NCBI GenBank assembly: GCA_029933125.1
Contig: JAOZOU010000008.1
Location: 42,198 to 106,197 of the forward strand
Direction of reading: 5' to 3'
DNA length: 64,000 nt
From: a bacterium
GTDB lineage: Bacteria > Arandabacterota > Arandabacteria > Arandabacterales > Arandabacteraceae
Shown: in pieces, positions 1 through 64,000 of the stretch
Layout: each line of letters begins with the position of its first letter
Position numbering within the stretch: position 1 is the stretch's first letter
Translations under genes and position numbers: made by a program
The notes under the pieces: generated by a model
What the model saw: only the letters and a program-made list of their open reading frames with translations
Told to the model about the DNA's origin: nothing
The model's database searches: none

Positions 1-141
1 CGGATGCAAAATCAACTTTCGCGCAGGGGTAAGATACGGAGAGCAGATTTGATCATTCCCAATTATGGGACATTGGAAGAACTTTCATGGCGAGCAACGA
101 AGATCTTCTGGTATCTAGCAGAGACATGGGGAGGTGATTGA
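1..141 (+). CDS. coaE: Dephospho-CoA kinase, C-terminal end (partial)
   Basis: Frame 1 is open from the window edge to TGA at 139-141 and encodes the last 46 residues of a protein. The pattern R-x-x-x-Q followed by K-x-R-x-A-D-x-I-I-x-N-x-G-T-L-E-E-L matches the C-terminal end of dephospho-CoA kinase, which phosphorylates dephospho-CoA in the last step of CoA synthesis. The P-loop lies outside the window. The stop is one base before the prfB start, so the two are probably co-transcribed. The identification rests on a short tail and is moderately secure. Confidence 0.7.
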   Translation, partial: RMQNQLSRRGKIRRADLIIPNYGTLEELSWRATKIFWYLAETWGGD

Positions 142-142
142 G

Positions 143-1253
143 ATGGCTAATCACGAAAAGGATGACCTGGCTGAGATAAAGGGGCGTATAGCAAAGCTGG
201 GTGAACATCTTTGACATCCCTCAACGTGAGAAGCGCATAAAGGTTCTCGAAAGCAGGATGGCAAAGCCAGACTTCTGGCATGATGCCAAGCTCGCCAGGA
301 CGATAATGAAGGAGGCGTCCGCTCACAAGGCTTTGCTTGAAAACTGGTATAGACTGGAACGTGAAGCGAAGGATATTGAGGAATTCCTCACAATGTCTCA
401 GGAGCTGAGTGAAGCTGGGCTCACGGAAGATATCGAGAAAGCTTTATCAAAACTCAGCAAGGATGTCGAGCAACTCGAGTTACAATCGCTGCTTTCTGGA
501 GAGGACGATCCAAGGAACGCTATTGTCACAATCCATCCTGGAGCAGGTGGTACGGAGTCGCAGGATTGGGCACAGATGCTAATGCGGATGTATCTTCGCT
601 GGGCGGAACGTCATGGTTACCAGACTGGTGTAATGGATATGTTGCCAGGTGAAGAAGCAGGCATAAAGAGTGCAACTCTTGAAATAAAGGGGCCGTATGC
701 CTATGGCTATCTCAAAGGTGAATCAGGAGTCCACAGACTTGTTCGGATATCGCCCTTTGATGCAAATCATCGTAGGCACACTTCCTTCGCCTCTGTTTTT
801 GTCTACTCAGAAGCAGATGAGGAGCTCGAAATTGAAATCAAAGATTCAGACCTGAGAATTGACACCTTCAGGGCAAGCGGTGCTGGCGGACAGCATGTCA
901 ATAAGACTGACAGCGCTGTGAGGATAACTCATCTACCGACTAGGATAGTTGTGCAATGTCAAAGTGAACGCTCTCAACATCGAAACAAGGAGAATGCTCT
1001 CAAGATTCTCAAAGCTAAACTTCATGCTTATTATCTTGAGCAGGAGAGAAAGAAGATGGAAGAGATCGAGAAGAGCAAGAAAGACATCGCATGGGGAAGT
1101 CAGATAAGATCATATATCCTGCAGCCTTACAGATTGGTCAAGGATCATAGAACAGGCGCGGAAACTGGAAACGTCGATGACGTGCTTGATGGTAACATTG
1201 ATGTGTTCATTGAAAGCTATCTGAGATTTCAGAGTGGTTCTGAGAAGGGGTAA
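143..1253 (+). CDS. prfB: Peptide chain release factor 2, programmed +1 frameshift
   Basis: RF2 recognises UGA and UAA stop codons and triggers peptide release on the ribosome. The gene starts at ATG 143 behind a near-perfect Shine-Dalgarno (GGAGGTGAT, 131-138). Codon 24 is an in-frame TGA (212-214) in the classic slippery context CTT TGA C. A +1 shift skips T212, so the product reads 143-211 joined to 213-1253, giving 369 aa, close to E. coli RF2 (365). The anticodon-mimic SPF tripeptide lies near residue 203 and the catalytic GGQ near residue 248. A conventional gene caller would start it at GTG 201 and lose the first 23 residues. It sits between coaE and lysS, an order seen in other bacteria. 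Confidence 0.97.
209..215 (+). promoter_or_regulatory. prfB +1 programmed frameshift site
   Basis: The heptamer CTTTGAC places a UGA codon after a slippery Leu codon at codon 23/24, as in E. coli prfB. An internal Shine-Dalgarno-like GGGTGA lies a few bases upstream (199-204). In the known autoregulation, low RF2 gives slow UGA decoding and favours the shift. The stimulator is weaker than the E. coli AGGGGG, so efficiency may differ. Confidence 0.93.
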
Positions 1254-1259
1254 GCCAAG

Positions 1260-2720
1260 ATGAGAACATTGATTCAACAGAGACTTGCAAAACTGGAGGA
1301 GCTTCGCAAGAGAGGCATAGAACCTTATCCCTACAGATTTGTGCAGACGCACCATGCCGCAGATATCAAGGCTGCGTATGAGAATCTTGCAGCCACCGAG
1401 GCAAAGGTAAAAGCTGCGGGTAGATTGATGTCCAAAAGACCGCACGGGAAGTCATGTTTCGGTCACATGCGAGATCTCACAGGGGATATCCAGATCTATT
1501 TTAAGGTCGATGACCTCGGCTCGGAAAGATTCGATCTCCTGGATCTCATCGATATCGGTGACACCATTGGTGTTGAGGGCACTGTGTTTAAGACCAGAAC
1601 AGGTGAGATAACCATAAGGGTCAGTGACTATGAACTGCTTGCAAAGGCTATAAGACCCATGCCTGAAAAGTGGCACGGATTGAAGGATAGGGAAACAAGA
1701 TACCGTCAGCGCTATGTGGATCTCGCTTTCAACATGGATGTGAGGGAGATCTTCATTAGAAGGGCAAAGACCATAAGAGCGATGAGAAAATTCCTTGATG
1801 AACGAGGTTTCATTGAAGTTGAAACTCCGGTGCTGCAGCCGATATATGGAGGTGGCAATGCGGAACCCTTCACAACATATCACAAGGCACTGGACATGAG
1901 CCTCTATCTCAGAATAGCTGATGAGCTCTATCTCAAAAGGCTGCTAGTTGGTGGGCTTGAGAGAGTCTATGAGATTTCAAAGGATTTCAGAAACGAGGGG
2001 ATGGATCGTACTCACAGCCCTGAATTCACTCAGCTTGAGCTCTATCAAGCCTACGCTGACTATTTTGACATGATGGAACTTTTTGAGCAAATGATGGAAT
2101 ATCTTGCTTTGGAGCTTACTGGTTCAACTGAGATCACTTACCAGGGTACGAAGATTGACATGCGTCCGCCCTGGAGAAGATTGAGCATTCCTGAAGCAGT
2201 GAAGAGATTTGCTGATGTGGATATCGAAACATGTACTGATGACGATCTTCGTCGGGTATGTATGAAGATATCGGACCAGGATTGGCAGGCAGCAAAGAGA
2301 GGAACAATGATAGATGAGATCATTGACCATTTTGTTGAACCCAACCTTGTCGAGCCGACCTTCCTTCTGGACTTCCCAACAGAAACATCCCCGCTAGCAA
2401 AGGTCTCAAGGAGAGATGCCCGGTTTGCAGAGAGATTTGAGCCGTATGCTTTTGGAATCGAGCTTGGAAATGCCTTCTCCGAGCTCAATGACCCTATGAG
2501 GCAGCTCCAAAACTTTAGAATGCAACGTGAGGATGGCAAAGAGATCGACTACGACTTCGTACGAGCACTACAATATGGTATGCCACCAGCCGGTGGCCTG
2601 GGGGTGGGTGTAGATAGGCTTGTGATGATATTTACAAACAGTCATAGCATACGCGACGTCATTCTCTTTCCCCAGATGAGACCTGAACCCGACCTTAGTG
2701 AGGAATTCGATGGGCTTTAG
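1260..2720 (+). CDS. lysS: Lysyl-tRNA synthetase, class II
   Basis: This enzyme charges tRNA-Lys with lysine in the cytoplasm. The 486-aa product has the bacterial LysS layout: an N-terminal OB-fold anticodon-binding domain (about residues 55-150) and a class II catalytic core. Motif 2 is visible as FRNEGMDRTHSPEFTQLE and motif 3 as GLGVGVDRLVM near the C-terminus, followed by the usual ILFP. Length is normal for the family (about 490-505). The ATG lies 7 bases after the prfB stop with GAAGGGG upstream. Its 3' end overlaps the lolC start by 11 bases, implying translational coupling. Confidence 0.97.
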   Translation: MRTLIQQRLAKLEELRKRGIEPYPYRFVQTHHAADIKAAYENLAATEAKVKAAGRLMSKRPHGKSCFGHMRDLTGDIQIYFKVDDLGSERFDLLDLIDIGDTIGVEGTVFKTRTGEITIRVSDYELLAKAIRPMPEKWHGLKDRETRYRQRYVDLAFNMDVREIFIRRAKTIRAMRKFLDERGFIEVETPVLQPIYGGGNAEPFTTYHKALDMSLYLRIADELYLKRLLVGGLERVYEISKDFRNEGMDRTHSPEFTQLELYQAYADYFDMMELFEQMMEYLALELTGSTEITYQGTKIDMRPPWRRLSIPEAVKRFADVDIETCTDDDLRRVCMKISDQDWQAAKRGTMIDEIIDHFVEPNLVEPTFLLDFPTETSPLAKVSRRDARFAERFEPYAFGIELGNAFSELNDPMRQLQNFRMQREDGKEIDYDFVRALQYGMPPAGGLGVGVDRLVMIFTNSHSIRDVILFPQMRPEPDLSEEFDGL

Positions 2721-3933
2721 TCTCTTTATTGCCCGAAAGTATATAGGAGCATCAAAGAGAAGTGGCTTTGTCACTGCGATAACTATTATATCAATAGCTG
2801 GTGTTGCTCTCGGTGTCCTCGCTCTGGTGGTTGTCCTTTCCGTGATGAATGGATTTGAAACTGAAGTACTTGATCGCATTGTTGGAACAAATGCCCATGT
2901 GATCGTTCGTCATGAGGATGGCATCGGTGACTACGGAGAGGTGGGCAAGCTTGTTCTGGGAAGATCTGATGTTGTCGGGGTTGCACCATTCGTCCTCGAT
3001 AAGGCGATGGTGATATCGGAGAATGGGACCGATGCTGTTTTCGTTAAGGGCATCGATCTTGAAGCGGAAGAAGCGGTTACCCAAGTTAGAAATTACATAC
3101 ATCCAGAGGGCTTTACCTTCAGCGGTGACTCAACAAGCCTGAGTAAGATAGTTGTCGGAAAGGAGCTAGCTTATAGCCTTCAGGTGGCGATTGGTGATAC
3201 AATTGTCCTGGCTAGGGCTGATATCTCGTCATCTGCTCCACTTGGAATACTGCCTGAGTTCAGACGTTTCGTTGTCGGGGGATTCTTTGACTCAGGTATG
3301 TACGATTACGATGCTTCATTTGCATTCTTGAGTCTAAGAGATGCCCAGGATTTCTACCATATGGATTCAAAGGTTAGCGGACTGAGCGTGAAGGTTAAAG
3401 ACAAGTTTAAGGCACCCATCATCGGTTATGCCATAGCAGGTATACTTGGAAGTGGTTACAGTGTAAATGACTGGATTCATTTGAATCGAAGCCTTTTCAA
3501 GTGGATGAACATGGAGAAGAAAGTGATGTTTATCATACTTAACCTCATAATTCTGGTTGCTGCCTTCAACATTGCCAGCACCCTCATAATGGCAGTTCTG
3601 CAGCGTACCAGAGACATCGGAATCTTAAGGTCAATGGGGGCTACGGCTCGCTCAATAATGAATATCTTCATGCTCCAAGGTGTTCTCATAGGGCTGATCG
3701 GAACAACTGTCGGCATAATTGGAGGGGTAGTGCTATCAAATCTGATCGATAAGTATCACCTTATCAAGCTACCGGGTGATGTATATTTCATTGAGACAGT
3801 CCCCGTTCTGCTAAAACCCCTTGACGTGACTCTCATAGGGGCAGTTGCCATGCTTGTGTGTTTCGTGGCTACAATATATCCAGCCTGGCGGGCCGCCAAA
3901 CTAATTCCTGTTGAGGCAATTCGCTATGAGTAA
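2710..3933 (+). CDS. lolC: Lipoprotein-releasing ABC permease LolC/LolE family
   Basis: This is an inner-membrane subunit of the LolCDE complex, which extracts mature lipoproteins from the inner membrane for transfer to LolA and the outer membrane. The 407-aa product has the MacB/LolC-type architecture: TM1 near residues 20-45, a periplasmic domain to about 265, then three TM segments with the conserved RTRDIGILRSMGA cytoplasmic loop and a terminal IPVEAIR. ATG 2710 is chosen because AGGA (2701-2704) is well placed. GTG 2698 would add four residues. Only one permease is present, so the complex may be homodimeric (LolF-like). The next gene encodes its ATPase. Confidence 0.92.
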   Translation: MGFSLFIARKYIGASKRSGFVTAITIISIAGVALGVLALVVVLSVMNGFETEVLDRIVGTNAHVIVRHEDGIGDYGEVGKLVLGRSDVVGVAPFVLDKAMVISENGTDAVFVKGIDLEAEEAVTQVRNYIHPEGFTFSGDSTSLSKIVVGKELAYSLQVAIGDTIVLARADISSSAPLGILPEFRRFVVGGFFDSGMYDYDASFAFLSLRDAQDFYHMDSKVSGLSVKVKDKFKAPIIGYAIAGILGSGYSVNDWIHLNRSLFKWMNMEKKVMFIILNLIILVAAFNIASTLIMAVLQRTRDIGILRSMGATARSIMNIFMLQGVLIGLIGTTVGIIGGVVLSNLIDKYHLIKLPGDVYFIETVPVLLKPLDVTLIGAVAMLVCFVATIYPAWRAAKLIPVEAIRYE

Positions 3934-4621
3934 AGACAAAGTTGTTCTTGAGTGCAGAGATCTCAAGAAGTCATATACTTCAGGAAAGGATGTCATAGAG
4001 GTTCTGAAGGGTGTGAGCTTGGAGCTTCACAAGGGAGAAATCATCGCCGTTGTTGGACCATCTGGTGTAGGTAAGAGTACGTTACTACACCTGCTTGGGG
4101 CAATAGATAAACCTGATGATGGCAGGATTCTGGTTGATGGTTTTGATGTTCTTTCACTCCCGGAGGATAAGATAGCGGCATTTAGGAACAGGCACTTCGG
4201 ATTTGTTTTTCAGTTTCACCACCTCTTGCCTGAGCTCAGTGCACTTGAGAATGTGATGGTACCCTGCATAATAGCAGGTATGGAAATGTCGAGAGCCATG
4301 AAGCGTGCCCGAAGGATTCTTGAGGAAGATGTTGGCCTGGCAGGTCGACTCCATCACCGTCCCCGCGAGCTCTCAGGCGGGGAACAACAGCGGGTTGCTG
4401 TTGCAAGAGCTCTTGTTATGAACCCTGTGGTTGTTCTTGCCGATGAACCTTCTGGCAATCTCGATCCCGATAATGGGAGGTTACTGCATGACCTTATATG
4501 GGATCTTCGTGAAAAGCTTGGACAGAGTTACATCATAGTGACACACAATGTTGAATTGGCGCAAAGATGTGATCGTACACTAAAACTATTTGACGGCGTT
4601 GTTGAGGACGTTAAGATATAA
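3926..4621 (+). CDS. lolD: Lipoprotein-releasing ABC transporter ATPase
   Basis: This cytoplasmic ATPase powers the LolC-type permease encoded just upstream. The 231-aa product has Walker [10 protein letters not shown], the signature [15 protein letters not shown], Walker B VVLADEP with SGNLD, and the H-loop (THN) near the end, all as expected for the LolD/MacB-type group. ATG 3926 overlaps the permease stop (ATGAGTAA, 8 bases), with GAGG about 10 bases upstream. An earlier in-frame start at 3911 lies inside lolC and is less likely. Pairing with the LolC-like gene supports lipoprotein release rather than drug export. Confidence 0.93.
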
Positions 4622-4635
4622 TACAGGGGGATGAT

Positions 4636-5136
4636 ATGCTTTGTGACAATTGCGGAAAAGAGCCAGCTAGAGTGCACTACAAAGAGATGAAGGACAACGA
4701 AGTAACTGAACTCCATCTCTGCGAAAAGTGTGCTCTCGAAAAGGGGATTCAGCTTCCTCATAAGAAGCAGCCTTTTATGATCTCGAATATTCTGGCGAGC
4801 ATGGCTGAAGAGGTTGGCTCGGACATAGTTCGGTGCAAGACCTGTGGGCTTTCCTATAAGGACTTTCGCGAATGTGGTCGCCTTGGATGTGCCGATTGCT
4901 ATGAGGCATTCAAGGAACAACTCAAGTCACTCCTTAGAAGGATCCATGGATCTAACATACATGTTGGTAAGAGCCCTCGCCAGAGCCAGGATGTTTTCGA
5001 GAAGAGACGTCAGATTGAGAACCTCAAGGTCGAGCTGAGCAGAGCAATCGAGAAGGAGGATTTCGAGAAGGCTGCGGAGATAAGAGACAAGATAAAGGAG
5101 CTTGAGAAGGTTGCGGAGGACAGAAGTGACAATTGA
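4636..5136 (+). CDS. mcsA: McsA-like zinc-finger/UVR-domain adaptor
   Basis: McsA activates the protein-arginine kinase McsB. The 166-aa product starts with a CxxC pair (CDNCGK), has a second CxxC near residue 30 (CEKC), and two further CxxC sites in the middle (CKTCG and CADC). These are the zinc-binding modules typical of McsA. The C-terminal 40 residues form a charged UVR motif helical hairpin. AGGGGG lies 5 bases before ATG 4636. The stop overlaps the mcsB start. The family assignment is supported strongly by the two downstream genes. Confidence 0.93.
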   Translation: MLCDNCGKEPARVHYKEMKDNEVTELHLCEKCALEKGIQLPHKKQPFMISNILASMAEEVGSDIVRCKTCGLSYKDFRECGRLGCADCYEAFKEQLKSLLRRIHGSNIHVGKSPRQSQDVFEKRRQIENLKVELSRAIEKEDFEKAAEIRDKIKELEKVAEDRSDN

Positions 5137-6226
5137 GGAAATGGCAAGGAATCCCAGTCCGTGGTTGGCAGGCCGGAGCGAGCTTGCCGATTCGGTTGTC
5201 AGCAGCCGAGTAAGACTTGCTCGGAACATCGAGGGATTACCGTTTGCCCATCGAGCAACTTCAGAACAACTGTCAGAGGCACTGTCGCTTGCAAGGGAGG
5301 CAATTGAGAAATCTAATACTCTGAGGACAGGTACGTTCATGCTTATGAGCGATCTTGATGATCTTGACAGGCAATTCCTTGTTGAGCGTCATCTCATAAG
5401 CCATGAGCATGCTGAGAAATCGCCAACAAGAGCCATCGCAATCGGCGAAAATGAGATGGTAAGTGTCATGGTTAACGAGGAAGACCACCTTAGACTACAA
5501 TCAGTACAGCCTGGCTTCCAGGTGATGGAGGCATGGCGCCTTGTTGATCGACTTGATAATGAGATCGATGCAAATCTCAAGTATGCGTTCTCATACGAGT
5601 GGGGCTATCTTTCTGCCTGTCCAACAAACACAGGTACGGGATTGAGAGCATCTATGCTTGTGCATCTGCCTGGGCTCATCCTCACCAAGCAGATTGAGAA
5701 GGTGATACATAGTATTACCCAGATGGGGCTTGCTGTGAGAGGCTTTTTTGGCGAAGGAAGTGAGGTCGTTGGGAATCTCTTCCAGATTTCCAATCGCACG
5801 GCTCTGGGAACTTCCGAGATCGATATAGTTCAAAGTTTGGAAAAGGTTGTAAGACAGGTACTTGAATATGAGACACGAGCTCGCGATATTTTGTTAAGGA
5901 ACGCCCGTTTCGAGATCGAAGATAAGGTATGGAGGGCATACGGTATTTTGAAATATTGCAGAAAGGTAACATGGAAGGATGTGATGTCGTATGCCTCTGC
6001 CGCGAGATTAGGTTCGTCCTTGGGGATTCTCAAGGACGTATCGGTCTCAAGGTTAAATGAGATGATATTTATGGCTCAACCCGCTCATCTTCAGAAGCGT
6101 TTTGGTAAACGCATGGAACCTGCTGATAGGGATGTTGTCAGAGCGGAGATGATTCGTAATATGCTTGCTGAAGATGAGAAACGATCAAACAAGGGAAATG
6201 CTGCTCAGACGGGGGAGGCAACCTGA
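5126..6226 (+). CDS. mcsB: Protein-arginine kinase McsB
   Basis: McsB phosphorylates arginines on misfolded proteins, marking them for ClpC-ClpP. The 366-aa product has the phosphagen-kinase fold signatures: SSRVRLARN near residue 33, NEEDHLR in the middle, catalytic C165 in [12 protein letters not shown], and [15 protein letters not shown]. The McsB-specific allosteric phospho-arginine site RDxxRA appears as RDVVRA near residues 335-340. GTG 5126 is chosen because GGAGG (5115-5119) sits 6 bases upstream. ATG 5141 has a Shine-Dalgarno only one base away. The gene overlaps mcsA by 11 bases and clpC by 1. Confidence 0.95.
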
Positions 6227-8733
6227 TGCATGACAAGTTCACAGACAGGGTCAAGCGTGTAATGTTCCTGGCAAGAGAAGAGGCTGCCAGGTTACATCAC
6301 GACTATATCGGAACAGAGCATCTGCTTCTCGGAATAATCAGAGAGGGTGAGGGGCTGGCTGCTACGATTCTCACCAACCTTGGACTTGACCTTGATATGG
6401 TTCGCAGAACAATTGAAAGCATGGTGCCTGCAAGCAGTGGAAGTGTTACCATCGGCGAAATCCCATTTACCCCGCGGGCAAAGCATGTGCTCGAGCTTTC
6501 GGTAGATGAGGCAAAGCTTCTGGGACACAACTATGTTGGTACAGAGCACCTGCTACTTGGCTTGATACGAGAGGGTGAAGGGATAGCTGCAAGAGTGCTA
6601 ACAGAATTTGGTGCTGACAAGCGTCGGGTGAGAGAGGAGGCTCTCAGATTGCTGGGAGGAACCCAACGTGGTCATAGAGGAAAGCAGGAAGCCAAGACCG
6701 AAACCCCTGCGCTTGATCAGTTTGGAAGGGATCTAACGGAGCTCGCCAGACAGGGCAAGCTCGATCCTGTAATTGGCCGCGAAGTTGAAATAGAGCGTGT
6801 CATCCAAGTTCTTTGCCGTAGGAAGAAGAATAACCCGGTCCTTATAGGCGAGCCTGGAGTGGGAAAGACAGCCATTGTCGAGGGGCTTGCGACCAAGATA
6901 GTTGAGGGTAGAGTGCCAGAAATACTGAGAGACATGCGGGTTGTTGCTCTCGATCTTGCTGCAATCGTAGCTGGAACCAAGTATCGCGGCCAGTTCGAGG
7001 AGCGGCTTAAGGCCATCATAAATGAGATAAGGGAAGCCCATAGCGTGATCATTTTCATAGATGAGCTTCATACGATTGTGGGGGCTGGTGGCGCCGAGGG
7101 TGCCATCGATGCATCTAATATGCTTAAGCCAGCTCTTGCCAGAGGCGAACTCCAGACCATTGGAGCAACTACCCTTGATGAGTACCGCAAGTACATTGAG
7201 AAAGATGGCGCCCTTGAGAGACGCTTTCAGCCAATAATGATATCGCCACCTACGGTTGAGGAGACGATAGAGATCATTAAAGGCTTGCGTGATAAGTATG
7301 AAGCTCACCATCGGGTCCGCATTACCGATGAAGCCATCATCGCAGCTGTTCGCCTTTCTGATCGCTATGTTAAGGACAGGTATCTTCCTGATAAGGCCAT
7401 CGATGTTGTGGATGAGGCTGGTGCAAGGGCACGCCTCTCGGTCTCGTCGGTCCCGCCTGATATTAGAGAGCTCGAACGTAAGATAGAGAAGCTTGCTGCT
7501 GAGAAGGAAAGCTTCATTCGCAAACAGGATTTCGAAAATGCTGCACGCATTAGGGACCGTGAACGTGAACTTAAAGCAAAACTTGATGAGATAAAGGGAA
7601 GCTGGAGGCAGATTTCTGACGGAGCAGATGTGAAGGTCGAGGCTGAGGATGTTGCCTATATTGTATCGAGAATGACAGGTATTCCAATTACCAAGCTCGA
7701 GGAGGAGGAATCGCGCAAGCTTCTGCGCATGGAGGATGAGCTCAGGAAGCGAATTGTTGGTCAGGATGAGGCTCTTAAAGCCGTTTCTAAAGCCATAAGA
7801 CGGGGTCGGGCAGGGCTTAAAGATCCGCGGCGCCCGATTGGATCCTTCTTCTTCCTTGGCCCAACTGGTGTAGGGAAGACAGAACTTGCAAGAGCACTGG
7901 CGGAATTCCTCTTTGGTGATGAAAATGCTATGGTAAGAATTGATATGTCGGAATATATGGAAAAGTTTGCCGTCTCGCGTCTCGTTGGAGCACCGCCAGG
8001 ATACGTTGGCTATGAGGAAGGTGGACAGCTGACCGAGAAAGTCCGAAGGAGGCCATACAGTGTTGTGCTTCTTGACGAGATTGAGAAAGCGCATCCTGAC
8101 GTATTTAACATTCTTTTGCAGGTGCTTGAGGATGGCCAGCTGACCGACAGTTTTGGCCGAGTTGTTGACTTTAAAAATTGTGTTGTTATCATGACTTCTA
8201 ATGTTGGAACACGGCGCATCAAGGGTGGAACATCTCTTGGCTTCCACAGAACAGAAAGTGATGAAAGCTACGAAAGGATGCGAGATAAGGTACTCGATGA
8301 ACTCAAACGCACCTTTAACCCTGAGTTCCTTAACAGAGTGGATGAGATTATAGTCTTCAGGCCCCTTGGCATACCTGAGATCAAGAAGATAGTTGACATA
8401 CTTCTCGCTGAGGTCGAGGGGCGGCTTGAAGCCTATGGTCTTAAGCTGATTGTAGCACCCGAGGCGAAGGATCTCTTGATAGAGAAGGGTTATGATCCTG
8501 CACTGGGGGCTAGACCTCTGAGGAGGACTATCCAGAGGCTCCTTGAAGATCCACTTGCTGAAGAAGTTCTCAAGGGGACATTTAAGTCTGGCTCCACAAT
8601 TAAGGCTTGTCGGAACCAGGATGTACTCACGTTCGAGTGCAAGTCGAAATCTAAGAAGGAGAAAGTAGCCTGCTCAAAGTCCAAGGAGAAGGATGTTGAC
8701 AAGAAGGAGCCTGATAGCGAAAGCCTCTCCTGA
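6226..8733 (+). CDS. clpC: ATP-dependent unfoldase ClpC
   Basis: ClpC is a hexameric AAA+ unfoldase that feeds substrates to ClpP. The 835-aa product has a double Clp-N repeat (both with GTEHLLLG and IREGEG, the region that binds phospho-arginine in B. subtilis ClpC), AAA1 with Walker A GEPGVGKT near residue 208, a UVR-type middle domain near 420-460, AAA2 with GPTGVGKT near residue 545, and an SLGF segment in AAA2 matching the ClpP-binding loop. The C-terminal tail is lysine-rich and probably disordered. ATG overlaps the mcsB stop (TGATG). No clpP is in the window. Confidence 0.97.
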
Positions 8734-11092
8734 CATAGCTCAAACCAGACCTGATCATCCCCCATTGTCTGTGAGGTTGGTCGGGTCTAACTTTTTTTGG
8801 CTTTTGCTCTTTGTGACTTTGCTTTGTATCCCGAGGGCAATCCTTGCATTTCCTGAGAGAGTTAAGATTGCCGGGATCGAAGTCAGAGGTACCAAGCGCA
8901 CTCACGCTAAATCGGTAATCAATACGTTTGGTCTCACTGAAGGCAAGGAGTATCCTTATGAGGATGTTCAGGATGGTCTTAGACGTATCTACCATATGAA
9001 TCTTTTCAGCAATGTTCGTTTGCTGACGAAGCATACACCGCAGGGCGACTCCTTGATAATAGAGGTTGTTGAGAGGCCTGTCGTTAAGGGCATAACGATC
9101 TCAGGGAATCGCAAGATTGGAAAAGGAGACATACGCAGCAAAATAGAGCTTGCTGTTGGATCAACTTTCGACGAGCGCCTGCTCGAGAAGAGCCTCAAGG
9201 CAATCCGTTCCCTTTACAAGGGGAAGGGATACTACCTGGCTGATGTCACATATGAGACCAAACCTGCCGGGAAGACTGGTGTTTCCCTGATTTTCAGAAT
9301 AAATGAAGGCGTCAAAGTCAAAGCTGAGAAAATAGATATCGAAGGCAATAGGGCACTTTCGGATAAAGCACTCAAGAAGATCATGGAGACCAAGGAGCGC
9401 GGATGGTTCTCGGGTAAGGACTACAACCCCGAGGTGCTTGAGCAAGACCTTGAGCGTATAATTGGGCGCTATCGTGATGAAGGTTTCATGCAGGCTCATA
9501 TTGTGGAGCACTCGGTTGATATAGATAAGAAAAAGAAAGTCGCAAGGATCCGAATAAAGGTCAATGAAGGACCGCGGTTATACATAAGCAAGGTTGGAAT
9601 TGAACTCAATAATGATGTGGACCTTCCCCATGAGCTTTCTCAGGAAGTTCTTCACAAAGCAATCACGCTAAAGCCAGGCGATCCTTACAGTGAGAGCGAA
9701 TATGATAAGACACTTGAGAACCTCTATTCGATCCTGGGAGACTACGGATATATGTATGCTCAGATCGAGCCCAATCAGAACTTCAGGGGTGATAGCGTCT
9801 CCCTGACATTTAGAGTGGATCCTCAGCGTGCTGTGCGCGTTCACAAGATCATCATTGAAGGGAATGAAACAACCCTTGAAAAGGTCATAAGGCGGGAGCT
9901 TGTGATCCACCCGGGCGATATCTTGAGAAGATCCCTGATCGAGAGGAGCCATCGTGAGGTTTTCAATCTAGGCTATTTTGAAGACATCCAGGTTGGCTCA
10001 AGAGTTGCAAACGAGCAAGGAGATATAGATCTTGTCTTTAAGGTAAAGGAGAGACAAACAGGGGTTGCCAATGTTGGAGCTGGCTACAGTGAGGAATTTG
10101 GACTAACCGGCTTTGTCGAATTTGCCCACAACAACGTTGGCTTCTACAGGAAATTTCCATTCCTCGGTCTCGGCAAAGGCCAAACTCTAAATCTCAGATG
10201 GGAGTTCGGAAAGCTTGATCAGATTGAGCTAAGCTACCGCGACCCTTGGTTCCGCGATCGTCCGATACTCGTTGGATTTGATCTCTATGATACCAGGCGT
10301 GAATATGATACCTATACCGACAAACGTAGTGGCTTCGGCTTAGTGTTCGGGAGACGCATATCGTGGATAAACTATTCGAGGGTTTACTTGCGATACAGCC
10401 TTGAGCGTAGGGAAATCGATCCTAATGAGCAGAGGGCAAGTGAGTGGGTAAAGAGCCAGGCTGGAACCCGGACCACCTCAAGCGTTATCTTAAGCTTTAT
10501 CCGTAACAGCGTTGATAACCCATTCTTTCCGCGAACTGGAAGCCGCACGTCGTTGACCTGCGAGTGGGCTGGTGCAGTACTCGGCGGCAATACGGCATAC
10601 CAGAGCTATATCCTTGAGAGTTCAAACTTCATTTCCATTCCCCTCCTGAAGTCAGCTTTCGTCTTTAAGGTGAGGACTGGAATAGTTGACGAACTTGGAG
10701 GTGGGGGTTACATTCCAATCTATGAGAGATTTAGACTCGGTGGTTCTACACTCGATGGTGTCAGAGGATATGGAGATCGAACCATAGTGCCAGAGGGCAA
10801 TGCAATTGACGAAGGCGGGCGCTTCATGCTTATTGGTACAATGGAGTACCGTATCCCGGTCGTAGAAAACCGAGCTCATGTACTTGTCTTCCTAGATGCT
10901 GGTGATACGTGGAATAGCTTCAGAGCAGCTCGCCCAGGTATCCTGAGAAGATCAGCCGGGGTTGGGTTCCGCATTGAGATACCGATGATGGGTCAGCTGG
11001 GACTCGATGTCGGCTATGGCTTCGATCGCGATGAAGCATATGGAGGTCCTGGCTGGGAAACTCATTTCCAGTTTGGAACAGCAGGATATTAG
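8693..11092 (+). CDS. bamA: Outer-membrane protein assembly factor BamA
   Basis: BamA inserts beta-barrel proteins into the outer membrane. The 799-aa product has a hydrophobic export segment (about residues 35-55), then POTRA repeats, visible as recurrent G-N and V-x-E patterns to about residue 450, and a C-terminal 16-strand Omp85 barrel ending in aromatic residues (FQFGTAGY). The barrel carries VRGYG, the lid-lock motif of the Omp85 family. ATG 8693 overlaps clpC by 41 bases and has AAGGAG close by, but places about 35 residues before the signal sequence. GTG 8771 would give a more usual signal peptide but lacks a Shine-Dalgarno. Skp follows, as in many diderms. Confidence 0.94.
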
Positions 11093-11111
11093 AACCGAGG
11101 AGGAAACGGCC

Positions 11112-11633
11112 ATGAAGAGGCTTGGATTTATTTTTGCTCTTATTTTGCTTCTGCCTATGGCTGCCGTTGGAGCCGAGCAGAAGATCGGATACGTCAATGT
11201 CAGTGCGATCTTCGAGCAGTATTCAGCAGCAAAAGAGGCTCAGCAGACATATCAAAAAGAGCTTGAAGAACTCAATCGTCAGGTAACTGAGATGGAACAG
11301 GCAATCCAAGCCTTGGCTGACACGCTCAATTATAAGCGCTATTATTTCAGTGAGGAGCGCTTGCGGGAGAAGCAGCAAGAGCTTGAGCAGCGCAAGAAGG
11401 ACTATCTGGACTTCAGGCAGAAGGCTGAAGCTAAGGCTGCACAGCGAAATGACGAACTCTCTAAACCAATCCTTAATGCTATTGAGGAGGCCATACGTAA
11501 GGTCGCCCAGAAAGAGGGCTTTGACTTAGTTCTGGACTCGGGACCTGGTATTGTGCTTTACTCAAAGCCCGAGCTTGACCTAACGGACAAGGTGTTACAG
11601 CTTCTTGAGGAATCAAGAAGCGCATCAGAATAG
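11112..11633 (+). CDS. skp: Periplasmic chaperone Skp/OmpH family
   Basis: Skp holds unfolded outer-membrane proteins in the periplasm on the way to BamA. The 173-aa product has a signal peptide (MKRLGFIFALILLLPMAA, cleavage after VGA), the family start KIGYVNVSAIFEQY, a long charged alpha-helical hairpin (about residues 45-130), and a C-terminal segment ending in LLEE. ATG 11112 is preceded by GAGGAGG (about 9 bases). It follows bamA by 19 bases, the usual gene order. Confidence 0.93.
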   Translation: MKRLGFIFALILLLPMAAVGAEQKIGYVNVSAIFEQYSAAKEAQQTYQKELEELNRQVTEMEQAIQALADTLNYKRYYFSEERLREKQQELEQRKKDYLDFRQKAEAKAAQRNDELSKPILNAIEEAIRKVAQKEGFDLVLDSGPGIVLYSKPELDLTDKVLQLLEESRSASE

Positions 11634-11652
11634 GTGATAGTTCGCCACAGGT

Positions 11653-12687
11653 ATGGAAATAACACTCAGCGAATTAGCGAAATTGATCGGTGGAGAGGTC
11701 TCGGGCGACCCTTCTGTGGTTATAACAGGGGTGGCTGGTATCAGGGAAGCTCGCCCTGGTGACGTAACTTTCCTAGCTGATCCGCGCTATAGCAGATTTC
11801 TCGAAACTACGAAAGCTTCGGCAGTGATTGCTCCGCCAAACGCAGGCCGCAGTAAGAAACCGCTCATAATCTGTGAAAATCCATATCTGAGCTTCGTAAA
11901 GGCTGTCGAATACTTCTTCCCTAATAGAGATTCCTATCCGCGTACTATCCATCCGTCGGCTGTCATTGCGTCAAGTGCAAACATTGGCAAGAATGTCGCA
12001 ATTGGTGCTTGTGCTGTGATTGAGGAGCATGTCAAGATTGGTGACAATACGGTGGTCCTTGCGGGTACATATATCGGTAAGCGGACCACTGTTGGAAGTG
12101 ATTGCCTCATATATCCCAATGTTACAATTAGAGAGGAGATCAAAATCGGCGACCGTGTCATTATCCATAGTGGTGCTGTTATAGGCAGCGACGGATTTGG
12201 ATTTGTGAAAGACGGTGAAGTCTACAGGAAGATACCGCAGGTTGGAAATGTTGTTGTTGAAGACGATGTCGAGATTGGCGCCAACGTTACAATAGATAGA
12301 GCCACTACCGGTACAACTCTTGTCGGAAGGGGCACAAAGATAGACAATCTTGTCCAGATCGGACACAATGTTGTAATAAGAGAAAACTGCATCATTGTTG
12401 CCCAGGTTGGAATAGGTGGAAGCACAGAGGTTGGAAGTGGAGCAACAATTGCAGGACAGGCCGGTATCGTCGGACATGTCAAGATAGGTGAAGGGGCAAT
12501 AGTTGCTGCTCAGGCAGGGGTTGTCGGTGATGTAACTCCGGGTGGAATGGTCTCTGGATATCCAGCCCGTGATCACAAGCAAGCCAAGAAGATTTACGCA
12601 AGCCTCCAAAAGCTTCCCGACCTTCTCAAGCGTGTTGCAGATCTAGCAGAGCGAGTTGCGAAACTTGAAAAAGGGCAGAAAGTATGA
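11653..12687 (+). CDS. lpxD: UDP-3-O-acyl-glucosamine N-acyltransferase
   Basis: LpxD adds the N-linked acyl chain in the third step of lipid A synthesis. The 344-aa product has the N-terminal LpxD uridine-binding domain (to about residue 100) and a left-handed beta helix made of hexapeptide repeats (V-x-I-G pattern). It contains the catalytic-region sequence with GSDGFGF and, later, the conserved IGHNVVI turn. A C-terminal helix (about 315-344) fits the trimer-forming extension. Its last bases overlap the lpxC-fabZ start (ATGA). Confidence 0.95.
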   Translation: MEITLSELAKLIGGEVSGDPSVVITGVAGIREARPGDVTFLADPRYSRFLETTKASAVIAPPNAGRSKKPLIICENPYLSFVKAVEYFFPNRDSYPRTIHPSAVIASSANIGKNVAIGACAVIEEHVKIGDNTVVLAGTYIGKRTTVGSDCLIYPNVTIREEIKIGDRVIIHSGAVIGSDGFGFVKDGEVYRKIPQVGNVVVEDDVEIGANVTIDRATTGTTLVGRGTKIDNLVQIGHNVVIRENCIIVAQVGIGGSTEVGSGATIAGQAGIVGHVKIGEGAIVAAQAGVVGDVTPGGMVSGYPARDHKQAKKIYASLQKLPDLLKRVADLAERVAKLEKGQKV

Positions 12688-14036
12688 CCACCAAACAGAG
12701 AACGATTAGGGAGATAATCTCTTTCGAAGGGGTCGGTCTGCATAGTGGGCAAAAGGTAACCATGACATTCAAGCCTGCCTGTGCTGATCAAGGCTTGCGC
12801 TTCGTCCGCAATGACCTGCCTGGAAGGCCTGAGATAGGAGTTGACGTTGCAAATGCTCCTGAGACGAGAGAAATCTCAAGGAGGACAGTCCTTAAGGTTG
12901 AAGAGGCAACTGTCAGCACAGTCGAGCATGTGCTTGCTGCCATCGTCGGTCTGGGAATAGATAATCTTGTGATAGAACTCGATGGACCGGAGGTTGCTGA
13001 ACCCGACGGGTCAAGCGTCCCCTTTGTTGCGCTTCTCAAGAAGGCAGGTCTCATTGAACAAGATGCACCCAAGCGATATCTTGAGATCAAGTCACCGGTT
13101 TCAATCTCCAAGGACGGCATCGAGCTGGTTGCTCTGCCACATCATGGCTTGCGTATTAGTTTCACGATTGACTTTCCGCACCCCTTGATTGGTACGCAAT
13201 ATGCATCGTTTGAAGTCACTGAAGATGTCTTTGAGAAACAACTCGCACCAGCCAGAACTTTTTCCCTCGTCAGCGATGTTGAGCTACTCAAGAGTCGTGG
13301 TCTTATAAAGGGTGGAAGCCTTAAGAACTCAATCGTTGTCGGGGACGATGGCATCCTCAACGATGAGCCTTTGAGATTTCCAGACGAATTCGTGCGGCAC
13401 AAGATCCTCGATCTCTTAGGCGATCTTGCTCTGCTGGGTGCACCGATTAAGGGACATATTATCGCTGTTAAATCGGGCCACGCCACCAATATACAGCTTG
13501 TGAGGAAGCTGCGCGAAACCTTTGATAACGCCCGAAAGACTTTCTCAGGAAGACACGTGCGCGATGTGCCATCAATGCTTTCAATAGAGGAAATCCAGGA
13601 GATAATGCCCCACCGATATCCTTTCCTTCTCGTTGATCGCATAGTCGAACTCGAGAAGGGTAAGCGTGTAGTTGGTATAAAGAATGTCACTATCAATGAG
13701 CCCTTCTTTGTTGGTCACTTCCCGGGGCATCCCATAATGCCGGCTGTCCTTATAATCGAGGCCATGGCTCAGGTTGGGGGAGTGCTTCTCTTGAGCATGG
13801 TCGAGAATCCTAAGGAGAAACTTGTCTATTTCATGGCTATTGATAAGGCAAAATTCCGCAAGCCGGTTTTCCCTGGTGATCAGGTGCGTTTTGAGCTTGA
13901 GATGATGAAGCTTATGCTCAATTCCTGCAAGATGAAGGGACGTGCCTTTGTCGATGAGAAACTTGTTGCCGAAGCCGAACTACTATCTGTTCTGATGGAT
14001 AGGGAGGACGTTAGGAAAAGAGGACTTTCTAGATGA
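12684..14036 (+). CDS. lpxC/fabZ: Bifunctional LpxC-FabZ fusion
   Basis: One 450-aa polypeptide joins UDP-3-O-acyl-GlcNAc deacetylase (LpxC, about residues 1-295) and beta-hydroxyacyl-ACP dehydratase (FabZ, from about 302). LpxC zinc and catalytic motifs are present: STVEHVLAAI with its histidine, EPDGSSVPF, and RHKILDLLGDLAL with H and D. FabZ shows MPHRYPFLLVD and GHFPGHPIMPAVLIIEAMAQ with its catalytic His and Glu. The fusion is known from Bacteroidetes/Chlorobi and related groups and joins the committed lipid A step to acyl-chain elongation. It overlaps lpxD and lpxA by 4 bases each (ATGA). Confidence 0.97.
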   Translation: MTTKQRTIREIISFEGVGLHSGQKVTMTFKPACADQGLRFVRNDLPGRPEIGVDVANAPETREISRRTVLKVEEATVSTVEHVLAAIVGLGIDNLVIELDGPEVAEPDGSSVPFVALLKKAGLIEQDAPKRYLEIKSPVSISKDGIELVALPHHGLRISFTIDFPHPLIGTQYASFEVTEDVFEKQLAPARTFSLVSDVELLKSRGLIKGGSLKNSIVVGDDGILNDEPLRFPDEFVRHKILDLLGDLALLGAPIKGHIIAVKSGHATNIQLVRKLRETFDNARKTFSGRHVRDVPSMLSIEEIQEIMPHRYPFLLVDRIVELEKGKRVVGIKNVTINEPFFVGHFPGHPIMPAVLIIEAMAQVGGVLLLSMVENPKEKLVYFMAIDKAKFRKPVFPGDQVRFELEMMKLMLNSCKMKGRAFVDEKLVAEAELLSVLMDREDVRKRGLSR

Positions 14037-14845
14037 CAGATGAAGATAAGCAGGCAGCGGATACGAGAGGTGCAACAAAAATCCATCCTGGTGCTTACAT
14101 CGATCCTCGAGCCCAAATTGGTGAAGGCGTTGTAGTTGGCCCAAGCACCCTTATTGGTCCCAATGTGACAATCGGAGACGGTACAACTATCGGAGCCAAT
14201 TGTCTGATCGAGGGCTGGACAACAATAGGCCCAAGATGTCGGATATTCCATTGTGTCGTGATAGGAGCTGAACCCCAGGATCTCAAGTATCGGGGCGAGC
14301 GTAGTTTCGTCAGGATAGGGGATGGAAATACCATAAGGGAGTTTGCGACAATCCATCGAGCAACCGGAGAAAACGAGACCACATCTGTCGGCAATGGCAA
14401 CTACATAATGGCTTATGCCCACATTGCGCACAATTGCAAGATCGGGAATAACATCATCATCAGCAATGCTGTCAATATGGGAGGACATGTAACCATTGAG
14501 GATTATGCTGCCATAAGCGGATTGACAGCAATTCACCAATTCGTCCGCATCGGTAGCTACTCTTACACAGGTGGGGGTTCGCGGGTACCAATGGATATCG
14601 TTCCCTACATTCGGGTAGCGGGTAATCCCCCTGTGGTAAACGGACTAAATACCATTGGCCTTCAGCGGCATGGTTTCCCTCAAGAGACCATCCGCATACT
14701 CAAGCAGGCTTACAAGATCATCTTCCGGTCAAACCTCAATGTTTCACAGGCTGTTGAGAAGATAAAGTCTGAGCTTCCCATGATTCCTGAGATTCAACAC
14801 CTCATTGATTTTATCCAAACTTCTGAAAGAGGAATCAGGCTTTAG
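14033..14845 (+). CDS. lpxA: UDP-GlcNAc O-acyltransferase
   Basis: LpxA acylates UDP-GlcNAc (or its 3-amino analogue) in the first lipid A step. The 270-aa product starts with IHPGAYIDPRA, has hexapeptide repeats forming a left-handed beta helix, the catalytic-region AHIAHNC, and the typical LTAIHQFVRIG segment, then a C-terminal helical domain. Length matches the family (about 260-270). It overlaps lpxC-fabZ by 4 bases. The following Gfo/Idh gene raises the question of whether this LpxA uses the 3-amino substrate, which cannot be settled from the sequence by eye. Confidence 0.96.
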   Translation: MTDEDKQAADTRGATKIHPGAYIDPRAQIGEGVVVGPSTLIGPNVTIGDGTTIGANCLIEGWTTIGPRCRIFHCVVIGAEPQDLKYRGERSFVRIGDGNTIREFATIHRATGENETTSVGNGNYIMAYAHIAHNCKIGNNIIISNAVNMGGHVTIEDYAAISGLTAIHQFVRIGSYSYTGGGSRVPMDIVPYIRVAGNPPVVNGLNTIGLQRHGFPQETIRILKQAYKIIFRSNLNVSQAVEKIKSELPMIPEIQHLIDFIQTSERGIRL

Positions 14846-14858
14846 CAAAGAGAAACAC

Positions 14859-15833
14859 ATGAAGAAGCTTCGATGTGGAGTTATTGGGGTTGGACATCTT
14901 GGTAAACACCATGCTCGCATCTACAGCGAACTACCTCAGTGCGATCTCATTGGGATTCATGACATCGACAAACAACGGATGCATGACATTGCAAGAGCGT
15001 TTCATACCAAAGCCTACGATTCCCCGGATGCACTAGCAAAGGATGCAGATGCAATCAGTCTAGCTGTCCCAACAAAGTTGCACTATGAACTCGGTAAGCT
15101 CGTCTTGCTTCACAATTGTCACCTGCTCATAGAGAAACCCATTACCGAGACTGTTGACCAAGCCAGAGAACTGGTGGAGATGGCAAGCCAGCGCAAGCTC
15201 ATACTCTATGCTGGTCATACGGAACGCTTTGCAGGTCCAATACGAAGTGTGCGTGAATGGCTATCGCATCCTAAGTACATTGAAGCTCTGCGCCTTGCTG
15301 GTTTTGCTTCAAGAGGCACCGATGTCTCAGTCATTCATGACCTCATGATCCATGACATCGATCTTGTCTTGAGCATAATGGATTCGCACATCCAGAGTGT
15401 CGAAGCTATTGGTGTTCCTGTTTTTACCCGTAAGGTGGATATAGCAAGTGCACGCCTGAGCTTCAGCGATGGGTCAATAGCCTCCCTAACTGCGAGCAGG
15501 GTTTCCATGGAGAGGGTACGCAAGCTCCGATTTTTCCAGCAGGATGCTTACATATCTATTGATTTCCTCAAGAACGATGCGAAGATATACAGGCGCAGAA
15601 AAGCAAAAGCAAATCTCAACTCTCAATCTCCCCTTGATATGCTTGACCTCATTGAGACAGTCAAGCCAGAGGTATCCACGCATGAACCCCTCGTGCTTGA
15701 GATCACTGACTTCATCAGCAGCGCTTCTGGAGAAAAAGATCCTGAAGTCCCTGGAGAAGCTGGTCTGAGAGCACTTTCAGTGGTTACAAGGATCGTCGAT
15801 GATATCCAAAGGCGACTCGCTGGCTGGAGTTAG
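14859..15833 (+). CDS. Gfo/Idh/MocA-family dehydrogenase in lipid A operon
   Basis: This is an NAD(P)-dependent sugar-type oxidoreductase of 324 aa. It has a Rossmann GxGxxG motif (GVIGVGHLGKHHA), the EKP signature (LIEKPITE) and a His/Asp active-site segment (HDLMIHDIDLV). ATG 14859 is used because translation from earlier in-frame starts would overlap lpxA by about 40 bases and add a non-family extension. The family includes GnnA, which oxidises UDP-GlcNAc at C3 for 2,3-diamino lipid A. gnnA is also found beside lpxA in Acidithiobacillus and Leptospira. No GnnB aminotransferase is adjacent, so this substrate is only a suggestion. The lpxA-Gfo/Idh-lpxB order also occurs in Geobacter-type loci. 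Confidence 0.85.
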   Translation: MKKLRCGVIGVGHLGKHHARIYSELPQCDLIGIHDIDKQRMHDIARAFHTKAYDSPDALAKDADAISLAVPTKLHYELGKLVLLHNCHLLIEKPITETVDQARELVEMASQRKLILYAGHTERFAGPIRSVREWLSHPKYIEALRLAGFASRGTDVSVIHDLMIHDIDLVLSIMDSHIQSVEAIGVPVFTRKVDIASARLSFSDGSIASLTASRVSMERVRKLRFFQQDAYISIDFLKNDAKIYRRRKAKANLNSQSPLDMLDLIETVKPEVSTHEPLVLEITDFISSASGEKDPEVPGEAGLRALSVVTRIVDDIQRRLAGWS

Positions 15834-15836
15834 CCC

Positions 15837-16979
15837 ATGGCCAAGCATGTCATGATTATAACAGGAGAGGTATCGGGTGACCTCTATGGGTCTCTCCTGG
15901 TTGAGCAGCTCAAAAGCCTTGAACCTTCAATAAGGATCACCGGAATTGGCGGTGAGCGCATGCGCCGGACCGGGGTAGAGACCTTTCTTGACAGCAATGA
16001 CCTGTCCGTAGTTGGAATCTGGGAAGCGATCGTAAGATTGCCAAAGCTTCGTAAGGCACTTGAAACTGCGAAGCAGCAAATTGCGACTGAGACCCCAGAC
16101 CTCCTCGTTCTGATCGACTATCCAGGGTTCAATCTGAGGCTTGCTGAATTCGCCAAGAAGCGCAGAATCAAGACGATGTACTACGTCTCACCTCAAATAT
16201 GGGCTTGGGGTCGCAAACGCATAAACCTTGTAAGACGCCATGTTGACAAAATGGTTGTGATTCTACCATTCGAGGTCGAGCTCTACCAAAGGGCAGGCGT
16301 TGATGTTACCTACGTTGGGCATCCTCTACTGGATATTGTGAGAACTAACCTGACGAGAGATGAATTCCTTGATGTGCTTTCACTTCCGCGAGAAACCAGA
16401 TTGATAGCTCTTCTTCCAGGGAGCAGATTGCATGAGATTACACGTCATCTAGATCCACTTCTCAAGTGCGTCCCCCTGATAAGAAAACACCTCAAAAATG
16501 TTTCCTTTGTGGTTGCCACACTCCCCAACTTTGAGGGCTTGGTGAGAAATGAGGTTGCCAGGACTGGTGAAAGCATCCGTGTGCTGACCGACCATCGTTA
16601 TGAAGCTCTCAAACACAGCGACCTGGCAATCGTTTGCTCCGGAACGGTTACCCTTGAAGCTGCCCTCCTCGACACCCCTACAATTGTGATATACAAACTC
16701 GCTTTGTTCTCATGGGCAGTTGGTAAGATGATCGTCAAAGTTCCTTACATTTCCCTTACCAATCTTGTGGCTGGCACCAAGGTTGTTCCTGAATATGTCC
16801 AGGATGCCGTTAATCCAGATGTCCTTGCCGATGAGGCGCTAAGGTTTCTTACGGACACAGAGTATCGACAAGGGATGCGCAAGCAGCTTGAGACTGTGAG
16901 AGAGCGATTAGGGCCACCGGGTGCTTCTCGAAGAACTGCACAGATTGCCCTGAAGATGATATCAGATCATAGTCAATGA
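15837..16979 (+). CDS. lpxB: Lipid A disaccharide synthase
   Basis: LpxB condenses UDP-diacylglucosamine with lipid X to form the lipid A disaccharide at the inner face of the inner membrane. The 380-aa GT19 product begins with MIITGEVSGDLYG, carries YYVSPQIWAWG and the VGHPLLD segment, and ends with the GT-B C-terminal domain including LPGSR and SGTVTLEAAL. All are characteristic. It starts 4 bases after the upstream stop. Length is normal. Confidence 0.97.
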   Translation: MAKHVMIITGEVSGDLYGSLLVEQLKSLEPSIRITGIGGERMRRTGVETFLDSNDLSVVGIWEAIVRLPKLRKALETAKQQIATETPDLLVLIDYPGFNLRLAEFAKKRRIKTMYYVSPQIWAWGRKRINLVRRHVDKMVVILPFEVELYQRAGVDVTYVGHPLLDIVRTNLTRDEFLDVLSLPRETRLIALLPGSRLHEITRHLDPLLKCVPLIRKHLKNVSFVVATLPNFEGLVRNEVARTGESIRVLTDHRYEALKHSDLAIVCSGTVTLEAALLDTPTIVIYKLALFSWAVGKMIVKVPYISLTNLVAGTKVVPEYVQDAVNPDVLADEALRFLTDTEYRQGMRKQLETVRERLGPPGASRRTAQIALKMISDHSQ

Positions 16980-16999
16980 GTCTTTGAGAGAGTCAAGGT

Positions 17000-18286
17000 A
17001 TGGATGATATTGAGCTGTTTCTTTACAAATACCTACCATTGCCACTCTACTGGGTGCTACGTGGCTTCTCGAGTCTCCTTCCGGCTAACGCATCCAACCT
17101 CCGTCGGAGACTAGCAATTGATATTCCATATGCGCCACGTCATGCTACTATTTGGTTGCATGCAGCTTCTGTAGGTGAGATCTCAACCATCGCTCCTCTT
17201 GTTGAAGAGGTAAGGCAACGTTTTCCTAATTATCCTCTTGTTGTGACAACCATGACCACCAATGGCATGAAACGCGCTTTGAGTCTTTTGGAATCAACAC
17301 AAGTTGGATTACTCCCCCTCGACTTCCTTCCCTCTATCCGCAAGACAATCGAGATCCTCAAACCCCGAACTCTCATCATAGGCGAAACAGAGATATGGCC
17401 CAATCTAGTCACCCAGACTCACAGCTATGGAGCAAAGATTGTCCTTGTCAATGGAAGAATTTCCCTCAAATCACTGCGCTGGTACCGGCTTTTCGGAAGG
17501 CTGATTCGCAGGGTACTCAGGGATTTTGACTACTTTCTTATGCGCACCCACGATGATGCAGACCGTATAAAATCCCTTGGTGCACCAGATGAGCGAGTGC
17601 AGGTGGCCGGCAATACAAAGTTTGATGTATTGCCAAAGCCTATACCGGAGGAAGCAAGAAGAGAGCTTAAAGAGAAGTTAGGCATTCCACCGGAACGAGC
17701 GGTTTTAACCCTGGGTTCCATTAGAGATGGCGAGATGGAAATACTTATTGATGCACTTGCCTCAGCAATTCGATCTTCAAAGGTACTCGTGATTGTTGCG
17801 CCTAGGCATCTCAACACCCTACCTGCCATAAGAGCCGTCATTGATTCACATGGATTCACTTATGGCGAAATAGATTCCACAAGACCCTTCGGAGCCGCCG
17901 AAGCATCCTCATTGGACTTCCTTCTGCTAGGACAAATGGGAAGACTGCTGGAGATGTATGCCATTGCAGACATAGCAATCGTAGGTGGTACTTTTAGGCC
18001 ATTTGGTGGTCACAATCCCCTCGAGCCAGCAAGCCAGGGAACCACCACTATCGTTGGACCATACAATGACAACATAGCTGATGACATACAATATCTCAAG
18101 TCATATGACTGTGTCCTTGTCTGTGAGCCGTCCACTTTAGGCAAGTGCATCATCGATCTTCTCAGGGACAAACCCAAGCGTGAGAAGATTGCCAGCAGTG
18201 CGATCGAAGCCATCAGAACAAAAAAGGGCATAGCCTCAAGATGCGTTGACATTATGCTAGCAAAAGGGCTTCTTCCAGAGCAGTGA
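17000..18286 (+). CDS. waaA: Kdo transferase WaaA/KdtA
   Basis: WaaA transfers Kdo from CMP-Kdo to the lipid A precursor. The 428-aa GT30 product has an N-terminal membrane-association helix, the sequence WLHAASVGE with its catalytic Glu, the GETEIWPN segment, AGNTKFD, and the C-terminal GGHNPLEPAS motif, all family hallmarks. It lies 20 bases after lpxB. No Kdo synthesis genes (kdsA, kdsB) are in the window. Whether it adds one or several Kdo residues cannot be told. Confidence 0.96.
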   Translation: MDDIELFLYKYLPLPLYWVLRGFSSLLPANASNLRRRLAIDIPYAPRHATIWLHAASVGEISTIAPLVEEVRQRFPNYPLVVTTMTTNGMKRALSLLESTQVGLLPLDFLPSIRKTIEILKPRTLIIGETEIWPNLVTQTHSYGAKIVLVNGRISLKSLRWYRLFGRLIRRVLRDFDYFLMRTHDDADRIKSLGAPDERVQVAGNTKFDVLPKPIPEEARRELKEKLGIPPERAVLTLGSIRDGEMEILIDALASAIRSSKVLVIVAPRHLNTLPAIRAVIDSHGFTYGEIDSTRPFGAAEASSLDFLLLGQMGRLLEMYAIADIAIVGGTFRPFGGHNPLEPASQGTTTIVGPYNDNIADDIQYLKSYDCVLVCEPSTLGKCIIDLLRDKPKREKIASSAIEAIRTKKGIASRCVDIMLAKGLLPEQ

Positions 18287-18287
18287 A

Positions 18288-19340
18288 ATGAATATCATCG
18301 ATTTGCGAAGCCTCAAGCTTCCCGAGGAGACACAAGTCGGACGCAAGCTCAGGCCTATGCTCGTACCGCTCACGTGGATGTACTGGCTTGGGGTAAGATT
18401 GTGGCGTGCTTTTCCAGTGCGATGCAGGGATATTGACCTACCAGTCATCAGCATCGGTAGCCTTGCTGTTGGAGGGACGGGCAAGACACCCCTGACGATC
18501 CATATCGCCCAGAGACTTGTAGCCAATAGCATAAGGGTGGCTATTGTGTCACGAGGCTGGAAACGCCAATCGACCAAAGATGTTGTGGCTGTAAGTGACG
18601 GAGTTCAAATGCTGGCCAGTGTCTATGAGGCAGGGGATGAACCTTATCTTATGGCCATGCGCGTGCCCGGAGCTGCTGTCTATGTCTCAAAAGATCGCTA
18701 CAAGGCTGCTGTTGCAGCAAAGAGGATCACCAAAGCCCATATCATTCTGCTTGATGATGGGTTCCAATACCGCCGGCTCAAGAAAGCGTTGGAAATCATC
18801 TGCCTCGACGGACGCACCATCCCACCCAATGCAAAGCTTCTCCCTTTGGGCCCAATGCGTGAACCTTTCTCAATCCTCGAGCCAGAAAACATAGTTGTTG
18901 TGATGGAATATGCTGAAGCTAAAGCACTTGAGAAAAAGCTAGGATGTGAGGTTGTTTGTGCTCAATCCCAGGTGAGCACACTAGTTGATGCAGAGCTCAA
19001 TCCGATGAGCAAGGAAGCAATTGAGGGGAAGCGACTCATAGCCATATCTGGAATTGCAAATCCTTCTGGTTTTGAAAGTTCATGTGCGAGATTGGGGCTT
19101 TCTCCCGTTGTAAGTTTGCGCTACGATGACCATAAATGGTATCATGAAGGTGATGAAGCAAGAATTCTCAAGGTAATGAAGGACGAGAATTGTCAAATGA
19201 TTGTGACAACTGAAAAGGATATCATCAAGTTACCCGAGGGTCTCAAGCCCTATGCAGTTGCCCTCCGCAAGGACATTGCTCTAACCGATAGCAGGTTCTG
19301 GAGGAGGATTGAAGAAGCGATAGCACGATATGTCAGCTAA
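18288..19340 (+). CDS. lpxK: Tetraacyldisaccharide 4'-kinase
   Basis: LpxK phosphorylates the 4' position of the lipid A disaccharide. The 350-aa product has an N-terminal membrane-associating segment, the P-loop GSLAVGGTGKTPL (about residue 58), the LLDDGFQYR motif, and a C-terminal TTEKDIIKL segment typical of LpxK. ATG 18288 starts one base after the waaA stop. The 3' end overlaps nadB by 11 bases. Confidence 0.96.
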   Translation: MNIIDLRSLKLPEETQVGRKLRPMLVPLTWMYWLGVRLWRAFPVRCRDIDLPVISIGSLAVGGTGKTPLTIHIAQRLVANSIRVAIVSRGWKRQSTKDVVAVSDGVQMLASVYEAGDEPYLMAMRVPGAAVYVSKDRYKAAVAAKRITKAHIILLDDGFQYRRLKKALEIICLDGRTIPPNAKLLPLGPMREPFSILEPENIVVVMEYAEAKALEKKLGCEVVCAQSQVSTLVDAELNPMSKEAIEGKRLIAISGIANPSGFESSCARLGLSPVVSLRYDDHKWYHEGDEARILKVMKDENCQMIVTTEKDIIKLPEGLKPYAVALRKDIALTDSRFWRRIEEAIARYVS

Positions 19341-20928
19341 GGAATCTGATTTCCTGATAATTGGAAGTGGTATCGCGGGCCTGCTTGTTGCTATTAAACT
19401 AGCCAGGTTAGGCAAGGTGAATGTTGTAACCAAGAAAGAGAAAAGTGAGTCAAGCACAAACTACGCGCAGGGTGGTATTGCTGTACCTGTTGGCGAGAAT
19501 GATTCACCTCAATTGCACATCCAGGACACTTTGAGAGCTGGATGCGGTCTGAGTCATCGTGAAGTTGTGGAATTTGTTGTCACACGTGCCAAAGAATGCC
19601 TAGATGAGCTCATGAAAATGGGGGCACGCTTCACTCTCGAGGAGTCAAGGAAGGGTAAGCGCCTGGCCCTTGGGCAAGAGGGAGGCCATTCAGTCAGAAG
19701 AATTGTTCATGCTCAGGATACGACTGGCAGACATATAGAGGCTGTCTTACTTGAACGGGCTAAGTCACTGGAGACTGTAGAGATACATGAGAACAATGTG
19801 GCAGTCGATCTCATTCTTGAATCACGCATACGCCATAAACCAATGAAGCCTGATAGATGCTGGGGAGCCTATGTCCTTGAAGGCAAAACGGGAAGGGTGA
19901 ATGCCTTCGTAGCTAGGGTGACCATACTTGCTACAGGCGGCGCCGGCAAGGTTTATCTCTACACTTCAAATCCAGACATAGCCACCGGTGACGGTATAGC
20001 AATGGCTCATAGAGCTGGGGCAAGATGCGGTAACCTCGAATTCGTGCAATTTCATCCCACATGTCTTTATCACCCGGAAGCCAAAAGTTTTCTCATATCC
20101 GAGGCTGTCAGAGGGGAAGGAGCTGTGCTCAACACCCTTGATGGAGAACCTTTCATGAAGAGATACCACCCCAATGCTGACTTGGCACCTCGAGATGTCG
20201 TTGCAAGGGCAATAGATTCGGAAATGAAGAGGCTGGGCCACAAACACGTTTTGCTGGATATGCGACCCATCGGCAAGATTCGTGTTAAGCGAAGATTCCC
20301 CAACATCTACAAAACCTGCCTTCGATACGGGTATGACGTTAGCAAGCAACCTTTACCAGTTGTTCCAGCCGCTCACTATATGTGCGGAGGAGTTGCTGTC
20401 GATCTCAAGGCTAGGACAACAATTGACGGATTACTGGCAGTAGGTGAAGTTGCCTTCACTGGAATGCATGGAGCAAACAGACTCGCTTCCAACTCCTTGC
20501 TCGAGGCTCTCGTTTTTGCCGATGTTGCAGCCAAGACAGCAAGCAGCATCGCTAAATCTAAGGCGATCTGCCCACCCGAGGTTGAACCCTGGAAGGACGA
20601 AGGTACAGCACAGCTGCCTGAGATCGTTCTGCTTGACCATGACTGGGATCAGGTCAGATCGCTGATGTGGGACTATGTTGGTATAGTTCGTTCAGATTCG
20701 AGGCTCAACATTGCTCGGAGACGCATCCGAATGCTTAGAGAGCATATCGAGTCATACTATCGAGCTTATAAACTTGTCCCCGACCTCCTAGAGCTCAGGA
20801 ACATAGCATATGTTGGTGAGCTAATCATAAGATGCGCCATGATGCGCAGGGAAAGCAGAGGTCTCCATTACAACATCGATTGTCCGCGGACCGATGATCT
20901 CAATTGGCGAAGGGACACCCTAATTTGA
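19330..20928 (+). CDS. nadB: L-aspartate oxidase
   Basis: NadB oxidises L-aspartate to iminoaspartate for de novo NAD synthesis, using FAD. The 532-aa product has a dinucleotide-binding GSGIAGLLVA at the N-terminus, STNYAQGGIAV, the histidine-bearing GGHSVRRIVHAQDTTGR, and GANRLASNSLLEALVFA, followed by a helical C-terminal domain. This matches NadB better than succinate dehydrogenase flavoprotein. nadA and nadC are not nearby. Its start overlaps lpxK, so it shares the envelope operon. Confidence 0.95.
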   Translation: MSAKESDFLIIGSGIAGLLVAIKLARLGKVNVVTKKEKSESSTNYAQGGIAVPVGENDSPQLHIQDTLRAGCGLSHREVVEFVVTRAKECLDELMKMGARFTLEESRKGKRLALGQEGGHSVRRIVHAQDTTGRHIEAVLLERAKSLETVEIHENNVAVDLILESRIRHKPMKPDRCWGAYVLEGKTGRVNAFVARVTILATGGAGKVYLYTSNPDIATGDGIAMAHRAGARCGNLEFVQFHPTCLYHPEAKSFLISEAVRGEGAVLNTLDGEPFMKRYHPNADLAPRDVVARAIDSEMKRLGHKHVLLDMRPIGKIRVKRRFPNIYKTCLRYGYDVSKQPLPVVPAAHYMCGGVAVDLKARTTIDGLLAVGEVAFTGMHGANRLASNSLLEALVFADVAAKTASSIAKSKAICPPEVEPWKDEGTAQLPEIVLLDHDWDQVRSLMWDYVGIVRSDSRLNIARRRIRMLREHIESYYRAYKLVPDLLELRNIAYVGELIIRCAMMRRESRGLHYNIDCPRTDDLNWRRDTLI

Positions 20929-20929
20929 T

Positions 20930-21487
20930 ATGAAGATCCTTGTGACTGGTACCCCGGGCATAGGTAAGACCACGGTTGTCGAAAGGGTCGTGGCTCACCT
21001 GGGAGATATGGCAGGTGGTTTCATAACACGTGAGATAAGGGAACGAGGGTCTCGCACAGGTTTTATGATCGAAACATTGGATGGGCAAAAGGCTGTTCTG
21101 GCAACTCTGGAGGGTAAAGCCAAACCAAGGGTTGGCAGATATCACGTAATCGTATCCAATCTTGAGAACGTTGGTGTCGTTGCTATCGAACATGCCCTGC
21201 AGGAAGGTAAGATAATAGTTGTGGATGAGATAGGAAAGATGGAATTGTTATCTCCCAGGTTTAGGGATACTATTCTTAGGGTGCTGGATCGTGAAGTCTC
21301 GCTTTTAGCAACAATAGGTGTAGGTAAGGATCCCTTGCTAAGGTCGATAAGGAAGCGCAGAGATATCCAACTCATGAAAGTGACTAAGGAGAAGCGTAAC
21401 GATCTACCCATGAAGATACTCAAGCTGCTTGGTCACGGTGGAGGTTGGTCACATGAGAGGGAGAAGTCTGGGAATTGCTTCGATTAG
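20930..21487 (+). CDS. THEP1-type nucleoside-triphosphatase
   Basis: The 185-aa product has a P-loop at the very N-terminus (VTGTPGIGKTT), the GGFITREIRERGSRTGF strand-loop typical of THEP1 NTPases, and a Walker B-like VVDEIGKMELLS. THEP1 enzymes hydrolyse NTPs in vitro and their physiological role is unknown. They are common in archaea and thermophiles and scattered in bacteria. ATG is 2 bases after nadB, and the 3' end overlaps the next gene by 35 bases. The family call is secure. The role is not. Confidence 0.88.
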   Translation: MKILVTGTPGIGKTTVVERVVAHLGDMAGGFITREIRERGSRTGFMIETLDGQKAVLATLEGKAKPRVGRYHVIVSNLENVGVVAIEHALQEGKIIVVDEIGKMELLSPRFRDTILRVLDREVSLLATIGVGKDPLLRSIRKRRDIQLMKVTKEKRNDLPMKILKLLGHGGGWSHEREKSGNCFD

Positions 21488-23024
21488 CATCTTTCTCTTG
21501 ATCTTCGCTTTTGCATGTTCCAAGGGCACCGAGTCCCGCGAAAGGGGGAATGCTAGTATGGCACCATCCGTGGAAATTAGAGAGCCAGCTGTTGCCGGTG
21601 CTTTCTACCCTGGGACGGAAAGCGCACTTCGTAAGAATGTAGAGCAATTGCTTAGCCAGGCTAAGCCACCTGTGTTCAAGGGCAAGGTGATTGGTCTTAT
21701 ATCCCCACATGCAGGCTACATATATTCAGGTCTCGTCGCTGCTCATGGATATAAGCTCATCAAGGGTACGAGATTTGACGATGTTATCATCGTGGCACCG
21801 AGCCATCATGCCTATTTCAAGGGGAGCTCTATCTATTTCAAGGGACCATATCGTACACCGCTTGGTCTTGTAGATGTTGACCGCGCTTTATGCAAGGCTA
21901 TAGTGGATTTTGATGAGTCCATCATCTACTATCCTCAAGCTCACTTCAGAGAACACTCACTCGAGGTTCAATTGCCTTTTCTCCAGATAGCTCTCGACAG
22001 CTTGAGAATTGTTCCGATTGTGATGGGGGATCAAGCATTTGATAACTGTGTGAGACTTGCAGAGGCAATTGCCTCGAATGTTAAGGATAGAAATGTTCTG
22101 CTTGTCGCAAGCTCCGACCTATCACACTACCATAACTACGACGAAGCTGTCTCGCTTGATAATATAGTGATCGATCACGTCAGCAGATATGATTACGAAG
22201 GTCTTGCTAAAGATCTTGAAAGGCGAGTCTGTGAGGCATGTGGAGGCGGTCCTATAATCACTGTCATGATTGCGGCTCAAAAATTGGGTGCAACCAAGAG
22301 CGTGATTCTGAAGTATGCCAACTCAGGCGATGTAACGGGTGACCGATCGACTGTCGTAGGTTACCTCTCCGCTGCCTTGATTTCCGAGAAGAAGGGGGAC
22401 ACCAAGTCGGAGAAAAGCACCGAGACAAAAGGTGAATCCAGATCCAGTACGGTTGGGGTGGATTTAGGGCTAGGTGACGCTGAGAAAATTGAACTTCTAA
22501 AGATTGCTCGTTTGTCAATCGAAGCCAAGGTCAAGGGCAAGCCTATTCCTGAATTTCATACTGACCTCCCCCTGTTAAAGGCCAAGATGGGTGCCTTTGT
22601 AACCCTTACCAAAAATGGGCAACTCAGAGGTTGCATAGGTAACATCCGAGGCACTATGCCACTCTATCAGACAGTCTCGCAGATGGCGATAGCTGCCGCT
22701 ACTGAGGACCCGCGCTTCCCGCCTGTCAGAGCTGATGAACTTAAGGATATAACCATAGAGATCTCAGTGCTCACACCCTTCAAGCGCTTGACTGATCCAG
22801 AAGAAATCCAGATTGGTAGAGATGGCCTTTATATTGAAAAGGGACATCACCATGGACTCCTTCTTCCGCAGGTGGCAACTGAATATGGGTGGGACAGAGA
22901 GGAATTCCTCAAACATACATGCCTCAAGGCTGGTCTTCCCCCAGATGCCTGGAAGGAAGGATCAACACTTTACTCATTTTCAGCTCAGGTTTTCAATGAA
23001 ACCGAACTCGGCCTGAAACCATGA
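21453..23024 (+). CDS. Memo-AMMECR1 fusion with lipoprotein-like signal
   Basis: A 523-aa protein joins an AmmeMemoRadiSam system B (Memo-like, about residues 44-300) and A (AMMECR1-like, about 347-520) domain. Memo histidine motifs are visible: SPHAGYIYSG, APSHH, HFREHSLEVQLPF, SSDLSHYHNY. AMMECR1 shows GAFVTLTKNGQLRGCIG and AAATEDPRFPP. ATG 21453 with GGAGG 8 bases upstream gives a hydrophobic signal ending FAFAC followed by S, consistent with lipidation, although -3 is Ala rather than Leu. The usual third partner, a radical SAM enzyme, is not adjacent. The system is associated with radical SAM chemistry of unknown output. A lipid-anchored version would act outside the cytoplasm, which is unusual. 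Confidence 0.88.
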   Translation: MRGRSLGIASISIFLLIFAFACSKGTESRERGNASMAPSVEIREPAVAGAFYPGTESALRKNVEQLLSQAKPPVFKGKVIGLISPHAGYIYSGLVAAHGYKLIKGTRFDDVIIVAPSHHAYFKGSSIYFKGPYRTPLGLVDVDRALCKAIVDFDESIIYYPQAHFREHSLEVQLPFLQIALDSLRIVPIVMGDQAFDNCVRLAEAIASNVKDRNVLLVASSDLSHYHNYDEAVSLDNIVIDHVSRYDYEGLAKDLERRVCEACGGGPIITVMIAAQKLGATKSVILKYANSGDVTGDRSTVVGYLSAALISEKKGDTKSEKSTETKGESRSSTVGVDLGLGDAEKIELLKIARLSIEAKVKGKPIPEFHTDLPLLKAKMGAFVTLTKNGQLRGCIGNIRGTMPLYQTVSQMAIAAATEDPRFPPVRADELKDITIEISVLTPFKRLTDPEEIQIGRDGLYIEKGHHHGLLLPQVATEYGWDREEFLKHTCLKAGLPPDAWKEGSTLYSFSAQVFNETELGLKP

Positions 23025-25269
23025 AGATTGCTGCCATGCCTGCTAGGACTATGGAGTTGACGAGGGCAGATACATAGGCTGTAGCGTGGAAGCCGAGAGT
23101 CGGCACAACAAGAAAACCAACAAGCAAGCCTGCGACGGAAGCTCCAACAAGATCAAGTGAATAAGCTAGGCCTCCTGCTTCAGCTTCCGAAGATGATTGT
23201 CTCAACAAGTCTGAAGCTCTCGCAAAGATTGCCCCTGAGGTTGCCCCCGTTAGGAAGGCGAGTATGGTGAAAGGCAAATCTATATAGAATCCGCCAATCT
23301 TGCTGCTCCTCAGGACGTCGAAAATGGCAACTACGCCAAGGGGAATGACTATCAACGCAACTTGAAGGAGGAGTATGTCTCTGGCCAGGGTCTTACCATG
23401 GTACTTGTGACTCACAAGCGATGCTATCCCCATCCCCAGCATGAAGCCCGCTATCAACATCGCTATCTTGACATAGATGTAGCCACTGAGAACCTGGAAA
23501 CAGAGTAGGAGAAGTACCTGAGTAAGCATCGAAGCAAAACCCATGGCATATACAGCCAATGCCCCCACCACGATATCACAGCATCTTAGATTGCCCCGAA
23601 CAAAGCCAAGAGGAAAAACAATTGCCAGAGCAGTAAGAATAGCTAACCACCTGCCGAAACCTGACCACCTGATCATCCTGAGAAGCAATTTTCCGCTCCT
23701 GAAATGTTTTGCCCAGAGGGCAATGGAATACGCAAACGAGATGGGGCGGTCATCCACACTTGGCCTAACAGATTCAAAAGATGCGACGATGCTGTCAATC
23801 TGTGCTCTTGCAAGGGGAAACAATCTATTGGCAATCACTGGAGAAGTTATGAAGGAGGTTGCTATTCCCCTTTCCTCAAGTGTATCAAGTAGCTTTGTGA
23901 CGCGGTCTTCAACTTCGAGATTTCTCGATGCTATGATGTGGATAGTCTCCCCAGGCAGTATGGTTACCCTTCCCAATGCTTGCCTACATGCATTGGCAAT
24001 CGCCGAAATGAGACTAGCTCGCTCAGGGCCAAGGTAGGCTCCTTCACATGGTATCTTGAGAGCAAGCACACCCTGAGCATGAAGGATACACGCAACCTTC
24101 TTGAAGAATTCGACAGTATAGTAGCGACAGATCTGAAGATTCACCGGCTCACCGACATTCACTATTACCACATCATAAAGCTCATGCGTTGACGCAACAT
24201 AGCGTCTGCCATCCCCATAGATGGCTCTAACTTTCACACCTTCAGCTGAGAGCCAGCCAGGTGGTGTGAATCTCCTGACAACATCAATCATCTTTGGATC
24301 GAGCTCCACATAGTCCAGAGACTCAATCGAAGCATATTTTGCAACCTCATGCACCACACCACTACCGCCCCCACCCAGAATCAGAACCTTGTGTGGCGAG
24401 GGATGGCAGAGCAGCGGAATGTGGACGGTTTCTTCAGCATAAAAGAGGTCAGGAGCTGAGAAGATCAACACACCATTCTCATAGAAGTCATTCATGTCAC
24501 CCCTTGAGGTTACGACTATGTTGCCATAGCGGGTGTCAACTGAGGCTCCGACGCTCAATGGGTGCCATTCCCAACCTCTCGTCGTAATATCCACACGTTT
24601 GCCAAAGATGGCAATCCCCAGAACGCCAACAAGTGCGATCAGGGCGACTTTTCTGGTGGGTGGCTTACCTGGTAGCAGTATGGCTACAACTACGCAAAGC
24701 ATCCCCCCAAGAGCCGTAATAGCAACTGGGTCAAGCTTTTCAAGAAGAAAGGCTGCCAAGCCCCCACCAACAATTGCGGAACCAAGCGTCTCTATGCCGT
24801 ATGCAAAAGGGATGGGTTTTGTGATACCCGCTCTTTCAAGATAGGCCACGATTGCAACAAAGAGAGCTCCGATGATGAATCCAAAGGGAAAGATACCAAT
24901 CACGCTTAGGATGAGTATGGTTGCTGGACTGGGCAGCTCTCCAAATCCAACCATCACCGGTTTGATGAGTCTCACCAAATTCACTTGAACTAGGGATATT
25001 ACTGGCGCCATAATCAGGAGGGTCGCAAGGGTTGTAAAATGCCTGATCACGGCTTTTGATTTTCTCAGGATGAGAGCGCCAAGGGAGACTGAGACGAGCC
25101 AGACCGCAAAGGCAATAGAGAAACTTAACTCGTTGCCTCCGAAGGCTACAAGGAGCTCTCTCAAGAGTATGACTTGCACAGAGGTGCTGATAATGCCGAG
25201 AGCAAAGGGCGCAAGCAGTAATCTCCCAGAGAGTCGCATCCTAATCATCTCACTTGATTTGTCCGCCAT
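22993..25269 (-). CDS. Multi-pass membrane protein with spermidine-synthase-like domain
   Basis: A 758-aa protein (ATG start at 25269; TTG at 25296 or later ATGs at 25248 and 25239 are possible). It has about six or seven TM segments in the first 230 residues, a Rossmann methyltransferase-like domain (about 270-520) with LILGGGGSGVVHEVAKY and YVELDP, then six or so more TM segments. The fold resembles polyamine aminopropyltransferase. However, the catalytic segment, normally D-x-x-D, reads VNVGEPVNLQ, so aminopropyl transfer is doubtful. Similar membrane fusions occur in many bacteria without a known function. It overlaps the convergent Memo-AMMECR1 gene by 32 bases at the 3' end. Confidence 0.8.
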   Translation of the reverse strand: MADKSSEMIRMRLSGRLLLAPFALGIISTSVQVILLRELLVAFGGNELSFSIAFAVWLVSVSLGALILRKSKAVIRHFTTLATLLIMAPVISLVQVNLVRLIKPVMVGFGELPSPATILILSVIGIFPFGFIIGALFVAIVAYLERAGITKPIPFAYGIETLGSAIVGGGLAAFLLEKLDPVAITALGGMLCVVVAILLPGKPPTRKVALIALVGVLGIAIFGKRVDITTRGWEWHPLSVGASVDTRYGNIVVTSRGDMNDFYENGVLIFSAPDLFYAEETVHIPLLCHPSPHKVLILGGGGSGVVHEVAKYASIESLDYVELDPKMIDVVRRFTPPGWLSAEGVKVRAIYGDGRRYVASTHELYDVVIVNVGEPVNLQICRYYTVEFFKKVACILHAQGVLALKIPCEGAYLGPERASLISAIANACRQALGRVTILPGETIHIIASRNLEVEDRVTKLLDTLEERGIATSFITSPVIANRLFPLARAQIDSIVASFESVRPSVDDRPISFAYSIALWAKHFRSGKLLLRMIRWSGFGRWLAILTALAIVFPLGFVRGNLRCCDIVVGALAVYAMGFASMLTQVLLLLCFQVLSGYIYVKIAMLIAGFMLGMGIASLVSHKYHGKTLARDILLLQVALIVIPLGVVAIFDVLRSSKIGGFYIDLPFTILAFLTGATSGAIFARASDLLRQSSSEAEAGGLAYSLDLVGASVAGLLVGFLVVPTLGFHATAYVSALVNSIVLAGMAAIFMVSGRVRFH

Positions 25270-25282
25270 GCTATCATACTTT
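25254..25282 (+). promoter_or_regulatory. Possible promoter for Minf_1886-hsp20 run
   Basis: TTGATT (25254-25259), a 17-base spacer and TACTTT (25277-25282) lie about 35 bases before ATG 25317. The -10 is weak. It lies in the divergent gap and partly inside the start of the opposite gene. On the other strand, TATGAT (25278-25273) could serve the divergent gene, with no good -35. Confidence 0.35.
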
Positions 25283-25316
25283 AGGTAGGTGCTCAATATC
25301 GGATGGTCAAAGCGAC

Positions 25317-25703
25317 ATGAAAGATGAGGGGCTAATAGCCAGGATTGAGAACATCATAGATAGGGATCCGAGGTACAAGCTTGAGGCATACCTCTTCCTT
25401 ATAAAAGCTGTCGAATATACAATGGAGAGGCTTGAAAGGCATGGGCACGTCACGGGAAGGGAGCTGCTGGAGGGAATCAGAGAGCTGGCGAAGAAACGCT
25501 TTGGACCGATGGCACGCATGGTTTTTGAATCCTGGGGAGTAAACGCAACCGACGATTTTGGAGAGGTGGTTTTCAACCTAGTTGAAGCTGGTATCCTTGG
25601 AAAGACTGAGCAGGATTCCAAGGATGATTTCAGGGGAGTCTACGATTTCGCCGACGTCTTTGAGAAACAATATGATTGGGATATCGGTAACTCTTCGAAA
25701 TAG
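25317..25703 (+). CDS. Minf_1886 (TIGR04138-like) family protein
   Basis: A 128-aa protein with the conserved text of the Planctomycete/Verrucomicrobia-type Minf_1886 family: RDPRYKLEAYLFLIKAVEYT, VTGRELLEGIRELA, FGPMARMVFESWGV, and FGEVVFNLVEAG followed by LGKTEQDSKDDF. ATG 25317 is used because an upstream start (25254) would lie inside the divergent gene. The family has no known function and is soluble with a helical look. It is first in a co-directional run with hsp20. Confidence 0.8.
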   Translation: MKDEGLIARIENIIDRDPRYKLEAYLFLIKAVEYTMERLERHGHVTGRELLEGIRELAKKRFGPMARMVFESWGVNATDDFGEVVFNLVEAGILGKTEQDSKDDFRGVYDFADVFEKQYDWDIGNSSK

Positions 25704-25714
25704 AGGAGCTTACG

Positions 25715-26170
25715 ATGCCTGAATCCAAGGATGACATAATACGTGATATTCGTCATATCCAGGAGACAATGGAGCGTCTTCTTCAGGATTTCTCGAGGTT
25801 TCACATTCCCCTTCTGCTTGGAAAGGAGTCGGTCTGGCGCCCGCTTACTGATGTCTATGAAACTGACAGCCACTATGTCGTGAGGATGGAAATAGCCGGA
25901 ATGAACCCAGCTGATTTCAGGATAATACTGCGTAACAGAGTACTTACAATAAGGGGAACGCGACCGGATCCAACACCACCTGCGCGTAAGCATTTCCACA
26001 AGATGGAGATAAGCCTTGGCCCCTTTGAACGCAATGTTGAGATTCCTCGGGACATAAGGATTGCCTCAATTGAAGCCCGGTATGAGAACGGATTTCTCTT
26101 GGTCACCATAGAGAAAGGCGAGGAGCAAGCCAAATCTGGTGAGAGAATTATACCAGTGGAGCGAGGTTAA
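25715..26170 (+). CDS. Small heat-shock protein Hsp20/alpha-crystallin family
   Basis: A 151-aa holdase-type chaperone. The alpha-crystallin domain spans about residues 45-140 with PLTDVYETDSHYVVRMEIAG, VLTIRG, and a late GFLLVTI segment. A short IPV-like motif (IIPVERG) at the C-terminus fits the I-x-I/V oligomerisation tail. ATG 25715 has GAGG at 25703-25706, about 8 bases upstream. No CIRCE or CtsR site was seen upstream. Confidence 0.92.
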   Translation: MPESKDDIIRDIRHIQETMERLLQDFSRFHIPLLLGKESVWRPLTDVYETDSHYVVRMEIAGMNPADFRIILRNRVLTIRGTRPDPTPPARKHFHKMEISLGPFERNVEIPRDIRIASIEARYENGFLLVTIEKGEEQAKSGERIIPVERG

Positions 26171-26175
26171 CTCAC

Positions 26176-27252
26176 TTGCCCAGTTGGACCACCAAGGCAC
26201 TGCTCAAGATTGCCGCCAGGATTCTGGGGAATGAGCATGCAAATGAGCCCTTCTCGCTTGCGAGAATCTCCCAGAGTGCGCGCCGGGTGCTTGTAGTGCC
26301 CGCCGAAGGTCTTGCAGAGATCTTGCTTACATATCCAGCGCTAAGTCTGCTAAGAAAGTGTTTGCCAGAGTCGAAGATAATGTGTCTGGTTCAGGGTGCT
26401 CAGGTGGAGGTCCTTCGCAACTTTGGCACGGTTGATGAGTTTGTTGAATTGCCCACGTTCTCCGGTGCAAGGGGTTTCTTTCGGTATAAGACATTTGTGA
26501 AAGACATCAGGGCAAGAATGGCAGAAGCTGCTTTCTGCTTTGACTTCAGGCAGGATTTCCACCGTATCATGCTGCCCATGTTAAGCGGAGCACGCTTGCG
26601 TTTCAAGCTAAAGGATGAGGTTGGCTATCCTCTTTTCAATATCGAAGTCATTCCTCGCCAGGGAGCTTCTTACCTTAGGGATGTCAACATCAGCCTCGTA
26701 AGATTCCTTGCTGACCAGGGCACGGCCTATGACAATTGGCACTTGCCTGAGAACGAGATAAGGATTGCAAGAGAAATCATAAAATTTCGCAAACCGAATG
26801 CCTCTGATCTTCTTGTCGCCGTCGACCTGAGCTACACAAAGAACAGAGAACGCCCGCCTTTCGATGTGGCCGTGCGAGTAGCAAGGAGTTTTGCAGCCCT
26901 GAGGCCAGCAAAGATAGCCTTGTTAGCTGATCCAGAACCAGCAATAGGGGAGGACGAAATACGCCAGCTTGGTCCCTACGACTGGTTACAGATTCCCCAG
27001 AAGACATTCAGAGACACCCTGGGAACCCTATCTCAGTGCGATCTCCTGATATCGGCGAATACAAATCTCTTTCATTTTGCTATTTGCATGAATGTACCAG
27101 TCTTCGGATTATTTTCTAATAGGGATGAGGCTATGTGGATACCTCCTGACGGTCGCTTCGAACTAGTCGATGAAGATACCTGGAAGACTACGCCCCCAGC
27201 CAGGCTGGCAATGCGAATGCGGGATTTTCTCGAAAAGGTTACAGGTAGCTGA
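26176..27252 (+). CDS. Glycosyltransferase family 9-like protein (heptosyltransferase-like)
   Basis: A 358-aa GT-B-type protein starting at TTG 26176, with GCGAGG upstream. The N-terminal RVLVVPAEGLAEILLTYPAL resembles the GT9 start, but the usual R-x-x-x-G-D is replaced by AEGLAE. Toward the C-terminus, DLLISANTNLFHFAICMNVPVFGLF corresponds to the GT9 nucleotide-sugar site, again with the normal DSG changed to ANT. It may therefore have a different donor or no activity. It is followed 2 bases later by the MsbA-like exporter. Confidence 0.7.
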   Translation: MPSWTTKALLKIAARILGNEHANEPFSLARISQSARRVLVVPAEGLAEILLTYPALSLLRKCLPESKIMCLVQGAQVEVLRNFGTVDEFVELPTFSGARGFFRYKTFVKDIRARMAEAAFCFDFRQDFHRIMLPMLSGARLRFKLKDEVGYPLFNIEVIPRQGASYLRDVNISLVRFLADQGTAYDNWHLPENEIRIAREIIKFRKPNASDLLVAVDLSYTKNRERPPFDVAVRVARSFAALRPAKIALLADPEPAIGEDEIRQLGPYDWLQIPQKTFRDTLGTLSQCDLLISANTNLFHFAICMNVPVFGLFSNRDEAMWIPPDGRFELVDEDTWKTTPPARLAMRMRDFLEKVTGS

Positions 27253-27254
27253 AC

Positions 27255-29135
27255 ATGGAATCACTCAAGATCTATTTGCGTTTGCTTTCATTCCTGAAAC
27301 CTTACTGGAAGAGGTTTATCGGAGCCCTCCTGTTAATGATGCTCGTTGCTGTATTTGGTGGCATATCGATCGGAATGATTCTTCCATTTGTGAACGTCAT
27401 CTTCACGGGTGGGAATCTTAACACGGCACTTCTCAGCAATCAGCATCAGGGTCCAAATCTATCTCCTCAGGCTCTAGGTTCTGTTCAGACCCTGGTCAAG
27501 CAGAAGATCCTCTCATTTTATGCCGCACAGTCCCCCTTGGTCACACTGGAACGCATCTGTGTCTCTATTCTCATTGTATATCTCCTCAAGGGATTGTTCA
27601 CATACCTGCTTGCAATCACCAACGCCTCACTCGAGCAAAGTGTAGTCAGGGATGTGAGAAATAAGCTTTATGGACACCTCCATCGTCTTTCACTGGCATT
27701 CTTTCACGCGAGAAAAACGGGACAGATTATCTCAAGAATTACCAATGATGTTACCCTGATAAGAATGAGCCTATCTTCTGGCTTCCTAGGGGCTCTGCGC
27801 GACCTTATGCTTGTGATTGTCTATGCTGGCATAGTTGTCTGGATAAACTGGCGTCTGGCGATAGTTGCCTTCGTTGTCATTCCACCAATCATGATAGCCG
27901 TCAACAGGATAAGCCAGCGTCTGCGCCGGTACAGCACACGCGCCCAGCAGAAAATGGCTGATATCACGAGCGTTCTTCAGGAGACGATTTCGGGCATCAG
28001 GGTTGTCAAGGCATTTGGTATGGAAGAATTCGAGAAACAGAAGTTCTTTGGATATACGCAGGGTTATTATAAAGCCTTTATGAAGCAGCAGCGAGCTGCA
28101 TCACTGGCACCCCCCATGACAGAATTCCTTGGAGCAACGGGAGCTCTCATTGTGCTGTGGTATGGTGGAAAACAGGTTCTTGGTGGCAAACTTCTTGATC
28201 CTGACTGGTTCCTACTGTTCCTTGCAATGATGCTTTCGATAATACACCCAGCAAAGACACTCACTCATGCGAATGCAAGGATTCAGGAAGGGATTGCAGC
28301 AGCCAAGCGCATATTTCGATGGCTCGATACTCAACCTGACATTGAGGATTCACCTGGATCTGTCGACATCGATACCATAAATGATTCGATTGAATTCCAA
28401 AACGTGAGCTTCAAATATGATGAGGAATATGTGCTCAGAGATGTAAGTTTTAAGGTCAAGAAAGGACAGATAGTTGCAATAGTAGGTCCAAGTGGAGCTG
28501 GTAAGTCGACTCTGGTTGATCTCATACCGAGGTTTTATGATCCAAGCGAAGGTTGTATCAAGGTTGATGGCCGAGATATTCGAACTATAACAATTCGATC
28601 ACTGCGCAGATTGATGGGAATAGTCACTCAGGAAACAATTCTTTTCAACGACACGGTGCGTAATAACATAGCCTATGGTCTTAGGGACGTACCTCTCGCG
28701 AAGATCATCGAGGCAGCCAAAGCTGCAAATGCCCATGATTTCATATCGGCTTTGCCTGAGGGCTACGAAACCATGATTGGAGATCGGGGGGTGAGATTGT
28801 CCGGTGGCGAAAGGCAGAGAATTGCCATCGCTCGAGCGATTCTTAAGAATCCAGAGGTACTCATATTTGACGAAGCAACCTCTTCACTGGATACGGAATC
28901 AGAGCGCCTGGTTCAAGATGCCATCCAGAGATTAATGAGGAATCGCACCAATTTCGTTATAGCCCATAGACTCTCAACAATAACCAACGCCGATATCATC
29001 CTCGTAATCGAGAATGGTCGCATCGTCGAGAGCGGTCGTCATGCAGACCTCCTTGAGGCTGGGCGGACTTACCGCCGTCTCTACGACCTACAGTTCAGAG
29101 ATCCCGCCCAATCTTTCCACGAGAGCCAGAGCTAG
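27255..29135 (+). CDS. msbA: MsbA-like ABC exporter (lipid A flippase candidate)
   Basis: A 626-aa half-transporter: six TM segments (to about residue 350) and a nucleotide-binding domain with Walker A VGPSGAGKSTL, signature LSGGERQRIAIARAIL and Walker B VLIFDEATSSLD. Placement next to GT9 heptosyltransferases and downstream of the lipid A operon supports export of lipid A-core across the inner membrane. Family sequence alone does not fix the substrate. A segment of about 60 residues between TM1 and TM2 (rich in Gln/Asn) is longer than in E. coli MsbA, so the periplasmic loop is expanded. Confidence 0.85.
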   Translation: MESLKIYLRLLSFLKPYWKRFIGALLLMMLVAVFGGISIGMILPFVNVIFTGGNLNTALLSNQHQGPNLSPQALGSVQTLVKQKILSFYAAQSPLVTLERICVSILIVYLLKGLFTYLLAITNASLEQSVVRDVRNKLYGHLHRLSLAFFHARKTGQIISRITNDVTLIRMSLSSGFLGALRDLMLVIVYAGIVVWINWRLAIVAFVVIPPIMIAVNRISQRLRRYSTRAQQKMADITSVLQETISGIRVVKAFGMEEFEKQKFFGYTQGYYKAFMKQQRAASLAPPMTEFLGATGALIVLWYGGKQVLGGKLLDPDWFLLFLAMMLSIIHPAKTLTHANARIQEGIAAAKRIFRWLDTQPDIEDSPGSVDIDTINDSIEFQNVSFKYDEEYVLRDVSFKVKKGQIVAIVGPSGAGKSTLVDLIPRFYDPSEGCIKVDGRDIRTITIRSLRRLMGIVTQETILFNDTVRNNIAYGLRDVPLAKIIEAAKAANAHDFISALPEGYETMIGDRGVRLSGGERQRIAIARAILKNPEVLIFDEATSSLDTESERLVQDAIQRLMRNRTNFVIAHRLSTITNADIILVIENGRIVESGRHADLLEAGRTYRRLYDLQFRDPAQSFHESQS

Positions 29136-29137
29136 GG

Positions 29138-30148
29138 ATGACGAGAGGAGAAAATCACCGTATACTGGTCATACGCTTAGGCTCCTTCGGTGACATAATA
29201 CTCACTGAGCCTGTCACCCGGGCCCTCAAACGTGCTTTCCCCGACTCTCAGGTTTGGTTTCTAACAAAATCGGAATTTTGCGATCTGCCAGATATGTTTG
29301 CAGGTGTCGATAGAGTTCTCGGCTACTGTAAGCAGTCCCCTCTAAGCAGTGTCACGGCAGCTACACGCGGGGAGTGCTTTGATCTCATTGTCGACCTCCA
29401 GAACAATCTACGCTCGCTCATCATAGCTCACCTGTTGAAGGCCAAAAGGAGGGTAAGATACAGGCGCCAGCTCCTCAAGCGCTTCCTCCTGGTTTACATG
29501 CCATGGCTATGGAAGGGTCGCCTCAAACACACACTGGATCTTTACTCTCAAGCCTTGACAAAGGTGGAGCTAGAGGCTGATGACATTCCAAGAATAAAGC
29601 CTCCACCGCAGCATCTGGAGAAGGTTTCGAAGGAGTTAGGCTCTACCACCTGGATCGGGCTCTGTCCAGGCGGAAGTAGCTCCCACAAGCGATGGGGTAG
29701 TGAGCGATTCGGCGAACTCGCGAAGCTTCTCACAAAGCTGGGGAAAAAGACGGTTATAGTCGGATCTTTCCTGGATGCCAATGAGGTGGACGAAAGTGTG
29801 AAGGTTACCTATGGGGACACAATTAGAGCGCTTGTGACCAATGACTTTAAGGAGCTTGCAGCTGTGCTTGCGTCTTGCAAGGTCGTCGTGACAAATGACT
29901 CAGGCCTCATGCATCTAGCAGCTGCAGTTGGGACCAAGGTTGTTGCCATTTTTGGCCCAACTTCTCCAGATCTTGGCTTTAGCCCCTTATCGCCATGGAC
30001 AACGATCATCCATCGTGACATGGATTGCAGCCCTTGTAGCTATCACGGTAACAGACCATGCAGACGCAAGAATAGAGAGTGCCTTGATCTGATTGAACCA
30101 GCTGAAGTTGCTGATCTTGTAAATCAATTGCTCAGCGAGGAGCCATGA
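29138..30148 (+). CDS. Glycosyltransferase family 9 (ADP-heptose transferase-like)
   Basis: A 336-aa GT-B enzyme with the GT9 start RLGSFGDIILTEPV and the C-terminal VVTNDSGLMHLAAAVGTKVVA, the ADP-heptose-binding signature. It probably adds a heptose to the LPS inner core. ATG 29138 is 2 bases after the exporter stop, and the 3' end overlaps waaF (ATGA). The C-terminus has a cysteine group (CSPC and CRRKNREC) seen in several heptosyltransferases. Confidence 0.88.
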   Translation: MTRGENHRILVIRLGSFGDIILTEPVTRALKRAFPDSQVWFLTKSEFCDLPDMFAGVDRVLGYCKQSPLSSVTAATRGECFDLIVDLQNNLRSLIIAHLLKAKRRVRYRRQLLKRFLLVYMPWLWKGRLKHTLDLYSQALTKVELEADDIPRIKPPPQHLEKVSKELGSTTWIGLCPGGSSSHKRWGSERFGELAKLLTKLGKKTVIVGSFLDANEVDESVKVTYGDTIRALVTNDFKELAAVLASCKVVVTNDSGLMHLAAAVGTKVVAIFGPTSPDLGFSPLSPWTTIIHRDMDCSPCSYHGNRPCRRKNRECLDLIEPAEVADLVNQLLSEEP

Positions 30149-31173
30149 CAATCAAGCGCGTCACTTTCGCTGTTAAGGCACCCAATTGGCTTGGTGATTC
30201 AGTTCTTGCAATTCCAGCCGTGAAGGCTGTCTGCGAGTGTTCAAGACGCGGCAAGCTCATTGTTCTCGCTTCGCGCACATCAGGTGAAGTAATGAGACGC
30301 ATACCCAATACACTCGTTTTCCCATTTCGTCAGCCTGGGGGTAGCATAGCGAACTCAATCGCATCGATAGTTAAGGGCACACAGGTGCTTCGCCGTTTCA
30401 AGCCAGTGATCATTTTGAGCTTCACAAGATCTGCCACCTCAGCTCTCACATGCTTTCTTGGTGGTGTTCCGAGGCGTGTCGGATTTGATGGAAGTGCCCT
30501 GCGCTTTCTTTATACTGACCGGGTAAGGGATGTTCCAGGAAGGCATCATCTCATCACGAGCTATTCCAGACTTCCCCAGAGCATAGGCATCAGTGTAAAT
30601 GAAGCGGTTCCTTCGCTTGAACCTCTCCCAGGTGACATCGAGGCAGCAATCAGACTCCTTGCAAGCTTTGACCTTAAGAAGGGTAGTTACTTTTGCATAT
30701 TCCCAGGTGCTTCATATGGGCCAGCAAAGCGCTGGCCTCCGCAAAGATTTGCCTTGCTCGCAAGTATGCTTGCTGATAAATTCGACGCTACTCCAGTCGT
30801 ACTGGGTGGAGAAGGTGATAGGCCTGTCTGCGAGGAGGTTATGAGTCGGATGAGGGGACGTGGCCTGAATCTGTGTGGTCGTATCGAAATCGGCACCCTA
30901 ATCGGTCTTCTACGGTTTGCCATTGGAGCTGTTGCTAATGATAGTGGAGGTATGCATCTGGCAGCGGCCATAGGCATTCCTGTTGTCGGTCTTTTTTTCT
31001 CCTCTGATCCTTCGTGGACGGGACCTGTATCACCCAGTGCAAGATACATCTACAAGAGCTTTGAATGCTCACCATGCTTTCGAAGGGACTGCGAACGTAA
31101 CAATGCTTGCACGCAGACCATCTCAGTTGAAGAGGTTTGCGAAACCTTTAGCGATCTTGTTTCAAGAACATGA
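30145..31173 (+). CDS. waaF: Lipopolysaccharide heptosyltransferase II-like
   Basis: A 342-aa GT9 enzyme. PNWLGDSVLAIPAVKA is the WaaF-type N-terminal signature. FPGASYGPAKRWPPQRFA and VANDSGGMHLAAAIGIPVVGLF form the donor-binding half. A cysteine cluster (CSPC, then CERNNAC) lies near the end. It likely adds the second core heptose. It overlaps neighbours by 4 bases on both sides. Gene symbol is by similarity of motifs and could apply to a related heptosyltransferase. Confidence 0.85.
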   Translation: MTIKRVTFAVKAPNWLGDSVLAIPAVKAVCECSRRGKLIVLASRTSGEVMRRIPNTLVFPFRQPGGSIANSIASIVKGTQVLRRFKPVIILSFTRSATSALTCFLGGVPRRVGFDGSALRFLYTDRVRDVPGRHHLITSYSRLPQSIGISVNEAVPSLEPLPGDIEAAIRLLASFDLKKGSYFCIFPGASYGPAKRWPPQRFALLASMLADKFDATPVVLGGEGDRPVCEEVMSRMRGRGLNLCGRIEIGTLIGLLRFAIGAVANDSGGMHLAAAIGIPVVGLFFSSDPSWTGPVSPSARYIYKSFECSPCFRRDCERNNACTQTISVEEVCETFSDLVSRT

Positions 31174-31919
31174 AAACTAGGAATCTCGTTAGAAAAGTTC
31201 TGCCTTTAACTGCCTTGCTAATTTTTATCGTCGCCTATTCGGGCAGCTCAGAAGATAGAACCTTACCATTTAGCGTTGGAGAGAAGCTCACATTTTCCAT
31301 CCGCTACGGATTGATCAGGGCTGGTGTCGCAACTATGGAGGTGACTGAGATAGTCGACTGCAAGGGGGGCAAATGCTTTCGCATAGTCTCTGAGGCAAGA
31401 TCAACAATGCCATTTTCGCTCTTCTTTGAGGTCAAGGATAGCGTTGAATCTCTGATGGACGTAGAGAGGCTATGCTCATGGAGATACGAGAAGAATGTTA
31501 GAGAAGGTAACTACAGAGCTCACAAGACTGTAATATTCGATCAGGACAGGCATGTAGCAATCTACCCTGACGGTAAGACAATAGCAGTGCCTGGGGGTGT
31601 TCAGGATGTGCTTTCATCACTCTATTATGTCAGAACTCTCGACCTTAGGGTTGGGGAAAGCGTTTTCATCCAGAATCATGCTGATGGAAAGAATTACCCT
31701 CTTGAAGTCAAGGTTCTGCGAAAGGAGGAAGTCGAGGTTCCCGCTGGCAGGTTCGAGTGCTATGTTGTCGAACCTATTCTCAAGGCGAGTGGTATCTTCC
31801 AGCATAAGGGGAAGCTCACGGTGTGGCTCTCAACAGATCCTAGCCATATCCCTGTCATGATGAAAAGCAAGGTGATCATCGGCTCAATTAGTGCTATTCT
31901 CACGGATGTAGAAATGTGA
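31170..31919 (+). CDS. Exported DUF3108-family protein
   Basis: A 249-aa protein with an N-terminal hydrophobic signal (about residues 12-27) then FSVGEKLTFSIRYGLIRAGVATMEV, the start of DUF3108, and later FEVKDSVESLMD and WLSTDPSHIPVMMKSK, also characteristic. These proteins are beta-rich and periplasmic or outer-membrane associated. No biochemical role is established. Placement after heptosyltransferases suggests an envelope role. It overlaps waaF by 4 bases. Confidence 0.85.
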   Translation: MKTRNLVRKVLPLTALLIFIVAYSGSSEDRTLPFSVGEKLTFSIRYGLIRAGVATMEVTEIVDCKGGKCFRIVSEARSTMPFSLFFEVKDSVESLMDVERLCSWRYEKNVREGNYRAHKTVIFDQDRHVAIYPDGKTIAVPGGVQDVLSSLYYVRTLDLRVGESVFIQNHADGKNYPLEVKVLRKEEVEVPAGRFECYVVEPILKASGIFQHKGKLTVWLSTDPSHIPVMMKSKVIIGSISAILTDVEM

Positions 31920-31934
31920 GTAAGGAGAGTGAAG

Positions 31935-32879
31935 ATGGTTAGCAAAAACTCTGACAGGGCTCAACCCAGAAGAATTTCGATACGCGAGCGCACAAGCAAG
32001 GTATCAAAGGCAGACTTTGCTTCAATGCCTGATTCGTTTGGCTGGTTTGACAGCTTCAGGAAGATGATCCCGGACATCCTCGCAGGAAGGGACTTAAACG
32101 AGCTTGCAGACTCCATCGTTGAAGCTCATAGAGGAGGCAGATGTGTTGCTTTTATGATGGGAGCCCATGTGGTCAAATGTGGTCTCGGAGGGCTGATTGG
32201 TGAGTTGATTCGAAGGGGTATCGTTACGGCGATTGCCATGAATGGTGCGTGTGCCATTCACGATGTTGAGATTGCCCTCTGGGGGAAAACCTCCGAGGAT
32301 GTAGAAACTGCGCTTGGAGAAGGCACTTTTGGTATGACATCTGAAACTGTCACCTTCTTTGTTGATGCACTTTCCCTGGCAGCCAGGGATGCAATCGGAA
32401 TGGGGGAGGCAACCTTGAGAACTCTGGCTCATTGCGATCCTCCCAATCGCCACCTGAGTGTGCTTTCAGCGGCATATGAGGCGAAGGTTCCTACAACTAT
32501 TCATGTAGCGATTGGAACCGACACTGTTCACCAGCATGAGAGCATCGACGGCGCGAAATTGGGTATGGCAACTATGAAGGATTTTCGCCTGTTTTGTGAT
32601 ATAGTCAGCAACCTTAATAACGGCGTTATACTAAATCTCGGTTCGGCTGTAATCATGCCCGAGGTTTTTCTCAAGGCATTAGCAACGGCTCGAGGCAGGG
32701 GAATAAGTGTCGGGGACTTTACCGCAGCCAACTTCGACATGTATAGCCTATACAGGCCCACAAAGAACATAGTCGAAAGACCGCGTCTGCTAGGTGCAAT
32801 AACCTACAATTTCCTTTCTCACCACGAGATTATCCTGCCCTTCCTTTTCGCTGCAATCATGGCCAAATTGACTAACTGA
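31935..32879 (+). CDS. Deoxyhypusine-synthase-like protein in LPS locus
   Basis: A 314-aa protein starting at ATG 31935, with AAGGAG 7 bases upstream. FMMGAHVVKCGLGGLI, AIAMNGACAIHDVEIAL, GKTSEDVETALGEGTFGM and TIHVAIGTDTVHQH are strongly patterned and resemble a bacterial family distantly related to deoxyhypusine synthase (NAD-binding fold). Bacteria lack the eIF5A substrate, so a different reaction is expected, such as polyamine or sugar chemistry. Its place directly after heptosyltransferases in what may be one operon is the main clue. Family placement is from memory and moderate. Confidence 0.6.
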   Translation: MVSKNSDRAQPRRISIRERTSKVSKADFASMPDSFGWFDSFRKMIPDILAGRDLNELADSIVEAHRGGRCVAFMMGAHVVKCGLGGLIGELIRRGIVTAIAMNGACAIHDVEIALWGKTSEDVETALGEGTFGMTSETVTFFVDALSLAARDAIGMGEATLRTLAHCDPPNRHLSVLSAAYEAKVPTTIHVAIGTDTVHQHESIDGAKLGMATMKDFRLFCDIVSNLNNGVILNLGSAVIMPEVFLKALATARGRGISVGDFTAANFDMYSLYRPTKNIVERPRLLGAITYNFLSHHEIILPFLFAAIMAKLTN

Positions 32880-33043
32880 CTGGCACGCTAATTGCGAAAA
32901 AACCACCTCAGAAAAACCTTTTGATCCTGGCTGGTACCCTATTGAGTGGAGGAGTAGTGAATTAATGAACCAGCCCCCTAAGAAGAGCTCATCAAGCCCA
33001 TTGCATATTGCAAGGGGCAATTGCAGTCTGCGAATCGGGTACC
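32880..33043. other. Intergenic region without recognised gene
   Basis: Between the deoxyhypusine-synthase-like gene and the next promoter. A 7-bp inverted repeat GGCTGGT / ACCAGCC spans about 32928-32980 with a 34-base loop, and small hairpins occur around TTGC-GCAA near 33001-33013. None is followed by a T-run, so no intrinsic terminator is claimed for the upstream operon. Confidence 0.5.
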
Positions 33044-33072
33044 TTGACTTAACGCAACCTATGTGCTATAGT
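33044..33072 (+). promoter_or_regulatory. Strong sigma70-type promoter of polysaccharide locus
   Basis: TTGACT (33044-33049), a 17-base spacer and TATAGT (33067-33072) give five of six matches in each hexamer with ideal spacing. Transcription should start near 33079, leaving a leader of about 180 bases before the first structural gene at 33260. Confidence 0.85.
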
Positions 33073-33176
33073 AGAAAGGTAAAAATCGAAGAAGGGAGTG
33101 GTCTACAAGGTAAGTTTGCTACTGTTGACTTGGGCTTGAAGGGCTCGGTGATTCACCGAGGACGGAGTGACTTTGA

Positions 33177-33248
33177 ATGGCAAACTTACCTTTGGCAAAT
33201 CCCCAGTATTGCGGAATGGTGTGTTGCGCCATTCCTTTTTTTCTCTAG
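33177..33248 (+). CDS. Possible 23-aa leader peptide
   Basis: ATG 33177 follows GGAGTGA (33164-33170) by 6 bases and opens a 23-codon frame ending at TAG 33246-33248, inside the Shine-Dalgarno of the next gene. The predicted peptide has three Cys in six residues (CGMVCC) followed by a hydrophobic tail. Its codons run through the terminator's stem, so ribosome position could decide terminator formation, as in classical attenuation. It may equally be a chance ORF. No conservation evidence is available. Confidence 0.3.
   Translation: MANLPLANPQYCGMVCCAIPFFL
33213..33242 (+). terminator. Intrinsic terminator within leader (attenuator)
   Basis: GGAATGG (33213-33219) pairs with CCATTCC (33229-33235), extendable inward by two pairs, and is followed directly by seven Ts (33236-33242). 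It lies downstream of the locus promoter and upstream of the first gene, so it would stop transcription early unless overcome. Confidence 0.75.
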
Positions 33249-33259
33249 GAGGGTCTGAA

Positions 33260-33982
33260 GTGAAGCGCTTTCTTATCTTGGCAGCTTTGATTGGCCTTGT
33301 CATGGGTTGTGGATCCAAGCCGCAACCGTCCCTGAACTTCCCGACCACAAATGAGATCAAGCTTCCCGAGAGACCTTCGTATAGAATCGCTGTAGGGGAT
33401 CTCCTCAGCATCAAGTTCTTCTACTATCCTAATTACAACATCAATGTTTATGTACGTCCTGATGGCATCGTGACTATACCTCTGCTCGGTGAGGTAAAGG
33501 CTGAAGGGATGAAGCCCTCTGAGCTCGAGGCTATAATCAGAGCGAAATACAGTGAAGTAATTGCTGAGCCAGAGGTATCTGTGATTGTCAGCGAATTTGC
33601 TGAGCAAAGAGTTTTCGTTTTTGGTGAGGTTAAGAGCCCTGGAGCGGTTACCTACCTCGGATCAATGACCATTATCGATGCAATTGCTAATGCTGGTGGA
33701 GCACTGCCAAGCGGGCGTCTGAGTAGTGTCATTCTGATGAGAAGGATGGAGGATGGTAAATACGTAGGGCAACGTATCAACGTCGATGAGATTCTTGGAA
33801 GTGAAAATCCCGATAACGTCTATCTTATGCCACGTGACATCGTCTATGTACCGATGACTGCAATTGCTAAGGTGGACAAGTTCGTTGAACAGTTCTTCCA
33901 CAGAATCACCCCCGTCTGGCTCTTCTATATCTATGGCGACAGGGCAATCAGGCAGAGTGGGAATGTGATAATCGGGCAATGA
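33260..33982 (+). CDS. Wza-like polysaccharide export lipoprotein
   Basis: A 240-aa outer-membrane export protein. GTG 33260 has AGGAGGG 6 bases upstream and yields a lipoprotein signal with lipobox LVMGC (Cys near residue 17). The polysaccharide export domain follows (YRIAVGDLLSIKFFYYPN and VRPDGIVTIPLLGEV), then a SLBB-type domain (VFVFGEVKSPGAV). It is shorter than E. coli Wza (379) and lacks additional SLBB repeats, like many minimal export proteins. It is the first gene of the locus and precedes the co-polymerase. Confidence 0.9.
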   Translation: MKRFLILAALIGLVMGCGSKPQPSLNFPTTNEIKLPERPSYRIAVGDLLSIKFFYYPNYNINVYVRPDGIVTIPLLGEVKAEGMKPSELEAIIRAKYSEVIAEPEVSVIVSEFAEQRVFVFGEVKSPGAVTYLGSMTIIDAIANAGGALPSGRLSSVILMRRMEDGKYVGQRINVDEILGSENPDNVYLMPRDIVYVPMTAIAKVDKFVEQFFHRITPVWLFYIYGDRAIRQSGNVIIGQ

Positions 33983-34013
33983 AGCACTGGAATAATTGAT
34001 GGAGTGAAGCACT

Positions 34014-35444
34014 ATGAATGGAACCGACACAGGTGCAGGCCAGATATCAGCTCGTGAAATCCTTACGGTCATCTTCAGGCGTAAGGTACCGATCCTGGTA
34101 TGTGCAGTCGCCGTAGCTACGGCTGCTCTTACAGCTGCCTCACGGACAACATCGGTTTATCAAGCGACAGCTAAGGTGCTTGTTAGAAGAATGGGCGCCT
34201 CACCTTTGGCAACCACATGGACACCCTTCTATGGTCTCGAGGAGGAGATGAACACTGAAGTCGAATTGGTGACGACAGAACCTGTCCTGGAGAGAGCCGT
34301 CGAGAAACTCAAAGAGGAAGGCGTCTACATTCATGTAACAGCTGGTGATAGTGAGATCGTACGGGAACCAACAGTTGCAGATCTCCGAGGAGGCGTGTCA
34401 GCAACACCAGTTGAGATGTCAAATATAATCCTTGTGAGATTCACAGGTTCAGACCCCAAGTTTGTTAGCGAAGCAGCAAATGCGATAGCGCAAGCCTATG
34501 TCGAACACCGCATTCTTTTAAGGAAGGCTGGCAGCGCTGTTGATTTCTTCCAGGATCAGCTCAATGCACTTGAACAGCGGCTTCTTAAACTCAAACAGAG
34601 AGAACTTACTCTGCGAAAGCAGGGCCAGATCTATGACCTTGAGTGGCAATACAGGGTTGCTATAAGTCGCAAGAATGACCTCGAGGCTAAGCTAGATGAC
34701 GTTCGCAGCCAGAGGATAGCTGAGGAGCAAAAATTGAAGATGATAAAGCAGCGCCTGGCTGAAGACCCTGATCTGCTTGTGCCCTTCCCCAACTTTGTGC
34801 GAGACAAGCTAGGTGGGCACATGCTTTCAGAGTACTGGTCGCTCCATAAGGAACGCGACGCCCTCGCCTCGACGCTGACTGAGTCAAATCCCAAGGTCAA
34901 GATGCTGGACGAGCAAATTGCAAAGATGCGGCAACGCTTCCGCGAAGAGATACAACGCAGGATCAAGGAAAAGGAATTCCTACTCGAGGATCTCAGAGCT
35001 GAGGAAGAGGGCTATGAGAAGACAATACGGGAGATTTCAGAGCAGCTTAGAAAGACCCCCGATGTCGTCGCAGAAATCGAGCATTTGCAGAAGGAAATCT
35101 ACTACACCTATTTCCACTACGACAAAGTTCTCGAGAAAATGCTGGATACGATGGCTTCCGAGGCAAATGACATAAGGATTTCAAACGCTAAGGTGATCAG
35201 CCCTGCACGCGCACAACTGACCAAAGCTGGCAAGATGCAAACCGTTTATGTCGCCTTCTCGCTTCTTCTTGGCGTAACCCTCGGTATAGGCTTCGGTTTC
35301 CTACTTGAGAATCTGGATCACTCGGTAAAGTCAGCCGCAGATGTGGAAGACACCCTCGGTGTTCCCTTGCTCGGCTCGATTCCTGATAGCCGCAAGTTGC
35401 CGACATTAACGAGAAGTCTCGGAAACAGACGGACAATTGATTGA
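34014..35444 (+). CDS. Wzz/GumC-like polysaccharide co-polymerase
   Basis: A 476-aa inner-membrane chain-length protein. TM1 lies near residues 20-40 and TM2 near 405-425. Between them is a Wzz domain and a long charged coiled coil (about 180-380), including the SNPKVKMLDEQIAKM segment typical of GumC/ExoP types. A short cytoplasmic tail follows, with no fused kinase. The partner ATPase-like protein is the next gene, overlapping by one base (TGATG). Confidence 0.9.
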   Translation: MNGTDTGAGQISAREILTVIFRRKVPILVCAVAVATAALTAASRTTSVYQATAKVLVRRMGASPLATTWTPFYGLEEEMNTEVELVTTEPVLERAVEKLKEEGVYIHVTAGDSEIVREPTVADLRGGVSATPVEMSNIILVRFTGSDPKFVSEAANAIAQAYVEHRILLRKAGSAVDFFQDQLNALEQRLLKLKQRELTLRKQGQIYDLEWQYRVAISRKNDLEAKLDDVRSQRIAEEQKLKMIKQRLAEDPDLLVPFPNFVRDKLGGHMLSEYWSLHKERDALASTLTESNPKVKMLDEQIAKMRQRFREEIQRRIKEKEFLLEDLRAEEEGYEKTIREISEQLRKTPDVVAEIEHLQKEIYYTYFHYDKVLEKMLDTMASEANDIRISNAKVISPARAQLTKAGKMQTVYVAFSLLLGVTLGIGFGFLLENLDHSVKSAADVEDTLGVPLLGSIPDSRKLPTLTRSLGNRRTID

Positions 35445-36148
35445 TGAGAGGGATGGAGATGGAGAAGGAAGTGCAAGAGATGACACTCAGAGAAAGCAGT
35501 TCAAGAGGGGAATCCATTGTGATCCCGGAGGAGGCTCTCTATCACTACAAAGGCCTGATAGGGCAGATAGAGGTTGGGCTTCCTCAACAGAAGTCACGCG
35601 TCCTGCTTTTCTCAAGTTCGCTCGAGAAAGAGGGAACAACTGAGGTTGTAGTCGGACTTGGAGTGGTGCTGGCGGCCGGAATGGGGCGTAAAACGGCCAT
35701 AATCGATTGCAATCCTGCCAATCCCGAGCTCCAGGAAAGATTTGGTACATCGAGCATAGGGCTCAACGAATACATGAAAGGAATGATTCCCTTAGAGCAG
35801 GCCCTGTCTAATACGACTGTTCCAAATCTGCATGTCATGCCACTCGGTGAGAAATTCACCACCTTGGCGGCTTTTGGCGAAGAGCGTCTCATCAGCGGCT
35901 TAGATCGTCTTCGCCAGAGATTCGAATATGTGCTTATAGACTCCGCCCCAATTGGCTTGAATCCTGATATGACAGTTCTTTGTGACAAGGTTGATGCAGT
36001 TGTTCTTGTTGTAAGGCATGCGAAGACGAGGCGAGAAGTTGTAAAGCGTGCCAAGGAGATCATTGAGCGTGCTGGCGGAAAGGTCCTCGGTGTAGTTCTC
36101 AATCGAAGGAAATTCCCGATACCAGAATTCCTCTATCGAAGACTTTAG
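35444..36148 (+). CDS. CpsD/CapB-like protein with degenerate P-loop
   Basis: A 234-aa protein with the fold pattern of bacterial tyrosine kinases: strand RVLLFSSS, later Walker A'-like AAGMGRKTAIIDCN, and a Walker B-like YVLIDSAP. The Walker A lysine position (usually GKST) reads EGTTEV near residues 63-68, so the catalytic lysine is missing. The C-terminus lacks a tyrosine cluster (only one Tyr, in FLYRRL). It is likely a non-catalytic partner of Wzz rather than a kinase. ATG 35444 is chosen over TTG 35441 because it couples directly to the upstream stop. Confidence 0.8.
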   Translation: MRGMEMEKEVQEMTLRESSSRGESIVIPEEALYHYKGLIGQIEVGLPQQKSRVLLFSSSLEKEGTTEVVVGLGVVLAAGMGRKTAIIDCNPANPELQERFGTSSIGLNEYMKGMIPLEQALSNTTVPNLHVMPLGEKFTTLAAFGEERLISGLDRLRQRFEYVLIDSAPIGLNPDMTVLCDKVDAVVLVVRHAKTRREVVKRAKEIIERAGGKVLGVVLNRRKFPIPEFLYRRL

Positions 36149-36171
36149 GGCCTGCGGGGAGGAGTTATCCG

Positions 36172-37689
36172 TTGGAAGAGGGACTTGGTCACTTGCGACG
36201 TTCATACCTTCCCTACATATTGGCTCTTGCCATTCTGGGAGGAATCTCCATCCGTTTTGTCGAGATGGATACTCACAGTCTATGGACTGATGAGGTAATG
36301 ACTCTTGACAATGCCTATATCTTTAGCTCACTCGAGGTTAAGAGCATACTAAGCAATCTCCAGGGTCCGCTAGTCTCGCTCCTAATGCATTTCTGGGCTA
36401 AGATGGGAAAGGGTGAGATATGGCTAAGATTCCCATTCGCTCTTGCTGGAGCCCTTACGGTATGGGTGGCATATCGCCTGACACGCCTTGTCCTTGATCA
36501 ATGGCGGGGTTTGCATGTAGTGCTATTTATCTCACTTTCGCCATTGCTGGTCTGGTATTCCCAAGAGATAAGAGGTTATGCCTTCGTTTTACTTTTCACG
36601 CTACTTATGACATATTATTTCGTCAAATGGCTTGAGGAACCAGACAGGCGTTCCATAGCACTTTATGGCCTGTGTCTCTATGCTGCGTTACTTTCCAATC
36701 TCTCAGCAGCTTTTGTGGGTGCAGCCCACTTCCTTTACCTGCTCACGTCCCCCCGCAGACGGAGACTCCTGGGAAGATGGATTGTTACAGGTCTTGTGGT
36801 TATGCTTCTTTTCGCACCATGGGTCCGAACGATGGTAGCGAAGGTGGTTCCGCATTTGGAGATGGCTGGCCAGGTACACTCCAAGCCCCTCGGCGGAGCC
36901 CAATTGACACCCTATACCGTTCCATACGTTTGCTATGCCTTCAGCGTAGGTTACACTCTTGGTCCTTCAACGCGTCAACTCAAAACCAACCCATCGAGAG
37001 CTATAAGAGATAACCTCGGATGGATACTGGTGTCGTCCTTTACCTTTGCTATTCCGGTCATCGTGGGGCTCAAGAACTTGATTCGCAGCAATCCCGACTT
37101 TGCGCTCTTAGTGATCTTATGGCTTCTCCTACCCATATTGTCCACAATTGCTGTTGCAAGCGCACACCTCAAGGTTTTCACTCCAAGATATACCCTTGTT
37201 GCTCTTCCAGCCTATGCTTTTCTGTTTGGCCATGGTCTGGGGAGCATGGGGAGAAGAAGTTACACCTTCCTTATCTTACTTGCCATAGGTTTGTGGACGA
37301 TCTCCATCGTTAACTATTTCACGAATGAAGCTTATGCCAAAGATGATGCGAGAGATGCCGCAGCCATCATAAGGAAGAATTTCAAACCTGGGGATACTGT
37401 GCTAGCCTTCTATTCAGCCGAACCCCTTGTAGATTACTATCTCAGAGATTTCGGACATATTTCCGTATTTGAAGCTGGGGATATATCCTCGCCTGAGAAC
37501 ATGGTCAAACGCTGTGAAAAGGAAGCCATGGAGGCTGAGCGCATATGGCTTTATCTATGTCGTGACAGCATGATTGATACTGAAGGAGTTGTGCGTTCGT
37601 GGTTTGACAGGACACTGGAGTTGGTCAAAAGTGACACTCTTCCAGGGGTGGAACTCAGACTGTACCGTAAGAAGGATCAGCCACAGTGA
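36172..37689 (+). CDS. GT39/ArnT-like membrane glycosyltransferase
   Basis: A 505-aa multi-pass protein with about ten or more TM segments. The N-terminal loop D-T-H-S-L-W-T-D-E-V carries the Asp-Glu pair typical of PMT/ArnT-type lipid-linked glycosyltransferases. LSPLLVWYSQEIRGYAF is another family hallmark. A soluble C-terminal domain (about 390-505) follows. TTG 36172 has GGGGAGG 8 bases upstream. It probably transfers a sugar from a polyprenyl-phosphate donor to the polysaccharide. GT2 enzymes in the locus could make that donor. Confidence 0.85.
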   Translation: MEEGLGHLRRSYLPYILALAILGGISIRFVEMDTHSLWTDEVMTLDNAYIFSSLEVKSILSNLQGPLVSLLMHFWAKMGKGEIWLRFPFALAGALTVWVAYRLTRLVLDQWRGLHVVLFISLSPLLVWYSQEIRGYAFVLLFTLLMTYYFVKWLEEPDRRSIALYGLCLYAALLSNLSAAFVGAAHFLYLLTSPRRRRLLGRWIVTGLVVMLLFAPWVRTMVAKVVPHLEMAGQVHSKPLGGAQLTPYTVPYVCYAFSVGYTLGPSTRQLKTNPSRAIRDNLGWILVSSFTFAIPVIVGLKNLIRSNPDFALLVILWLLLPILSTIAVASAHLKVFTPRYTLVALPAYAFLFGHGLGSMGRRSYTFLILLAIGLWTISIVNYFTNEAYAKDDARDAAAIIRKNFKPGDTVLAFYSAEPLVDYYLRDFGHISVFEAGDISSPENMVKRCEKEAMEAERIWLYLCRDSMIDTEGVVRSWFDRTLELVKSDTLPGVELRLYRKKDQPQ

Positions 37690-39158
37690 GAGCTCTGGTA
37701 ACAGCAAGAGAGGCGCGAAAGCTACCAATCACTTTCTTCATTCTCATAGCCCTTTCGGTATTTATTGGAGCGTATGCTGGCTCGAAAGCCGCTCTTCAAT
37801 TCAAGACCTTGTTCTACGGCCTTGTCCTCTCCAACGTTCTCGTGGCCGCCTATTTGCTTCTCATTAAGGACATGTCCTATGGCATACTTGTCTATCTTTA
37901 TTCCCTGACCTTTCTCAATTTTTACTGGCGCATAGTCTTGCCTGGAAAGTGGCCCGATCTTGACATACCCCGCCTGGTCTTCGTCTTCCTGTGGCTTATC
38001 TTCCTTCTGGAAGTGGGATTGGGTGTTCGCAGGCTCCTTCCCCGAACCAATGCTGAGATAGCTATGCTTGGCGTTGTCATAGCTATCGTAATCTCAATGT
38101 CGACAAATGGCGTTGTCCAGATCCGTCAGCTCCTTAATGGATTTGCGATTCCCTATGCGGTATTCGTCGTAGCCAAGAATATTTTCAGAACCGAAAAAGA
38201 CATAAACAAGCTTGTCTATCTTGTAGCAGTTCCAATCTCAATCTACTTCCCCGTGAATCATATATTCGAACACTACAGGATGACCCAGTTTGTCTTTCCT
38301 CGTTACATCCTGAGTCCTCAGGTTGCGGGACAGGAAATATTCTGGGGCGGTCGAACGATGGGGGTATTCTTGCAACCTTCGGCAACAGGTATGGCAACGG
38401 TTTCGATTTTTGTGCTAAGTCTCTATGGGCTCTCCAAACGTGGTGGCGCTTTGGCAAAGATAGTGGCTATGATTATAACGTTGCTAACCCCAGTAGGTGT
38501 TTTCTTCACCTACACACGGTCAGTCTATCTTGGGTTTTTCATGGCCATGCTTGGTCTGGCAATCTTTTCGCGCAAGATGAAAATCTATGCAATCGTAATT
38601 ATAACCATGATCATACTTGGTATCCTCGCCAACTGGAGCAATATTAAGACTGAGAAGCGCGAGGTAGGTGGTTTGGCGACGAAGCATACGGTCCAATCCA
38701 GGCTTGTTCTATATCAGGCTTCTTTGTCGATGTTCCTTGACCATCCCTTCCGCGGGGTTGGTTTCAAGCGCTTCCAGGAAAAGGCTTTGCCATACATTAG
38801 GCGGGTGCGAACAACCTTTCTCGGATATAGGGAATCCTGGATGGGTAAGAATCTTAACATGCACAACCACTTTCTCAATACACTGAACGAGGTTGGTCTG
38901 ATGGGATTTATTCCTCTTGTACTTGTCTATTACTTTATTTTCAAAATACTGATTCCGGCACGCAGGCGGCCAACCCCTGCTTATGATTCGGATTTTGTTG
39001 TAGCTGTCTGGGCTATTTTTGCCCAGTACATTTCGAATGCCATGTTTATGGAACCCAGATTTTTTGAATTCATGAACGTATTTCCATTTATGATGGCTGG
39101 AATAGTTATCGGAGGTCAACAAAGGCTGAAGCTTTACGGAAAACAGGCATTTGAGTGA
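37686..39158 (+). CDS. O-antigen polymerase/ligase-like membrane protein (Wzy/WaaL type)
   Basis: A 490-aa protein with about 11 TM segments and the O-antigen ligase domain: TYTRSVYLGFFMAMLGL and, in a large periplasmic loop, NMHNHFLNTLNEVGLMGF with the conserved His. Polymerase and ligase cannot be separated on sequence alone. Its location among Wza/Wzz genes favours polymerase. GTG 37686 overlaps the upstream stop (GTGA). Confidence 0.85.
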   Translation: MRALVTAREARKLPITFFILIALSVFIGAYAGSKAALQFKTLFYGLVLSNVLVAAYLLLIKDMSYGILVYLYSLTFLNFYWRIVLPGKWPDLDIPRLVFVFLWLIFLLEVGLGVRRLLPRTNAEIAMLGVVIAIVISMSTNGVVQIRQLLNGFAIPYAVFVVAKNIFRTEKDINKLVYLVAVPISIYFPVNHIFEHYRMTQFVFPRYILSPQVAGQEIFWGGRTMGVFLQPSATGMATVSIFVLSLYGLSKRGGALAKIVAMIITLLTPVGVFFTYTRSVYLGFFMAMLGLAIFSRKMKIYAIVIITMIILGILANWSNIKTEKREVGGLATKHTVQSRLVLYQASLSMFLDHPFRGVGFKRFQEKALPYIRRVRTTFLGYRESWMGKNLNMHNHFLNTLNEVGLMGFIPLVLVYYFIFKILIPARRRPTPAYDSDFVVAVWAIFAQYISNAMFMEPRFFEFMNVFPFMMAGIVIGGQQRLKLYGKQAFE

Positions 39159-39172
39159 AAGGAGAGGGACAG

Positions 39173-40279
39173 GTGAAGGTACCATTTGTCGATCTTAAGG
39201 CGCAGTATGATTCGATGCAGAACGAGATAGTCGAGGCCATACTACGCGTGGTTGAAGATACAGCCTTCGTGGGGGGCAAGTATGTTCAAAAATTTGAGGA
39301 GGAATTTGCAGCCTACTGCAATCGTAGGTACGCCATTGGTGTGAGCTCAGGAACCTCAGCCCTCCATCTGGCTCTTATTGCCCTTGGGATTGAGAAAGGC
39401 GATGAGGTGATAACCGCTGCCAACACCTTCATAGCCACAACTGAGGCAATCACACACGCTGGTGGTAAAGTGAAACTTGTGGATATCGACCCCGATTCCT
39501 ACACAATTGATCCGTCCAAGATAGAGGATGCAACAAGCGATCGCACAAAGGTTATCATCCCTGTGCATCTTTATGGTCAAGCTGCTGATATGGATCCCAT
39601 TCTTGAGATTGCCTCAAAGCATGGGCTTAAGGTTCTTGAGGACGCAGCCCAAGCTCAGGGTGCTGAATACAAGAGTAGAAAGACAGGCTCATTAGGTGAT
39701 GCTGCTGCCTTCAGCTTTTACCCTGCGAAGAATCTCGGAGCCTATGGCGACGCTGGGATTGTAGTGACCGATGACGAGGAGGCTGCTCAGAAGATAAGGC
39801 TATATTCAAATCATGGAAGGGAGAGTGCTAACGTGCATCTCGTCGAAGGCTTCAATGAACGCCTTGATGGTATTCAGGCATCGGTGTTGAGTGCAAAGCT
39901 CAAGCATCTGGATAGGTGGAATGAGATGAGACGCCAAGCAGCCAAGAGATATGATGAGATGCTCAAGGATCTTCCTGTCAAAACACCCAAGCAGATGCCC
40001 TATGCGAAACACATCTATCATCTCTACGTCATAAGGATAGAACAGAGGGATCGTATCAAGGAGATGCTTGGGGAAAAGGGGGTTGGGTGTGGGCTTCACT
40101 ATCCAACACCAATCCATCTCCTCGATGCATACAAGTACCTTGGGAAGCCTGAGGGTTCTTATCCTGTGACTGAGGAGGTTGCCCGTGAAATCCTTTCGCT
40201 CCCAATGTATCCTGAAATAACAGAAGAACAGCAAAGATACGTTGTCGACTGCATTGCTGAGGCACTGGAGAGGATTTAG
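39173..40279 (+). CDS. DegT/DnrJ/EryC1 PLP-dependent sugar aminotransferase
   Basis: A 368-aa PLP enzyme that aminates nucleotide-bound keto sugars. GTG 39173 gives the family start VPFVDLKAQYDSM and has AAAGGAGAGG upstream (GTG 39155 would add six unlikely residues). Motifs: SSGTSALHLAL, EDAAQAQGAEY, and SFYPAKNLGAYGDAG with the PLP lysine. Together with the downstream Gfo/Idh and hexapeptide acetyltransferase it fits the WbpE step of UDP-2,3-diacetamido-glucuronate synthesis. Confidence 0.92.
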   Translation: MKVPFVDLKAQYDSMQNEIVEAILRVVEDTAFVGGKYVQKFEEEFAAYCNRRYAIGVSSGTSALHLALIALGIEKGDEVITAANTFIATTEAITHAGGKVKLVDIDPDSYTIDPSKIEDATSDRTKVIIPVHLYGQAADMDPILEIASKHGLKVLEDAAQAQGAEYKSRKTGSLGDAAAFSFYPAKNLGAYGDAGIVVTDDEEAAQKIRLYSNHGRESANVHLVEGFNERLDGIQASVLSAKLKHLDRWNEMRRQAAKRYDEMLKDLPVKTPKQMPYAKHIYHLYVIRIEQRDRIKEMLGEKGVGCGLHYPTPIHLLDAYKYLGKPEGSYPVTEEVAREILSLPMYPEITEEQQRYVVDCIAEALERI

Positions 40280-41800
40280 GTGGCGCAACAAACACAGCAC
40301 CAGACAGTTCGAGAAGGTCGCATCGTGCCGGGATCTATAAAGCGACCGCGAACACTGTTCAGCAGGAGCTATGTGCTCTGGCTGGTTGACATTGCTTGTG
40401 TCTGTGTAGCCCTGTATCTTGCCTATTGGCTGAGAGTCAACTATCATCGCCTCACCCATCCTGTGCCAGTTGGCTCACAACGTATTATAGCAATGGTTGT
40501 GATAAGTGTTGTCTGGACAATCATCTTTGCTTTCGAGGGACTCTATCGTCGAGCGAAGGTGATGGCGGGGCTGGATCAGATCTTATCGATAGTCAAGAGC
40601 ATCACCCTCGGTTTCCTTTTGCTTCTTGGACTTTCATTCGTATGGAAGCGTTATCACTATTTTGTTGAGACGCGCGGAGTGCTCGCACTAGGATGGATGC
40701 TGGCAGTCTCCTTGATGACAACCTTGAGAGTCGGGATAATTCGCAATCACCTTCGCAGTAAATTGAGGCGCCCGACTGGAACAAGGAGAGCAGCTGTGGT
40801 TGGAGCAATACCTTTTGCTAGACGATTCATTGGTCAACCCATGCCGTCAACCAATGGCTATCAGGTGCTGGGCTTTATTGAAACCCGGGATGGCGAGATA
40901 TCCTCAGACCTAGGTTCTGAATATGTGCTTGGAAGGGTAAACGATCTCGATGACATTCTTGCCTCCTACGACATTGAGGAACTTTTCCTTCCGCTTGCTC
41001 TGGTTGAAAACAGGCAGGCATTTGACATCGTCTCAAAATGCTCGAGGACCGGACTGCCGCTGAGACTTGTTTCCGACATGTTTGAAATCCTCATGCCAGA
41101 TGAATCAAAAGAAGTTGTCGACGGCCTGCCTCCGATCGCGCTTGGAGAACCGGCTATAAGGGGCGTAAGGATGGTTGCCAAGCGTGCAATTGACCTTGCG
41201 GTCTCTCTTCTTGTGCTTGTTGTTTTTGCTCCCCTTTTCCTTCTCATCGCCTTGCTTATAAGAATCACATCGCCAGGACCTGTTCTCTTCAAGCAGATTA
41301 GAGCAGGGAAGGATGGCAGACCATTTACTTTCTATAAGTTTCGAACCATGCGCCATGATACCGATGATGCTCTTCACAGAGAATACGCGACCAACTTCAT
41401 TGGGGGCAAAGAACTCAGACTGAAAGACGAGATTAGTAACAAGAAAGTCTATAAGATGCCTAATGACCCAAGGGTGACACCAATAGGACGTATCTTGAGG
41501 AGGACGAGTCTCGATGAGCTTCCTCAGATATTCAATGTCATAAAGGGAGAAATGAGTCTTGTCGGACCACGACCTCCCATCGCCTATGAGCTCACGGTCT
41601 ATAAGGAGTGGCACAAGCGTCGTTTGAGAGCTAAGCCAGGGATAACGGGGCTCTGGCAGGTGAGCGGCAGATCGAGCGTGCCATTCCACGAGATGGTGCT
41701 TCTCGATCTCTATTACATAAATCGCTGGAGTTTGAAATTGGACTTGGAGATACTCGTCAGAACTATCCCAGTTGTACTATCAGGGAAAGGAGCATACTAG
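40280..41800 (+). CDS. Polyprenyl glycosylphosphotransferase (WbaP/WcaJ-like)
   Basis: A 506-aa initiating enzyme that puts a sugar-1-phosphate on undecaprenyl phosphate. It has four or so N-terminal TM segments (to about residue 160), a central Rossmann-like CoA-binding domain, then the catalytic PHPT domain: KRAIDLAVSLLVLVVFAP, FYKFRTMRHD, SLDELPQIFNVIKGEMSLVG then PRPP, and GITGLWQVSGRS. GTG starts directly after the previous TAG with GGAGAGG upstream. The sugar type is not predictable here. Confidence 0.92.
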   Translation: MAQQTQHQTVREGRIVPGSIKRPRTLFSRSYVLWLVDIACVCVALYLAYWLRVNYHRLTHPVPVGSQRIIAMVVISVVWTIIFAFEGLYRRAKVMAGLDQILSIVKSITLGFLLLLGLSFVWKRYHYFVETRGVLALGWMLAVSLMTTLRVGIIRNHLRSKLRRPTGTRRAAVVGAIPFARRFIGQPMPSTNGYQVLGFIETRDGEISSDLGSEYVLGRVNDLDDILASYDIEELFLPLALVENRQAFDIVSKCSRTGLPLRLVSDMFEILMPDESKEVVDGLPPIALGEPAIRGVRMVAKRAIDLAVSLLVLVVFAPLFLLIALLIRITSPGPVLFKQIRAGKDGRPFTFYKFRTMRHDTDDALHREYATNFIGGKELRLKDEISNKKVYKMPNDPRVTPIGRILRRTSLDELPQIFNVIKGEMSLVGPRPPIAYELTVYKEWHKRRLRAKPGITGLWQVSGRSSVPFHEMVLLDLYYINRWSLKLDLEILVRTIPVVLSGKGAY

Positions 41801-42865
41801 ATGAGTAACAAGACACCTAATGGAGAGATCGCTAAGACCACTGTCGGAGTCATAGGTTGCGGTTACTGGGGTCCCAACCTTATTCGCAATTTCAATCAGC
41901 TCCCCATTTCGCGGGTTAAGTATTGCTGTGATCTTGATGATTCACGTTTGAAGCACATGAAATCTCTTTATCCCAATGTTGCTATCACAAAGAACTATGA
42001 AGATCTCATAAATGACCCGGAAGTTGATGCCGTAGCGATAGCAACACCAGTTTCCACTCACTTTCCGATTGCTAAAGATTGCCTCGAGGGTGGCAAACAT
42101 GTACTTGTCGAGAAACCTCTGGCAGCAAGTATTGGAGAAGCGGAGGAACTCGTTAAAATTGCTGAAGCAAAGCAAAGAATTTTGTTCACAGGACATACCT
42201 TTGTCTACAATGCGGCTGTCCAGAAGATGAAGGAGCTGGTTGAGGAAGGTGAGCTGGGTGACATCTATTATGTCAGTAGCATCAGGGTTAACCTCGGACT
42301 CTTCCAAGAAGATATCAATGTCATTTGGGACTTGGCTCCCCATGACATCTCCATCCTCAACTATCTTTTCGGTTCTGAGCCGATCACCGTGAGCACCTTT
42401 GCAAAGTCATACATAAGACCCGGTATTGAGGATGTTGCTTTTCTAACCTTACAGTATCCCAAGAACATTGTTGCCCACATCCATGTGAGCTGGCTTGACC
42501 CGTGCAAGATAAGAAGAACCACTCTGGTTGGAAGCAGGAAGATGCTTGTCTATGATGACACATCCACCCTCGAGAAGATTCGTGTCTATGACAAAGGTGT
42601 TACAATTCAACCCCACTATGACACCTTTGGAGAATTTCAACTTGCCTATAGGTTTGGAGACATTGTTGTTCCTAAGATCAATGATGTTGAACCTCTCAAA
42701 ACAGAATGCATCCACTTTATTGAATGCATAAGGAACGGCGCACGTCCAATGAGTGATGGCACTCAGGGACTAAACGTCGTAAAAGTGGTTGAACGCGCAT
42801 GTGAGTCAGCGAAGCTGGGTGGAGCACCCTTGGCACTGGAAAGACACCAGGGAGGAAGTGAGTGA
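41801..42865 (+). CDS. Gfo/Idh/MocA oxidoreductase (WbpB/WlbA-like)
   Basis: A 354-aa NAD-dependent sugar dehydrogenase with GVIGCGYWGPNLIRNF (Rossmann), the EKP motif (LVEKPLAAS) and the active-site region DLAPHDISILNYL. AAAGGAG lies upstream of ATG 41801. In the WbpB/WlbA reaction, UDP-GlcNAcA is oxidised at C3. The next gene encodes a hexapeptide acetyltransferase and a DegT enzyme lies two genes upstream, matching three steps of that pathway. WbpA is not in the window. Confidence 0.88.
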   Translation: MSNKTPNGEIAKTTVGVIGCGYWGPNLIRNFNQLPISRVKYCCDLDDSRLKHMKSLYPNVAITKNYEDLINDPEVDAVAIATPVSTHFPIAKDCLEGGKHVLVEKPLAASIGEAEELVKIAEAKQRILFTGHTFVYNAAVQKMKELVEEGELGDIYYVSSIRVNLGLFQEDINVIWDLAPHDISILNYLFGSEPITVSTFAKSYIRPGIEDVAFLTLQYPKNIVAHIHVSWLDPCKIRRTTLVGSRKMLVYDDTSTLEKIRVYDKGVTIQPHYDTFGEFQLAYRFGDIVVPKINDVEPLKTECIHFIECIRNGARPMSDGTQGLNVVKVVERACESAKLGGAPLALERHQGGSE

Positions 42866-43491
42866 TGCTTAAGGTAAAACCGACCGTTCTGCTCGGTAAG
42901 GATTGTGAAGTGGATGTCGGGGTTCTCCTCGGATACCCACCAGCCAGAGGTGAGAACATCGACAAAGTCATTATTGGCGATGCTGCGAGAATCCGATCGG
43001 GGACGGTTATCTACGGTGGGGTCACGATAGGAAAGTATCTGCAGACAGGACATAACGTTGTCATTCGCGAGGAAAATGTCATAGGTGATAATTTCAGCAT
43101 CTGGAATAATTCAGTAATTGACTATGGTTGCTCGATTGGCAATGGTGTAAAAATACACTGCAATTGCTACATTGCGCAATTCACGACAATCGAGGACAAT
43201 GCCTTCCTAGCACCAGGGGTTACAATTGCTAATGACCTTCATCCTGGTTGCGCATTTTCATCTAAGTGCATGCGAGGGCCTCACATTCACAAAGGTGCGC
43301 AAATCGGTGTGAACGTTACAATCGTACCCTTTGTCCACATAGGCGAGAATTGCCTCATAGGTGCAGGGAGTGTGGTGACAAAGGACGTTCCACCTTACTC
43401 CCTGGCCTACGGCAATCCGGCTAGGGTTGTAGGTGATGTTCGAGATCTCACGTGCACCACTGGCCTGACAGATCGTCCTTACAAGTCCTAG
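42865..43491 (+). CDS. Hexapeptide-repeat acetyltransferase (WbpD/WlbB-like)
   Basis: A 208-aa left-handed beta-helix acyltransferase with many hexapeptides (IGKYLQTGHNVVIREENVIG, IGENCLIGAGSVVTKDV) and the C-terminal YGNPARVVGDV signature. It likely N-acetylates the 3-amino group formed by the DegT enzyme. ATG 42865 couples to the previous stop (TGATG) with GGGAGG 9 bases upstream. GTG 42862 is an alternative. Confidence 0.9.
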   Translation: MLKVKPTVLLGKDCEVDVGVLLGYPPARGENIDKVIIGDAARIRSGTVIYGGVTIGKYLQTGHNVVIREENVIGDNFSIWNNSVIDYGCSIGNGVKIHCNCYIAQFTTIEDNAFLAPGVTIANDLHPGCAFSSKCMRGPHIHKGAQIGVNVTIVPFVHIGENCLIGAGSVVTKDVPPYSLAYGNPARVVGDVRDLTCTTGLTDRPYKS

Positions 43492-43506
43492 AGGAAGGTC
43501 AAGATC

Positions 43507-44487
43507 ATGCCCCGAGGTCCCACCCACGCAATCGTGGCTGTCACGGAAAGGTGCAATGCCCGCTGTGAAATGTGCGATATTTGGAAGCGCAAAGCTCCTG
43601 CGGAACTACCCGCAAACTTCTATGAGCGTCTACCGGGAACTCTTAGAGAAATAAATGTAACAGGAGGGGAGCCCTTACTGAGGGATGATATCGCTGATGT
43701 GATCAGGGCGATGAGGCGTGCAGCACCTAAGGCGAGAATTGTGCTTTCAACCAATGGACTTCTCCCGTCAAGACTTGAGGCTTTACTTGAGGCAGTGCCG
43801 GGGCTCGTCGTTCGTATCTCCCTCGATGCTATCGGAGAACTTCATGACACCATAAGAGGGGTGAAGGGAGCTTTCGAAAGTGTGCTTGAGAGCATACGCA
43901 TAGCCAAGCGCGTGCGGGTTAAGGATTTAGGCATATCGGCAACGATTTCAAAATTCAACGTCTCCGAGGCGAAGAGAGTCCAGGATTTTGCATTCGCTCA
44001 GGGTATCAGTTTTACAGTTACAACAACCCATAGTTCAGAGGTTTTTTTCGGCAATCAAAGTGAAAAACAGCCGGATCCCGAAGCTGCAATCGTAGAGCTA
44101 AGGCGGATCCAGAAGGGTTTCTTTCGATCTTTCAAAATAAAGGATTGGTTCAAGGGCTATTTCGTTGGTGGCTTGATTGATATGCTGAGCGGGAGACAAC
44201 GCCGCATCTCATGTGGTGCAGGTATCGATTTCTTCTATCTTGATCCCGAGGGTAACATCTACCCATGCCATCTCTGGGAGGAAAGCATGGGCAATCTCAC
44301 CACCATGCCATATGAGGAGATTGTTCATAGGAACGGGCAAATATTGAGCAAAGTCACCAGGTGCAAGAAGAATTGCTGGATGACTTGCACACTTGCACCT
44401 GAGATGCAACGCCATTTGCTGAGCTACGCTCTCAAGGTCTTAATGGCGAAGATAAGGTATCATCTGCATCCCGGAAATTTACTGTGA
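43507..44487 (+). CDS. Radical SAM/SPASM-type enzyme in polysaccharide locus
   Basis: A 326-aa protein with the radical SAM cluster CxxxCxxC (CNARCEMC, about residues 14-21), the GGEP motif (VTGGEPLLRDD), and a C-terminal SPASM-like cysteine set (CGAGIDFFYLDPEGNIYPC, then CKKNCWMTC). SPASM enzymes often modify peptides or carry out unusual dehydrogenations. Within a polysaccharide locus, a sugar or carrier substrate is possible. The exact family is not recognised. Confidence 0.85.
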   Translation: MPRGPTHAIVAVTERCNARCEMCDIWKRKAPAELPANFYERLPGTLREINVTGGEPLLRDDIADVIRAMRRAAPKARIVLSTNGLLPSRLEALLEAVPGLVVRISLDAIGELHDTIRGVKGAFESVLESIRIAKRVRVKDLGISATISKFNVSEAKRVQDFAFAQGISFTVTTTHSSEVFFGNQSEKQPDPEAAIVELRRIQKGFFRSFKIKDWFKGYFVGGLIDMLSGRQRRISCGAGIDFFYLDPEGNIYPCHLWEESMGNLTTMPYEEIVHRNGQILSKVTRCKKNCWMTCTLAPEMQRHLLSYALKVLMAKIRYHLHPGNLL

Positions 44488-45695
44488 AAATACTCCACGT
44501 TAACAAGTTTTTCTATGTCAAGGGTGGATCTGAGAGATACTATTTCGATCTATGCCGTCTCCTCTCAGCCAAGGGCCATGAGGTATTGCACTTCTCCATG
44601 AGACATCCGAGAAACCAACCATCATCACAAGCTCAGTATTTCGTTAGTCAGGTTGATTTCAATTCACCTATGGGACCTGCCAGCCGAATTAGCGCTGCCA
44701 TGCGTATCCTCTACTCTATTGAAGCCAAAAAGAAGATCGGTAATCTGGTTGATAGATTGAAACCTGACATCGTACATTTTCACAACATCAACCGCCAGCT
44801 TTCTCCGTCGATAATTGATGCCTTATCTTCACGCTCCATCCCTATGGTTCAAACGCTCCACGATTTGAGTCTTGTTTGCCCTGCTCACTCCTTTTTTGTA
44901 AATGGTAAGCCGTGCGAGGAATGTGGTGCGGGAGCTTACTGGCATGGTATACCCAAGAAGTGTATTGATGGAAAATTCACCTCCACGTTGTTAGGGGTCG
45001 CTGAGGCTTACTTCCATAAGTGGCTTGGGATCTACAGGAAGATTGCGAAGTTCATTGCTCCAAGCAAATTTCTTGGCTCGAAAATAGCTCGTCTTGGTTG
45101 GACGGAATCCAGAATAGTCCATCTTCCTTACTTTGTACCTCAAGCACCGGATTATTCAGGCTTCAATAATGGCTATGTGCTCTTTGCTGGAAGGGTCTCG
45201 GAGGAAAAGGGGGTGGGTGTGCTGCTTGAAGCTGCCAAAAGCCTCAAGAAGCGCAGCTTCATTGTTGCCGGCGAAGGCGAGGCTCTGAAGGAATACTGCA
45301 GAAAAGCCGTTGAGAACAACATCACCAATATAGAGTTCATTGGTTATGTCAAAGGCGATGACCTTGAGAACCTCATCAAGGGAGCTGCCTGTGTTGTTGT
45401 GCCATCGGTCTCTTATGAGAATCTTCCTCTTACCATACTTGAGGCTTTCGCTCGCGGCAAACCCGTGGTCGGCTCGCGTGCCGGTGGCATACCAGAGCTT
45501 GTGAAGGATGGTGAAACGGGCTACACCTTTGAGCCCGGAAGTGGTGAGGCTCTGGCAGAGGCAATCGAATCTACTGTCTCAGACGAAACAAGGCGCACCA
45601 ACATGGGGATAGGAGCAAGAGAGTTTATAGGTGGCGAATTCTCTGCCGAATATCACTATGGGCGTATCACGAGTATTTACGAGGAAATCCTATGA
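44484..45695 (+). CDS. GT4 glycosyltransferase with Cys-rich insert (copy A1)
   Basis: A 403-aa GT-B retaining glycosyltransferase: N-terminal NKFFYVKGGSERYYFDL, C-terminal FAGRVSEEKGVGVLLEA and VVPSVSYENLPLTILEAFA with the GT4 E-x7-E pattern. Between residues 130 and 170 lie four Cys (CPAHS, CEEC, KKC), a probable metal-binding insert. It is clearly homologous to the protein at 49680-50906. GTG overlaps the previous stop (GTGA). Confidence 0.9.
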   Translation: MKILHVNKFFYVKGGSERYYFDLCRLLSAKGHEVLHFSMRHPRNQPSSQAQYFVSQVDFNSPMGPASRISAAMRILYSIEAKKKIGNLVDRLKPDIVHFHNINRQLSPSIIDALSSRSIPMVQTLHDLSLVCPAHSFFVNGKPCEECGAGAYWHGIPKKCIDGKFTSTLLGVAEAYFHKWLGIYRKIAKFIAPSKFLGSKIARLGWTESRIVHLPYFVPQAPDYSGFNNGYVLFAGRVSEEKGVGVLLEAAKSLKKRSFIVAGEGEALKEYCRKAVENNITNIEFIGYVKGDDLENLIKGAACVVVPSVSYENLPLTILEAFARGKPVVGSRAGGIPELVKDGETGYTFEPGSGEALAEAIESTVSDETRRTNMGIGAREFIGGEFSAEYHYGRITSIYEEIL

Positions 45696-46777
45696 GAATC
45701 GCCATGATTGGACAGAAGGGAATACCTGCGAGCTATGGTGGAATAGAGAAGCATGTTGAGGAGATTTCGACCCTGCTTTCGCAACGTGGGCACGAGGTTT
45801 TCGTATATTGCCGACCCTATTACACCAAGATTGATGGCGAGTTCAAGGGAGTGAAGCTCGTAAAGCTTCCAAGCATAAAAACACGACATCTTGACTGTGC
45901 CTCACACACCCTGATTTCAACAGCCCACGTACTCTCGATGAAGATGGATGTTGTTCATTACCACGCCCTTGGTCCGTCTTCGCTATCTTTCGTTCCCAGA
46001 GTCACCGGTGCCCGAACTGTTGCAACAATCCATGGACTTGATTGGAGAGGTGGGAAGTGGGGTAAGCTCGCTGCCTGGATACTGAGAAGATGTGAGTACG
46101 CCGCCTGCCACTTCCCAAGCACGACGGTCGTCGTCTCGAAAACCCTCAAGACCTATTTTGAGAAAAAGTATAGGAGGCAAGTCGTTTATATCCCAAATGG
46201 TGTTCACATTGGCAGAATCGTCGAGCCTAGGAATATCGGTAAGTTCGGGATTGCTAAGGATGACTACTATCTCTTTGTTGGAAGACTAGGAGCAGAGAAG
46301 GGTTGTCATATCCTCATCAAGGCTTTTCTCAAAGCTGAGACCAAGCGAAAGCTGGTCATGGTAGGAAGCCCACATCTTAATTTAGCCTACGGTGACTACC
46401 TAAGATCGCTTGCCAATGAACGCGTAATATTCACGGGTGCGATTTACGGCGACCTGCTCAAGGAGCTCTGGAGCGGAGCTTATGCAGTAGTGCATCCATC
46501 CCTAACTGAGGGCATGTCACTTTCGCTCCTTGAGGCTATGGCTTACGCTAAGTGCGTAATCGCAAGTGATATACCCGAGAACCTTGAGGTAACCGGCAAT
46601 GCAGCGCTTACCTTCAAAGTCGGAGATGTTGAGGATCTTGCGAGGGTGATAAGTGACGTAGATAGCAATCCATCTTTGTGCGAGGAGGTTGGCAGGCGAG
46701 CCCTCGAGCGCGTAAAGGAGGCATTTGACTGGAATAGGATTGTTGACAGCCTTGAAAAGGTCTATAGTGGGCAGTAG
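45692..46777 (+). CDS. GT4 glycosyltransferase (copy B1)
   Basis: A 361-aa GT4 enzyme of the type beginning MIGQKGIPASYGGIEKHVEE, with VYCRPYY, HLDC, FVGRLGAEKGCHILIKA and VVHPSLTEGMSLSLLEAMA. It overlaps the upstream gene by 4 bases and is homologous to 50914-52023. The A1-B1 order is repeated downstream as A2-B2. The transferred sugar is unknown. Confidence 0.9.
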   Translation: MRIAMIGQKGIPASYGGIEKHVEEISTLLSQRGHEVFVYCRPYYTKIDGEFKGVKLVKLPSIKTRHLDCASHTLISTAHVLSMKMDVVHYHALGPSSLSFVPRVTGARTVATIHGLDWRGGKWGKLAAWILRRCEYAACHFPSTTVVVSKTLKTYFEKKYRRQVVYIPNGVHIGRIVEPRNIGKFGIAKDDYYLFVGRLGAEKGCHILIKAFLKAETKRKLVMVGSPHLNLAYGDYLRSLANERVIFTGAIYGDLLKELWSGAYAVVHPSLTEGMSLSLLEAMAYAKCVIASDIPENLEVTGNAALTFKVGDVEDLARVISDVDSNPSLCEEVGRRALERVKEAFDWNRIVDSLEKVYSGQ

Positions 46778-46779
46778 CC

Positions 46780-47658
46780 ATGTCATGTGCCGGTAAGGAA
46801 AACCATCTTATGGAGAAGCTCTATAGACAAGGTGCGTACAGGTGGATGATTTTCGCTATCGGCCTCGGTCTGTTCATCTGGCTCTGGGTTACCGCTGGTC
46901 ATGTGCGCCATCCTGGAGCAAAGAAACACAAATGGGCAGTTGTTGCATCACGGATGCTTGTTGTAGCGGGGAGTCTATTCTTCGCCAGACTGGTCTTTCT
47001 TACTCATGAGGAAAGGATTCCAGTTGTCTATATTAGTGTTCCGGGAACGGGGCTGGGGGGTGAGGATACCATCACAAGCCTGCGTTATCTTAGGAAACGT
47101 GGATACGAGGATATCCCCATTGATGACGTTGTGATGTTCATTCGCGAAGCAAGGTATGTACCCAAGAAGGCTTTTGCCGCGGTAATCGAGTTTGAAAACG
47201 TTGACGAGCTGAGAAATATAGTGGCAGATGATATACCGCATCTTGTTGTGATGTTTCCTAAGGAAGCGCTCGAGAAGACATCTTTAGAGATTGAGCTTCC
47301 CTATGCTATCACTCCTGCTGCAAGATTCGTCAAACCTGACAACCCGCTAGATGAGCTTATCCGAACGCGACGGATAGGAAAGAAAATCTTTGGTAAGGAG
47401 ATTCAATGCGGTTTGCTTGAGTCCCTCAGCAGTGACGAGATACGAAGAACGGCGAGGCGCTCGGGCTATTTGTGTTTCTTCGATGGACACGGCTACAATC
47501 GGTTTGGTGATGAACCTCATCTGGTAAGACTCCTTGACCTGACCAAGGTGATTGCTGAAGGCGGCGGTTCCAGGCTCTGGTTATGTCTTCAACTTTTCCG
47601 AGGGAAATTCATCTTCTGGCCACTTGCAGCCATTGCCAGAGTTAATCGTTGCTCCTAG
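46780..47658 (+). CDS. Degenerate polysaccharide-deacetylase-like membrane protein, probable frameshift
   Basis: A 292-aa frame with two N-terminal TM segments (about 20-37 and 48-66), then PVVYISVPGTG, a long segment matching the layout of NodB-type deacetylases (LRYLRKRGYEDIPIDDVVMFI, then AAVIEFENVDEL where a normal enzyme has TFDDG). The metal-binding Asp pair and the HxxxH motif are missing. After about 47551 the frame becomes Trp/Cys/Phe-rich, while the +1 frame reads VPGSGYVFNFSEGNSS and PELIVAPREAMDSITQAI, which looks like natural protein. A frameshift in GGCGGCGG near 47557-47567 is likely, either a real lesion, a sequence error or programmed. Confidence 0.6.
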   Translation: MSCAGKENHLMEKLYRQGAYRWMIFAIGLGLFIWLWVTAGHVRHPGAKKHKWAVVASRMLVVAGSLFFARLVFLTHEERIPVVYISVPGTGLGGEDTITSLRYLRKRGYEDIPIDDVVMFIREARYVPKKAFAAVIEFENVDELRNIVADDIPHLVVMFPKEALEKTSLEIELPYAITPAARFVKPDNPLDELIRTRRIGKKIFGKEIQCGLLESLSSDEIRRTARRSGYLCFFDGHGYNRFGDEPHLVRLLDLTKVIAEGGGSRLWLCLQLFRGKFIFWPLAAIARVNRCS

Positions 47659-47671
47659 GGAAGCTATGGAT

Positions 47672-48373
47672 TCAATCACTCAAGCGATACTTGAGAAGAT
47701 ACCAGAGGGCAGCCAGTCCATCTCTCCAGGTTATCTTCTTGCCTTCATGAAATTCACGACCCGCATAGGAAATTGGAACTTCATAGATCCGATAGCCGAG
47801 CTTAAGCACTTTGGCGGTTATCTCAACTTCGAATTCGAAGCGATTGGACCTAAGCGATATCTGTTTGATAACCTCAGTTCTAAACATCTTGTAGCAGGTT
47901 TCCATATCAGATAGGGTGCTGTCGAAGAGAATGTTAGTGACGAGTGTAAGGAAGCGATTGCCAACCCAGTGCCAGAAGAACATGTTTTTGCGCTCACCTG
48001 TGAAGCGCGAGCCGTACACAACATCAGCTTTTCCATCAACGATGGGCTTAAGAAGCTTGATGAGATCTCTGGGATCGTATTCGAGATCGGCGTCCTGGAT
48101 GACAACCACATCACCAGTAACCTCGGGCAGAGCAGCACGGATTGCAGCGCCTTTGCCCATATTGGTCTCTCTCAATATAACTTTGGCTCTCTCAGGAGGC
48201 ACACCTTTAAGGAATTCGGTCGAGCCATCAGTCGAACCGTCATCCACTATTATGATTTCCTTCCTGAGAGGGAGCATTTCTACACGGCGGATGATTTCCG
48301 GCAGAGTTTTGAGCTCATTGAATACAGGCATTATTATTGAGAGTTTACAGTCCTTTATCGCTCGGGGTCTCAT
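47672..48373 (-). CDS. GT2 glycosyltransferase (polyprenol-phosphate sugar synthase-like)
   Basis: A 233-aa GT-A enzyme on the opposite strand: LSIIMPVFNELKTL, EIIIVDDGSTDGS, NMGKGAAIRAAL, IQDADLEYDP and the QxxRW-equivalent region are typical of DPM1-like synthases. It may charge a polyprenyl phosphate for the GT39-like enzyme. No TM anchor is present. It is flanked by + strand genes and has its own promoter candidate. Confidence 0.9.
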   Translation of the reverse strand: MRPRAIKDCKLSIIMPVFNELKTLPEIIRRVEMLPLRKEIIIVDDGSTDGSTEFLKGVPPERAKVILRETNMGKGAAIRAALPEVTGDVVVIQDADLEYDPRDLIKLLKPIVDGKADVVYGSRFTGERKNMFFWHWVGNRFLTLVTNILFDSTLSDMETCYKMFRTEVIKQISLRSNRFEFEVEITAKVLKLGYRIYEVPISYAGREFHEGKKITWRDGLAALWYLLKYRLSD

Positions 48374-48380
48374 GCTTCCT

Positions 48381-48410
48381 ATTATGTACCTGAGAAATAG
48401 CCCAAGTCAA
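48381..48410 (-). promoter_or_regulatory. Possible promoter of minus-strand GT2
   Basis: On the minus strand, TTGACT (48410-48405), an 18-base spacer and CATAAT (48386-48381) lie just upstream of ATG 48373. The predicted start would fall within a base or two of the ATG, implying a nearly leaderless mRNA. Confidence 0.4.
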
Positions 48411-48427
48411 CTTCTTAGGAATCTGGC

Positions 48428-49678
48428 ATGAACAGGCTATCCTTCGTTCTAAGTTCGAGAGGGTTTATTAACACTCTTGCAAGATCCTTGCAAATTCTCG
48501 AACGCTTTGGAATCAGTGCAAAGCGTATGCATGAAAGGTTACTCAGGTATGTTGAGGTGGTAAACAATTTCAACTGCGAGCCTTCGCTTCCCATCACCGC
48601 ATGTGTCCTTGCACGCAATCCAGATGTAGCTAAAAGCCTCCTTGAGGCAGGTGCTGAGCTTTGCGTTCATGGGCTCTTTCATAATAACATCTCTAAGCTA
48701 TCCGAGGACGAACAGCGTGAGCAGATAGCCAGAGCAATAGAGATATTTGACCAACATGGCATAGCCTTCGAGGGCTTCAGGAGTCCATACTTGAAATACA
48801 ACGCTGCAACCCTTAGGGTGATTGAGGATCTTGGTTTCCAATATGATAGTAATCTGGCATTTTTCTGGGATCCTCTGGAGAGCCTTGGAAATCTCAGTCC
48901 TACGGAAGTAGTAGGTCTTAGAAGAGGCCTGGATTTCTACAAGCCAGCTCACTACCCTGAAGAGAGGTCGCTTCCCAGACTCATAGGGAATCTCATAGAG
49001 ATACCAGTTTCCTTGCCTGATGATGAAATCCTTCTCGACAGGATGGGAATGCGACCCCAACGCATATCGGAGGTGTGGCTTGAAATGCTCCACCTTGCCC
49101 TTGAGCGAAATGAACTTCTGACCATTCAGTTGCATCCCGAAAGGCTGGATATTCTGAGAAAGCCGCTTGAGAATCTACTTGAGGCAGCCGTCTCAAGTGG
49201 GGTATGGCTTGCACCTCTCAGGGAGATATCAAACTGGTGGCGAAGACGAATGTCAACCGAGATAACGCTTGTCGAAAAGGATGAAAATACCTACGTGATT
49301 TCCCTGAGCGGGAGCAAGGATGTGCCTATAGAGCTCTTCGATTCTAAAACTTGTAAGTCGATTGAGATTCATCCTGGGAGACCCTTCAGGGCTGAACGCA
49401 GACCAATCATAGGTCTCGAAGAAGCCAATGAATATCTGATACACTATCTTAGGCAAATTGGATATTTCTTTGAAACAAAAAGAGTTACCTCCCATTACTC
49501 GGCCTACATTGGCTCTTGTTTTGATCCTCAAGCGATCGAGGGGAGCATCGAGAAGGCCCAGGGAGGTCTTTTGAGAGCAGGTCTCTGGCCACGAAATTAC
49601 AAAGCAGCTCTAGCAGTTACGGGCGATATTGACTGCCTGACACTCGGTGATTTTGTGAGACGATTCTGGGAGGCCTAA
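48428..49678 (+). CDS. Polysaccharide deacetylase-family protein, atypical motif order
   Basis: A 416-aa protein. A NodB-like region contains CVHGLFHNNIS (His-x3-His) and FRSPYLKYN. The N-terminus lacks TFDDG. A DID-bearing segment (ALAVTGDIDCLTLGDFVRRF) that resembles NodB motif 1 is at the extreme C-terminus. A middle domain (about 270-370) has beta-rich sequence without recognised motifs. It may be a permuted or truncated two-domain enzyme. ATG 48428 is 54 bases from the divergent GT2 start. Confidence 0.7.
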   Translation: MNRLSFVLSSRGFINTLARSLQILERFGISAKRMHERLLRYVEVVNNFNCEPSLPITACVLARNPDVAKSLLEAGAELCVHGLFHNNISKLSEDEQREQIARAIEIFDQHGIAFEGFRSPYLKYNAATLRVIEDLGFQYDSNLAFFWDPLESLGNLSPTEVVGLRRGLDFYKPAHYPEERSLPRLIGNLIEIPVSLPDDEILLDRMGMRPQRISEVWLEMLHLALERNELLTIQLHPERLDILRKPLENLLEAAVSSGVWLAPLREISNWWRRRMSTEITLVEKDENTYVISLSGSKDVPIELFDSKTCKSIEIHPGRPFRAERRPIIGLEEANEYLIHYLRQIGYFFETKRVTSHYSAYIGSCFDPQAIEGSIEKAQGGLLRAGLWPRNYKAALAVTGDIDCLTLGDFVRRFWEA

Positions 49679-49679
49679 C

Positions 49680-50906
49680 TTGAGAATCTGCCTTGTCAAT
49701 ACATACCATTACCGCCGCGGTGGTGATTCAACCTACACGTTCGATCTTGCCGATCTCCTGAGGAGAAAGGGACACGAGGTAGTCCATTTTGCGATGAACC
49801 ACCCCCGAAACGCTGAATCCGAGTTTGCACCTTACTTCGCTAGGCACATTGACTTCAAAGAGATCTTTGCTACTGGGAGCCTTTTAGGAAAGCTAAGAGC
49901 ACTCCTTTCTTCGCTATACTCACGCGAGGCACGTAAAAGCTTTGCAAAGCTCCTCGATGCAACCAAGCCAGACATAATCCACTTGCAAAACTTCCGTCGC
50001 CACCTGACCTTCTCAGTTGTTGAGGAGGCAAGAAGGCGCCGCATCCCTGTGATATTTACGGCTCATGATTACGATGCGATCTGTCCCAATTCGCTGCTTT
50101 TTGCTCATGGCAAGATTTGTGAAATTTGCAAGGGAAAGTACTTCTATCGGGCTCTTGACAGGCGCTGCAAAGAAGGTTCATTCATGGGCACACTTGCAAT
50201 CGTTCTCGAGGGAACCTACGTGAAGCTGATGAAATACTACGACCACATTAAGATCATAGTTACACCCAGTGAATTCTTAAGAACCAAGCTTATCCAGGCT
50301 GGCTTTGACGCCTCGCGCATCGTGGCAATTCATAACTTTATCGACTCAAATCTCTATAAGCCCCAGTATGGTGGATCTGGATTCATCTATTACGGGCGGC
50401 TTGCTCCTGAAAAAGGGCTTATTGATCTCGTAAGAGCTGCTTCTCAGGCTCGCGAGGTCGAAGTGCTCATCGCCGGTGATGGTCCACTCAAAGATGACCT
50501 CGAAAAAGCTAAGGCTGACTTTGGAGCTACCAATGTGCACATGCTTGGATATCTTGAACGGGACAGACTTCTCAAAGTAGTGAGTGAAGCTTCGGCTGTT
50601 GTCATGCCATCGATCTGGTATGAGAATTTTCCCTATGCAATCCTTGAAGCCTTTGCAGCCGGCAAGCCAGTTATCGCAAGCCGCATTGGAGGAATGCCCG
50701 AGATAGTTCTCGATGGCACAACAGGTCTTGGCTTTGAGCCAGGCAACTGGCTTGCCTTAGCCAAACACATGCTTTACCTTCACGACAATCCCGAGGTTGC
50801 TCAGGCTATGGGAAAGCAAGCAAGACAACTTGTTGAAACATATTTCAATGCCGATAATCACTATGAGAAATTGATTGAGATATACGAGAGAGCGATAAGG
50901 GGGTAG
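49680..50906 (+). CDS. GT4 glycosyltransferase with Cys-rich insert (copy A2)
   Basis: A 408-aa GT4 enzyme homologous along its length to 44484-45695: NTYHYRRGGDSTYTFDL, GHEVVHFAMNHPRN, a four-Cys insert (CPNS, CEIC, RRC), and YYGRLAPEKGLIDLVRA. TTG 49680 is used, with GGGAGG about 7 bases upstream. It overlaps nothing and is followed 7 bases later by copy B2. Confidence 0.9.
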   Translation: MRICLVNTYHYRRGGDSTYTFDLADLLRRKGHEVVHFAMNHPRNAESEFAPYFARHIDFKEIFATGSLLGKLRALLSSLYSREARKSFAKLLDATKPDIIHLQNFRRHLTFSVVEEARRRRIPVIFTAHDYDAICPNSLLFAHGKICEICKGKYFYRALDRRCKEGSFMGTLAIVLEGTYVKLMKYYDHIKIIVTPSEFLRTKLIQAGFDASRIVAIHNFIDSNLYKPQYGGSGFIYYGRLAPEKGLIDLVRAASQAREVEVLIAGDGPLKDDLEKAKADFGATNVHMLGYLERDRLLKVVSEASAVVMPSIWYENFPYAILEAFAAGKPVIASRIGGMPEIVLDGTTGLGFEPGNWLALAKHMLYLHDNPEVAQAMGKQARQLVETYFNADNHYEKLIEIYERAIRG

Positions 50907-50913
50907 TTACGCT

Positions 50914-52023
50914 GTGAAGATAGCGATGATAGGAATCAAAGGCGTTCCAGCCTCTTGGGGTGGTATGGAAAAGATAGTTGAAGCCATGGGGGTTGAGCTG
51001 GTGAGGCGAGGCCATGAGGTAACAGTCTATTGCCGACCTTACTATGTGCCACCCGACATAGATGAGTATCGGGGTATCAAGCTCATCCGCACTCCAACAA
51101 TAAACACCAAGCATCTCGATTGTCCTGTCCACAGTTTAACGGCAACCCTCGATTCCCTGAGACGTGACTTTGACATTGTCCATTTCCACAGCATTGCTCC
51201 AGCGATCTTCTGCGGTCTTCCCCGCCTCTTTGGGAAGAAGACAGTGGTTCAGATCCACGGTGTAGGATGGACGGATGTAACCTGGGGGCCTTTTGTCCGC
51301 TGGCTCATGAAGGTCTTCGAATACCCAGCCATCTACTGGTCTAATGGTTTTGCAACTGTTTCTGAGCCAGCAGTCGAATATTTTCAAAACAAGTATAAGC
51401 GCAAGGTGAAATTTGTGACCTCAACAACTGAATTTCATGATCCTCGTCCACCCAAGAAGATGCTTGAGCTTGGTCTTAGACCCGATGAATACCTCCTCTT
51501 TGTGGCAAGGCTTACACCTCAGAAGGGTCTTCACTATCTTCTCAAAGCCTTTCGGAAGGTTAAGACAGACAAGAAGCTTGTCATAGCAGGGGATGTCGAT
51601 CCCGCCGACGGACTCGGCGACTATGTTAATGAGCTTAAAGCCATGGCTGATGAAAGAACCATCTTCCTCGGTTGGGTCTACGGTGATCTTCTCGATGAGC
51701 TTTACTCAAATGCCTTCCTTTTCGTTCTACCGTCCGAGACTGAGGGTCTATCGGTTTCCCTCATCGAGGCAATAAACTTCGGTTGTGGCGTGTTGGTAAG
51801 CGACATTCCGGAGAATCTTGATGCCCTTAAGGACTACGGATTCTCATTCAAAAAGGCAGATGTTGACGATCTTGCCAAGACAATACAGCACCTTGTTGAC
51901 AATCCCGAACTTGTCTTTGCCAAGAAGGGCAAGGGCAGGGAATATGCTAGACAGAGATACGGTATTGGCCCAGTGGTCGACTGTCTCGAAGAGCTCTATG
52001 AAGAGGTTATGAGGAGTAAGTAG
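50914..52023 (+). CDS. GT4 glycosyltransferase (copy B2)
   Basis: A 369-aa GT4 enzyme homologous to 45692-46777: MIGIKGVPASWGGMEKIVE, VYCRPYYV, KHLDCPVHSL, FVARLTPQKGLHYLLKA and VLPSETEGLSVSLIEAIN. GTG 50914 starts 7 bases after copy A2. The pair likely adds two successive sugars to the repeat unit. Confidence 0.9.
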   Translation: MKIAMIGIKGVPASWGGMEKIVEAMGVELVRRGHEVTVYCRPYYVPPDIDEYRGIKLIRTPTINTKHLDCPVHSLTATLDSLRRDFDIVHFHSIAPAIFCGLPRLFGKKTVVQIHGVGWTDVTWGPFVRWLMKVFEYPAIYWSNGFATVSEPAVEYFQNKYKRKVKFVTSTTEFHDPRPPKKMLELGLRPDEYLLFVARLTPQKGLHYLLKAFRKVKTDKKLVIAGDVDPADGLGDYVNELKAMADERTIFLGWVYGDLLDELYSNAFLFVLPSETEGLSVSLIEAINFGCGVLVSDIPENLDALKDYGFSFKKADVDDLAKTIQHLVDNPELVFAKKGKGREYARQRYGIGPVVDCLEELYEEVMRSK

Positions 52024-52025
52024 TT

Positions 52026-53078
52026 ATGGGGGAAGTCCTAAGACTGGATAAGAGCCATGACGATGTTGTTATGGGTTTCCTTTCTAAGTGCGACAATGCC
52101 ACCATCTACCACACACCCATGTGGAGAGATGTTCTGGTAGAGACATATGGATATGAACCCTTCTATCTCGGTTACTTCGAGGGTGGCAATCTCAAAGCCC
52201 TGCTTCCATTGATGTTCGTCAGAAGTTGGCTTACTGGCAATCGTCTTGTTTCGCTTCCCTTCTCTAACATATGTGGACCATGCGGCAACAGGGATAACTT
52301 TGTTCATCTCGTCTCGCAAGCCATATCACTCCGTCAAGATCTACGAGCCAAGGCACTGGAGATCCGGACTCAAACTGATTTCAATGATATCGAAGATGCG
52401 CGTTTCACCAAGCTTTCCTACTTTGTGACCTCTGTCGTCCCGCTCGAAAGTGATCCTGAAATCGTTTGGAAGAGGTTTAAGGATCGCAATGTGCGCACTG
52501 AGGTGCGTCAGGCAATCAAGAAGGGGGTCATCGTAAGGATGGCTGGGGAATCGGAGGATGATATCCGCATATTTTATCAGCTTGTGGTACCAACTCGCCT
52601 GAGGCATGGTGTCCCACCTCAACCATACAGGTTCTTCAGAAATCTCTGGAAGTGGATGTACCCTGAAAATATGGAGCTTTACCTCGCTTTCTTAGACGAT
52701 AAACCAATTGGCGGCCTGGTGAATCTCACTTTTGGCGATACCACCAGTACTGCCTATATCGGCTCCAACATTGCATATAGACAATACCGTGTACATCAAT
52801 TGCTTTTCTGGAAAAGCATGGAAAATGGCTGTAGGCGAGGGTTCAAGCGCTTTGATTTCTTGCGCACACCAAAGAGCAGCGAGACTCAAAGATATTTTAA
52901 GAGGCGATGGAATGCCTATGAAGTGGATCTCAATTACCTCTACTATCCCCAGGTCAAGGGGACAGCAGCAACGATAGAGGAGACAACCAAGTATAGGATG
53001 CTTACAACCTTGGTCAAAAGGGCGCCCACATGGTTTGGGATCGCTCTTGGGAGGCTTCTTTACAGACATCTTGGATAG
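52026..53078 (+). CDS. FemAB-like GNAT-fold acyltransferase
   Basis: A 350-aa protein with the double-GNAT FemAB layout: YHTPMWRDVLVETYGYEPFY, LPLMFVRSW, and the C-terminal IGGLVNLTFGDTTSTAYIGS. Such FemAB proteins are found in exosortase-associated polysaccharide loci, where their substrate is unknown, and in cell-wall bridge synthesis. No exosortase is present here. ATG 52026 is 2 bases after B2. Confidence 0.85.
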   Translation: MGEVLRLDKSHDDVVMGFLSKCDNATIYHTPMWRDVLVETYGYEPFYLGYFEGGNLKALLPLMFVRSWLTGNRLVSLPFSNICGPCGNRDNFVHLVSQAISLRQDLRAKALEIRTQTDFNDIEDARFTKLSYFVTSVVPLESDPEIVWKRFKDRNVRTEVRQAIKKGVIVRMAGESEDDIRIFYQLVVPTRLRHGVPPQPYRFFRNLWKWMYPENMELYLAFLDDKPIGGLVNLTFGDTTSTAYIGSNIAYRQYRVHQLLFWKSMENGCRRGFKRFDFLRTPKSSETQRYFKRRWNAYEVDLNYLYYPQVKGTAATIEETTKYRMLTTLVKRAPTWFGIALGRLLYRHLG

Positions 53079-53087
53079 AAAATGCTA

Positions 53088-53116
53088 TTGACTCAGGGTC
53101 GGATTTTCACTTAAAT
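53088..53116 (+). promoter_or_regulatory. Promoter of galT-glgA
   Basis: TTGACT (53088-53093), a 17-base spacer and TTAAAT (53111-53116) lie in the 69-base gap before galT. The hexamers fit sigma70 reasonably and predict a start near 53123, about 25 bases before ATG 53148. Confidence 0.65.
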
Positions 53117-53147
53117 CTATGAAAGGCCCGAAAACGAGGATCACAAA

Positions 53148-54158
53148 ATGCCAGAACTGAGAAAGGATCCAATCATTGGAAGATGGGTGATAATCTCAAC
53201 TGAGAGAGGTAAGCGCCCAACTGACTTCTCTTCAGTTCCACCGGCAAGATCGACTGGGTTTTGCCCCTTCTGCGCTGGCAATGAATCCAAGACACCACCC
53301 GAGGTGTTTGCATTTCGTGAACCTGGAACAAAGCCAAACGAGCCCGGCTGGCGGGTGAGGGTTGTTCCCAATAAATTCCCAGCTCTGCAGATCGAAGGTG
53401 ATCTCAATCGGCAGGGTGAAGGCATCTACGACAAAATGAATGGAATAGGCGCTCATGAGGTCATAATTGAGACACCTGAACATGACAAGAAGCTCAGCGA
53501 TCTTGGAGAGGAGCATATAACAGAAGTGATACTCGCTTGGCAGCAGCGAATTCTCGATCTCAAAAAAGATGAACGCTTCAAGTACATAGTTGTCTTCAAG
53601 AACCACGGTGAGGCAGCAGGGGCTTCACTCGAACATACGCATACCCAGCTCGTTGCAATGCCAATCATCCCCAAGCGTGTTGTTGAAGAGATAGAGGGTG
53701 GAAGGCGTTACTATGACTTCAAGGAACGCTGTGTCTATTGTGACATTGTCACTCAGGAGATCGCCGACGATGTCCGCGTTGTCACTGCCAATGAGACTTT
53801 CCTCGCAATTGAGCCATTTGCCGCTAGATTCCCCTTCGAGACTTGGATTTTGCCTAAGAAACACAAGTCAGCTTTTGAGGAGAGCCAGAAGCAGGAGATA
53901 ATTCACCTTGCTCGCATCCTCAAGGAGATCTTGATGAAACTCGATGCAGCCTTGAACAATCCTCCATACAATTTCATCCTTCACACACTGCCGCTGCGCG
54001 GTGACAATCGCAGCTGGTACCACTGGCATATCGAGATCATGCCCAAGCTCACCAAGGTCGCAGGCTTCGAGTGGGGATCGGGTTTCTACATCAACCCGAC
54101 AGCACCTGAAGAAGCGACCAAGTATCTCAGGGAAATCTCCATAGCTCTCAAGAAGTGA
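53148..54158 (+). CDS. galT: Galactose-1-phosphate uridylyltransferase
   Basis: GalT exchanges UMP between UDP-glucose and galactose-1-phosphate. The 336-aa product has CPFCAGNE (zinc-type CxxC), VFKNHGEAAGASLEHTHTQL with the HxHxQ active site, a second CxxC-like region (CVYCDI), and a late WHIEIMP segment. Length fits the family. GAGGA lies about 7 bases before the ATG. Placed with glgA, it may also be a related ADP-glucose/UDP-sugar uridylyltransferase. Confidence 0.93.
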   Translation: MPELRKDPIIGRWVIISTERGKRPTDFSSVPPARSTGFCPFCAGNESKTPPEVFAFREPGTKPNEPGWRVRVVPNKFPALQIEGDLNRQGEGIYDKMNGIGAHEVIIETPEHDKKLSDLGEEHITEVILAWQQRILDLKKDERFKYIVVFKNHGEAAGASLEHTHTQLVAMPIIPKRVVEEIEGGRRYYDFKERCVYCDIVTQEIADDVRVVTANETFLAIEPFAARFPFETWILPKKHKSAFEESQKQEIIHLARILKEILMKLDAALNNPPYNFILHTLPLRGDNRSWYHWHIEIMPKLTKVAGFEWGSGFYINPTAPEEATKYLREISIALKK

Positions 54159-54166
54159 GGTCTGGA

Positions 54167-55660
54167 ATGGACTCCAAGCTTTCGATTCTTATGATTGCAG
54201 CTGAAACTCATCCTTTTGCTAAAGTAGGTGGGCTTGCTGACGTTATGGGAGCATTGCCGCGAGCCCTTGAAAAAAGAGGCCACGAGGTGAGGATTGCTTT
54301 GCCCTTCTATGGGAGTATAAAGAAGAAGGGTTGGCGGACCAAGAAGATTAAGGGTCTTGACAATGTTGATGTAGTTGTAGGTGATGAGAGTTTTGAGGCT
54401 TCTGCTTTTTCGACTTCACTTCCTGATAGCAAGGTTGAAGTAATTCTCATCCAAAATGAGCGTTTTTTCAATCGTGAGGGCATATACTCAGATCCAGAAA
54501 CAGGAAAGCCCTATGACGATAACGCTGAGCGCTTCATATTTTTCAGCCGTGCATCTCTTGCCATAGCCCGCAGGGCTGGCTGGAAGACCGATATAATCCA
54601 TTGCCATGACCATCAGACAGGCTTTGTACCTGCATGGCTAAGGCATGCATCACGACAGATTGAATTTCCAGAATCAACACGTGTGATCTTTACCATTCAT
54701 AATCTTGCATACCAGGGTTCATACCCAAAGGAGATTGGGTACAAGGCTGGCTTCGGTGAGGATGTGCTCAAGCCTATGGGAGCACTCGAATTTCACGGCA
54801 ATGTCAACATGATGAAGGCTGGCATCGTCTTCGCTGATATGATTACGACGGTTAGTCCAACCTATGCCACCGAGATTCAAACACCTGAGTTCGGCTATGG
54901 TCTTGAAGGAGTGCTCAAGGCCCGCTGCGATGACCTTGTAGGTATCCTCAACGGCGCAGACTATACGGTCTGGGACCCCCAAAGGGACAAATTCATAGCT
55001 CAACGTTACAGTCTCAAGAATCTCGATGGCAAACGTGTGTGCCGCAAGGATCTCCTTAAGAAACTTAATCTTGAAATTCCCGATACCACGCCTCTGATAG
55101 GTATGGTCTCAAGATTGGTTGCCCAGAAGGGGCTCGACATCTTTATGGATGCTTTTGAGTCCATAGTTGATCTCGATTACGCGATAGTTATTCTTGGGCT
55201 TGGCGAGCCAACCTACCACGAGATGCTCAAAAGCAAGCAAGCTGCTCACCCTGAGAGAATCTCGCTGAATCTTGCTTTTGATGAAGCATTAGCCCACCAG
55301 ATAGAGGCTGGATGCGACATGTTCCTCATGCCGAGTCGCTATGAACCATGCGGACTCAACCAGATGTACAGCATGAAGTATGGGACAATTCCAGTTGTGC
55401 GCAAGACAGGTGGATTAGCTGATACTGTAATAGACTTTGATGCCTCTCAAGATTCAACAGGATTCGTTTTCGAAGACTATTCTCCTGAGGCTCTCCTTGA
55501 AGCCTTAAGAAGAGCCAGGCGCGTCTTCGATGACAAGGCTGCATGGCTGAGTCTCGTCAAAAGGGCGATGGCAAGGGATTTCTCGTGGGACAGATCAGCC
55601 GGCGAATACGAGAGAGTCTATCTGGAGAGTCTAAAGCGAAAGGTGGTGACGCGGCGTTAG
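54167..55660 (+). CDS. glgA: Glycogen synthase
   Basis: GlgA elongates alpha-1,4-glucan from ADP-glucose. The 497-aa GT5 enzyme starts with AAETHPFAKVGGLADV (KxGGL donor motif), has IHNLAYQG, LNGADYTVWDP, and the C-terminal PSRYEPCGLNQMYSMKYGT and VRKTGGLADTV. ATG 54167 follows GAGG by about 6 bases. GTG 54155 would overlap galT and adds four residues. No glgB or glgC is in the window. Confidence 0.95.
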   Translation: MDSKLSILMIAAETHPFAKVGGLADVMGALPRALEKRGHEVRIALPFYGSIKKKGWRTKKIKGLDNVDVVVGDESFEASAFSTSLPDSKVEVILIQNERFFNREGIYSDPETGKPYDDNAERFIFFSRASLAIARRAGWKTDIIHCHDHQTGFVPAWLRHASRQIEFPESTRVIFTIHNLAYQGSYPKEIGYKAGFGEDVLKPMGALEFHGNVNMMKAGIVFADMITTVSPTYATEIQTPEFGYGLEGVLKARCDDLVGILNGADYTVWDPQRDKFIAQRYSLKNLDGKRVCRKDLLKKLNLEIPDTTPLIGMVSRLVAQKGLDIFMDAFESIVDLDYAIVILGLGEPTYHEMLKSKQAAHPERISLNLAFDEALAHQIEAGCDMFLMPSRYEPCGLNQMYSMKYGTIPVVRKTGGLADTVIDFDASQDSTGFVFEDYSPEALLEALRRARRVFDDKAAWLSLVKRAMARDFSWDRSAGEYERVYLESLKRKVVTRR

Positions 55661-55676
55661 GCCTGACCTTGTCTCA

Positions 55677-56384
55677 GTGGTCATACCCGCCTACAACGAG
55701 GAGAGAAGGATCGGTCACTCGCTTGAGCTCATCAAGGAGTATATGCAAAGATCTGGCTACAACTACGAGATAGTAGTTGTCGACGATGGAAGCCGGGACG
55801 CTACAAGCCAGATTGTAAGCAACATATCTCAAGATAACCCACGCATCAGACTCATCATCAACGAAACAAACCGGGGAAAGGGTTATACTGTCAGGCGTGG
55901 AGTGTTGGAGGCAGCAGGTGATGCCATACTCTTTTCCGACGCTGACCTTTCCACACCCATTGAGGAATTCGAAAAACTCCTTGGCTATCTTGATGATTTC
56001 GACATAGTAATAGCATCGCGAAGCTTACCAGATTCACAGGTTCTCGTTCATCAACCTCTTTACAGGGAGCTTATGGGAAGGACATTCAATGCCCTAGTTC
56101 AAGCGATGCTGGTTAGAGGAATAATCGATACCCAATGTGGCTTCAAGCTCATGAGAGGGAATGCAGCACGGTGCATTTTTCAGAAAGCCAGAATCAACTC
56201 CTTTAGTTTTGATGTTGAGATGATTTTGATTGCAAAGCGTATGGGATATAGGGTAAAAGATGTACCTGTGCGCTGGATCGATTCAAGAGGGTCAAGAGTT
56301 CATCCCATAAAGGATTCTGCACACATGCTTCTTGACCTTTTCAGGATTAAGCTTTATGATTTCCTAGGCTATTACGGAAGGTAA
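55677..56384 (+). CDS. GT2 dolichyl-phosphate-glucose/mannose synthase-like
   Basis: A 235-aa GT2 enzyme: VIPAYNEERRI, EIVVVDDGSRD, NRGKGYTVRRG, FSDADLSTP, DTQCGFKLMRG. It likely makes a polyprenyl-phosphate sugar. The only canonical in-frame start is GTG 55677, which removes the usual residues before the first strand. Codons upstream (through 55650) encode plausible family sequence (PDLVS) but contain no start. A sequence error or unusual start codon is possible. The stop is 5 bases before tRNA-Gly. Confidence 0.8.
   Translation: MVIPAYNEERRIGHSLELIKEYMQRSGYNYEIVVVDDGSRDATSQIVSNISQDNPRIRLIINETNRGKGYTVRRGVLEAAGDAILFSDADLSTPIEEFEKLLGYLDDFDIVIASRSLPDSQVLVHQPLYRELMGRTFNALVQAMLVRGIIDTQCGFKLMRGNAARCIFQKARINSFSFDVEMILIAKRMGYRVKDVPVRWIDSRGSRVHPIKDSAHMLLDLFRIKLYDFLGYYGR
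56333..56360 (+). promoter_or_regulatory. tRNA-Gly promoter within coding sequence
   Basis: TTGACC (56333-56338), a 16-base spacer and TATGAT (56355-56360) lie in the last codons of the GT2 gene, predicting a start near 56367, 23 bases before tRNA-Gly. The same hexamers (TTGACC, TATGAT) precede tRNA-Cys, which supports the call. Confidence 0.65.
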
Positions 56385-56389
56385 CTTGA

Positions 56390-56464
56390 GCGGGAATAGC
56401 TCAGTGGTAGAGCGCCACCTTGCCAAGGTGGATGTCGCGGGTTCAAATCCCGTTTCCCGCTCCA
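56390..56464 (+). tRNA. tRNA-Gly (anticodon GCC)
   Basis: Cloverleaf with acceptor GCGGGAA / TTCCCGC, D-arm GCTC...GAGC, anticodon loop TTGCCAA, T-loop TTCAAAT, discriminator T and encoded CCA. Eight Ts follow directly (56465-56472). No separate terminator hairpin was seen, so the run could act together with the acceptor stem. Confidence 0.97.
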
Positions 56465-56585
56465 TTTTTTTCGCATTGGAGCAAGTTTTGAAGGTTGATT
56501 GCTATCCTTCCACATTTTGCCGCGAAGATCTCATTTATGCTGTGTCGGTCTGGCCTTTCTTAGTACGAGGGATAGAATTTTCGGG

Positions 56586-57536
56586 ATGAAGCGAAAACCC
56601 GTCATGGAGGAAGAGTGGAATCACCTCATTATTCTTGACGCCTGTAGATACGATTTCTTTGCAGCTATCTATAAGGACTACCTCGAAGGCAGGCTGGAGA
56701 AGCGACACTCAATCGGCACCTCAACACTCGAATGGCGAGACAGGACCTTCCCCGGAAAGTACGAAGATGTAGTTTATGTCTCATCCAATCCCTATATCGC
56801 CAGTAAGACAAGTGTGAGAGGATTTCTTGGAGGCGATCATTTCGCTCAGGTCTACGATGTATGGAAAACGGGCTGGGATCCGGAGCTGGGCACCGTGCCT
56901 CCTGAAGCTGTCAATCAAGCCGCAATAAGGGCCTTGATGAAACACCAGGATAAGCGGCTTATCGTTCACTATCTCCAACCCCATGCACCTTATCTCTCGC
57001 TTGCGATGGGCAATGTGGGATTTCCATCCCCTCAACCCGAGAGGGGAGAGGTGCTAAGGGGAACAAAAGCAACCGATAGCAACCTCAAGCTGCGCATATT
57101 GAAGGTGCTTACTCCCCTTGCTACAAGAACTGGCATTCTCGGTCCCAACCCAACGTGGCGATTGAGGCAGTGGCTGCACATGGCACCAGCATCTCCGATG
57201 GATGCAGTGAGGCGCCACTATGGGGTCGAAGTCCTCCGAAAGGCATACAGGGATAACCTCGAGATAGTGCTTAGGAAGGTGAGAACGCTTCTTGCCTACA
57301 TGTCCGGCAGGATAGTTGTTACCTCCGACCACGGGGAACTTCTAGGTGAAGATGGCTGCTTCAGTCACTTCAGTGGCTCAAAGAATCCCTATCTTGTTGA
57401 AGTGCCATGGCTTGTCATCGAGAAATCCCAAAGCGAACCCAGACCTCAAGCCTCACACCAGGAGACTCAAGAAACCGAAAGAGAGGATGAGGCAAAAATC
57501 AAGGATAGGCTACGTGCACTTGGATACATCGAGTAA
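56586..57536 (+). CDS. Alkaline-phosphatase-superfamily (sulfatase-like) hydrolase
   Basis: A 316-aa protein starting at ATG 56586 (an upstream frame start at 56499 gives no family sequence). HLIILDACRYD carries the metal Asp, the nucleophile position falls at a Thr or Ser in GTSTLEW, and VVTSDHGELLGEDGCFSH supplies further metal ligands. No signal peptide, so probably cytoplasmic or membrane-associated. It ends in the superfamily-typical LRALGYIE. Substrate unknown, possibly phosphate- or sulfate-bearing polysaccharide. Confidence 0.8.
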   Translation: MKRKPVMEEEWNHLIILDACRYDFFAAIYKDYLEGRLEKRHSIGTSTLEWRDRTFPGKYEDVVYVSSNPYIASKTSVRGFLGGDHFAQVYDVWKTGWDPELGTVPPEAVNQAAIRALMKHQDKRLIVHYLQPHAPYLSLAMGNVGFPSPQPERGEVLRGTKATDSNLKLRILKVLTPLATRTGILGPNPTWRLRQWLHMAPASPMDAVRRHYGVEVLRKAYRDNLEIVLRKVRTLLAYMSGRIVVTSDHGELLGEDGCFSHFSGSKNPYLVEVPWLVIEKSQSEPRPQASHQETQETEREDEAKIKDRLRALGYIE

Positions 57537-57594
57537 CAAAAGATACAAAACATGGAAGGGGTCAGGTAGAAACAGCCTGCATTAGTTTCAGATC

Positions 57595-59007
57595 ATGATT
57601 GATAAACATCCCAACATAATCTTCATTGTGATTGATAGTGCCCGGTATGACCATTTCAGCACCTATGGCTATCCTAAGCCAACCACTCCGTTTATTGATT
57701 CGATTTCTCAAGATCTGGTCATCTATGAGAATGCAAATGCGCCAGCGGCCTGGACGCGGCCAGCTATGAGCTCGATCTTCACAAGTCTTTATCCCGAACA
57801 GTATGGCTTCTCGGAGGGCAACTACCCCCAGACAACACCCCTCCTGACAGAGATTCTTAAGGCAAATGGGTACATGGTTTTCATGCTTTCAAACAATGCC
57901 TATATGAGTCCCTTGAGTGGATTTGATCGAGGCTGCGATCGCTTTTACTTTGTCAGATCTGGCAAGCTACCCCGCGGGCTTGATATGGGTATTCGCTTGA
58001 GATTTGCACCCCTTCTCTTAAGGCAACGCTTCGACAGATACACATCGCATAAGATCCTACCTGAAATGCTCAATGCTCAGGCTCTCAGGATAATCAGATC
58101 TCTAGGATCAAGCAAACAGCCCTTCTTCATCTATATCCATCACGATGCTCACCATCCCTACCTTTCAAAGCGCGATATCCTTAGAAAATTCCTCGAGGGT
58201 GTCAGCGAAGAGGAAATACGCCAGGTTGAGGCTGTTCAAAGATCCGGAAACATGTATTGGTTTAATCGTGAAAGTCTCAGCACTCGGCAACGTCAGCGGT
58301 ATTATACCATCCTCAGAGCAATGCATGATGCCTCTATCTACAAGAACGACTGCCTCATACATGATCTTTTTAGAGAGCTCAGCCAAGCAGGACTCTACGA
58401 CAGTAGCATGATAATCATTACAGCTGACCATGGTGAATTCCTTGGTGAGAGAGACATGATTTCCCATGGGCTCTATCTCTATGAAGAGTCAGTAAGGGTA
58501 CCCCTGCTTGTGAAGTATCCTCGAGAGATGAAGCTTGTGGGCAGAAGTGGCAAACTCGTAACAACTATAGATCTCGCACCAACGATCCTCGATCTTGTAG
58601 GCAGGGATATAAGGGGCTACATACCCGAAGCTCAAGGCAGGTCCCTGCTTGAGACCGAGCAACATAAGTTTGTTGTCTGCCAGCGCAGGAATTTCACTAA
58701 AGGGATCGACTTCTGGAAAAAGCAATATCCTGACCATAACTTCGAGAAATATGACTACGGAAATCTCATATGCTTCAAAAGTGACAAAACCAAATTCGTT
58801 TGGTCATCGAGAGCAAGGCATGCTCTTTTTGACATTTCGATCGATCCCAACGAAGAGAAAAACATTTACGATCCTGACCTGCACGCGGAGTATCTAATGC
58901 TAGCTGAGAAGTGGATACGAGAGGTTCCAAAGGTAGAATCCGCATTGCCAGGTGACTTTGATGAGGACATCAAGCGTCACCTGAGAGGATTGGGCTATAT
59001 CGAGTAG
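57595..59007 (+). CDS. Sulfatase-family hydrolase/transferase
   Basis: A 470-aa member of the alkaline-phosphatase superfamily: NIIFIVIDSARYDHFSTYGY, APAAWTRPAMSSIFTSLYPE (the nucleophile site holds Thr rather than Cys or Ser of classical sulfatases), IIITADHGEFLGE with ISHG, and C-terminal LRGLGYIE. Thr nucleophiles are typical of phosphoethanolamine/phosphoglycerol transferases and phosphatases. No TM or signal is seen. A 58-base gap separates it from the previous gene, with which it shares the superfamily. Confidence 0.85.
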   Translation: MIDKHPNIIFIVIDSARYDHFSTYGYPKPTTPFIDSISQDLVIYENANAPAAWTRPAMSSIFTSLYPEQYGFSEGNYPQTTPLLTEILKANGYMVFMLSNNAYMSPLSGFDRGCDRFYFVRSGKLPRGLDMGIRLRFAPLLLRQRFDRYTSHKILPEMLNAQALRIIRSLGSSKQPFFIYIHHDAHHPYLSKRDILRKFLEGVSEEEIRQVEAVQRSGNMYWFNRESLSTRQRQRYYTILRAMHDASIYKNDCLIHDLFRELSQAGLYDSSMIIITADHGEFLGERDMISHGLYLYEESVRVPLLVKYPREMKLVGRSGKLVTTIDLAPTILDLVGRDIRGYIPEAQGRSLLETEQHKFVVCQRRNFTKGIDFWKKQYPDHNFEKYDYGNLICFKSDKTKFVWSSRARHALFDISIDPNEEKNIYDPDLHAEYLMLAEKWIREVPKVESALPGDFDEDIKRHLRGLGYIE

Positions 59008-59008
59008 A

Positions 59009-59025
59009 TCGGGAAAAGCTCCCGA
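59009..59025 (+). repeat. Short inverted repeat after sulfatase gene
   Basis: TCGGGA / TCCCGA with a 5-base loop immediately after the stop at 59007. No T-run follows, so it is not called as an intrinsic terminator, but it could stabilise the mRNA 3' end. Confidence 0.45.
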
Positions 59026-59044
59026 GATACCATCCTTGAGACTC

Positions 59045-59073
59045 TTGACCTTGCCGTGGCAAAAGGGTATGAT
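59045..59073 (+). promoter_or_regulatory. tRNA-Cys promoter
   Basis: TTGACC (59045-59050), 17-base spacer, TATGAT (59068-59073). The predicted start (about 59080) is 3 bases before the mature tRNA 5' end. Confidence 0.8.
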
Positions 59074-59082
59074 TTTACAAAG

Positions 59083-59158
59083 GGCGGCATAGCCAAGTGG
59101 CTAAGGCGACGGTCTGCAAAACCGTTATTCCCCGGTTCGAATCCGGGTGCCGCCTCCA
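59083..59158 (+). tRNA. tRNA-Cys (anticodon GCA)
   Basis: Acceptor GGCGGCA / TGCCGCC, D-arm GCC...GGC, anticodon loop CTGCAAA, T-arm CCCGG-TTCGAAT-CCGGG, discriminator T and encoded CCA. All arms pair perfectly. Confidence 0.97.
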
Positions 59159-59185
59159 TCGTGTTTCATGTTGAGCCATGCTTGA

Positions 59186-60232
59186 CTAGTAGTCTTCGTC
59201 CGAATCTGACCTGCCCTGAAACCAGCGTTCGATCTCAAATATGCCAGCCTTGAGAAGGGCTGATTCATTGCAGTGAAGGATCATGCCAAATTTCGCTCCA
59301 ACACAATTGAAACCCCAAACCATCTCGGCGAGTCGCTGGGGAAGATCAACCAGGGCAGCACACGCCCCTTGACTCTTGAGATATGCAAGACTTTCGCTCA
59401 ACAGGAGCCTCACGCTCTCAGTATCGTGAGGATTTACCACAAGATCGGAGATGATCCCGAAGCGCTCTTGCCCAGCGGCAACCCTGACGATTGCGACTCC
59501 CTTAAGCTCGGCCTTCCTCCTCAGAGTGACCAGGGTATAAGCATGCGTGGGATGTTCAAAGAAGCGCCACCTAAGGTAGGCTAAGTCACGCTCAACGATG
59601 AAATCGTAGCTCGCTGCAACCTTCTGCCATAGGGCGTCCCAATCGTGAGGGACTTCTGTGCCAACATCGCATGAGGTCATGGTGACCCTCGGCATTGGTT
59701 TCAAGAGGCTTTTCAGGGATGCTACTATTTCCTTTTTCTTGCGTTTGGCAAGGAGCATGCGAAAATATCCAGAGCGTGACAATATGATGCGATAGGAGGG
59801 AAAGCCCCAGAGAAGCTTGAAGCCCAAACCTGTTGCGACCTTGAACGATACCGGACTCCAGCCACGCACAAAGGCTATACCCGGGGTTGCTAACCACGCC
59901 CTCAAAAGACGCTTGCCTATTCCCTTGCCTCTTAAGGACTTGCTAACAACGAAGTCAACACCCCACATTCCCAGCCTCATCCCAGCTGGTGTCCTCACCT
60001 TTACCGGAACCGTACACACCATGCCTGCAACATTGCCTTCGAGGCATGCTACCCAGATGAGGGGCTCACCATCGGGGTTATTGGGATTGCCATAGTATTG
60101 CCAATGCCACCTCGTCAACCTATACTCGCGGGCCCTATCCCTCTCATGAGGTGTAAGCTTCGCTAGCAGCAACCCGATACAAGCCTCTTGATCATCCTTT
60201 CGATACCTGCGAATCTCAATTGAATCCTTCAT
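59186..60232 (-). CDS. GNAT-family N-acetyltransferase
   Basis: A 348-aa GNAT-fold protein. The acetyl-CoA-binding region is VSKSLRGKGIGKRLLRAWL with the R/Q-x-x-G-x-G/A motif, followed by a second half with weaker GNAT-like pattern (AVIVRV-type strands). Such proteins in polysaccharide operons acetylate sugars or lipid-linked intermediates, but the substrate is not predictable. It is the last gene of a four-gene minus operon, overlapping its upstream neighbour by 4 bases, and converges on tRNA-Cys. Confidence 0.8.
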   Translation of the reverse strand: MKDSIEIRRYRKDDQEACIGLLLAKLTPHERDRAREYRLTRWHWQYYGNPNNPDGEPLIWVACLEGNVAGMVCTVPVKVRTPAGMRLGMWGVDFVVSKSLRGKGIGKRLLRAWLATPGIAFVRGWSPVSFKVATGLGFKLLWGFPSYRIILSRSGYFRMLLAKRKKKEIVASLKSLLKPMPRVTMTSCDVGTEVPHDWDALWQKVAASYDFIVERDLAYLRWRFFEHPTHAYTLVTLRRKAELKGVAIVRVAAGQERFGIISDLVVNPHDTESVRLLLSESLAYLKSQGACAALVDLPQRLAEMVWGFNCVGAKFGMILHCNESALLKAGIFEIERWFQGRSDSDEDY

Positions 60233-61227
60233 CTCGCAATCGCCTTAAGCAATCCGCTACAGCGTGTCTCAAACTCCTCGTAGGTCCATCTGTTGTCAAC
60301 AGAAATGCGCCTCACCTCGAAGCAGCTGTCATCGGGAAAATAGAGCCCATGGATGGAGGTGAGAGCAACCTCATAGCCAGCCGCAACCAGCTCAGCAATG
60401 ACCATAGAGTTGAAATCCTGGCGCCGCCCGTTGGGATAAGCGAAGCAGCGGATAGTTTGCCCCGTGAGCTTCTCGAGAGCATGTCTACAGGTCCGAACCT
60501 CATGTCTTACACGCTCCTGGCTTTCACGTGACAAAATCGGATGGGTAACCGTATGCCCTCCAAAGGCGACCCCTCTGTCTGCCATTTGGCGTATCTGCTC
60601 ACTTGTGAGAAACCTCACATCTTTAAGGCGAGGTGAATTGAGATCGACCTCAAGGTCGACACAGATCCTTGCCACCTCATCCTCGACTTCAGAAAGTCTT
60701 CGCGTTTTCAATGTCTCTTTGAGCTTTGAGATTGCCACTCGCTTTCCCTCATTGCTCTCTATGGGGAGAGATTCTCTAAGCAATCCTGGGGGTATTGTTT
60801 TCCTGCGTGTTGAGAAGATGGCAAATTCCAGAAGATCGTTCCAGAGTATCTTATCGGTGTCGATGAAACCAGTTGTTACAAATACACTGAAAGGGATGCC
60901 CATCTGGTAAAGCAGAGGCATAGCATGTTCAAAATTGTTGCCGTAGCCGTCATCGAATGTCACCACCATCGCATTTGAAAGACTTCTGCCACCAGTAATT
61001 GCTGAAACGAAATCATCAAGCGAGATCACCTTGAAGACTCCAGCAATTCTTTCGAGGAAGCGCTTAAGCCTTGCCGTAGATATAAACTTCCCTGTTGAAT
61101 TGAACGGACTTGTATCTGCATCAGGAAGCACACCATGGAGAAGCAGGATTGGTACACTTGATTTGTGAATCGTCCTCCACAACCTCGCAATTCCAAGTTT
61201 CGATGGGAGGATGTGTACTAAACCCAT
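60229..61227 (-). CDS. Polysaccharide deacetylase (NodB domain)
   Basis: A 332-aa protein with all NodB motifs: VTFDDGYGNN (motif 1), FGGHTVTHPILSRES (His-x3-His, motif 2), CFAYPNGRRQDF (motif 3). N-terminal VPILLLHGV resembles the usual start of these enzymes. It removes N- or O-acetyl groups from a polysaccharide or glycolipid. It overlaps the GNAT gene by 4 bases. Confidence 0.9.
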   Translation of the reverse strand: MGLVHILPSKLGIARLWRTIHKSSVPILLLHGVLPDADTSPFNSTGKFISTARLKRFLERIAGVFKVISLDDFVSAITGGRSLSNAMVVTFDDGYGNNFEHAMPLLYQMGIPFSVFVTTGFIDTDKILWNDLLEFAIFSTRRKTIPPGLLRESLPIESNEGKRVAISKLKETLKTRRLSEVEDEVARICVDLEVDLNSPRLKDVRFLTSEQIRQMADRGVAFGGHTVTHPILSRESQERVRHEVRTCRHALEKLTGQTIRCFAYPNGRRQDFNSMVIAELVAAGYEVALTSIHGLYFPDDSCFEVRRISVDNRWTYEEFETRCSGLLKAIAR

Positions 61228-61235
61228 TTTAACCT

Positions 61236-62420
61236 CTACTTAAACATGCGTCTAAGGAGTCTGCTTACCTTAACCCATTTGAGTCTCAATCCACCGAGGG
61301 GCAACTCCTTGTATTCATCGAGAACCGCTTTGAGGAAGGGACCATCAATGGGGCATATGCGTTCACCTTTGTGGTACCACCATGGGACAGCTGCAATTCT
61401 CCTAATCCATTTGGGATCCTCTCCCTGTCTGTTCTTTCTTATTCCAGCCTCACTGCTCCTGAGTGTCCAGGCTAGATACCCTGCTTCAGCGGCAATCTCA
61501 ATTGCAGTCTCATCATAGCTTCCACCAGGCCAGCAGAGGAAATCTATCTTGCTATCAAGCGCCTCTTCGAGCTCTTCCTTACTGAGCACAATTTCTTCGC
61601 GTAATCTTCTTCGCCTTTCATCATCATCCTCAAGACGATAGTCACTTCGGCTCGAGCGTTCCTGGCTGGCTATAAGCGTCAGGACGCTTCTCCAGCTGGG
61701 ATTGGCGAAGAATTCCCTTCCCCCATGACTCTCGACATGCTCTATACATTTGCGTTCAAGGACAGGATCAGGAAAATAGCGACGCGCCTCAATTGCCTTA
61801 GCGTACTCATAGACGGGAGTACCGAAAGGAACGAACTCTGACTGGTCCTCCTCCATATAGAGAAACTTCCTCTCAGGTCGCGCATTCCAGGCAAGCCAGA
61901 CATAGTCATCGCCGGGATAGTGAAAATCAACGATCTTGCTACTAACGAAGTACCAGGTATGGGTCTTACAGTGGCCCTGAATTTCGATGAGATCGGATAG
62001 CATCATGCGCCTCATCTCGTCATAGGAGAGGAAGCCCGAGTACTTGAGCTCGCTTCGCTTCAGGCGTCCCTGCCAGACATCATCGAGATTGGGACGAACC
62101 TTACCACGCCGGTCAACGAAATCAGTTGTTACAAAGATGGTTGCCTTGAAACCATATTTCTTAAGAATGGGGAAGGCAAAGACCCAATTGTCAAGGTAGC
62201 CATCATCAAAGGTGAGGACCAAGCTCTTGCGAGGGAGGCGGCTTTTTCCAAGAAGGTACTGGTAAAGCTCGTAGAGGTTAACAGCGACATAGCCAGAGCG
62301 CTTGAGTGTTGAGATTTGGTCCTCAAAGACATCAGGCTCGATCGAAAGATAGTTGAATACCCAGTCGGGATTCTCAGGCGCTATTGAGTGATACATCAAG
62401 ACGGGAATGGCTTCATTCAT
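61236..62420 (-). CDS. Polysaccharide deacetylase-family protein
   Basis: A 394-aa protein (ATG 62420; the frame extends upstream to 62507 inside the neighbouring gene, which is unlikely to be used). IPVLMYHSIAPENPDW, VLTFDDGYLDNW (motif 1) and EIQGHCKTHTW (motif 2 His-x3-His) are clear. LCWPGGSYDE corresponds to motif 3. A long insert (about 200-290) separates motifs 2 and 3. It overlaps the ligase-like gene by 8 bases. Confidence 0.88.
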   Translation of the reverse strand: MNEAIPVLMYHSIAPENPDWVFNYLSIEPDVFEDQISTLKRSGYVAVNLYELYQYLLGKSRLPRKSLVLTFDDGYLDNWVFAFPILKKYGFKATIFVTTDFVDRRGKVRPNLDDVWQGRLKRSELKYSGFLSYDEMRRMMLSDLIEIQGHCKTHTWYFVSSKIVDFHYPGDDYVWLAWNARPERKFLYMEEDQSEFVPFGTPVYEYAKAIEARRYFPDPVLERKCIEHVESHGGREFFANPSWRSVLTLIASQERSSRSDYRLEDDDERRRRLREEIVLSKEELEEALDSKIDFLCWPGGSYDETAIEIAAEAGYLAWTLRSSEAGIRKNRQGEDPKWIRRIAAVPWWYHKGERICPIDGPFLKAVLDEYKELPLGGLRLKWVKVSRLLRRMFK

Positions 62421-63798
62421 TTCGGTGAGTATCAGCCTCCCCAGTTGACCCTTCCAATCCAATCTTCGAGATAACGAACCTGTGTTTTGCAGTCGGTGTG
62501 AGCTCAAGCTCAGGCTTGAGTTCGAAACGAACCTTCATCCGAGGACCACACGCCTCACGAACCTTTTCAATAACATACTTGCGAGCTTCATCGGTGAATT
62601 CGCCAGAGGCGATAAAGGCAATCGTTATACTGTCAACTTCTTCCTGGATTACCTGGAAGCGATCGATACCCTTAACCTTTCTTAGGAGTATGGTCCAGAA
62701 GGTGCCACCAAGGTAGTTGCCATTAGGCGCCTTGACAACATCAAACGTCCTGCCGATCGTGCTTTCAAGACGAGGAAGACCCAGGCCGCACTTACACCGG
62801 TCCCACCTTATCGTCCCCAAATCCTCGATTGCATATCTTATAAAAGGCATTCCGTAGTTGTCGAGATCCGTGACGAGAAGCTCAGTCAAGCTTTCGCCAG
62901 TCGCTGAATCCGTAACATGTTCGACCTGCAAAAGTGCACGTTCTGCAGCTATATGAAGACCTTCCCTCGCCTCACACTCGCGGGCAAGAGCTCCAAATTC
63001 TCTACAACCATAGTGGTTGTAGACCGGGGCTCCGAATGCCTGTTCGATTACCTCACGCTGCCATTCATAAAGCGTTTCGCCTGAAACAAGGACTGCCTTG
63101 GGCTTGAGAGGCTTATAACCTCGCTCGAGCATTGCCCTTGAGAAGTGCGATAGTGCAGATGGATAACCAACCATAAGGTCTGGCTTGAATCTGGATAGTT
63201 TTTGAAGATATTCATCAACGCTTGATTCGTCCATTCTATAGGCTGAAAGCAGAAGTGTGTTCGAGAACCAGTTACGCAGAGCATTCTTGATTTGCTTTGA
63301 CTTTTCCACATCAAAGCGCGTGCCCCAGAGCAAAGCTGTTCGATCTCCAATCCTGATTCCGATCCATTCGTTCATACGGATATTGTTTGCCCTGCGAGCC
63401 TCAGAAGACGATCTATCCACGTAGAAGTAGAGATTTTCACCAGTTGACCCGCCTGTGCTGTCCTCCTGAAGCCACTTTCTCGGATAGGTCTCGGAGATAA
63501 GATCCTCTTTGTTAGCTTTTATGTCACGCTTTCTCAGTACGGGAAAGGCTTCAAAATCATCGAGACTCTTGAAATCGCCCGGCTCTGCTCCTATCCGTCT
63601 GAACACCTGGCGGTAGTAGGGGACATGGGTTGCAGCATATGCAAGCAGTCGCTTGAGCTTCTCCCACTGAAATTGTCTGATCTCCTCAGGTTCTAGCCTT
63701 TCTATCCTGTGCATTTCATCCAGATAGGCCAACACCCTGTCTCGCTTGATCTTGCGATAAAGTGGATAGAGGAGCTTACGGATAATAAATGGATTCAC
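62413..63798 (-). CDS. Phenylacetate-CoA-ligase/CapK-like adenylate-forming protein
   Basis: A 461-aa ANL-superfamily protein: DSTGGSTGENLYFYVDR is the ATP-binding SGGSTG loop, with the PFIRYAIEDLG and CKCGLGLPRLESTIGR segments typical of PaaK/CapK. CapK-type proteins occur in capsule loci with unknown substrates. GTG 63798 follows GGAGGT by 5 bases. First gene of the minus operon with deacetylases and GNAT, so acyl activation for polysaccharide decoration is a reasonable suggestion. Confidence 0.85.
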   Translation of the reverse strand: MNPFIIRKLLYPLYRKIKRDRVLAYLDEMHRIERLEPEEIRQFQWEKLKRLLAYAATHVPYYRQVFRRIGAEPGDFKSLDDFEAFPVLRKRDIKANKEDLISETYPRKWLQEDSTGGSTGENLYFYVDRSSSEARRANNIRMNEWIGIRIGDRTALLWGTRFDVEKSKQIKNALRNWFSNTLLLSAYRMDESSVDEYLQKLSRFKPDLMVGYPSALSHFSRAMLERGYKPLKPKAVLVSGETLYEWQREVIEQAFGAPVYNHYGCREFGALARECEAREGLHIAAERALLQVEHVTDSATGESLTELLVTDLDNYGMPFIRYAIEDLGTIRWDRCKCGLGLPRLESTIGRTFDVVKAPNGNYLGGTFWTILLRKVKGIDRFQVIQEEVDSITIAFIASGEFTDEARKYVIEKVREACGPRMKVRFELKPELELTPTAKHRFVISKIGLEGSTGEADTHRNE

Positions 63799-63820
63799 AC
63801 ATTACCTCCGATTGCTCGGC

Positions 63821-63849
63821 ATTCTATCATATGCCCTAATTAGCGTCAA
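63821..63849 (-). promoter_or_regulatory. Promoter of minus-strand CapK operon
   Basis: On the minus strand TTGACG (63849-63844), a 17-base spacer and TAGAAT (63826-63821) predict a start near 63814, about 16 bases before GTG 63798. Confidence 0.75.
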
Positions 63850-63891
63850 CTCAAGCCTCTTTAGTGGCATCGACATCGCGCTCATATAAGC

Positions 63892-63920
63892 TTGATAATA
63901 TTTCTCAAACCCCATAGAAT
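63892..63920 (+). promoter_or_regulatory. tRNA-Leu promoter
   Basis: TTGATA (63892-63897), a 17-base spacer and TAGAAT (63915-63920) predict a start about 3 bases before the tRNA. It diverges from the CapK operon promoter. Confidence 0.7.
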
Positions 63921-63929
63921 CCTCATGGT

Positions 63930-64000
63930 GCCGGGGTGGCGGAACTGGTAGACGCAGGGGACTTAAAATCCTCTGGATCGTAAGATCCGTGTCGGTTCGA
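63930..64000 (+). tRNA. tRNA-Leu (anticodon TAA), partial
   Basis: Acceptor 5' strand GCCGGGG, D-arm, anticodon loop CTTAAAA (UAA), the long class II variable arm (stem GGATC...GATCC, about 63973-63988) and the start of the T-arm (GTCGG TTCGA). The 3' end lies beyond the window. Confidence 0.95.

Follow-up and report, generated by a model that had tools for sequence, protein, structure and literature searches.

Transcription elongation is controlled at the head of polysaccharide operons by RfaH and the ops element. In the eps operon of Bacillus subtilis, intrinsic terminators are the target of a cis-acting RNA, the EAR element (PMC7858274, citing Irnov and Winkler 2010). The dfn leader contains a UNCG-type hairpin to which LoaP, a paralogue of NusG, binds (PMC12691694; NusG paralogues are reviewed in PMC7819879), and the put RNA of phage HK022, while still nascent, acts directly on the polymerase and needs no protein partner (PMC9378689). 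At the level of initiation, sigma-54 is known to control exterior polysaccharides (PMC3162934), and PilS-PilR regulons have likewise been described (PMC6058289).

Here we analyze the region preceding a wza-like gene in a 64-kb stretch of bacterial DNA (henceforth the window), which is part of contig C141 of genome G000. We examined eight genomes of this candidate phylum (G000-G007), all of them draft metagenome assemblies, of which six belong to the family of the window (G000-G005) and two lie outside it (G006 and G007). G000 and G001 are sister species of one genus, and G002 and G005 likewise share a genus. A preliminary description of this DNA had proposed that a promoter, a long stem with an inner hairpin, a terminator and a Shine-Dalgarno sequence together constitute a switch of mutually exclusive hairpins. 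Its observation is confirmed in part and its interpretation supported in part, in that the components are real and the switch is not conserved.

A structured leader conserved ahead of wza

Using DNA and pattern searches we recovered the leader in five of the six family genomes (G000, G001, G003, G004 and G005), with a single copy in each and always immediately before wza; in G001 the two are located at the ends of separate contigs. No leader was recovered in G002, in which only a distant, longer Wza-like protein was found and whose assembly is 87% complete, so that the absence may reflect either loss or a gap; a weak covariance-model match in this genome (E 0.025) was judged to be due to chance. 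A pattern scan of 84,980 species returned, beyond the family members, a single match (L030), which falls within a coding gene of a Methylococcaceae genome and was likewise attributed to chance. A covariance model run against 386 genomes gave no convincing new member, the best E outside the five leaders being 0.0028 per genome, again judged a chance value. Nor did the sequence inspected at other wza-like genes (L038 in G007, L041 in G004) contain such a leader. In agreement with the preliminary description, which could place the element in no known class, the Rfam 15 riboswitch and leader families gave no match in the leader at gathering or permissive thresholds; weak matches were confined to a microRNA on the opposite strand and a snoRNA far under threshold. 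Confidence in the existence and conservation of the leader element itself is high.

The gene order of the exopolysaccharide locus behind the leader (Table 1) is kept in G001, G003, G004 and G005 over the stretches compared, which reach ten genes in G003. The description of the region as a structured leader with a terminator before a polysaccharide locus thus stands, the leader being conserved, covarying and set in a conserved gene order. The upstream neighbor of wza (window 31929-32879) is conserved beside it in G003, G004 and G005, and shows weak matches to deoxyhypusine synthase and the ArgZ C-terminal region, both below the Pfam cut-offs. An open reading frame at 32965-33258 runs over the leader, and an inverted repeat at 32985-33000/33131-33146 was found by eye to be absent in G001.

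Table 1. Predicted features of the wza leader region, in window coordinates
Feature	Position	Strand	Sequence or content	Remarks
Sigma-54 promoter	32881-32897	+	TGGCACGCTAATTGCGA	right after the stop codon of the upstream gene
Tandem palindromes, probable activator sites	33001-33033		TTGCATATTGCAA (33001-33013) and TTGCAGTCTGCGA (33021-33033)	20 bp centre to centre
Sigma-70-type promoter	33044-33072	+	TTGACT-N17-TATAGT, extended -10	10/12 to consensus; kept in 5/5 leaders
Purine-rich 5' flank	33091-33102	+	GAAGGGAGTGGT (GAARGGAGUGRU)	adjoins P1; nearly invariant in 5/5
P1 5' arm	33107-33121	+	AAGGTAAGTTTGCTA	12 core pairs kept in 5/5
Apical hairpin	33144-33160	+	CUCGGUG-AUU-CACCGAG	from folding
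P1 3' arm	33178-33192	+	UGGCAAACUUACCUU	invariant U-G pair
Intrinsic terminator	33213-33242 (stem 33213-33235)	+	GGAATGGTGT-GTT-GCGCCATTCC and T7	same place in 5/5 leaders
Shine-Dalgarno of wza	33247-33253	+	AGGAGGG	from sequence; before GTG 33260
wza-like export protein	33260-33982	+	Poly_export, SLBB	first gene; Pfam PF02563, PF10531
Downstream locus	34014-43491	+	Wzz, unknown, PMT_2, Wzy_C, DegT, Bac_transf, GFO_IDH_MocA, hexapeptide transferase	

The intrinsic terminator and the Shine-Dalgarno sequence directly after it, both reported previously, were recovered by our analysis. In an alignment of the five leaders, which represent four genera and whose relatedness limits the weight of covariation, 98.2% of the cells of the long closing stem (P1) and the terminator are paired and six pairs are changed on both sides, a number matched by 2 of 500 shuffles. 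When the partner was shifted by 1-3 columns as a control the pairing dropped to 37-47%, and RNAalifold, unprompted, recovers both helices from the five aligned leaders. Covariation among homologous leaders, which had been suggested as a check, hence supports these two helices. Most of it resides in the terminator stem, where five of the ten pairs show a compensatory change. A survey of 479 kb of G000 on both strands (the window and contigs C76, C23, C42, C120 and C141) detected 16 terminators at <= -8 kcal/mol and about six at <= -13 kcal/mol (folding energies are for 37 C and standard conditions). As strong terminators are this rare in G000 and all five orthologous leaders carry one, a chance terminator in a 200-bp leader is unlikely. 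With a conserved terminator between the promoter and the first gene in every case, the leader is a candidate attenuator in the broad sense. As a separate point, the scarcity of strong intrinsic terminators in G000 raises the possibility that Rho-type termination dominates there. The terminator abuts the Shine-Dalgarno sequence of wza in four of the five genomes; in G003 (L005) the interval from the terminator to wza holds about 130 additional bases, which contain inverted repeats and have no counterpart in the other four leaders.

The whole leader folds better than its shuffles (z = -3.06, with 1 of 200 shuffles as good). The 13-bp closing stem noticed earlier is a perfect inverted repeat (33107-33119/33180-33192) and does enclose an inner hairpin, whose stem is the same only within the genus of G000 and G001; in the other genera the sequence of the apex is unrelated. 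Among the 12 core pairs of P1, one shows a compensatory change, two vary only by wobble and nine never vary; because P1 hardly varies, a constrained sequence is shown more clearly than a constrained helix. This near-invariance contrasts with an identity of 47-54% between the Wza proteins of different genera. Together, the invariant U-G pair and a C/A mismatch that adjoins the helix in the alignment point to recognition of P1 by its sequence.

The preliminary description further held that GAATGGC (33175-33181) can take the place of the terminator 5' arm as partner of the 3' arm. The complementarity of GAATGGC and GCCATTC is a true one of 7 bp in G000 (p 0.0015 versus shuffled arms), but p rises to 0.19 in G001, the sister species, and to 0.85-0.95 in the three other genera. 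On the alignment 74% of the corresponding cells are paired, with no double change, and the pairs do no better than shuffles. P1 and the terminator are predicted to form together in all five leaders, with probabilities of 1.00 and 0.86-1.00 respectively. With the P1 5' arm masked, the terminator probability dropped in G000 (0.99 to 0.51) and in G003 (0.92 to 0.65) and stayed the same in the other three. As a different candidate antiterminator we considered GGGAGUGG, which is strong in G000 and G001, appears in G005 if the terminator 5' arm is blocked and is absent in G004 and G003; it was rejected. Given that the GAATGGC pairing is limited to G000 and the alternative offered by the 5' flank is absent in G004 and G003, the five leaders revealed no conserved mutually exclusive pairing and no conserved rearrangement that would relieve the terminator.

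Two predicted promoters and a candidate PilR regulon

The sigma-70-type consensus promoter of the preliminary description is conserved in all the leaders and would start transcription near 33079. That reading had overlooked both a sigma-54 promoter farther upstream and the tandem activator sites. In a search with a matrix trained on eight promoters from other loci, the sigma-54 site scored 20.2 bits, the top of the 64-kb window, with the next best site at 13.4. Its counterpart TGGCACGCWAATTGC is present in all five leaders at -162 to -167 relative to the -35 hexamer. RpoN was found in all eight genomes of the phylum; the parts of a system of sigma-54 and an enhancer-binding protein, namely RpoN, a promoter with -24 GG and -12 GC and enhancer sites, are all present. 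Control of the whole locus by the leader, as claimed originally, is plausible, but the sigma-54 promoter, which lies some 160 bp farther upstream, must then have a part in it.

The tandem palindromes, located 10-13 bp upstream of the sigma-70 -35 hexamer, are the only such tandem sites in the window and are probably binding sites of an enhancer-binding protein, PilR. At wza the tandem TTGCAnnnTGCAA is a strict match in G000, G001 and G004, one base off in G005 and degenerate in G003. The strict pattern has 15 matches in the six family genomes and none in G006 and G007, and a reversed-pattern control gave none in any of the eight. Eleven matches lie away from wza. In nine of these a sigma-54 promoter comes about 100-120 bp farther on; the remaining two, in G002 and G005, stand before a Cpn60 chaperonin gene (L122:8588, L123:2722). 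At these two places no sigma-54 match occurs on that strand between the sites and the gene. In G000 the site-linked sigma-54 promoters precede pilB, pilT, pilC, pilS and pilR (L117, with pilR at 11495-12883), genes for GGDEF and HD-GYP proteins that form an operon (L116), and the gene of a small 143-aa protein whose N-terminus is lipoprotein-like (L118). Across the family (L116-L121) the tandem sites are common to pilBTC-pilSR, the GGDEF/HD-GYP operon, the lipoprotein-like protein and wza, in the manner of a family-wide regulon. A pilin-like protein (N_methyl; L117:13064-13495) directly follows pilR and has its own sigma-54-like site at 12997.

That the tandem sites are shared with the sigma-54 promoters of pilBTC-pilSR and the GGDEF/HD-GYP operon suggests that PilR controls the wza promoter. 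As G000 has 17 strong enhancer-binding-protein matches, PilR is a natural candidate chosen by operon content. The arrangement at wza is unusual in that the tandem sites are downstream of the sigma-54 promoter, unlike at the other loci.

Regulatory interpretation of the leader

Based on these observations we propose that the region is the regulatory head of the exopolysaccharide operon, in the form of a cis-acting attenuator leader under two promoters with a hairpin recognized by a putative factor, and we give this reading about an even chance of being correct. The tandem sites would bind an enhancer-binding protein (probably PilR) that activates the sigma-54 promoter, and a second start would be made at the sigma-70-type promoter. 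Both RNAs would traverse a sequence-specific hairpin, consisting of P1 and the purine-rich 5' flank, and then the strong terminator that immediately precedes wza. In the default state this terminator would halt polymerases in vivo, and a putative factor recognizing P1 and the flank as its site would admit polymerase to the operon. The existence and identity of this factor, the positive sign of its effect and the regulation itself are inferred.

As to the type of factor, the seven genomes searched (all except G005; assemblies 83-97% complete) each yielded one NusG-domain match and no NusG paralogue was found in them; with a single NusG in each, RfaH- or LoaP-type control is unlikely. An ANTAR search gave no match and is uninformative, as control genomes also gave none. 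A bolder and quite improbable extension of the proposal would have P1 and the GAARGGAGUGRU flank act as a new RNA antitermination element that dispenses with a NusG paralogue. P1 would place the flank near the terminator, where the flank, stabilized by a putative protein or ligand, would sequester the 3' arm together with the U-tract (a pairing of about 15 bp in G000), thereby joining pilus and c-di-GMP signaling to exopolysaccharide export. When the 5' arm of the terminator is blocked, the flank is predicted to pair with the 3' arm and U-tract in two genera; between its GGAGUGG and the 3' arm 86% of cells are paired, which is not above shuffles.

The region could instead encode a stand-alone, trans-acting small RNA of about 155 nt, comprising the sigma-70 promoter, P1 and the terminator, whose adjacency to wza is mere synteny. 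Its own conserved promoter, purine-rich 5' tail, hairpin and terminator with U-tract do resemble a small RNA gene, and the upstream gene and wza are syntenic in any case. We nevertheless consider this unlikely, in view of the abutment of terminator and Shine-Dalgarno sequence in most of the genomes, the lack of a second copy elsewhere, and the position of the sigma-54 promoter, whose transcript would also cross P1 and the terminator. Another possibility is an invariable terminator that, without being regulated, keeps basal sigma-70 transcription low, with P1 merely shaping or stabilizing the RNA. The joint folding of P1 and the terminator in every leader, with no conserved alternative, fits such a device, but it requires neither a near-invariant P1 nor the GAARGGAGUGRU motif, and we view it as rather improbable.

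Translation-coupled attenuation, in which the ribosome site and TTG start of a 5-8-codon frame (AGGUAAGU-UUG, TTG 33116-33118) are buried in P1 until a ribosome opens it, is very unlikely: an SD-like AGGU with TTG and an in-frame stop at codon 6-9 do recur in all five leaders, but the peptide is not conserved, the stop position varies even within the genus, and masking of the P1 5' arm clearly frees the terminator only in G000. CsrA, in turn, might bind the GGA motifs of the leader (the invariant ARGGAGUG and the Shine-Dalgarno sequence) and either repress translation or set termination. CsrA is encoded in seven of the eight genomes, with two copies in G000, and GGA is mildly enriched in the leader (p 0.03; ANGGA p 0.08); against this, no CsrA was found in G004, where the leader is nonetheless kept, and CsrA would leave the invariant helix unexplained, making this a very slim prospect. 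Finally, the original switch, in which GAATGGC would replace the terminator 5' arm once P1 opens under a ligand or protein, is largely refuted as a conserved device and has only a very small chance of being right, as the pairing that looks convincing in G000 weakens in the sister species, disappears in three other genera and shows no covariation, and as the nearly invariant helix, variable apex and lack of an Rfam family lend a riboswitch no direct support.

Comparison with described systems

The proposed attenuator leader under two promoters would, on the proposed reading, act at a terminator as EAR, the LoaP-bound dfn hairpin and HK022 put do. Like EAR it belongs to an exopolysaccharide operon; EAR lies between genes 2 and 3, whereas the present element occupies the 5' leader and has no Rfam match. 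It resembles the LoaP-dependent dfn leader in placing first an RNA hairpin and then an intrinsic terminator ahead of a long operon, and differs in that P1 is a long helix of invariant sequence and a single NusG was detected in each of the seven genomes. The same absence of a second NusG-family gene among them sets it apart from RfaH and ops. HK022 put offers a precedent for action without a protein partner; it is, however, a phage element, whereas direct action of the present leader, which has no Rfam counterpart, is hypothetical. Like the sigma-54 and PilS-PilR systems, the locus combines a sigma-54 promoter and enhancer sites at exopolysaccharide genes, with sites common to pilus genes, but here a sigma-70-type promoter and a terminator-bearing leader follow, and the enhancer sites are between the two promoters.

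The sites shared by these loci define a testable regulon that would join pili, c-di-GMP enzymes and exopolysaccharide, and the leader, at about 200 nt, is a small construct for probing another route of antitermination. Exopolysaccharide operons have repeatedly come under post-initiation control, as in ops/RfaH and EAR, and the known cases are from a few phyla. To these the present leader would add an RNA element not listed so far, whose helix is defined and nearly invariant. It occurs in a candidate phylum in which no spare NusG was found, under a promoter that probably answers to a pilus regulator.
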